DNA from: Herbinix sp.
GTDB lineage: Bacteria; Bacillota; Clostridia; Lachnospirales; Lachnospiraceae
Direction of reading: 5' to 3'
NCBI GenBank assembly: GCA_029239365.1
Contig: JAQZBA010000003.1
Coordinates: 1 to 35,186, forward strand
DNA length: 35,186 nucleotides
Shown piece by piece: positions 1 through 35,186 of the stretch. The notes under the pieces are model-generated. The model was not told where the DNA came from, did no database searches, and worked only from the letters and a program-made list of their open reading frames with translations. Numbering within the stretch: the stretch's first letter is position 1; every line of letters starts with the position of its first letter. The translations under genes were made by a program, and so were the position numbers.

Positions 1-18
1 TTATCTTTTATTTTCACA

Positions 19-2067
19 TTATTCTTCCGCTAGCAAGACGTCAAGCTCAGCAAGTATATCGAAACGTTGTACATCAACAATACTGCAAAGTCTTGTAAGC
101 AGCTGCGGTGTGTACAGCTCCTTCGATAACGCAGAATATTTCTTCCAACTAACTGCCGCTTCACGAAGTTGAGAGACTGCCTGTTTCTTATTCTCCGTAC
201 CACCGAACATACGGAATCTGCATAGGCTGACAGCAGCTTTAATTTTATCAGAGTAATAGAACCCGAGTAGACTCATGGCTTCTATATCCTTCATGGTTGC
301 TGTTAGTTCCGGAAGCAACTTATTTCCTGAGCTTCTTATCTGTTCAACTCTGAGAAGCGCTCCTTCTGCATTCTCTCTGATCTGTTTTGCTCCACTGAGG
401 GGGTCTTTCTTACTATATCCATTCTGCTTCTCCTCAGTCTCACAATATTCCGCGATGCTGTAATATTCTCCGCCCGGCATATTGATACATTTGACAAATT
501 CATTGATATCGGCAAAGATCAGTTTATCAGTATCAAAATCATACATGCAACAGCCTTCCGGATACCACTGGAAGTCATAATCATGCCAGTGTATCTGATT
601 CACAATGGGTATAACCTGGGAAGCCAAGCTCCAGCCTTCTGATAATACCTCTGCTTCCATATCAAAACGACAGGCAAGCTCACTACAAAAGTATTCCTTA
701 GGAAGTGTGACATCATAAGAAAGCTGTCCCCAGATGCAAAACATATACCACATCTTCTCAATAAATAGTGGGTGGGACCCATCCTTAAGGTCCATATAAT
801 CCCTTCCCCAGGTGTACCCGTCTGCTCCCATATAATATCCGTTCATACTCTCTGAGGGCATATTCCGCAGATATTCTCTGGCATATTCCGGATCACCATA
901 CCGGTACATATAATAATCGTCATTGCGCACGGTCAGCCAGATTTTCTGATCTATTCGCTTCTCCTTCAGAAATTCCTTAATAAAAGCCGGCTTCGTTCCG
1001 GAGTACATATGAGCCTGGGAGTATTTGAAGCTGATGGACAAAGCGCATGGAAAATCATGAAATCCCTCCATAATACTTTCATATCTAGTATACTGCATGC
1101 GATGAATCAATTCAAAGCTTCTATTTGGATGGATTGAGAGATAATCCTTAACTCCTTTGGCATAGGTATCTCTCAGAAAAGCAATGTCAGTATCATCCCT
1201 TACCATATGTTCTCCGGAGGTCACTCCGAGACCGGCAAGCTTCGGATAGGTATCCATCAGGGCTTTTGTACCACAGTAGATATAGTCTCTGGTAACTTGA
1301 TTGTTCTGATCACAGGTAATTCCGTATCCATTATGCTCTGTACCATAGACAAACAGATTCCAAGTAAAGAGATAGATGCTGATACACCGATTTGCAGCAT
1401 AATCCATCACTGATTGCCAGAAGGCTATTTTCTCCTCAATCGTCATTTTCTTCACAGTAACCAGACTTTGTTCCATATCCTCTGAATACATACCCCATCC
1501 ACTCAGATCCGCTTTGGCAGACCGAGTTGACCTTTTCACATCTTGTAATGAGATTTCCGGATATTCGGGAATACTGACCAGAGAAGGAAAGGGGGAAAGA
1601 GTCCAGAGGGATAATACATTATAGCGTTCCAGAGCCATATGATCCAAGAACCGGGTCCAAAAATCATATTCCCACATATGAATAATATTATTGGTGGCTG
1701 AATCTGATGAATCAGAATAACTAGGCGTTCTGGCATCCAGAGGGATATTGAGCTTGATACCTCGGTTATTAAGATAAGGTTTTACTTCCCTATCAGAGAT
1801 ACCCTCAATACCACCGGCATGACAGATCTCCCGCTCCAGATCCAGAATTCCATACATCATTCCGGCTTCTCCTGCCGAAGCGATTGTAATACAATTGCCC
1901 CTGCAAGTCCTGTGATAACCCTGGGTAGTAATCGTCTTATCTTCTTTGAGTTGTAGGTCAATACGCAGATCAATCGCTTTTCTTTTCATTTCTGCTTCCA
2001 TATGTTCGAAAGCAAAACGGATTGCTTCTGTTATTGCAATATGATTATTAAGGAAGGTAATATTCAT
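19..2067 (-). CDS. Glycoside hydrolase-like protein (hexosaminidase/alpha-glucuronidase-type N-terminal domain plus TIM-barrel-like region), family not assigned
   Basis: 682 aa ORF; N-terminal 'ITIASAGEAGMMYGILDLEREI' resembles the domain preceding the barrel in GH20/GH67/GH115-type enzymes; followed by 'YLNNRGIKLNIPLDARTP'; downstream of sugar ABC transporter genes. Confidence 0.6.
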   Translation of the reverse strand: MNITFLNNHIAITEAIRFAFEHMEAEMKRKAIDLRIDLQLKEDKTITTQGYHRTCRGNCITIASAGEAGMMYGILDLEREICHAGGIEGISDREVKPYLNNRGIKLNIPLDARTPSYSDSSDSATNNIIHMWEYDFWTRFLDHMALERYNVLSLWTLSPFPSLVSIPEYPEISLQDVKRSTRSAKADLSGWGMYSEDMEQSLVTVKKMTIEEKIAFWQSVMDYAANRCISIYLFTWNLFVYGTEHNGYGITCDQNNQVTRDYIYCGTKALMDTYPKLAGLGVTSGEHMVRDDTDIAFLRDTYAKGVKDYLSIHPNRSFELIHRMQYTRYESIMEGFHDFPCALSISFKYSQAHMYSGTKPAFIKEFLKEKRIDQKIWLTVRNDDYYMYRYGDPEYAREYLRNMPSESMNGYYMGADGYTWGRDYMDLKDGSHPLFIEKMWYMFCIWGQLSYDVTLPKEYFCSELACRFDMEAEVLSEGWSLASQVIPIVNQIHWHDYDFQWYPEGCCMYDFDTDKLIFADINEFVKCINMPGGEYYSIAEYCETEEKQNGYSKKDPLSGAKQIRENAEGALLRVEQIRSSGNKLLPELTATMKDIEAMSLLGFYYSDKIKAAVSLCRFRMFGGTENKKQAVSQLREAAVSWKKYSALSKELYTPQLLTRLCSIVDVQRFDILAELDVLLAEE

Positions 2068-2125
2068 TGTTTGTACTCACCGTTTCTTAGGATGCGTTAC
2101 TTACTCACTGCTATTTATGAATTAA

Positions 2126-2239
2126 AGAAAGTGCTACAAGATACCATATCTTCCGGAGCTGTACCACATACTCCGGAAAGGATTCTCCAAGGAGGGGGAT
2201 ATCTCGTGCGGTTAATCGCTATGGTTTGCAGCACTTTCT
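2126..2239 (-). ncRNA. Candidate structured RNA element between the RraA-like and glycosidase-like genes
   Basis: Outer arms AGAAAGTGCTGCAA / TTGTAGCACTTTCT (minus strand), inner perfect TTCCGGAG...CTCCGGAA and further nested complementary segments. Confidence 0.5.
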
Positions 2240-2244
2240 AGAAA

Positions 2245-2952
2245 CTATCTCATTAATCTCTCTAATGACTCATCGGGCTCAAGTCCAAGATTACGATAAT
2301 GCTCTGTTCTTACGCGGATATCATCCTCTAATTGCACTCTGGCAAATTGGATAACCTCCTCGGCAACCTCTCTGGGAATTACAAGGACACCATCATCATC
2401 ACCACAGATGATATCGCCTTCCTTCACCGTGACACCGGCACAGCTGATTGAGGTTCCGATAGAGCCTCTGGTTACGCGGCCGTATGCATGGGTATAGGTT
2501 CTTCTGGTGCAGAATACAGGTGCCTTCTCAAGATTAGTCTCAAAGGAGTCACGACAGCCACCATCAATAACAAAGCCTTCTACCCCACGCTCCATCATAG
2601 TCATGGAGATCTCCGAGCCCCACACGCCTCCGCGAATACCCTCCATATCAATCACTATGACCATATCTTTACTATTTTCCTTATTCACTGTATCAACAAA
2701 GCTATAGATATCATTGCAGCCTTTGCCAAGCTCTTCTCTCCACTCCTCCACAGTCTTGCAAGCCTTCACATCATCCTGTTTGGGTAATAATTTCACTGTG
2801 TGTGCGAAGCCCTTGAATTCAATCCCCGGTCGAAGCGGTCTCATCTTCTCATCCATGGTTCCTTTATCTACTAATCCCAATGCATCCATTGCATCGGAAA
2901 GATCTGCATTACGAAATCTTCTAAGCTCTTTTATTAATTCTTGATTTGTCAT
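2245..2952 (-). CDS. RraA family protein (RraA-like / 4-hydroxy-4-methyl-2-oxoglutarate aldolase-like)
   Basis: 235 aa; 'GFVIDGGCRDSFE', 'GDIICGDDDGVLVIPREVAEEV' typical of the RraA fold. Confidence 0.88.
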   Translation of the reverse strand: MTNQELIKELRRFRNADLSDAMDALGLVDKGTMDEKMRPLRPGIEFKGFAHTVKLLPKQDDVKACKTVEEWREELGKGCNDIYSFVDTVNKENSKDMVIVIDMEGIRGGVWGSEISMTMMERGVEGFVIDGGCRDSFETNLEKAPVFCTRRTYTHAYGRVTRGSIGTSISCAGVTVKEGDIICGDDDGVLVIPREVAEEVIQFARVQLEDDIRVRTEHYRNLGLEPDESLERLMR

Positions 2953-3098
2953 ATGATATAATCCTTTCAGCTTTATGATATATTAAAAGCATAGTGAACA
3001 TGCTACAAGCTTGTTTCACGCTTTTGTTCATGATATGATTTCTGATTATTATTCTAAGAAAAATTACAAGTAACAAACCTTTTATTATTCATTCGGCA

Positions 3099-3950
3099 TC
3101 ATCCCTTAACGGCACCTGCTGTTAAGCCCTGAATGAAGTATCGGTTGAAGATTGCATAAACCAAAACCATTGGTATGATGGCGATCGAAGTACCTGCCAG
3201 CATGAGATTCCAGGAGGAAGCTGCCGCACCGGAGCCCTTCAGGTTCATGATTCCAACAACCAGTGGCATACGCTTCGGATTCGATAAGGTGAATACCATA
3301 GGCATGAGGTAATCATTCCAGGCGAATCTGAATTCCAGAATTGCCAAGGTTGCGATGAGTGGCTTCAGCAAGGGGAAGATGATGCTGCGATAGATCCGGA
3401 AGAAAGTACAACCGTCCACCTTAGCCGATTCATCAATCTCTGTGGAGACAGTCCGAATGTAGGCTCTGGTAACAAACAAATTCGTCACATTCATTCCGAA
3501 TACACGGATTATGATAACTCCCCAGAGAGAGGTATTAATTCCAAAGAACTTTGCAATCATCAACTGTGGGTATAGAGTTAGGCTTCCCAGTGATACGAAC
3601 ATCGAAGAGATGACCATGGCAAATACTATATTCTTGAATTTAAAATGTCCTCGTTCAAATACATACCCTGCAATGGTACTGGTGAAAATGGTGCCCACTA
3701 CAATGAAAAAGGATAAGAAAACACTGTTAAAGGTATATTGCTCAAAGTTTGCCAGCTCCCATGCCTGTTTATAATTATCCAGAACGAATTGTGACGGAAT
3801 AATTAGATTACCGGTTAGTAGCTCCATGTTACTTTTAAAGGATCCCATAAAGGTATAAAACACAGGGAACACAGTTACAACGAAAATCAAACTGAGTACA
3901 AGGTACACCATGACATTTCCGGTCAATCTTTTTACTTTCGAACTATACAT
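3099..3950 (-). CDS. Carbohydrate ABC transporter permease (MalG type)
   Basis: 283 aa, six-TM pattern; EAA-like loop 'EIDESAKVDGCTFFRIYRSIIFPLLKP'. Confidence 0.93.
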   Translation of the reverse strand: MYSSKVKRLTGNVMVYLVLSLIFVVTVFPVFYTFMGSFKSNMELLTGNLIIPSQFVLDNYKQAWELANFEQYTFNSVFLSFFIVVGTIFTSTIAGYVFERGHFKFKNIVFAMVISSMFVSLGSLTLYPQLMIAKFFGINTSLWGVIIIRVFGMNVTNLFVTRAYIRTVSTEIDESAKVDGCTFFRIYRSIIFPLLKPLIATLAILEFRFAWNDYLMPMVFTLSNPKRMPLVVGIMNLKGSGAAASSWNLMLAGTSIAIIPMVLVYAIFNRYFIQGLTAGAVKG

Positions 3951-3963
3951 AACGTACCTCCTC

Positions 3964-4899
3964 CTAAAAGCTCTGTCCCAGTTTTTTGCTGGATTTCATA
4001 TAGATGAGTGAAATCATTGCCAGTACAACCGCTGTTACCAGGGCCATACTTGATGCATAACCGATTTCAATACTTCTTCCATCATATCCAAAGAAGTATT
4101 TAAATACATAGGTCATTACCACTTCCGTCTTGCCTCCCGGCTGACCATTCGTCGTGGATAGAATTAGATCTGCCATTTTTAAGCTTCCTACGATTGCGTT
4201 GAGTAACACCACCTGGAAGGTAGGTCCTATCATTGGAAGCGTAATCTTGAAAAACTTCTGTACCGTGTTCACACCATCAATGCTAGCACATTCATAAAGC
4301 TCCTTCGGCACACTCTGCAATGCCATCAGGAAGAAGATCATATTGATACCGAAATTGTTCCATACAGATGCAAAACCAATGACGAACAACCCGGTTCCTT
4401 TTTTACTAAACCAGCTGATCGGTCGTTCTATCAGGCCAATGTCCTGCAACAGTCCGTTCACTGTCCCGTTGAAGGAAGCAAACATCAGCGAGAAAATCAG
4501 ACCGGCAATTGCTGCACTGATTACGGTAGGAAGGAACAAGGTGATTCTAAAAAATCCTGTTCCCTTCTGCCCTCTATTTAATAACACCGCCAGTAAAAGC
4601 GCTAAGGGTATCTCCACTGCTAGCTTACCAAAGGTTAATATGATCGTATTAAGTAGGGAATTCCAATAGGCTGCATCCCTTGCAAATACACGAACAAAAT
4701 TATCTAGTCCGATAAAGGTCTCTTTAAATCCGTTGGAGCTATATAATGCATAGCGCAAAATATAAGCAATCGGCACATAGGTGAAAAGTAAGAAGCCGAT
4801 CAGCATAGGTGCCAGCATTATCACTGCCTGTACGGAGTCTTTCTTAATCCATTTGACGTTCATGGATGAACTACCTAATTCTTTTTTTGTCATCTTCAC
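3964..4899 (-). CDS. Carbohydrate ABC transporter permease (MalF/UgpA type)
   Basis: 311 aa; EAA loop 'PKELYECASIDGVNTVQKFFKITLPMIGP'. Confidence 0.93.
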   Translation of the reverse strand: MKMTKKELGSSSMNVKWIKKDSVQAVIMLAPMLIGFLLFTYVPIAYILRYALYSSNGFKETFIGLDNFVRVFARDAAYWNSLLNTIILTFGKLAVEIPLALLLAVLLNRGQKGTGFFRITLFLPTVISAAIAGLIFSLMFASFNGTVNGLLQDIGLIERPISWFSKKGTGLFVIGFASVWNNFGINMIFFLMALQSVPKELYECASIDGVNTVQKFFKITLPMIGPTFQVVLLNAIVGSLKMADLILSTTNGQPGGKTEVVMTYVFKYFFGYDGRSIEIGYASSMALVTAVVLAMISLIYMKSSKKLGQSF

Positions 4900-4982
4900 T
4901 TGTAATCCCCTTCTTACCCTTCAATTCTCTGAGCTCTCTTTACAATACCAATTGATGTAAATCTATTATTACCGAAGGAACT

Positions 4983-5025
4983 GCTGCTCCCGGGTTGCAG
5001 GCGTAAGACCGCACCCGGTGGCAGC
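4983..5025 (-). other. Intercistronic stem-loop between SBP and permease genes
   Basis: Minus strand GCTGC-CA-CCGGGT...AACCCGG-GA-GCAGC; no T-run follows. Confidence 0.6.
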
Positions 5026-5048
5026 TTATCCATTCATTTCTTCAGAAC

Positions 5049-6500
5049 TTATTTTGTTCTCTCTGTTGTCACACCGTCAGACAGCTTGTAAAGGTCTATC
5101 TTCGCTGTATCTACCTGTGCTAAAGCAGCATTGTATTTATCATCGATTTCTTTCATCGTTGCCGCAACATCGTTCAAGGCAGGATCCGTCCATATATTGG
5201 CGATTGCCTCGCGATAGGTAGTACCTTCAAATTGAATCAGTGTATCCGGAACAGGAGCCATAGTAAATATCTCACTAAAGTTTGCAAACTTAGAGAAATT
5301 CTTCATGCCGGGTTCCTTAGTTGCAAGAGCAATGGCTTCGCTTCTAACCGGGATATATAAGCCTTCTTCGTACATCTGAGCTGCATTTTCATCGGCATAG
5401 AAGAATTCAAGAACCTTGAGTACTTTTTCCGGATGCTCTAATGCTTTCTTACCAACGCAGAGCAGGTTGGTTGGATTACCAAAGGCTTTATACTTTGGTG
5501 CCTGACCGTCAAAGGTAGGAATATCGATTACGTCCCAGTCAATCTGAGCCGGGAACTGAGTATTGTATACTGCAACGTCAAAGCTGGCCGCACCCATCAT
5601 ACCGATAGAACCTGCTGAAAACTGAGCTCTGAGCTGATCCGCATCCATAGTCTCAAATCCAGGGATGACACTGCCATCCGCTACCATCTGATCAAACGCG
5701 CTGATTAATACATTATAGTCGGAATAAGCAAATTTCTGTGTTGCATAGTTATATCCGTAATGTCCGATATTCTGTCCGGCACCCATCGTATAGAAAGAGG
5801 TAATGGTCCAGAGGGCACTTGGAGCGATACCGATACCATAGGCCTTGCCGTTGGAAGCTTCGGTAATCTTCTTCGATACCTTCGTGACGTCCTCCCAGGT
5901 CTTGGGGTAATCAGCTTCTGTAAGTCCGCAGGCTGCGAATAAGTCCTTATTGATTACAAAACCATAGGTTGTGAGGTTATAAGGTAAGGTATAAGTCTTA
6001 CCATTGAATACATGCGCTTGATTTGCAACCAGGTTTGAGTATTTGCCTAACAGCTCTTCACTTCCCGGAAGTTCTTCAATTGGTACTAGATAGTCAGAGT
6101 CAACAAAATCCTGCATCCATTTTGAATCTGATCTAAATAAATCAGGAGCTTCTCCGGCTTGGACTGCGATCTTGATCGTATCAGTGAAATTGCTGCCATA
6201 GATTGTATATTCGATCTTAATGCCTAATTCCTTACCTACTCCGTTATTGAATTCTTCTATCTGCTTATCTCTCAATTCTTTCTCATGAGCATTGTCAGAC
6301 CACACTGTGATCGTATCTACAACAACTTCCTCTTTTGGTTCGGGTGCTTCTGTAGCAGCTGGTTCTTCCTTGGTCTCGGTGTTAGTAACCGGCGTTGTTG
6401 TGTCATCTTTTTCCTCTTCGTTTTTACCACAGGCTACCAGTGAGGTTCCTATCAAAGCCACTGATAAAAGTACCGCCATGAGTTTTTTGAATTTCTTCAT
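5049..6500 (-). CDS. Extracellular solute-binding lipoprotein, family 1 (sugar ABC transporter)
   Basis: Signal peptide with lipobox 'LIGTSLVACG'; 'ITVWSDNAHEKELRDKQIEEFN'; start moved to MKKFKK because GGAGGG at the ORF start serves as RBS. Confidence 0.92.
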   Translation of the reverse strand: MKKFKKLMAVLLSVALIGTSLVACGKNEEEKDDTTTPVTNTETKEEPAATEAPEPKEEVVVDTITVWSDNAHEKELRDKQIEEFNNGVGKELGIKIEYTIYGSNFTDTIKIAVQAGEAPDLFRSDSKWMQDFVDSDYLVPIEELPGSEELLGKYSNLVANQAHVFNGKTYTLPYNLTTYGFVINKDLFAACGLTEADYPKTWEDVTKVSKKITEASNGKAYGIGIAPSALWTITSFYTMGAGQNIGHYGYNYATQKFAYSDYNVLISAFDQMVADGSVIPGFETMDADQLRAQFSAGSIGMMGAASFDVAVYNTQFPAQIDWDVIDIPTFDGQAPKYKAFGNPTNLLCVGKKALEHPEKVLKVLEFFYADENAAQMYEEGLYIPVRSEAIALATKEPGMKNFSKFANFSEIFTMAPVPDTLIQFEGTTYREAIANIWTDPALNDVAATMKEIDDKYNAALAQVDTAKIDLYKLSDGVTTERTK

Positions 6501-6864
6501 TCTCTTACCCTCCATAAGTTATTATTGATATTGCAATGAATCTATCGATAGAATTTCGTATCAAATAGTACTCCGTACCGTCTTGCCCTGTAATCCCAAC
6601 AACATAATATACCGACCGGGTATTGCTGCACTGAAGCTTACTTGATGAATTAATTGTAGTATGAATAAGTTCTTTTGGTAAGGTTTAACTTTTATACTAC
6701 TTATACTCGAAGATAGGCTAAGTCAAGATAAAAGGGCTTAATTTTCATAAACCATAGCTCCATAAGGATGCTTCTACTATGAACATCTACCTACATCTGT
6801 GAGAGTGCAACCATAGCAAAGCATTTTTATCGTATAGGACGAACTTTCTCATACAGCAAAAAAT

Positions 6865-6889
6865 AAGGAGGTCCGTTACGGACCTCCCT
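6865..6889 (-). terminator. Rho-independent terminator of the htrA-like gene
   Basis: Minus strand AGGGAGGTCCG-TAA-CGGACCTCC followed by TTATTTTTTG. Confidence 0.85.
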
Positions 6890-6925
6890 ACACTCTATAT
6901 CATACTATTCATTTACAAAATCTTA

Positions 6926-8272
6926 TTATTGCTGCTTCGCTCCTAGAGTAACTTCAAGTACCTTCTCTACATAGCTTCCGCCATCCATTACCTGTATCTT
7001 TAGCTCAACCTGCTGACCGGCTGTCTTATAACTGAGCGCATTCTTAAGATCTTCAAGGGTCTCAATCACACTACCATCAAGCGCGGTGATGATATCTCCC
7101 TGCATCAATCCTGCCGCTTCTGCCGGTGAGTCATCAACTACATCGTTGACATAGACACCGATTGGCATGTTGAAGCGTTCTGCATAAATTTCATTCACTT
7201 CCTGTGCGGTAGAGGTATCAATTCCAAGGAAGCCTTGGTCTTCCGCTGCCACTACTTCACGGTTCATCAATTCATTGATCATAGGAACTGCATTGGAGAT
7301 GGGAATTGCATAACCCATACCCTCTACTTCGGCTGAAGCAAACTTAACAGAGTTGATACCGATTACTTCACCTAATGTATTGATCAGCGCCCCACCACTG
7401 TTACCGGGGTTGATGGCTGCATCTGTCTGAAGAAGTGTCATAGTCTGATCCTCAATGGTTACTTCTCGATCGACCGCACTAACATAACCTACCGTTACAG
7501 ACTGTCCATAACCAAGTGCATTACCAATGGCAATTACCATCTCTCCGGGAACCATTGTCTCTGAGTCACCTAACTTTGCAACCTTGATGGTGGAAGCCGT
7601 CTTTTCTGAGATGCTATTAAGGTCTACTGTCAATACTGCAAGATCAGCATTTGCTTCCGCACCTTTAATTGTTGCAGAAGCAGTTGTCTCATCAGAGAAT
7701 ACGATTTCAATCGCTGTCGCACCTTCTATAACATGGTTATTTGTTACAATCAATAATTCTGTGCCATTTTGCGCTATGATGATACCGGATCCACTACCCT
7801 CGGATTCTTGAGCAAATTCTCTGCCAAAGAAGTCCTGTGAGGTAATTGTTGCTGTGGAATTGATCGCTACAATGGAGGGCATTGCACCTGATACCACCTC
7901 GGAGACATCGGTTACAATTGTATCCGATGCATTATTCACAATACTAACGGTATCTCCTGTATCTGTATCCTGTGTTACTACTGTAGTTTGAAGATTATTA
8001 TCATCGATGATTTTGGTATCCTCCGGCCATGCAAGCATATAATAACCTTGGAATACCAGTCCGGCGATTAAACCAAAGGCAACGGCTGATATAGTAAGCT
8101 TCACCGCTCCGGGAATTCTTCTCTTTCTCTGCTTCACTTCATTCACCGGCGCAGAAGAATAAGCCGAATAATAATTGTAGCTCTCATTGCTACTCTGGTT
8201 ACTAATTTGATTATTACTCTCACTATTCTGAGCACCACTAATACCTTCATTGTTGTTAATTTCGTTATTCAT
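6926..8272 (-). CDS. Membrane-anchored HtrA/DegP-like serine protease with PDZ domain
   Basis: Catalytic motifs 'TNNHVIEGA', 'NADLAVLTVD', 'AINPGNSGGALIN'; C-terminal PDZ 'SPAEAAGLMQGDIITALDG'; single N-terminal TM. Confidence 0.95.
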   Translation of the reverse strand: MNNEINNNEGISGAQNSESNNQISNQSSNESYNYYSAYSSAPVNEVKQRKRRIPGAVKLTISAVAFGLIAGLVFQGYYMLAWPEDTKIIDDNNLQTTVVTQDTDTGDTVSIVNNASDTIVTDVSEVVSGAMPSIVAINSTATITSQDFFGREFAQESEGSGSGIIIAQNGTELLIVTNNHVIEGATAIEIVFSDETTASATIKGAEANADLAVLTVDLNSISEKTASTIKVAKLGDSETMVPGEMVIAIGNALGYGQSVTVGYVSAVDREVTIEDQTMTLLQTDAAINPGNSGGALINTLGEVIGINSVKFASAEVEGMGYAIPISNAVPMINELMNREVVAAEDQGFLGIDTSTAQEVNEIYAERFNMPIGVYVNDVVDDSPAEAAGLMQGDIITALDGSVIETLEDLKNALSYKTAGQQVELKIQVMDGGSYVEKVLEVTLGAKQQ

Positions 8273-8452
8273 ACGAACTCTCCTTTCAAAATGTTATCTA
8301 GATTGTTTCCTCAGGTGTTACCCTGTTATCTCCTTTTGATAAGAATAGTGTATCAATAAATTATGTTCACTTTGTGTTTTGTTTTTGAATAAAATATGAA
8401 GAAAAATCCTAATATGAAAGGGAAATCCTCTGTCAAATGCCTTTATATAAGC

Positions 8453-9592
8453 TTATGCCTGAATTGTGATATAACTGCCGAGAATCTTCATCCAGGTCGC
8501 CTCTTCCTGGATACAGTGAAGTGCATTCTTCACAGCAGGGTGATCCAGTCCACCTTCTATGTCTACGTAGAAGCGATATGCAAAGGCTTTTCCTGCTATT
8601 GGTCTGGACTCAATCTTGGTCATATTGACATTATTATAGATGAAATTGGACAACATATGGTACAGCGAACCACTCCTATGAGGTAGTGCAAAACAGATAC
8701 TGGTACGTTGTGCCCCCTGCTCATATATCTTCTTATTGGATATGATGATGAACCTAGTTGTGTTATGGTCCTCGTTATGGATTCCCTCCTGCAGTAGTAA
8801 AAGACCATGATATTCCCCGGCTCTCTTACTTGCAATTGCTGCCTGGGTTATATCCTTTTCCTCAAGAACTCGACGGGCACTTCCTGCTGTACTACCACCT
8901 ACAATCTGCTCAATCGAAGGATGCTGCTTCAGAAAATCCGTACACTGTAATAATCCCTGTCGGTGGGAATACACTCTGGTAATGTCGGTTAGGCTAGCTC
9001 CCTGTAGTCCCCAGAGATTATGCTCTATCTTCACCATATGCTCTCCGATGATATAATTATCGTATTCTGCTAGAAGGTCAAAGATGTCTGCTAAGGTTCC
9101 CGTGGAGGAATTCTCGATGGGTAGAACTCCATATTCTGCTTCACCATCTCGAACCGCCTGCATTACCTCATCAAAGGTCTCCATCGGTTGACCATCGATA
9201 TCAGTTTTAAAGTATTCCAGCATTGCCTGCTCAGTATAAGCACCTCTTTCTCCATAGAAAGCAACCTTTGTATCCTTATTTTTGGAAAAATGGTCCACCG
9301 GACTAAAACCTAAGCTGTCCTGATTCTCAAGAAGTGTATACTGTAATCTACGGCTCATGGACATGATCTGCTTGAAAAGATCGGCGATTGCCTTCTGATT
9401 AAATTCATTTTTCGTCAGCTGTGTTAGTGTTGCAAGCTTCTCATCTTCTCTCGAAGCATCAAAGATCGGTTTTCCTACACTCTTTTTATATTCAGCGATA
9501 TCCATCGCCAGCTCCATTCTCTTTTCGAATAACTCAACCATCTGGCGGTCTATTTCATCAATCTTCTTTCTGCTTTCCAATAAATCAACCAT
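8453..9592 (-). CDS. pheA: Bifunctional chorismate mutase/prephenate dehydratase
   Basis: N-terminal chorismate mutase 'LLESRKKIDEIDRQMVELFEKR'; PDT 'VAFYGERGAYTEQA', 'TRFIIISN', ACT 'GSLYHMLSNF...NMTKIESRP'; start moved to the ATG after CGGAGG. Confidence 0.95.
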   Translation of the reverse strand: MVDLLESRKKIDEIDRQMVELFEKRMELAMDIAEYKKSVGKPIFDASREDEKLATLTQLTKNEFNQKAIADLFKQIMSMSRRLQYTLLENQDSLGFSPVDHFSKNKDTKVAFYGERGAYTEQAMLEYFKTDIDGQPMETFDEVMQAVRDGEAEYGVLPIENSSTGTLADIFDLLAEYDNYIIGEHMVKIEHNLWGLQGASLTDITRVYSHRQGLLQCTDFLKQHPSIEQIVGGSTAGSARRVLEEKDITQAAIASKRAGEYHGLLLLQEGIHNEDHNTTRFIIISNKKIYEQGAQRTSICFALPHRSGSLYHMLSNFIYNNVNMTKIESRPIAGKAFAYRFYVDIEGGLDHPAVKNALHCIQEEATWMKILGSYITIQA

Positions 9593-9872
9593 CGTTAACC
9601 TCCGACATTTTCTATTGTTTCCCAACCTTTTGACTCATTATACTATCTGAAGTGTTCCTATGCAACACGGAACTTAACGAATCCTTGATTATAGACTTTC
9701 AATCATCTTGCAATCGATTTTATGTCGATATATAATGTAAATAGTAAAAAATGACGACAATATAAATAGTGAAGTAATTATGCCAGTATAATTCATGCAG
9801 CAGTTCTTCCCCTGTGAATTGTATCATTCACATCGGGACACGAACAAATCATGAAACCCTATGGAGGTATTT

Positions 9873-10910
9873 ATGTTTAAAACGATAAGTCGAGTGCTGA
9901 TTTTTCTTGCTATTGTTACCATATTAGCAATTGGAGCAATCTTGATCTATAATTCCGATCGAACCTATTATAATGATGATTATGAAGTAGGTAATACCTC
10001 CGGCAACCTTTATAATGGTGGGCTTTTTTGCGAGCAAAGCGGTAAGATTTTCTTCAGTAACGATTCCGCAGATGGAGATCTCTATGTGATGGACGCAGAT
10101 TTATCTGATATGAAGAAGGTATATGAGGATAAAGCCGTATTCATCAATGCTGATGACAATTATGTATATTATGTCCGCGCCAATAATACCAGAGAGAGTC
10201 AGGTAGGTAATATCCTGATGTTTTTTAATACCGGTGTCTATCGTGTCAACAATAATGGCAAAGGTTTGATGGCATTCACCGGTAATCCCAGTGCATATCT
10301 GATGCTGCGGGGTAATAATCTATATTTTCAGCGTTATGATGTTGAGATTGGTTTATTCCTTTATCAATATCAAATTGATGGTACTAAGGAACGACTTCTC
10401 TTAAAGGATGCTGTCATTCCAACCACAGTCATTGATAATTCCCTCATTTTCAACGGCTATTCCAACGATCATAATATCAATGCTATGGATCTATCAAGCT
10501 TTACCTATCATCCTAGATTAGAGGGCAACTATTATTATCCGATCTTCCAGGATAATTGCATCTACTACATGAATATGGATGAAAAATATAAGATTTACCG
10601 CATGAACTCAGATGGTTCTAATCCTACTCTGCTTGTGAACGAACGTTGCTCTACTTATAATATTACAAACGATGGGAAGTACCTGTTCTATCAGGTGGAT
10701 GACGGCAAAAATAATAGGATCTGCAGAATGAACCTCGAAACTCTCGCAAGCGAGACTTTGATGGAGGGTAATTACAAGCAGATCCATGTGACAGAAAATT
10801 ATGTGTTCTTTAAGGATTTTGACAATACGAATACCTATATTATGGATTCGGATGGCATCGTTGATATCAGCACCTTCAATCCTCCGAATCTGGATGCCCT
10901 GAGTGAGTAA
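9873..10910 (+). CDS. DUF5050-like, membrane-anchored beta-propeller-type protein of unknown function
   Basis: N-terminal TM, then repeated 'YVYYVR', 'IYYMNMDEKYKIYRMNSDGSN', 'GKYLFYQVDD...ICRMNLE' units; RBS GGAGG upstream of ATG at 9873. Confidence 0.75.
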   Translation: MFKTISRVLIFLAIVTILAIGAILIYNSDRTYYNDDYEVGNTSGNLYNGGLFCEQSGKIFFSNDSADGDLYVMDADLSDMKKVYEDKAVFINADDNYVYYVRANNTRESQVGNILMFFNTGVYRVNNNGKGLMAFTGNPSAYLMLRGNNLYFQRYDVEIGLFLYQYQIDGTKERLLLKDAVIPTTVIDNSLIFNGYSNDHNINAMDLSSFTYHPRLEGNYYYPIFQDNCIYYMNMDEKYKIYRMNSDGSNPTLLVNERCSTYNITNDGKYLFYQVDDGKNNRICRMNLETLASETLMEGNYKQIHVTENYVFFKDFDNTNTYIMDSDGIVDISTFNPPNLDALSE

Positions 10911-12264
10911 CCATCTCTTTCAGCTCCCCTAAGAAAGATAAGGAGCCAAAGGCAATGATTACATCCTCTGTAGAGGCTTCCTCATACGCACTACGAACTG
11001 CCTGCTCGACTGTCCTTGCATCAATGACTGTCGGGCAGTATTTTTGTGCCTCAAGGGCGAGAAGGTCCTACGTCAGAGCCCTACTATTCTTCGAAGTCAG
11101 GGTTATAATCAGACTGGCAAGTGGTGCCGTAATTTGTAGAATTCTATGATAATCCTTATCCGCAAAAACGCCTATAATATAGATCATTCTTCGATCGGGA
11201 AAATACTCCTTGATGGAGTCAGCCAGCTTAAGTGCAGCATCTTCGTTATGAGCTCCATCGATAATGAAATAGGGATTTTGGGCAATAATCTCGAACCTTC
11301 CGCTCCACTTGGTGCATTTAAGACCCCATAAAATAGCCTGACTGCCGATTGGATACCCCTGTTTGATTAGCACTTCAACCGTTTGTAATGCCAGAACTGC
11401 GTTACTGATCTGATGCTTGCCAAGAAGCTGGATCTTATATTTCTCCCCTTGATATTGAAACACAGTCTCTTCCGGGGAGAAGCGAACAATCTCCGCCTGC
11501 GAAGAATCTGCCAGAATAAGTGGAGCCTTTCGTTCCTTGCAGCGCTCCTCAAGAGTCTGCCATACCTCCGGTGTAGTATTACAGGTAATTACCGGGACGC
11601 AATATTTGATAATTCCGGCTTTTTCTTCTGTAATCTTGGCGAGAGTATCTCCGAGATATTGCATATGATCCATGCTTATGGAAGTGATAACGCAGCAGAC
11701 AGGCTGCTTCATCACATTGGTAGCATCCAACCTTCCACCAAGACCAACCTCAACCACAGCAAAGTCTACCTGCTGTTCTTCAAAATATAAGAATGCCATG
11801 GCTGTCTCAAGTTCGAAGGGTGTCGGATGGGACCAGCCAGCTTCAACCATTGCTTCACAGGCAGTCTTAATCGCTGAGATAGCATCACTCACCCCCTGTC
11901 GGGTAATATACTCCGTGATTATCCAATCTTCGTATCCTTCTATGCCCTGATTCGCAAATATTGGGTCAGCTTTTCTCCGGTCAACCTCATGATTCGCTGA
12001 TAAGCCGCTTATCTGTATCCTCTCTCGATAGGAGAACACCGTAGGAGAGATGTATCTTCCCACCTTATAGCCCCCCATCGCTAGAATGGAAGCAAGGTAA
12101 GATGTGGTGGAACCCTTTCCGTTGGTTCCTGCTACATGGATTACCTTAACCTTATCCTGAGGATTACCTAATCTGATTAAAAGCTCAGTGATGAGTTCCA
12201 ACCCGAGCTTATTTCCGTATTGTTCTGCTTGTTCGATATATTCCCGTGCTTCCTTATAAGTCAT
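10876..12264 (-). pseudogene. folC: FolC-like folylpolyglutamate/dihydrofolate synthase with an in-frame TAG at 11068-11070
   Basis: 'VIHVAGTNGKGSTTSYLASIL', 'VVEVGLGGRLDATNV', 'IIDGAHNEDAA'; after '...SKNSRALT*' the same frame continues 'DLLALEAQKYCPTVIDARTVEQAVRSAYEEASTEDVIIAFGSLSFLGELKEMVTHSGHPDSED*' to 10876. Confidence 0.8.
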
Positions 12265-12376
12265 AAAAACCACTCCTACCACTGTACAGTAATATTAATT
12301 ATCAAAATGCACATATATTCACCTTATATCCATGTTCTGACTTATGCTAACCGAACCAATATTAAAAGGCTATCGT

Positions 12377-13585
12377 TTATTTCTCATTCACTACCTGAAA
12401 GATGAAGAACTTTAGATAATAGGACTCATCGGCAGCCCATAAGATTGGATGATCCGGTGCCTGGGTACGATATTCTACCTGACGGATACGCTTCTTCACA
12501 TTCTTGGCTGCTTGTCCGATTGTCTCTGCAAAGAGCTCCGGAGTCATAAAATGAGAGCAGGAGCAGGTCGCAAGATAACCACCGTCTCTAATCAGCTTCA
12601 TTGCGCGAAGATTAATTTCGCGATAACCCTTGATGGCATTCTTAACAGAATTCTTAGACTTAGTAAAAGCCGGCGGATCTAGGATAACAACGTCAAATTG
12701 TTCCCCTTTCTTCTCGTATTCCGGTAACAAATCAAAGACATCCGCAGCGATAAACTTCACCCGATCGGATAATCCATTCAGTGTAGCATTCTCAGTGGCT
12801 TGAGCAACACCGAGCTCAGAGGCATCCACTCCGATTACTTCTCTAGCTTCACCCAGTCCTGCATTCAGTGCAAAGGAACCGGTATGGGTAAAGCAGTCCA
12901 AAACTCTGGCACCCTTACAGAGTTTTGCTACCGCTGCACGATTATATTTTTGATCCAGGAAGAAGCCCGTCTTCTGTCCTTCCGCCACATCAACCAGATA
13001 CTTTACGCCATTTTCAATAATTTCAACCTTGGTATCGAAGGCTTCTCCGATAAAACCCTTGATTCGTTCCATACCCTCATTCAGACGAACCTTGGCATCA
13101 CTACGTTCATATACACCTCGGATCATAATCCCATCCTCGGATAGTAAGTCTTTCAATAGATCAACAATCTCAAGCTTCATCCTATCAATTCCCAGCGCCA
13201 GTGACTGAACCACCAATATATCGGAGAATTTATCAATTACAATACCGGGAAGGAAATCTGCTTCTCCAAAGATAATTCTGCAGCTATCGGTATCCACCGT
13301 AGTTTTGCGATAATCCCAAGCCGTTTTCACTCTCATAGCAAGAAATTCATGGTCAATCTCCTGGCCCTTACTTCTTGACATCACACGTACCGTAATCTTG
13401 GAATTGGTATTAATATATCCACAACCAAGGTAATAATCATCAAAGTCATGCACATGAACCAGGTCGCCATTCACATATTCACCCGTAATGGTATCAATTT
13501 CATTATCATAGATCCAGAGTCCACCGTTCTTCAGTGTCCTTCCTTCTCCTTTTCTTATCTTTACAATTGCTTTTTCTTTCATCAT
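12377..13585 (-). CDS. Class I SAM-dependent rRNA methyltransferase, RlmI-like (PUA + methyltransferase)
   Basis: 'GRTLKNGGLWIYDNEI' PUA-like; 'GARVLDCFTHTGSFAL', 'FDVVILDPPAFTKSK', 'TCSCSHFM'; RBS GGAGG internal to the longest ORF. Confidence 0.9.
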   Translation of the reverse strand: MMKEKAIVKIRKGEGRTLKNGGLWIYDNEIDTITGEYVNGDLVHVHDFDDYYLGCGYINTNSKITVRVMSRSKGQEIDHEFLAMRVKTAWDYRKTTVDTDSCRIIFGEADFLPGIVIDKFSDILVVQSLALGIDRMKLEIVDLLKDLLSEDGIMIRGVYERSDAKVRLNEGMERIKGFIGEAFDTKVEIIENGVKYLVDVAEGQKTGFFLDQKYNRAAVAKLCKGARVLDCFTHTGSFALNAGLGEAREVIGVDASELGVAQATENATLNGLSDRVKFIAADVFDLLPEYEKKGEQFDVVILDPPAFTKSKNSVKNAIKGYREINLRAMKLIRDGGYLATCSCSHFMTPELFAETIGQAAKNVKKRIRQVEYRTQAPDHPILWAADESYYLKFFIFQVVNEK

Positions 13586-13637
13586 CCATACCTCCATTCT
13601 GCCACCTTGGGACAGTACATCATAGAAACGCTCGATA

Positions 13638-13682
13638 GGCTGTCGTAAAACACAGATGAATCCATGCTATTTACGACAGCCC
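13638..13682. other. Intergenic stem-loop (possible terminator)
   Basis: GGCTGTCGTAAA ... TTTACGACAGCC, perfect 12-bp inverted repeat; T-rich tract follows on the + strand only. Confidence 0.5.
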
Positions 13683-13706
13683 ATATATTATTTTATTATA
13701 ATTATT

Positions 13707-14144
13707 TCACTTTTTCTTATTAAATATATACAACTTACTGAACATGTAATTCAATAGGATTACAAATACCGCCAGCGCTGCCTTCACCAGAAGACGATAA
13801 AAGCCAAGTAGGTCAATGAAAATAAACATTCCGGCCTGTTCTACTCCTAAGGTAATGAGCCTTGCTCCAAAGAATTTCGACAGCTTCATCGCCTCATCTG
13901 TTACACTGTCGCTCTTGGATAAGAATACTTGTTTCTTATTAACAATATATGCAAAGGTGACTGCGATAACCCAGGCAATGGCATTGGCTGTCAGGTTTTT
14001 CACTCCCAGCCGGTATAAGCTCTCGTAGCTTACAAAATTCACAATGGTGGTCAGTACACCAGCAATAATATAGGCAATTGTCTCTCTGTTCACTACTTTT
14101 TTGATTAGTCTAACGATTGATGTCTTCAATTTATTCCTTTCCAT
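13707..14144 (-). CDS. GtrA family membrane protein
   Basis: 145 aa; 'YIIAGVLTTIVNFVSYESL', four-TM pattern typical of GtrA. Confidence 0.88.
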   Translation of the reverse strand: MERNKLKTSIVRLIKKVVNRETIAYIIAGVLTTIVNFVSYESLYRLGVKNLTANAIAWVIAVTFAYIVNKKQVFLSKSDSVTDEAMKLSKFFGARLITLGVEQAGMFIFIDLLGFYRLLVKAALAVFVILLNYMFSKLYIFNKKK

Positions 14145-14262
14145 TCCAGCCCCAGGGACAGCATTTCTATTGATTATAACACCATCCTCAGAATTTATCC
14201 AGCATGAATAAACGATAGCAGTCTGTACTATAGCTCTCGCACTCTGTCTATTTTCTCACTAT

Positions 14263-15345
14263 TTACAGATTATCATCCTTAACAAAATAAAATAATCTTT
14301 TCTCCATCGCTGTAACATCCATTGAAAAGTTCAGAGCCTGCTCTTTTGTTATCTTGCCAAACAGATACAGCTCGTAGATTGCGTCATCCATGTTCTTCAT
14401 CCCTGTTTTCTTTCCTGACTGCAGATAGGATTCAATTTGATTAATCTTACCTTCTCTGACCAGACTGCGGATCGCAGGATTGGATAATAACACTTCAAAG
14501 GCGGCTACACGCCCTAAGCCATCTGATGTAGGTATTAACTGTTGTGATATCACACCTTCCAGGATAGAAGCTAATTGTACTCTAACCTGTTGCTGATTCG
14601 CTGTAGGAAATACATCTATAATTCGATTCACGGTATTCACAGCTCCTAAGGTATGCAGGGTAGAGAATACCAGGTGTCCCATCTCTGCTGCGGAGATCGC
14701 GATCTGCATTGTCTCATAATCCCTCATCTCACCAATCAAGATTACATCTGGGTCTTCACGGAGTATAACACGTAATGAGTTAGCGTAAGATTGCGAGTCC
14801 GTACCGATTTCCCTTTGATTTACTATGGATTTGTTATGACGGTGGAGGTATTCGATGGGATCTTCCAAAGTAATAATATGTCGATTATAATTATTATTAA
14901 TTACATTAATTAAGGAGGCAAGTGTTGTAGATCTACCACTACCCGCCGGACCGGAGACAAGGACCAAACCTCTCTTCTTCTTCGTCAGTTCTATCACGGT
15001 TTCGGGGACACCCAATTCCTCCGGACTTGGAATATCCGTATAAATGATACGAATGACTAGTGCATAGGAGCCTCGCTGCTTGAATACGTTAACACGAAAT
15101 CTACCAACATTCTTTATTGCATAGGAGAAGTCCACCTCTCCGGCATTATCTAAGGAATCAACCAGTCTCTGAGGGACGATTGCCATAACAAGTGACTCCA
15201 TGACAAGTGGTGTCATTACCTCATGGTCCATATTGACAAGTTCCCCATTCACTCTGCTTTTTGGCGGCACCCCCACTGTAAGGTGCAGATCAGATGCTTT
15301 TCTATTCTGCGCATCCAACAATAAATCATTCATTAACTGCTTCAT
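14263..15345 (-). CDS. pilT: PilT-like twitching motility ATPase
   Basis: 'ASDLHLTVGVPPKSRVNGEL', Walker A 'GPAGSGRSTT', 'REDPDVILIGEMRDYETMQIAI', 'HLVFSTLHT'; start at MKQLMND. Confidence 0.92.
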   Translation of the reverse strand: MKQLMNDLLLDAQNRKASDLHLTVGVPPKSRVNGELVNMDHEVMTPLVMESLVMAIVPQRLVDSLDNAGEVDFSYAIKNVGRFRVNVFKQRGSYALVIRIIYTDIPSPEELGVPETVIELTKKKRGLVLVSGPAGSGRSTTLASLINVINNNYNRHIITLEDPIEYLHRHNKSIVNQREIGTDSQSYANSLRVILREDPDVILIGEMRDYETMQIAISAAEMGHLVFSTLHTLGAVNTVNRIIDVFPTANQQQVRVQLASILEGVISQQLIPTSDGLGRVAAFEVLLSNPAIRSLVREGKINQIESYLQSGKKTGMKNMDDAIYELYLFGKITKEQALNFSMDVTAMEKRLFYFVKDDNL

Positions 15346-15581
15346 ATAATAACCCCACAATACCGTTTTCGTCTTTGGTATGTATCCCTTTCTGTTGATC
15401 GTAAGAAACAGCCAATCCTTTTCCCAAATAATTGGCTGTATTGGAATTTTAACACATTTTCGGATAATATACAATTGATGAATCTTCGAATTGTTTTTTT
15501 TTCGATTATCGTGTAAAATAATAATTTGTAGTGTCATAAGAATGTGCTGATTTAAAAGCCTAAGTAGGCATGGAGGTATAT

Positions 15582-17132
15582 ATGAGTATTTTAAATGTTT
15601 CTAATCTTAGCCATGGTTTTGGTGACCGTGCAATCTTCCACGATGTTTCCTTTCGCCTTCTCAAAGGGGAGCACATTGGATTAATAGGTGCAAATGGGGA
15701 AGGTAAATCCACCTTCATGAATATCGTTACCGATAAGCTCATGCCGGATGAGGGTAAAGTAGAATGGGCAAAACACGTTCATATAGGGTACCTTGATCAG
15801 CATGCAGTACTGGAAAAAGGAATGAACCTTCGTAGTGTTCTTCAATCTGCCTTTGCATATCTGTTCGAGCTTGAGGAAAAGATGAACCAAATCTGCGATA
15901 CCATGGGTGAAGCAGAAGGTGATAGCTTAGATGCAATGATCGAGGAGCTAGGTACTATTCAAGAATTACTATCAATGCATGACTTCTACATCATCGATAA
16001 TAAAGTTGACGAAATCGCTCATGCTTTGGGACTTGATGAACTCGGTCTTGATATTGATGTTACTGACCTAAGTGGTGGTCAGAGAACAAAGCTTCTGTTA
16101 GGTAAATTATTATTGGAGAAGCCTGATATCCTCCTTTTAGATGAGCCGACAAACTATCTTGATGTGCAGCATATTGAATGGCTGAAGCGTTACCTCAATG
16201 AATATGAGAATGCTTTCATATTAATCTCCCATGATATTCCCTTCCTTAACAGTGTAGTTAATATCATCTACCACATGGAGAATCAAGAATTGAACCGCTA
16301 TGTCGGTAATTATGATAAATTCTTAGACGTACACGAGATGAAGAAGAGACAGTTGGAGTCCGCATATAATCGCCAGCAGAAGGAAATTGAGGAGCTGGAG
16401 GACTTTGTTGCCCGCAATAAGGCTAGAGTATCCACCCGTAATATGGCGATGTCCCGTCAGAAGAAACTAGATAAGATGGATGTGATTGAGCTTGCTAGAG
16501 AGAAACCGAAGCCGGAATTCAATTTCAAGGAAGCACGCACAGCGGGACGATACATCTTCCAATCCGAGGAGCTGGTAATCGGATACGAGGAGCCTCTCTC
16601 CTCCCCTCTGAACCTTTCTATGGAGCGAGGAGATAAGATTGTTCTAGTTGGTGCCAATGGTATCGGTAAGACAACCTTACTTAAGAGTATCCTTGGCTTA
16701 ATTCCCGCAATTGACGGTAAAGTAACTCTCGGTGACTATTTAAGCATCGGCTACTTCGAACAAGAGATGGGCCCGAGTACTAATACCTGCCTGGATGAGT
16801 TATGGAAGGAGTTCCCTGGCTATACCCAATACGAGATTCGTTCCGCTCTGGCAAAATGTGGTCTCACTACCAAGCACATCGAAAGCCAGGTCCGTGTTCT
16901 CAGTGGTGGCGAGCAAGCGAAGGTACGCCTCTGTAAGTTGATTAACCGCGAGAGCAATATCCTCCTATTAGATGAGCCGACGAATCATCTGGATGTGGAT
17001 GCCAAAGAAGAATTAAAACGTGCACTGAAGGCTTATCGGGGAAGTCTACTCCTGATCTGTCATGAACCAGAATTCTATGAGGATGTAGCAACGAAGGTAT
17101 GGGACTGCTCCAAGTGGACTACCAAGCTATAA
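15582..17132 (+). CDS. ABC-F family ATP-binding protein
   Basis: Two ATPase domains: 'GANGEGKSTF'/'LSGGQRTKLLLGKLLLEKPDILLLDEPTNYLD' and 'GANGIGKTTL'/'LSGGEQAKVRLCKL...LLLDEPTNHLD'; RBS GGAGG. Confidence 0.95.
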   Translation: MSILNVSNLSHGFGDRAIFHDVSFRLLKGEHIGLIGANGEGKSTFMNIVTDKLMPDEGKVEWAKHVHIGYLDQHAVLEKGMNLRSVLQSAFAYLFELEEKMNQICDTMGEAEGDSLDAMIEELGTIQELLSMHDFYIIDNKVDEIAHALGLDELGLDIDVTDLSGGQRTKLLLGKLLLEKPDILLLDEPTNYLDVQHIEWLKRYLNEYENAFILISHDIPFLNSVVNIIYHMENQELNRYVGNYDKFLDVHEMKKRQLESAYNRQQKEIEELEDFVARNKARVSTRNMAMSRQKKLDKMDVIELAREKPKPEFNFKEARTAGRYIFQSEELVIGYEEPLSSPLNLSMERGDKIVLVGANGIGKTTLLKSILGLIPAIDGKVTLGDYLSIGYFEQEMGPSTNTCLDELWKEFPGYTQYEIRSALAKCGLTTKHIESQVRVLSGGEQAKVRLCKLINRESNILLLDEPTNHLDVDAKEELKRALKAYRGSLLLICHEPEFYEDVATKVWDCSKWTTKL

Positions 17133-17163
17133 CTCGATTATTAATACTTATTTTATCACTATA

Positions 17164-17233
17164 AAAGGCTGTATAGGAATAGGAGTTTGCCTGAGATTTC
17201 GGTCTCACCTGCTCCTATTCCGATACAGCCTTT
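17164..17233. terminator. Long bidirectional terminator hairpin between convergent ABC-F and NUDIX genes
   Basis: 22-bp arms aaaggctgtataggaataggag / ctcctattccgatacagccttt with one mismatch; inner TGAGA...TCTCA. Confidence 0.8.
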
Positions 17234-17235
17234 GT

Positions 17236-17820
17236 TTATTGTAATATATTTGCATTACTTCGAGATTTATGTGCAAATGAAATTAGTTTATGATACAGAT
17301 ATACATCACTTTGATCAAAATTCTCTGTTGTAAACTTAGTAATAGAAAACCATTCTACTCCACTATTTTCTTCTGAGCAAATACGTACTTCGTTATTCTC
17401 ATCTGCTATCAGTATAAATGCAATTGATAAGTGCAGATGAGCATTCACATATTTGGACTTTTTAACATGTCCAAATACAGGGAGTATATCAATTGATGCT
17501 ATTTGGTTTATTAATGGTTGAATTTTTAGAATGCCCGTTTCTTCCTGTGCCTCTTTTATTGAAACATGTAATAAATCGTTATCACCGTCTGCATGCCCTC
17601 CTGTCCAAGACCAGACATTTCGAATATTATGATGTACTAATAAAACCTTATCTAAAGTTGGATTCATAATAAATCCGGAACTTGTTATATGTGCAATTTC
17701 ATTCTCTCTAAGTAAAACATTGTTTCCAAAATGCTCTATATAGTTTAAGATAACTTTTTTATCCTGCGCCTCTTGCTCATTTTGGGGACGATACTCATCA
17801 ATGACTTTAATATACTCCAT
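17236..17820 (-). CDS. NUDIX hydrolase
   Basis: Nudix box-like 'GGHADGDNDLLHVSIKEAQEETGI'. Confidence 0.9.
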   Translation of the reverse strand: MEYIKVIDEYRPQNEQEAQDKKVILNYIEHFGNNVLLRENEIAHITSSGFIMNPTLDKVLLVHHNIRNVWSWTGGHADGDNDLLHVSIKEAQEETGILKIQPLINQIASIDILPVFGHVKKSKYVNAHLHLSIAFILIADENNEVRICSEENSGVEWFSITKFTTENFDQSDVYLYHKLISFAHKSRSNANILQ

Positions 17821-17881
17821 GATACCCTCTCCTCCATAATATATTGCATTTTATGTGATTTGCTCTTGTGCTATTATTAAT

Positions 17882-18580
17882 TCATATTATGTTAAGCAAT
17901 TCAGTTACTGAGGTTATATGGTAATCCGCAAGATAAGGAATGGACTTAGGAAGTTGCAGATCCAGTGGAGCAATCCAGACGCAGTCGACTCCGACTTGCT
18001 TAGCGCAAAGGACGTCATTTGGCTGATCTCCTACATAGATGCATTTGTCCGGTGGTAAATCAAGCTCCTGCAATGCTATTTGCAGGATGCGGGGATTTGG
18101 CTTCTCTACTCCTACGATTTCTGATATTATAATTGCCTCAAAATAATTAGAAAGACCGCTTTCGTTCAAGTAATTCATGATCCAGGCAAAATGGTTAGAT
18201 ACGATGGCTAGACGGAAATGTCTCTGCAATTCTTCTAGCACCTCAATAGCTCCATCTATGATCGATATTTCTTGTAGTGGTATCGGTATTCTGCTTAGCA
18301 TGGATAACTGTGCATCTTGAACGATATCAGTTACACAGGATAGTGCTGTACGATCCAGCAAAGCTGCTAACTGCTCCTGAGATAGATGCAAATCACCGAA
18401 CTGTTCTCGACGTGATTGTTCACCGATTGCCTGATTAACAGCTCGCGACATCTCCTTCGCTGTTTCATCTGAAACTTCATATCCTAGGTTACGGATACGA
18501 TCACCATAAATCCTTGCATAATTGGGTGTATACTCAATCAACGTATCACTTAAATCAAATATTACAGCTTCATATCTCAT
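17882..18580 (-). CDS. HAD-superfamily hydrolase
   Basis: 'AVIFDLSDTLIEYTPN', 'LAIVSNHFAW', 'EKPNPRILQIAL', 'CIYVGDQPNDVLCAKQVG'. Confidence 0.92.
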   Translation of the reverse strand: MRYEAVIFDLSDTLIEYTPNYARIYGDRIRNLGYEVSDETAKEMSRAVNQAIGEQSRREQFGDLHLSQEQLAALLDRTALSCVTDIVQDAQLSMLSRIPIPLQEISIIDGAIEVLEELQRHFRLAIVSNHFAWIMNYLNESGLSNYFEAIIISEIVGVEKPNPRILQIALQELDLPPDKCIYVGDQPNDVLCAKQVGVDCVWIAPLDLQLPKSIPYLADYHITSVTELLNII

Positions 18581-18685
18581 GCCGGTACATCCCTTCTGTA
18601 TAGTCATCGTGAGCTTTTACCAATCGCGTAGTTTGCATCCATTACGAAGCAATTCTATTATATTGGACGAAGGCATTATAAAGAT

Positions 18686-18707
18686 AGAGGGCAAAGATCT
18701 GCCCTCT
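18686..18707 (-). terminator. Hairpin terminator downstream of the pirin gene
   Basis: AGAGGGCA-GATCTT-TGCCCTCT then ATCTTTAT on the minus strand. Confidence 0.6.
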
Positions 18708-18728
18708 GTTATACCTTACTAAAATACT

Positions 18729-19568
18729 CTATTTCCCAAAGGTTCCTTGCCGAATCTCCTTGAATGCCTGATCAATCTCATCGCTTGTATTCATAACGAT
18801 TGGCCCGCCCCAGGCGATTGGTTCGCGGAGTGGCTTCCCTGTGAATACAAACATACGAAGTGGCTGCTTTCCTGCGGTAATAACTAATTCCTCACCTTTC
18901 TTGAAGAGGATTGCACGCTTTGCAGTGAGTAGTTGTTTATCTTCTCCTCCAAAATACCCTTCCCCTTCTACAATGTAAACAAAAACAGTATCCTCAGGGT
19001 TGGTCTCATACTCCCAGGTAAATGCCTCCGCTAGAGCTACATCCAGGAAGGTTGCTTTCACGTAATCACCCTCGGTAGCTCCTGTTTTACCTTTGTAGTT
19101 ACCTGAAATTATTCCAACCTGGCAACCTTCTTCACTGATACGCGGGATCTTATCCGATGACAGATCACGGTATTGGGATGGTACCATTTTTGACTTCTTC
19201 GGAAGATTTAACCATACCTGAACACCTAGCATTCTCTCGGAAGGCTTAGGCATCTCCTGATGAAGCACAGCCTTTCCCGCCGTCATCCACTGGCAGCCAC
19301 CGTCTCGGATCGTACCTTTATTCCCCATGCTGTCACCATGCTCGATCTCTCCTTGTATCAGGTAAGTAATCGTCTCAATTCCTCGATGAGGATGCCAGGG
19401 AAAACCCTTTACATAATCCTCTGAATTGTGTGAATCGAAGGCGTCTAGCATAAGAAACGGATCAAAATCCCATACATTGGCATAGCCAATAACACGAATC
19501 AACTTGACTCCGGCTCCATCTACTTGGGCAGAACCGGTTACAACTTTGTTAATCTCCCGTGCGCTCAT
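18729..19568 (-). CDS. Pirin family protein
   Basis: 'GFPWHPHRGIETITYLIQGEIEHGDSMGNKGTIRDGGCQWMTAGKAVLHQEMP' pirin cupin signature. Confidence 0.95.
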   Translation of the reverse strand: MSAREINKVVTGSAQVDGAGVKLIRVIGYANVWDFDPFLMLDAFDSHNSEDYVKGFPWHPHRGIETITYLIQGEIEHGDSMGNKGTIRDGGCQWMTAGKAVLHQEMPKPSERMLGVQVWLNLPKKSKMVPSQYRDLSSDKIPRISEEGCQVGIISGNYKGKTGATEGDYVKATFLDVALAEAFTWEYETNPEDTVFVYIVEGEGYFGGEDKQLLTAKRAILFKKGEELVITAGKQPLRMFVFTGKPLREPIAWGGPIVMNTSDEIDQAFKEIRQGTFGK

Positions 19569-19911
19569 AGGTACTCCTTTCATGAAATCCGATTAATAGA
19601 AGCATTTGTAGGTTCTACTGTCTGTTGCTACGGTTTCCTCTACCTCTTAATGATATGTGCATATGCGAGGTTTATTATAAGTTCTCAATGGTATCTTTTG
19701 GCTATGAATAAATACTAACCCATTATGGCAAAATCTGCAAGTGAAGAGTAGAGAAAAGCAGTCCATAACTAAGTAATATTTTCTGAACCATACTCTGTCG
19801 AGTAGGGATCAAAAATTATTCCAAGTTATAGACTGTTTTGTATTTTCTATTCACAAGTAAGGTTAAGTACTGGCATGCTAGCCTATGTTAGGTTATGATC
19901 ATCGGCTCACA

Positions 19912-20304
19912 TCATGTTCTGCGAACAAATTCTGCCTTACATTTTGGACAGGTTATTACAATCTTTCCTTTGCCCCTGGGAACACGAATGGACTGCTTAC
20001 ATTTAGAACAAGTATAATATTTGTGGGTCTTGGTTCCAACTAACCATAATTTAATACGATTAAATTTGCTTCTCACACTTCCTTCCAACCTTAAATATGC
20101 CATGTTCTCCTGTGACCTTCTCTGAATATCTTTCGAGAAGGAACGATACAAAGCATATAGGAACGGAATATACGACAGGATCACCAGTAGATTGATCCGG
20201 GTCAAGGTTGTGATAACTGATATTAGTAATGAGCATATAATCAGTGCTTTGGTAAACTGGTCAAAACCATATCTTCCATACATAAAATTACGAAAACGAT
20301 TCAT
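19912..20304 (-). CDS. Small membrane protein with C-terminal zinc ribbon
   Basis: Two TM segments then 'YYTCSKCKQSIRVPRGKGKIVITCPKCKAEF'; start at MNRFRN. Confidence 0.75.
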   Translation of the reverse strand: MNRFRNFMYGRYGFDQFTKALIICSLLISVITTLTRINLLVILSYIPFLYALYRSFSKDIQRRSQENMAYLRLEGSVRSKFNRIKLWLVGTKTHKYYTCSKCKQSIRVPRGKGKIVITCPKCKAEFVRRT

Positions 20305-20535
20305 AGCGATACCTCCATGTTGGATCATCATTAATTGGTCTTGTACAATAGAAGCATCTTGGAAAATAATGCTGCCTATCTGAATTAGTTAAGAATTATC
20401 ATACTATATCTTGCAACATTTTCCTATTAAAAATCTATAAAGTTTCATAAAGAATCACATTAACAAACATACCTTACTTTAAATTAGTTTGTGTCCAGTG
20501 TGCCCTTTCACTTTTTGGTTTTGCGAGCACTCCAT

Positions 20536-21393
20536 CTAATCGTTCTCCGGTTTTATCCTTGCTTTGCTTTCATAATCATCTAAAAAGTTATATTGATGCT
20601 GCCTATCGTGATGACCGATGATGGTATCCAGATTCACGTCATGAATACTACGGAAAATATTCATATCAATACTTGGATTAGTCTGTCTAAACTTCTTTAT
20701 GAGTGATTTCATCTCCTGACGTTTTGATCCTCCGCCAGCATTGTCACTTATCGTACAATTCTCAGTGAATCTGCAGGCGCATTGGATAAACTGCAGATCA
20801 TTATACTGCTTCCAGGCAAGAATATCTGCTTCCTTCACGAGATACATTGGACGAATCAGCTGCATTCCGGGATGATTTGTACTATGAAGCTTCGGCATCA
20901 TCGTCTGTATCTGACCGGCATAGAGCATTCCCATGAGTACGGTCTCGATCACATCATCAAAATGGTGTCCAAGTGCTATCTTATTGCACCCCAATTCCTG
21001 CGCATTCTTATAGAGATACCCTCTTCGCATACGAGCACATAGGTAGCAGGGTGATTGGTCTACCTCTGCCACGATATGCCAGATCTGTGTCTCAAATATT
21101 CTAATCGGGATATTCAGAAGCTTGGCCTGAGTTACGATGGTCTGACGGTTTATCTCATTATAACCAGGATCCATGACTATGAACTCCAGCTCAAAGGCAA
21201 GCTTACCATGTCTTTGAACTTCCTGCATCAGCTTAGCTAATAGCATCGAGTCCTTACCTCCGGAGATACAAACCGCAATTTTATCTCCCTCTTCAATCAG
21301 TTTATAATCGTTGACTCCGTTAATAAATTTCTTCCATAAGGGTTTGCGGAATTTAGTAATAATATTTCTTTCTATTTCTTGATAACGTTCCAT
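20536..21393 (-). CDS. TtcA-like tRNA 2-thiolation protein (PP-loop ATPase)
   Basis: PP-loop 'CISGGKDSMLLAKL', 'PCYLCARMRRGYLYKNAQELGCNKIALGHHFDDVIETVLM', later cysteine pair 'CACRFTENC'. Confidence 0.88.
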   Translation of the reverse strand: MERYQEIERNIITKFRKPLWKKFINGVNDYKLIEEGDKIAVCISGGKDSMLLAKLMQEVQRHGKLAFELEFIVMDPGYNEINRQTIVTQAKLLNIPIRIFETQIWHIVAEVDQSPCYLCARMRRGYLYKNAQELGCNKIALGHHFDDVIETVLMGMLYAGQIQTMMPKLHSTNHPGMQLIRPMYLVKEADILAWKQYNDLQFIQCACRFTENCTISDNAGGGSKRQEMKSLIKKFRQTNPSIDMNIFRSIHDVNLDTIIGHHDRQHQYNFLDDYESKARIKPEND

Positions 21394-21441
21394 ATTCCAT
21401 CTACTTTCTTATAATTTTCATCGGGTAGTTTCATATTGTAA

Positions 21442-22569
21442 TCATTTATGTTCGGTCAGCTTCTCATAACAACGAGCGAATACTTTTAGAAATTGTTCCA
21501 CCTCTGCCAGGGTAGTCATATGGCTTATGCTTATTCGCCAGGAACACATGGCATTCTTCTTGTCCTTCGTTACTGCATAAACCGGACGAGAAGGTGCGTT
21601 TAGCACAGAACAAGCAGATTTCACTGAGATACATATCTCTTCCTCTGCCAAAGCTTCCTGAAAAAGCGCTGCCTTTACACCCTGAACACTGAGATTGATG
21701 ATATGAGGAACTGAGTGCTCCGTACTATTGATCCGTACCTTCTGATAACGTGAAAGCTCAGCAATCAACTTAGCAGATAACTCCTCAACATATTTATAGC
21801 GTTCCTCAAGGTGCTTAAGTACCAGCTCAAGGGATTTCTCAATAGATGCCGCCAGAGCCAGAGCAGGTGTTCCGCTTCGATAAATCGTAGTGCTGGTTCC
21901 TCCATGAATGAGTGGTTCCAGTGCTACCTGCTCCTTACGTATTAAGATACCACAACCATTCATCCCGAAGAACTTATGGGGTGTGAAGGTTAATAGATCA
22001 ATATGTTCTAATGAGATCGGTATCTTGCCAACCGCTTGGGTTGCATCTACGTGGAGGAAGCAGTTCGGATATTTTTGAACCAATTCTGCTATCTCAGAAA
22101 TTGGCTGTCGTACTCCCAATTCACTGTCCACATAGCAAATAGACACCAGCACTGTATCCTTACGAAGAAGTTCTTTCAGATGTGCAATATCCACCAGACC
22201 TTCCATTGTTATATCAACCAAATCAACTTCATAGCCTAAGGTCTGAAGATAGGTTAAGGCTCCACTAACGGAAGCATGCTCCAAGCAGGTTGAGATGATG
22301 TGCTTTCCATTGTCTTTATAGGCTTGTACCAAACCTTTAATTGCCAGATTATTTGCCTCACTTGCTCCTGAGGTATAGATAATCTCCGAGGGTTTCACCT
22401 GTAGAAGTGTTGCGATATTCGCAGTAATTTCACTTATTCTGGCATTTGCCATCTTACCAAGGGGATGAGTGGAGTTAGGATTCGCGATATAACCTTCGGT
22501 CTGGTCTATATAATATTCTAAAACGGTAGGGTCTACCGGAGTATTGGCTGCATAGTCAAGATATAACAT
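21442..22569 (-). CDS. NifS/IscS-like cysteine desulfurase
   Basis: 'YLDYAANTPVDPTVLE', 'YTSGASEANNLAIKG', 'HVDATQAVGKIPI...TFTPHKFFGMNGCGILI', 'KSACS'. Confidence 0.94.
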   Translation of the reverse strand: MLYLDYAANTPVDPTVLEYYIDQTEGYIANPNSTHPLGKMANARISEITANIATLLQVKPSEIIYTSGASEANNLAIKGLVQAYKDNGKHIISTCLEHASVSGALTYLQTLGYEVDLVDITMEGLVDIAHLKELLRKDTVLVSICYVDSELGVRQPISEIAELVQKYPNCFLHVDATQAVGKIPISLEHIDLLTFTPHKFFGMNGCGILIRKEQVALEPLIHGGTSTTIYRSGTPALALAASIEKSLELVLKHLEERYKYVEELSAKLIAELSRYQKVRINSTEHSVPHIINLSVQGVKAALFQEALAEEEICISVKSACSVLNAPSRPVYAVTKDKKNAMCSWRISISHMTTLAEVEQFLKVFARCYEKLTEHK

Positions 22570-22607
22570 TCCTTCACCTCAATCTATCATAGTAAAATCC
22601 ACAAGTA

Positions 22608-22694
22608 ACCCCTGTAAAGCCTAAATTGTATGAGAATGTCAGGCAGAACAAAATACTTCATGCCCGAACAACCCAGTTTAAGCCTTACAGGGGT
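22608..22694 (-). ncRNA. Candidate structured 5' leader RNA or small RNA upstream of the cysteine desulfurase gene
   Basis: Minus-strand arms ACCCCTGTAAGGCTTAAACTG / CAATTTAGGCTTTACAGGGGT (wobble pairs plus one mismatch) enclosing TCGGGCA...TGCCTGA. Confidence 0.6.
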
Positions 22695-22711
22695 CTTACA
22701 TATAGTACAAT

Positions 22712-22740
22712 ATTATATTTTGTATATCCAACTATGTCAA
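22712..22740 (-). promoter_or_regulatory. Consensus vegetative promoter TTGACA-N17-TATAAT
   Basis: Minus strand TTGACA(22740-22735), 17-nt spacer, TATAAT(22717-22712), shortly upstream of the hairpin at 22694. Confidence 0.85.
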
Positions 22741-22823
22741 TAGTTTTTATATGGAACTCATAAGTTATTTTCTTCGTTACCGTATTTTCTCTCATTTTTC
22801 CGTGAAGAAATTGCTATCTTTTC

Positions 22824-23465
22824 TTATTGCTCAAAACACTCCCGCAATTTCTTCAACGCTTTTTTTTCTATCCTACTGACATAACTTCTGGATATGCCCA
22901 GCTTCCCAGCAATTTCTCGTTGGGTAACTTCTTTTCGATTACTTAAGCCGTATCGTAAGCAGATGATTTCGCGTTCTCTATCAGTCAACACCTTACCGAT
23001 TATGTGATACAGTTTTTTAATATCGTCCTCAAGCACAATATTTTCTACAATATCAATTTCTGCTTCTTCAATGATATCTAAAAGATTTATTTCATTACCC
23101 TCCCGGTCAGACCCGATTGGATCATACAGATATACTTCCTTTGCTAGACGTTTACCACTTCTGAGCATCATTAGCAGTTCATTATCAATACAACGGGAGG
23201 CATAGGTAGCCAGGCGGATTCCTTTCTCTTCATCAAAGGTATCGATAGCCTTGATTAAGCCAATGGTTCCTATCGATATCAAATCATCGGTTTCTTTGTC
23301 TACCATATTGTATTTCTTCACAATATGAGCCACTAATCTGAGATTGTGCTCAATCAGTTTATCCCTTGCTGCTTTATCGCCTTCCTTGCATCGTTTCAGA
23401 TAGTCGGCTTCTTCCTTGGTGCTTAATGGCTTTGGAAATGACTTCACGAAGATAAGCACCCTCAA
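22824..23465 (-). CDS. sigK: Sporulation sigma factor SigK-like (uninterrupted; probable start TTG 23465 or GTG 23447)
   Basis: 'FPKPLSTKEEADYLKRCKEGDKAARDKLIEHNLRLVAHIVKKYN', 'KEVYLYDPIGSDREGNEINLLDII' matches sigma-K. Confidence 0.9.
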   Translation of the reverse strand: MRVLIFVKSFPKPLSTKEEADYLKRCKEGDKAARDKLIEHNLRLVAHIVKKYNMVDKETDDLISIGTIGLIKAIDTFDEEKGIRLATYASRCIDNELLMMLRSGKRLAKEVYLYDPIGSDREGNEINLLDIIEEAEIDIVENIVLEDDIKKLYHIIGKVLTDREREIICLRYGLSNRKEVTQREIAGKLGISRSYVSRIEKKALKKLRECFEQ

Positions 23466-23789
23466 TGCCCTAATAATTCATTTATATCATATGATGATAA
23501 ATGACATAAAGTGCCTATCCCTCTTAAAAAAGGACAGAAGGACTTACAGTTTTTCTAAGTAATATATTATTGGACATAGATAGCATGACTTTCATTCGCA
23601 TAATATTTATAATCCGACATTATTTGATGGAAGGATAGCACTTATACTTTCCTTTTTGTATGTACTGCATTATAATAGTAATACAAACAAAATCTAGCCC
23701 TGCACCCCTATAGGAATAGGACCTGCAGTAAAAAACCATGGGATAAATTTTTATCTCTATCCATTCAAAGAAGGAGTGCTGATTATTAC

Positions 23790-24500
23790 TTGAGAATTGG
23801 AATATGCGACGATAACCAACTATATTTGAACCATTTAAGCCAAACCATTCAGTTGCTGGTGAATAAGACTGAAAACATTGCAATTGACTCCCTATCTCCC
23901 CAAGAATTAGCAATACACATTGAGAATCGGTCAATACCCTATGATATCATCCTGTCCGATATCGATATGGGGGTTTATAATGGTATTGATTTCGCTAATA
24001 AAATCAACCACATAGCTCCCGCTTGCATCATTATTTTCATCAGCAACTACCTTAATTATGCTACTGATGTTTATGAAGTATCCCATGTCTATTTTGTATT
24101 AAAATCCGAAGTAGATGAAAAACTTACGAAAGCACTAGAGAAAGCTTTCCAGGTATACAACGAACGAATTACGAAAAATCTGTTAATCCGATTCCAGAAT
24201 ACAGAATATCGGATCCCCTTTGCTGATATCACCTACCTAGAGGCACTTGGACGTTACCTCTATATCCATGATTCCAAGCAAAGCTACAAGAGCATCCAAT
24301 CATTAAAAAGCATAGTTGCTGAGCTCTCTCCCTCCTTTAGTAGGTGTCACAACAGCTATCTTGTTCATATGAAATTCATTCACTCCATTAATCGGACAAG
24401 TTGTGTTCTTACGACCGGAGAATCTATCCCGATCAGTCAGACCTATTCTAAAAAGTTTCAATCAGACTATGTCACTTATGTATCTAGAGAGCTGCTATAG
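23790..24500 (+). CDS. LytTR-family response regulator (AgrA-like)
   Basis: Receiver 'MRIGICDDN...DIILSDIDMGVYNGIDFA', C-terminal LytTR 'IPFADITYLEALGRYLYIH...FSRCHNSYLVHMKFI'; TTG start. Confidence 0.92.
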   Translation: MRIGICDDNQLYLNHLSQTIQLLVNKTENIAIDSLSPQELAIHIENRSIPYDIILSDIDMGVYNGIDFANKINHIAPACIIIFISNYLNYATDVYEVSHVYFVLKSEVDEKLTKALEKAFQVYNERITKNLLIRFQNTEYRIPFADITYLEALGRYLYIHDSKQSYKSIQSLKSIVAELSPSFSRCHNSYLVHMKFIHSINRTSCVLTTGESIPISQTYSKKFQSDYVTYVSRELL

Positions 24501-25896
24501 CTTCATCCACGGCCGGCTTCAGCTTCAGCATAACCATGGCAGAGAATTCTCCATTATTATCTTGAAGTTCTTTATACCCATCATAGCGTTTCACTATCTC
24601 ATCTATGATTCTTAGTCCATAGCCATGCATACTTTTATCCTTCTTTGTCGTACCATATTCACTCACACTTAAGTGCTCCGATTGTTCGGACTTCTTGCTG
24701 TTCGTTATTTTTATTCCAAGATAATTACCTACTTGTGAGGTTTTGATTTTAATATAATCATCTAAACCGGCATTCCTCTGGCAACTTTCAATGGCATTAT
24801 CCAGTAGGTTGGAATAGATACACATTAAATCTATGTCTTGAATCGACAGTGTCTTGGGTATAGCAAGATCCATCTCATACCTTATACTGTTTTCCTCACA
24901 AACTTTCAATTTTTGGATCAATACTGCATTAATAACTTTATTATTGCAATACAGTCCTTTTCTGATATTCTGGTATTGTTGAGACAGCTTCAGTGTATAT
25001 TCCTTCGCTTCCTGGGTGTCCCCCTGATTAACAAGAATCTGAATTGTCTTAACATGATTACCGATATCATGATATAATTTATGAATTTCTAATTCCTTCT
25101 GCTGCATAGCCATATAATTCGCAAATTGCAGCTCGTATTGCTCCTTTAAAAGGCTGTTTTCTACCTTCAGGATCTTCTTATCCGAATGAATGATAGATAC
25201 TGCAATGCAAAATATTATGACTAATATACCTATAATCATTTCTCTGTAATTATCCATTCCAAGGATAGTCTGACTTGTCTCATCCGATGTATACTGATAG
25301 GTTTTTGTAGTTAGCAGGGTGATGCTGGCCCAAATTGTATAGATAACAACCCAAAACTTCTTCGATATTTTAACAAGATCAATTCTCTTAATGATATATT
25401 TACAGAGAATCCATACCAGAAGATACGTTATTAACATTAAACCGATGCTTAGAAGATAAAGTGGAAGTGTTCTCAATGTTACACCTTGAAATATTATTCG
25501 CTCTTCGCTGTCTAGAACGACAAAGCTCTGAGTATAGAATATCATTGGGAGTGTCAGAATAATATGAAGAACAATTGTCAGCCAATAGCTCTGGTACCAC
25601 ATCGCTTTTAGCGTTCGTGCAAGATATCGTATAATCAGTAACTCTCCTACTATAGTGGTAAGCTTTGTTATAATAATGATTAATAATGTTTCGTCAATCA
25701 TCTTCTGCGCAATAATAATATTAGAAACAGTATTCGTAATCGTCAAAAAATTAGCATAAAAAAAAGCGCTGACATAAGCCTTTCTCTTGCTAATTTTTAG
25801 TTGAATGCTGCTACACATGATAAAGTACACAGCAAATTCATATATGATTGAAATAAAATAAAAGCATAGAAACTCATAAAAATGTTGAAGTAGCAT
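24484..25896 (-). CDS. GHKL-domain sensor histidine kinase (AgrC-like), polytopic N-terminus
   Basis: Multiple TM segments, 'IHKLYHDIGNHVKTI' H-box, 'IYSNLLDNAIESC' N-box, 'GYGLRIIDEIVKRYDG'; RBS CGGAGG. Confidence 0.93.
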   Translation of the reverse strand: MLLQHFYEFLCFYFISIIYEFAVYFIMCSSIQLKISKRKAYVSAFFYANFLTITNTVSNIIIAQKMIDETLLIIIITKLTTIVGELLIIRYLARTLKAMWYQSYWLTIVLHIILTLPMIFYTQSFVVLDSEERIIFQGVTLRTLPLYLLSIGLMLITYLLVWILCKYIIKRIDLVKISKKFWVVIYTIWASITLLTTKTYQYTSDETSQTILGMDNYREMIIGILVIIFCIAVSIIHSDKKILKVENSLLKEQYELQFANYMAMQQKELEIHKLYHDIGNHVKTIQILVNQGDTQEAKEYTLKLSQQYQNIRKGLYCNNKVINAVLIQKLKVCEENSIRYEMDLAIPKTLSIQDIDLMCIYSNLLDNAIESCQRNAGLDDYIKIKTSQVGNYLGIKITNSKKSEQSEHLSVSEYGTTKKDKSMHGYGLRIIDEIVKRYDGYKELQDNNGEFSAMVMLKLKPAVDEAIAAL

Positions 25897-25995
25897 GGTT
25901 TATTGCCTCCGGTGTGATTGATATTCGTAATTTAAAAAGCATTAGGAATATCATACCATGTTACTTAACTTTAAGTCAAATTACATCATAACAAT

Positions 25996-26133
25996 TTCCA
26001 AATCTAATTCCACATTTCCATAACTAGTTCCATATCTACTTTCAATATTCTTCCATTACTACTTCCATCACAACTTCCATCACTACTTCCATTACTACTT
26101 CCATTACTACTTCCATTACTACTTCCATTACTT
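25996..26133. repeat. 12-bp tandem repeat array, consensus TTCCATTACTAC, with degenerate left flank
   Basis: Seven near-identical 11-12-bp units at 26051-26133 plus decayed units (ttccaaatctaa, ttccacat, ttccataactag, ttccatatctac, ttcaatattc) at 25996-26050. Confidence 0.95.
26042..26128 (-). CDS. Putative micro-ORF (MEVV)6-MEEY within the tandem array; translation unproven
   Basis: ATG GAA GTA GTA repeated, ending ATG GAA GAA TAT TGA; no convincing Shine-Dalgarno before the first ATG. Confidence 0.25.
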   Translation of the reverse strand: MEVVMEVVMEVVMEVVMEVVMEVVMEEY

Positions 26134-26245
26134 TTGTAGATAACTTTAGCCTCTACAAATTCTGTGTAAATCCTTGCCAGAACGTTACATCCATCCTTCT
26201 ATTTCTTGTTCTATCTTTGACTGATTTTGTTTGCTACCAACCTGA

Positions 26246-27028
26246 TTATCCTCGTGCCCATGATAATAATTTCTTAACCTTACTTAAATATTGGTATCTA
26301 TAATTAATCCTAAGTAACAAGCGATTCACATTCGCGTTACCCTTTTGATTTTCTTTTTGTAACCATGGATATAATGTATCTATCCATATCTCATAGTTAT
26401 CAGTTAGCACGTAATAAAGATATTTTTCAGCAGACAAGGCTTTACTATCTTCTGCTTCAACCAACTGCTTCAATAAATTTACTGCATATTCTGTATTCAC
26501 ATGATCACTCAGATATCCCATCGTAGATATACGAAGAGTAAATCGTGATATAAGCCGATCTAAGAGCTGAAGTGGCAGCACCTGAAGATCCGGCACATCA
26601 TCAAGACTAATAGGAGCAATCATTCGCTCTCTATTCTTTAATTCAGACATGTCCATATCGATATATTGAATGCCATTTCCCCTTACACTCCAATTCATAT
26701 TCCAATGTGCAAGGATCAACGTCGCAACCTCATCCCCACCGGCACAGCCTTTCTCGATTAGTTTCATAACATCCCGTAAGGATCTGGATTGTTCCTTTGA
26801 AATATCGGACCCTATCTCCAGAAGAATGGTTGGAATGATTGCACGAGAATAACCAAGATCGATAGCCTCCCACAAGTAATGTAAGGCTTCCACAAATTCC
26901 TTCTTCCTAAGACAGTCTATTCCCTGCTGATATACTGCTTTCATGCATTTCATAGAATCCTGTTCTTTTGAAGATTTCGCCATCAGTACTTTCGACTTAC
27001 TATCGATTTGGTTTTCCGTATTGTACAT
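26246..27028 (-). CDS. Sel1/TPR-like repeat protein of unknown function
   Basis: 'AVYQQGIDCLRKKEFVEALHYLWEAIDLGYSRA' and 'LIEKGCAGGDEVATLILAHW' helical repeat character. Confidence 0.55.
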   Translation of the reverse strand: MYNTENQIDSKSKVLMAKSSKEQDSMKCMKAVYQQGIDCLRKKEFVEALHYLWEAIDLGYSRAIIPTILLEIGSDISKEQSRSLRDVMKLIEKGCAGGDEVATLILAHWNMNWSVRGNGIQYIDMDMSELKNRERMIAPISLDDVPDLQVLPLQLLDRLISRFTLRISTMGYLSDHVNTEYAVNLLKQLVEAEDSKALSAEKYLYYVLTDNYEIWIDTLYPWLQKENQKGNANVNRLLLRINYRYQYLSKVKKLLSWARG

Positions 27029-27153
27029 AATCTATTTCCCCCACAGATGATGTAAAAGTTGACTCTATCACATAATAATATCAAGTAAATATAATATCAA
27101 TACAACTGTAATAACTCGTACATCTCACGTCATAACTTGTATGTATAAAAGAA

Positions 27154-27193
27154 AAGCACCATTTCCACAGTCTTATCCATGGCAATGATGCTT
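27154..27193 (-). terminator. Rho-independent terminator downstream of the U32 peptidase-like gene
   Basis: Minus strand AAGCATCATT...AATGGTGCTT followed by TTCTTTTA. Confidence 0.75.
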
Positions 27194-27251
27194 ATCCTAT
27201 TATTCCTGACCAGTATATTAATTAATTCAACCTTGTTCCTGTTTCATTCTG

Positions 27252-28493
27252 TTATTCTTTTCTACGGATGATATCATAGATCTCCAGCTTAACTCCAAAA
27301 TCAGCATAGATTCTTTGCTGGGGATGTGGGCAGCTCTCAATCTCTATGCCATTAGCATCTTTCATCTTTTGCACTACTGTTGCCAGAGTGTCACCATTTG
27401 GCTTAATAATCTCTACACTATCACCCACACTGAATTTATTCTTCTGCTCCAGCTCATATAAGCCATCCACTTCTCCAGAAATGGTACCAAGATAGGTATA
27501 AGCTTTCTCATAGGTATTATGGTCATAGATCTGGTCCTCCTGAGCAGGTTTATCAAAGAAAAATCCAGTTGTAAACAGTCGATTTACACCTTTTCTGATT
27601 TCCTCCATGTATAGAGCTTTATTTGCTTCATACACTGCCGGATCCGTGAAGAAATCATCAATTGCTTTACGGTAGGTTCTAGCTACAGTTGCAACATATA
27701 ATGCTGTTTTCATTCTTCCTTCTACCTTAAAACTGTTAATTCCTGATTTAATAAGCTCAGGAATATATTCTATCATACATAGGTCCTTTGAGTTAAAGAT
27801 GTAGGTACCTCTCTCATTTTCCTCAATCGGCATGTATTCTCCCGGTCTTGTCTCCTCTACGATATGATATTTCCATCGGCAAGAATGCGTGCAGGCACCT
27901 AGGTTTGCATCTCGACCGGTAAAATAATTGCTAAGTAAGCATCTCCCGGAATACGCGATACACATAGCACCATGAACAAAGGTCTCTATCTCCATCTCTG
28001 CAGGAATCTTCGTTCGAAGCTCTATTAATTCCTCCAGGGATAATTCTCTGGCAGAAACCACTCTGGTAGCACCAAGCTTATGCCAGAAGCGATAGGTCTC
28101 ATAGTTCGTATTGTTTGCCTGCGTGCTGATATGCAGCTCTACCTCAGGTATCTCCTCCTGTGCGATAGAAAACACTCCGGGATCAGCGATAATCAGTGCA
28201 TCCGGACGATCATTCCCAAACGCTTGTAGCTCTCTAAAATAAGCCCGTATACCTTCAATGTCTTGATTATGGGCTGTAATATTCGCTGTCACATATACCC
28301 TTTTCCCATAGGTATGAGCAAAGGCAATTCCTGTCTTCATATCTTCCATGGAGAAATTCTTTGCTTTCGCACGAAGACCATACAGATCCCCTCCAATATA
28401 GATAGCATCCGCTCCATAGATTACTGCTGTTTTTAAAGTTTCTAAATTGCCCGCCGGAATTAATAATTCCGGTTTCTTACAATATTCATTCAT
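27252..28493 (-). CDS. Peptidase U32 family protein (TrhP-like tRNA uridine-34 hydroxylation)
   Basis: 'PELLIPAGNLETLKTAVIYGADAIYIGG', 'ISTQANNTN', 'ETFVHGAMCIAYSGRCLLSNYFTGRDANLGACTHSCRWKY' U32 signature. Confidence 0.93.
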   Translation of the reverse strand: MNEYCKKPELLIPAGNLETLKTAVIYGADAIYIGGDLYGLRAKAKNFSMEDMKTGIAFAHTYGKRVYVTANITAHNQDIEGIRAYFRELQAFGNDRPDALIIADPGVFSIAQEEIPEVELHISTQANNTNYETYRFWHKLGATRVVSARELSLEELIELRTKIPAEMEIETFVHGAMCIAYSGRCLLSNYFTGRDANLGACTHSCRWKYHIVEETRPGEYMPIEENERGTYIFNSKDLCMIEYIPELIKSGINSFKVEGRMKTALYVATVARTYRKAIDDFFTDPAVYEANKALYMEEIRKGVNRLFTTGFFFDKPAQEDQIYDHNTYEKAYTYLGTISGEVDGLYELEQKNKFSVGDSVEIIKPNGDTLATVVQKMKDANGIEIESCPHPQQRIYADFGVKLEIYDIIRRKE

Positions 28494-28538
28494 AATTAAC
28501 CTCATTCCTGCGCAAGTTTTAACTTACACATAACCGTA

Positions 28539-29198
28539 CTACATAACACGATGGCTTAAGGCAATACCATCTCCGACAGGAAGTATCACCGAAGCCAGCT
28601 CTTCCATATGAGTAATCGTATATAGATACTCTCTCATTCTTGAATGAATGGTTCGATCCCTTCTTGCAATACTATATCTTGAATTGATTACTGTACCATC
28701 CTGAAGAACATTATCCGTTACTAATAGCCCCTTATCCTCAATCAGCTTCATCAGCTCCGGTAGAAAACTCATGTATTGTGCCTTTGCTGCATCTAGGAAG
28801 ATGAAGTCAAAGCTTGCCTTATCCTCCACCAATGCTCTCAATACCTCTAGAGCCTCTCCCTTAATAAGCGTAATTTTATCCTTATTGGGAAAGATCGGAT
28901 TCGCTAGGTTTTTATCTGCCTCAACCAATCGCATTGCAACCTTTTCGATGGTCGTAATTTTACTATCTCTACCTGTGAACGCACTCATAAAGAGGGCGGA
29001 AAAGCCAATGGCTGTTCCGACCTCCAGGATTCGTTTTGGTTGTTGCAGTTGTAATAAAAACTTTAAAACTCCCTGGGTTTCCTTCTTAATGATTGGAACA
29101 TAATGTTCAAGCGCATCCTTTTCCAAATCTCTAAGCTCCTCCGGTAATTCGGTCTCCAAGGAGTTAATGTAGGCTATTATTCTCTCATCAACTATCAT
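28539..29198 (-). CDS. O-methyltransferase (TrmR/YrrM-like)
   Basis: 'RILEVGTAIGFSALFMSA', 'FDFIFLDAAKAQYMSFLPELMKLI', 'LLVTDNVLQDGTV'; adjacent to the U32 gene. Confidence 0.92.
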   Translation of the reverse strand: MIVDERIIAYINSLETELPEELRDLEKDALEHYVPIIKKETQGVLKFLLQLQQPKRILEVGTAIGFSALFMSAFTGRDSKITTIEKVAMRLVEADKNLANPIFPNKDKITLIKGEALEVLRALVEDKASFDFIFLDAAKAQYMSFLPELMKLIEDKGLLVTDNVLQDGTVINSRYSIARRDRTIHSRMREYLYTITHMEELASVILPVGDGIALSHRVM

Positions 29199-29260
29199 AT
29201 CATTATAAGCCTCTTATCTAGGTCAACAAATATCTCTTATCGCAAGTTATTTATTGTACA

Positions 29261-29788
29261 TTATTCTGATGCATCCTCAGTATTTGGATCTGCATCGGTA
29301 TCATTCTCTGTACCATCGCCGGTTTTCTCACCTATTTCAGCATTGGAATCTGATGTAACACCTTCCGTATCTGAGGTATTCTCTTCTTCATCCTTGACCA
29401 AGGACTTCGAATAATCTGTGACAACCTCCAAAATCTCATTATAGGTCATAGAGGAATTGATGATATAAGTACCGGGAATGATGATATATTCTTGAAGCTT
29501 CGTCTTAAGATAGAAGGAATATTTATTCTTTATGGCACGATTAATCTCCAACTTCGTAGCAATATCCATCTTGGACTCACCCTTCTTTATCTGGAAGATA
29601 ATCTCCCTTCCGGGTGCCTCCTCCAACGCAACAGGTCCATAGAGCTGATACGTGAAATTATAGGCATATTTGCTGATGTTGATAATTAAAAGAACCACCA
29701 GAATATAGAAAAATATATTCATCAGCAACCGAACGATAAAGCTTGTTATCTTTAATGTTAATTTAACAGCAGTGGACCTTGTCGTCAT
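29261..29788 (-). CDS. MltG/YceG-like N-terminal-domain protein without an evident catalytic domain
   Basis: Single TM then 'IIFQIKKGESKMDIATKLEINRAIKNKYSFYLKTKLQEYIIIPGTYIINSSMTYNEILEVVT'; ends in an acidic Ser/Thr-rich tail. Confidence 0.7.
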   Translation of the reverse strand: MTTRSTAVKLTLKITSFIVRLLMNIFFYILVVLLIINISKYAYNFTYQLYGPVALEEAPGREIIFQIKKGESKMDIATKLEINRAIKNKYSFYLKTKLQEYIIIPGTYIINSSMTYNEILEVVTDYSKSLVKDEEENTSDTEGVTSDSNAEIGEKTGDGTENDTDADPNTEDASE

Positions 29789-29889
29789 GCGCTTCCCTCT
29801 CTAACTTAACTTCATACGAAATCAATAATTTAACGTTTATTTAGGAAAGAATTCATACTTAGTGAATTACTTTGTATTTCACTAGTTTA

Positions 29890-31578
29890 CTATACTTCCA
29901 TAATAATCGGCAATATCATCGGGTTTCTCTTAGTCTTCTTCCAGATAAAATCACTGAGGGAATCCTTAATCTCAGTCTTCATCTTACCCCAGTCCGCATT
30001 GTTTCTATTTAAGCACTTATCAAGTGCCCGTACTACTACTTCCCTTGCCTCATCCATCAGATTCTCAGACTCTCTTACATATACAAAGCCGCGGGACACG
30101 ATATCAGGGCCGGAAAGCACTTGATTACTATACTTCTCAAGGGAGATAACTACTATAATTAATCCGTTTTCGGATAATAAAAGTCTGTCACGAAGAACGA
30201 TATTTCCAACATCTCCAACACCAAGTCCATCCACAAGAATACCCTGTGCAGGAACCTTTCCGGTAACTCCGCCGCGTTCATCGGATAAAGTCAGTACATC
30301 ACCGGAAGAGATGACGAAGATATTCTCCTTTACAATTCCTAAGGATTGAGCCAGCTCAGCATGGCGAACCAGATGTTTATACTCTCCATGAACCGGCACT
30401 GCGTACTTTGGCTTCAATAAGGTATACATTAACTTAATTTCTTCCTGACAAGCATGACCGGATACGTGGGTATCCTGATAGATAACCTTAGCACCTTTCA
30501 TCGTCAGCTCATTGATAACCTTAGATACAGCCTTCTCATTACCCGGAATTGGTGTAGAACTAAGTATTACTACATCACCCGGCTTTATAGTTACCTTTTT
30601 ATGGATGGACGCTGCCATTCTCGGTAGAGCGGCCATCGTTTCTCCCTGACTTCCGGTAGTGATAAGCACTAGCTGATCATCGGTATAATTCTTCATCATT
30701 TCAATGTCGATTAGCATATTGTCAGGCATCCTGATATAACCCAACTCCTTCGCCACTGTAATAATATTAACCATACTGCGGCCTTCTACGACTATTTTTC
30801 TATTGTATCTCGCTGCAGAGTTGATTACCTGCTGAACACGATCAACATTTGATGCAAAGGTAGCAACGATAATTCTTTGTTTTGAATTATCAGAAAATAT
30901 TGTATCAAAGGTCTTACCAACTGTACTCTCTGACATCGTATAGCCAGGACGTTCAACATTAGTACTATCGCATAAAAGTGCTAATACACCCTTTTTACCA
31001 ATTTCACCTATTCTTTGCAGATCAATTGGCTCACCAAATACCGGAGTATAATCTACTTTAAAATCACCCGTATGGAATATAATACCAGCCGGAGTGAAGA
31101 TTGCAAGAGCAGATGCATCTGCTATGCTATGGTTTGTCCTGATGAATTCAATGCGGAAGCATCCTAAGTTGATGGATTGTCCATGCTTTATTACTTTTCT
31201 TTTTGTATTTTTTAACAAATTATGTTCCTTCAGCTTATTCTCTATAATTGCGGTTGTAAGCTTTGTTGCATAAATAGGAACATTGATATCCTTCAGTATA
31301 TAGGGTAGGGAGCCAATATGATCCTCATGACCATGTGTAATAACAAATCCCTTCACTTTATCAATATTATCCTTAAGATAGGTGACATCCGGAATTACTA
31401 AATCAATTCCTAACATCTCATCCTCCGGAAAGGATAAGCCACAATCAATGACAATAATACTGTCCTCATATTCAATTGCAGTTATATTCATTCCGATTTG
31501 TTCTAATCCACCCAGTGGAATAATCTTTACACCTTTTAAATCTGCTTGTTTCATTAAGTTCTTTTCTTTCTCTTTCAA
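29890..31578 (-). CDS. rnj: Ribonuclease J
   Basis: 'KIIPLGGLEQIGMNITAIEYEDSIIVIDCGLSFPEDEMLGIDLVIPD', 'THGHEDHIG', 'PVHGEYKHL'; probable TTG start after GGAGGTG. Confidence 0.96.
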   Translation of the reverse strand: MKEKEKNLMKQADLKGVKIIPLGGLEQIGMNITAIEYEDSIIVIDCGLSFPEDEMLGIDLVIPDVTYLKDNIDKVKGFVITHGHEDHIGSLPYILKDINVPIYATKLTTAIIENKLKEHNLLKNTKRKVIKHGQSINLGCFRIEFIRTNHSIADASALAIFTPAGIIFHTGDFKVDYTPVFGEPIDLQRIGEIGKKGVLALLCDSTNVERPGYTMSESTVGKTFDTIFSDNSKQRIIVATFASNVDRVQQVINSAARYNRKIVVEGRSMVNIITVAKELGYIRMPDNMLIDIEMMKNYTDDQLVLITTGSQGETMAALPRMAASIHKKVTIKPGDVVILSSTPIPGNEKAVSKVINELTMKGAKVIYQDTHVSGHACQEEIKLMYTLLKPKYAVPVHGEYKHLVRHAELAQSLGIVKENIFVISSGDVLTLSDERGGVTGKVPAQGILVDGLGVGDVGNIVLRDRLLLSENGLIIVVISLEKYSNQVLSGPDIVSRGFVYVRESENLMDEAREVVVRALDKCLNRNNADWGKMKTEIKDSLSDFIWKKTKRNPMILPIIMEV

Positions 31579-31644
31579 ATAATTGCACCTCCAATGGTTT
31601 TTATGTACATTTGATATCCATTCACTAAGTGCATTCAATATAAA

Positions 31645-32109
31645 TTAGATATTAATAGATTTATTTGCCCTACAATCTTTGCAATGGCCATATAGCTTCA
31701 CTTCGTGATCCGCCACTTGAAATCCCATGGTTATCATAATCCGATCTTCTAATGTTTCCAACAGATCATCCTGAAATGCATATACATTTCCGCAATCAAG
31801 GCATATCAAATGATGATGATGATGGCAAGCTTCTTCTTTGCTTCCCTTGCTAATTTCATAGCGTACATATCCATCATCAAGATTTAATTTATCTATTAGA
31901 TTTAACTCAGATAATACTTGAATCGTACGGTAAACAGTAGCTATACCAATATCCGGATATTTTTCCCTGACATAATCATAGATTTCTTCTGCTGTCAGAT
32001 GCATACCCGGTCTACTATCCAATACCTCCAGTATAGACACTCTTTGTGTTGTTACCTTAAGTCCGTTCTTCTTCAACAAATTCTTAAACTGTTCCTGGTT
32101 ATCAGGCAT
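31645..32109 (-). CDS. fur: Fur family transcriptional regulator
   Basis: 'GLKVTTQRVSILEVL', 'HLTAEEIYDYVREKYPDIGIATVYRTI', 'HHHHHLICLDCGNV'. Confidence 0.9.
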   Translation of the reverse strand: MPDNQEQFKNLLKKNGLKVTTQRVSILEVLDSRPGMHLTAEEIYDYVREKYPDIGIATVYRTIQVLSELNLIDKLNLDDGYVRYEISKGSKEEACHHHHHLICLDCGNVYAFQDDLLETLEDRIMITMGFQVADHEVKLYGHCKDCRANKSINI

Positions 32110-32287
32110 ATCATCACCTATTTTCATCTAATCCTTATTTCGTGCAATTAATAGTATGTTCTATATTAATTAAATTGAACAAGATGAATTAATAAATCAA
32201 TTCACTTGTCATAGTCGGAAATAGCTCTCTTTGCTAGCTTCTCCGGTTCGCGTGCTCGTTCGTATTGCTCACCAGCTTACGCGTAAA

Positions 32288-32560
32288 TCAAAATAATTCT
32301 ATGTCATCCAGTAATTCTTTGAAGATGGCAGCAACCGATTCCAGCTCCTGTTCATCCTCAACAATATCATATACCGCTTCTTCATCGGTTTCCTTTGAAA
32401 TATCCTTTAAAATAAGAGCCTCGGCTTCCTCATCGTCCTCTGTTGTCGTACTGACTAAGAGGTAATCGGTTCCACCCAGTCTCGTTTGTTCCAATATTTG
32501 AAAAACCACCTCTTCTTCATCTTCTGTGATGAAGGTTATTTCATCCGGTCTATTACTCAT
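32288..32560 (-). CDS. DUF1292 domain-containing protein
   Basis: '[30 protein letters not shown]' typical of DUF1292. Confidence 0.9.
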
Positions 32561-33005
32561 GATTATTCTCTTCTTTCTTCATAAATGCAAGTCTATCTAA
32601 ATATCCTTGCAAAATCAATACTGCTGCTAACTTATCCACTACCAAGGCTTTTTCCTGATAATTCAAACCACCTTGGTCAAGTACCTGGTGTACTGCTACT
32701 GTAGTTAATCTTTCATCCCATAGAATCACTTCTAGTCCGGTTCTCTGTCTTAGTTTCTCAGCAAATTCTTCTGATTTTATCGCCCGTTCACCTACTGTAT
32801 TATTAAGATGCTTGGGATAGCCCACTACAATCTGGCCAATTTCATATGTTGCAATCAATTCCTCAATTCTGGCGAGAGTCTGACGCAATTTATTCTCTTG
32901 CTTTCTTCGGATAACTTCTATGCCTTGTGCAGTAAAACCAAGCGCGTCGCTAATAGCAACACCAACGGTCACAGAGCCATAATCCAGCCCTATTATTCTT
33001 TTCAT
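32553..33005 (-). CDS. ruvX: Holliday junction resolvase RuvX (YqgF)
   Basis: '[18 protein letters not shown]', '[17 protein letters not shown]', '[13 protein letters not shown]'. Confidence 0.96.
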
Positions 33006-33195
33006 TCATACCTCCTAATCATGGCATACTTTGACAATGCGATCCGAGTTAACCGGAAGAATCACGCGTTGCGAGCTTCTCTCTATTATTAATAAGGATA
33101 GCATTATTATCTATGCAATGACATTGTGTTTCTGCCTATGGCATATAATTAATATTCCTTCTATATCTTCAGTTTAGACTAAATCTGATAAATTA

Positions 33196-33474
33196 TTACT
33201 TTGAACTATTCCCCTGATTCAAATCGCTCTCAATGTAAAAACGTAACAATTCTTCAATAATCTCGTCGCGTTCAACCTTCATAATTAGGCTTCGAGCCCC
33301 TTTATGACTCGTTATGTAGGTCGGATCACCGGACATAACATACCCTACGATTTGATTTACCGGATTATAACCCTTTTCTGTAAGAGCAGAATACACCGTA
33401 CGAATGACATCACCGACGATAACTTCTGTATCCTTTTGCACCTTGAAATACTGTGTATTGTTTAATTTTTGCAT
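33196..33474 (-). CDS. ireB: IreB family regulatory phosphoprotein
   Basis: 'VYSALTEKGYNPVNQIVGYVMSGDPTYITSHKGARSLI' conserved IreB/DUF965 sequence. Confidence 0.95.
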   Translation of the reverse strand: MQKLNNTQYFKVQKDTEVIVGDVIRTVYSALTEKGYNPVNQIVGYVMSGDPTYITSHKGARSLIMKVERDEIIEELLRFYIESDLNQGNSSK

Positions 33475-33576
33475 TGAATCACTTCCTTTTCCACCATTTT
33501 CGATAGCTCATCTCATAAGAACCCGATTGTTTATTATATCTATATAATTATATATTAATATATTTAGGTAAAAATT

Positions 33577-34983
33577 TCAATTAATTATTTCACAAAGGAG
33601 TAATTCCTCTGATAAAGTTCCGGTAACCTTACATTCCAGTAATTGGTTTGACAGCTCGGTATCTTCTGAAACCGCTAGTTTCAGGTACCTTTCGTTGTGG
33701 CCGATCTGATAACTCTTACCGTTGATCTCAATCGCCTCTTCAAAAAGAACTTTCTCTATTCTACCCAAGAATAATGCGTGGTATTCCTTTGACATCAAAT
33801 TAGCTAAAGCAATTAATTCATCACTTCTACGGCTCTTCAGCTCTTCCGGTATCTGATCCGTCATAATCGCTGCTTTGGTTCCTGCCCGCTTAGAATATTT
33901 AAAAACATGAATATGAGAAAAGCCAATGCTTTTCACAAATTCCATGGTTTGTCTGAATTCTTCCTCAGTCTCTCCTGGAAAACCTACAATCACATCCGTA
34001 GTAAAGGAGGGATGATCAAAGAACTTACGAATCATCTGAACCCTGTCATAGTATTCAGCCGCACTGTATTTACGGTTCATTCTTGTTAAGACACTATCAC
34101 TTCCGCTTTGTAAGGAGAGGTGAAAATGTGGACAAAACTGTCCTACAGAGGCTATCGCTGTAAGAAATTCCTCTGTAATAATCCTCGGCTCCAATGATCC
34201 CAGACGGATACGCTCCACCCCATCAATTTCTCCGATTTTAACAATCAGCTTAGCAAGAGGCATCTCACCACTCACTCTATTGAAGCTATCCGGATCCTGT
34301 AGCACCACTTCCTCTTCATCCAATTCGGACAACTGCTCTTTCAGTTGTGCTTCCTTCTTAAGTAAATCAGTACCATAAGAGGATATATGGATTCCGGTTA
34401 ATACGATCTCCTTATAACCTTTTTTCGAAAGCTCTGTGATTTCCTGAAGAATATCTTCTTCTTTTCTGCTTCTAACCCTACCTCGCACATAAGGAATGAT
34501 ACAGTAAGAACAGAAACGGTTACAACCGTCTTGAATCTTGATGAAAGTTCTGGTCTTATCCATAGTTGTAACTACATGGAGCTCTTCGTAGTCCATCTCA
34601 TCATTGATGTTAACTACTAATTCTTCCTTTTCATTGCTGCCCCTACACCGCTCTACCATAGTAACGATGTCGGACTTTTTATTATTACCGATCACAAGAT
34701 CAACTGCACTGTCGGCCAGAAGCACCTCTTCTGCAGCTTGGACATAGCATCCGACTGCGGCGATGATCGCCTGAGGGTTTCTATGCTTTGCTTGATGCAG
34801 CATCTGTCGCGACTTACGGTCTGCAATATTTGTTACAGTACAAGTATTTACTACATAGACATCAGCAACATCTTTAAAATCCACGATATCATACCCAGCC
34901 GCTTCAAACATTCCTCTCATTGCCTCGGTTTCATAAGAATTCACCTTACAGCCAAGGCTCAAAAATGCCGCTGTTTTTCTCAT
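33577..34983 (-). CDS. mtaB: tRNA (N6-threonylcarbamoyladenosine37-C2)-methylthiotransferase MtaB
   Basis: 'FLSLGCKVNSYETEAM', radical SAM 'IQDGCNRFCSYCIIPYVRGRVRS', 'TDVIVGFPGETEEEF'. Confidence 0.95.
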   Translation of the reverse strand: MRKTAAFLSLGCKVNSYETEAMRGMFEAAGYDIVDFKDVADVYVVNTCTVTNIADRKSRQMLHQAKHRNPQAIIAAVGCYVQAAEEVLLADSAVDLVIGNNKKSDIVTMVERCRGSNEKEELVVNINDEMDYEELHVVTTMDKTRTFIKIQDGCNRFCSYCIIPYVRGRVRSRKEEDILQEITELSKKGYKEIVLTGIHISSYGTDLLKKEAQLKEQLSELDEEEVVLQDPDSFNRVSGEMPLAKLIVKIGEIDGVERIRLGSLEPRIITEEFLTAIASVGQFCPHFHLSLQSGSDSVLTRMNRKYSAAEYYDRVQMIRKFFDHPSFTTDVIVGFPGETEEEFRQTMEFVKSIGFSHIHVFKYSKRAGTKAAIMTDQIPEELKSRRSDELIALANLMSKEYHALFLGRIEKVLFEEAIEINGKSYQIGHNERYLKLAVSEDTELSNQLLECKVTGTLSEELLLCEIIN

Positions 34984-35076
34984 TTAATTCAATTTCCTTT
35001 CTAAATTTATAGATATTTGATAACATAGTATATTTACTTATACAACTTTCTCCCTTTTTTTTATGAACTTTGTATA

Positions 35077-35105
35077 TTGACTTTTATTTAGGTAAATTAT
35101 AGTAT
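35077..35105 (+). promoter_or_regulatory. Probable vegetative promoter of the HPr-like gene
   Basis: TTGACT-N17-TAGTAT about 30 bp upstream of the start codon. Confidence 0.5.
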
Positions 35106-35136
35106 ATACATATACCGAATAAAGGAGGAGTTATTA

Positions 35137-35186
35137 ATGAAGACAGTAAAGATTTCTTTAAATTCAATTGATAAGGTGAAAGCTTT
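35137..35186 (+). CDS. HPr-family phosphocarrier-like protein (partial, runs off the window)
   Basis: AAAGGAGGAG RBS then MKTVKISLNSIDKVKAF... Confidence 0.65.
   Translation, partial: MKTVKISLNSIDKVKA

What the first reader, a model, noticed from the sequence alone, without database searches (positions are those of the whole stretch)
22604..22740. Structured leader or small RNA under a perfect consensus promoter upstream of a cysteine desulfurase gene
On the minus strand an exact TTGACA-N17-TATAAT promoter is followed within about 20 nt by a long hairpin: 21-nt arms pairing by Watson-Crick/GU with one mismatch, enclosing a 7-bp inner stem, ending about 40 nt before the NifS-like start codon. 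Arm differences form G-U pairs in the minus-strand transcript but would be A-C mismatches in the plus-strand transcript, which supports minus-strand RNA function. I see no strong U-run after the stem, so it is either a cis-acting leader sensing sulfur/Fe-S/tRNA thiolation status or a processed small RNA. In Bacillus, 6S-1 RNA lies in the neighbourhood of an iscS-type gene, but this element looks too short for 6S.
Basis: partly seen in the sequence, partly recalled or inferred. Interest (0 to 1): 0.75.

Follow-up and report, generated by a model that had tools for sequence, protein, structure and literature searches.

The report
Lineage-restricted hairpin in nifS mRNA leader
A strong RNA hairpin sits at the start of the messenger for a sulfur-handling gene pair (nifS-ttcA) in this Clostridia bacterium and, in the same form, in one sister species only, while the part shared by most relatives is the promoter in front of it, which carries a repressor-like box and also drives a partner tRNA-modification gene.

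Summary
On the minus strand an exact TTGACA-N17-TATAAT promoter (22740-22712) is followed by a long hairpin (22702-22600; folding z about -7). It matches no Rfam family and is single copy. A covariance model finds it in only 2 of 34 genus genomes, both times in the nifS leader. In the sister species the outer arms are 26/28 identical, the apical part 21/59, and all 28 predicted pairs are kept. It is probably a selected minus-strand RNA structure, but lineage-restricted: most other nifS leaders in the genus are unstructured; two have hairpins of different sequence.

What is conserved is the promoter: ATTGACATAGTAGGAATTA...TATAAT lies before nifS in most relatives, before tcdA elsewhere in this genome, and before ttcA in genomes lacking nifS. 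Its TAGTAGGAATTA box recurs as a 15-nt direct-repeat array upstream of an IscR-like Rrf2 gene. Best reading: an Rrf2/IscR-type operator controls a nifS-ttcA/tcdA regulon, and the hairpin is a 5'-terminal mRNA structure, most likely a stabiliser. No evidence for a riboswitch, 6S RNA or small RNA.

The parts
22711..22741 (-). promoter with overlapping conserved box: A-TTGACA-TAGTTGGATATACAAAA-TATAAT-A
   Evidence: Exact -35/-10. The motif ATTGACATASTAGGAWWTANNAWTTATWATA has 16 hits at up to 3 mismatches in 34 genus genomes against 0 in reversed-pattern controls; nearly all lie before nifS, ttcA or tcdA.
22600..22702 (-). whole leader hairpin (basal stem 22702-22699/22603-22600)
   Evidence: Fold z -7.0; covariance model match in G000 and G230 only, both at the nifS leader.
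22681..22695 (-). 5' arm of outer stem (15 pairs)
   Evidence: all pairs kept in the sister species.
22607..22621 (-). 3' arm of outer stem, followed by the tail ACTTGTGGAT
   Evidence: tail pattern GGGGKWWCTTGTGRAT with 0 mismatches occurs only in the nifS leaders of G000 and G202 among 34 genomes.
22631..22675 (-). apical part with inner helices; sequence not conserved, pairing kept in sister species
   Evidence: 21/59 identical.
22575..22580 (-). ribosome-binding site GAGGTG of nifS, outside the hairpin
   Evidence: Sequence.
21442..22569 (-). nifS/iscS-type cysteine desulfurase, 375 aa
20536..21393 (-). ttcA-type tRNA 2-thiocytidine synthetase homologue, 285 aa, probably same operon

Best explanation
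The region is the promoter and 5' UTR of a nifS-ttcA operon. Transcription probably starts near 22705 from a SigA-type promoter whose -35/spacer (TTGACATAGTWGGA) is also the binding box of an Rrf2-family repressor, most likely the IscR-like protein encoded next to iscS elsewhere in the genome. The same box stands before tcdA, so cysteine desulfurase, tRNA 2-thiocytidine synthesis and t6A dehydration form one regulon. The hairpin is the first structure in the mRNA, about 10 nt from the predicted 5' end, and leaves the ribosome-binding site free; I infer that it acts as a 5'-terminal stabiliser (hindering 5'-end-dependent decay) rather than as a sensor. Shown: promoter, hairpin, its conservation in one sister species, the shared box in nifS, ttcA and tcdA promoters, and the box array upstream of the iscR-like gene. 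Inferred: the start site, IscR binding, and the stabiliser function.
For: Hairpin: z -7; first structure behind the promoter with the RBS outside it; all 28 pairs kept and arms much more conserved than loop in G230; found only in nifS leaders. Two other relatives, L037 and L049, have hairpins of different sequence that also begin within about 25 nt of the -10 box, which fits a position-dependent rather than sequence-dependent role. Box: conserved in most genus nifS promoters and in separate tcdA and ttcA promoters. IscR: TAGGA boxes at exactly 15-nt spacing (21 of 28 successive spacings, 18 regions) upstream of the Rrf2 gene that precedes iscS; a matrix from the nifS/ttcA/tcdA spacers scores a median 11.4 there against 5.5 in genomic windows (1.2% as high). 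5' secondary structures are known to stabilise mRNA, with a 5' stem-loop in the B. subtilis aprE leader as an example (PMC3997798 and references in it).
Against: No RNA or binding data. The pair conservation rests on two sequences and does not beat shuffling (62/500). The hairpin is absent from the next closest relative (L032). The box similarity between nifS and iscR upstream regions is partial (many iscR copies read TAATAGGAATTA), those regions are not independent, and other Rrf2 proteins exist in the genome (4 loci). IscR and CymR motifs are reported to resemble each other (PMC3828012), so a CymR-type protein is possible.
Confidence: 0.45

Rival explanations
1. The hairpin is a dedicated cis-acting sensor (riboswitch, protein- or tRNA-binding leader) of sulfur, Fe-S or tRNA-thiolation status that controls nifS-ttcA.
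For: Stable two-tier structure kept in the sister species; conserved tail CTTGTG(G/A)AT; leader-specific.
Against: Present as a homologous structure in 2 of 16 nifS leaders of the genus; apical part unconserved in sequence (21/59), unlike ligand-binding cores; no terminator or RBS sequestration visible; no Rfam match.
Confidence: 0.12
2. The hairpin has no function: a palindromic remnant or chance insertion in the leader that is tolerated because it avoids the RBS.
For: Patchy distribution, unrelated hairpins in L037 and L049, other leaders do without; strong hairpins occur about once per 20 kb in this genome.
Against: Arms 26/28 identical against 21/59 in the apical part between species whose NifS proteins differ by 26%, and no broken pair; not dispersed; no match in plasmid or phage collections.
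Confidence: 0.28
3. A processed or independent small RNA made from the strong promoter, acting in trans.
For: Perfect promoter and a compact stable hairpin directly behind it.
Against: No U-run or terminator after the stem, and the RBS and nifS follow within 40 nt; the conserved promoter is present without this hairpin at nifS in relatives and at tcdA in this genome.
Confidence: 0.06
4. The inverted repeat works as DNA, for example as an operator palindrome.
For: Near-perfect inverted repeat with a conserved GC-rich core; regulators often bind palindromes.
Against: The arm differences within and between species keep pairing through G-U, which only RNA rewards; the model scores 117 bits on the minus strand and 28 on the plus strand.
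Confidence: 0.07

Closest known systems
5'-terminal mRNA stabiliser stem-loops (B. subtilis aprE leader, E. coli ompA/papA)
   Same: Strong stem-loop close to the 5' end, followed by an unpaired RBS.
   Different: Much longer (about 100 nt, two-tier), in a nifS-ttcA leader; stabilising effect not tested.
IscR/CymR-type Rrf2 operators
   Same: Box overlaps the -35 and spacer of a cysteine desulfurase promoter and recurs upstream of the IscR-like gene.
   Different: Box TAGTAGGAATTA, 15-nt direct repeats upstream of iscR; regulon includes ttcA and tcdA; binding untested.
6S-1 RNA near iscS-type genes
   Same: Structured RNA region near a cysteine desulfurase.
   Different: No Rfam 6S match, about 100 nt only, no terminator, part of the mRNA leader.
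Cysteine desulfurase paired with a tRNA thiolase (B. subtilis nifZ-thiI; PMC5372745)
   Same: Desulfurase encoded with a PP-loop tRNA thiolation enzyme.
   Different: Partner here is TtcA-like, and tcdA shares the promoter box.

Membership tests
Any Rfam 15 family, including 6S, T-box, SAM riboswitches | Covariance model score at or above gathering threshold | tested here: not met
   0 matches in the window; permissive scan of 22550-22760 gives only chance eukaryotic microRNA/snoRNA models far below threshold.
Conserved cis-regulatory RNA of nifS leaders | Same structure in leaders of most orthologues | tested here: not met
   Homologous structure in 2 of 16 genus nifS leaders.
Conserved cis-regulatory RNA of nifS leaders | Covariation beyond chance | tested here: inconclusive
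   All 28 pairs kept, 3 two-sided changes, but only two sequences; 62/500 shuffles as good.
Intrinsic terminator / attenuator | U-run directly after stem | tested here: not met
   Tail is ACTTGTGGATTTT; not called by the terminator scan.
Dispersed repeat / MITE | Several copies in the genome or on mobile DNA | tested here: not met
   Single copy by BLASTN and by covariance model; no plasmid or phage match.
5' mRNA stabiliser stem-loop | Stable stem close to the 5' end with free RBS | tested here: met
   given the predicted start near 22705 (the start itself is not measured).
5' mRNA stabiliser stem-loop | Longer half-life dependent on the stem | not testable with these tools
   Needs mRNA decay measurement.
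IscR (Rrf2) regulon member | Shares operator with the iscR promoter region | tested here: inconclusive
   Shared TAGGAATTA core and 15-nt arrays upstream of iscR, enriched over background, but the match is partial.
IscR (Rrf2) regulon member | IscR binds the promoter | not testable with these tools
   Needs gel shift or footprint.

The most novel reading that the evidence does not exclude
An undescribed Rrf2/IscR-type regulon in which a single operator, TTGACATAGTAGGAATTA, jointly controls a dedicated cysteine desulfurase, TtcA and TcdA, with a lineage-specific leader RNA adding post-transcriptional control by tRNA-thiolation or sulfur status in two species.
Probability: 0.12. Interest if true: 0.6.

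Novelty: new member of a known kind. Interest (0 to 1): 0.35.

Why it matters
The hairpin alone is a local mRNA feature of two species. The wider point is the promoter box: it ties a second cysteine desulfurase to ttcA and tcdA, in one operon or in separate ones of the same genome, and gives a concrete, testable candidate regulator (an IscR-like Rrf2 protein) for tRNA-sulfur modification genes in Lachnospiraceae-type Clostridia, where regulation of Fe-S and sulfur trafficking is poorly known.

Tried and rejected
BLASTN of the 176-nt region against 200 family genomes gave only chance-level matches. Tail-pattern search found no dispersed copies with a matching 5' arm outside nifS leaders. Rfam at permissive threshold: only chance microRNA models. 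Plasmid and phage BLASTN: none. A viral contigs pattern scan failed twice on a machine error, so that collection was not searched. The four-sequence alignment A1 was too divergent to support a common model. NifS orthologues from other genera of the family show no such box-plus-hairpin arrangement. A riboswitch or attenuator was set aside for lack of a terminator, RBS sequestration or a conserved core. A target-site duplication was looked for by eye (TACTAT on both sides in this genome, none in G230) and was not convincing.

Full report
Observation. The minus strand carries TTGACA (22740-22735), 17 nt, TATAAT (22717-22712), the only 12/12 sigma-70-type match in 20400-23500. Seventeen nt below the -10 box begins a long hairpin that ends 31-38 nt before the nifS ATG at 22569. 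The 161-nt region folds at -54.9 kcal/mol against -33.1 +/- 3.1 for dinucleotide shuffles (z -7.0, 0/200). No U-run or terminator-like site follows. ARAGORN and Rfam find nothing here; permissive Rfam matches are chance microRNA models.

Context. The genes are sigK (22824-23465, above the TIGR02846 cut-off), a NifS/IscS-superfamily cysteine desulfurase (21442-22569) and a TtcA-type protein (20536-21393), the last two below the equivalog cut-offs. The window lies in a 433-contig, 81%-complete genome; named close relatives are Clostridiales/Herbinix-type metagenome genomes.

Is the hairpin conserved? It is single copy. NifS orthologues exist in 16 of 34 genus genomes. Their 5' UTRs were compared: L031 (own) z -6.0, L033 (G230) z -4.1, L049 (G202) z -3.5, L037 (G225) a strong first hairpin in a long UTR (z -1.6 overall); the other twelve are 29-152 nt with z between -2.0 and +0.8. 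A model from L031 and L033 finds in 34 genomes only those two loci at strong scores (117 and 106 bits), both in the nifS leader; apart from their own opposite strands the next hit is E 0.08. L031 and L033 are sisters in the NifS tree (98/92), and L032, next to them, lacks the hairpin. The hairpins of L037 and L049 differ in sequence; L049 shares the tail GGGGNTACTTGTGGAT, which among 34 genomes occurs without mismatch to the pattern only in the G000 and G202 nifS leaders.

Is it selected as RNA? Between L031 and L033 the 14-bp arms are 26/28 identical and the apical part 21/59 (Fisher p 2e-7; the alignment is anchored on the arms, so the p value is optimistic). All 28 consensus pairs form in both, with 6 one-sided and 3 two-sided changes. 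Sliding the partner breaks half of them, but the shuffle control reaches the observed score in 62/500 cases, so covariation is not established. The model scores 117 bits on the minus strand and 28 on the plus strand. This supports a minus-strand RNA structure with modest strength.

What is conserved in the genus is the promoter. Most genus nifS promoters read ATTGACATAGTAGGAAT...TATWAT, with the spacer bases TA and GG of TAGTAGGA nearly as conserved as the hexamers. Searching this motif gives 16 hits at up to 3 mismatches in 34 genomes and none with the reversed pattern. Beyond nifS, it lies before tcdA in this genome (G000:C184:1918-1948) and in G230, and before ttcA in G209 and G220, where this nifS was not found. 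One weak hit, in G224, precedes a transporter-permease-like gene and is probably chance. At tcdA in this genome the leader is short and has no hairpin, so the box does not depend on it.

Candidate regulator. Four Rrf2 loci are in the genome. One (G000:C358) directly precedes a second cysteine desulfurase and so looks like IscR; another is followed by a gene that looks like an O-acetylhomoserine sulfhydrylase (from the sequence; not scanned against a library). The IscR-like gene is in 33 of 34 genomes. Its upstream region carries repeated ATAGGAATTA / AGTAGGAATTA boxes; in 18 regions, 21 of 28 successive TAGGA spacings are exactly 15 nt. A matrix made from the nifS/ttcA/tcdA spacers alone scores a median 11.4 in 29 such regions against 5.5 in genomic windows (1.2% as high), though these regions are related to each other. 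IscR- and CymR-type motifs of Clostridia are reported to be similar (PMC3828012), and the Rrf2 gene next to iscS in C. perfringens responds to cysteine limitation (PMC2940859). I therefore infer, not show, that an IscR-like repressor acts on this promoter.

Mechanism. The hairpin is the first structure in the message, lies about 10 nt from the predicted start and leaves the RBS free. 5' secondary structure is known to stabilise mRNA, with a 5' stem-loop in the B. subtilis aprE leader as an example (PMC3997798). The best fit is a 5'-terminal stabiliser; a functionless palindrome is the main rival, a sensor or small RNA less likely. The link between a desulfurase and TtcA/TcdA has precedent in dedicated desulfurase-thiolase pairs and in the csdA-csdE/tcdA neighbourhood of E. 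coli (PMC5372745).

Verdict. The finding is confirmed as a structure, reduced in scope from a general sensor to a lineage-restricted leader hairpin, and the more informative feature is the promoter box shared by nifS, ttcA and tcdA.

Noticed in passing
L129 (G000:C184:1918-1948) and L128 (G230:C338): tcdA (tRNA t6A dehydratase) has the same ATTGACATAGTAGGRAT promoter box as nifS, with a short leader.
   Followed up: yes
L121 (G209:C77), L119 (G220:C218): ttcA carries the same promoter box in genomes where this nifS was not found; in G209 the leader between box and ttcA is about 270 nt with its own inverted repeats.
   Followed up: partly
L150-L179, upstream of the IscR-like gene: Tandem 15-nt direct repeats (TAAAATAGTAGGAAT type) downstream of the iscR promoter in most of the genus: an unusual operator-like array.
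   Followed up: partly
window 17164-17233: Strong inverted repeat between convergent genes, probably a bidirectional terminator.
   Followed up: no
L034-L036, L038-L040, L043-L045, upstream of nifS: A rubredoxin gene lies directly upstream of nifS in many relatives; in G000 and G230 sigK takes its place.
   Followed up: no
L048/L052 (G255): A genome with two divergent NifS-type genes, one behind a response-regulator gene.
   Followed up: no
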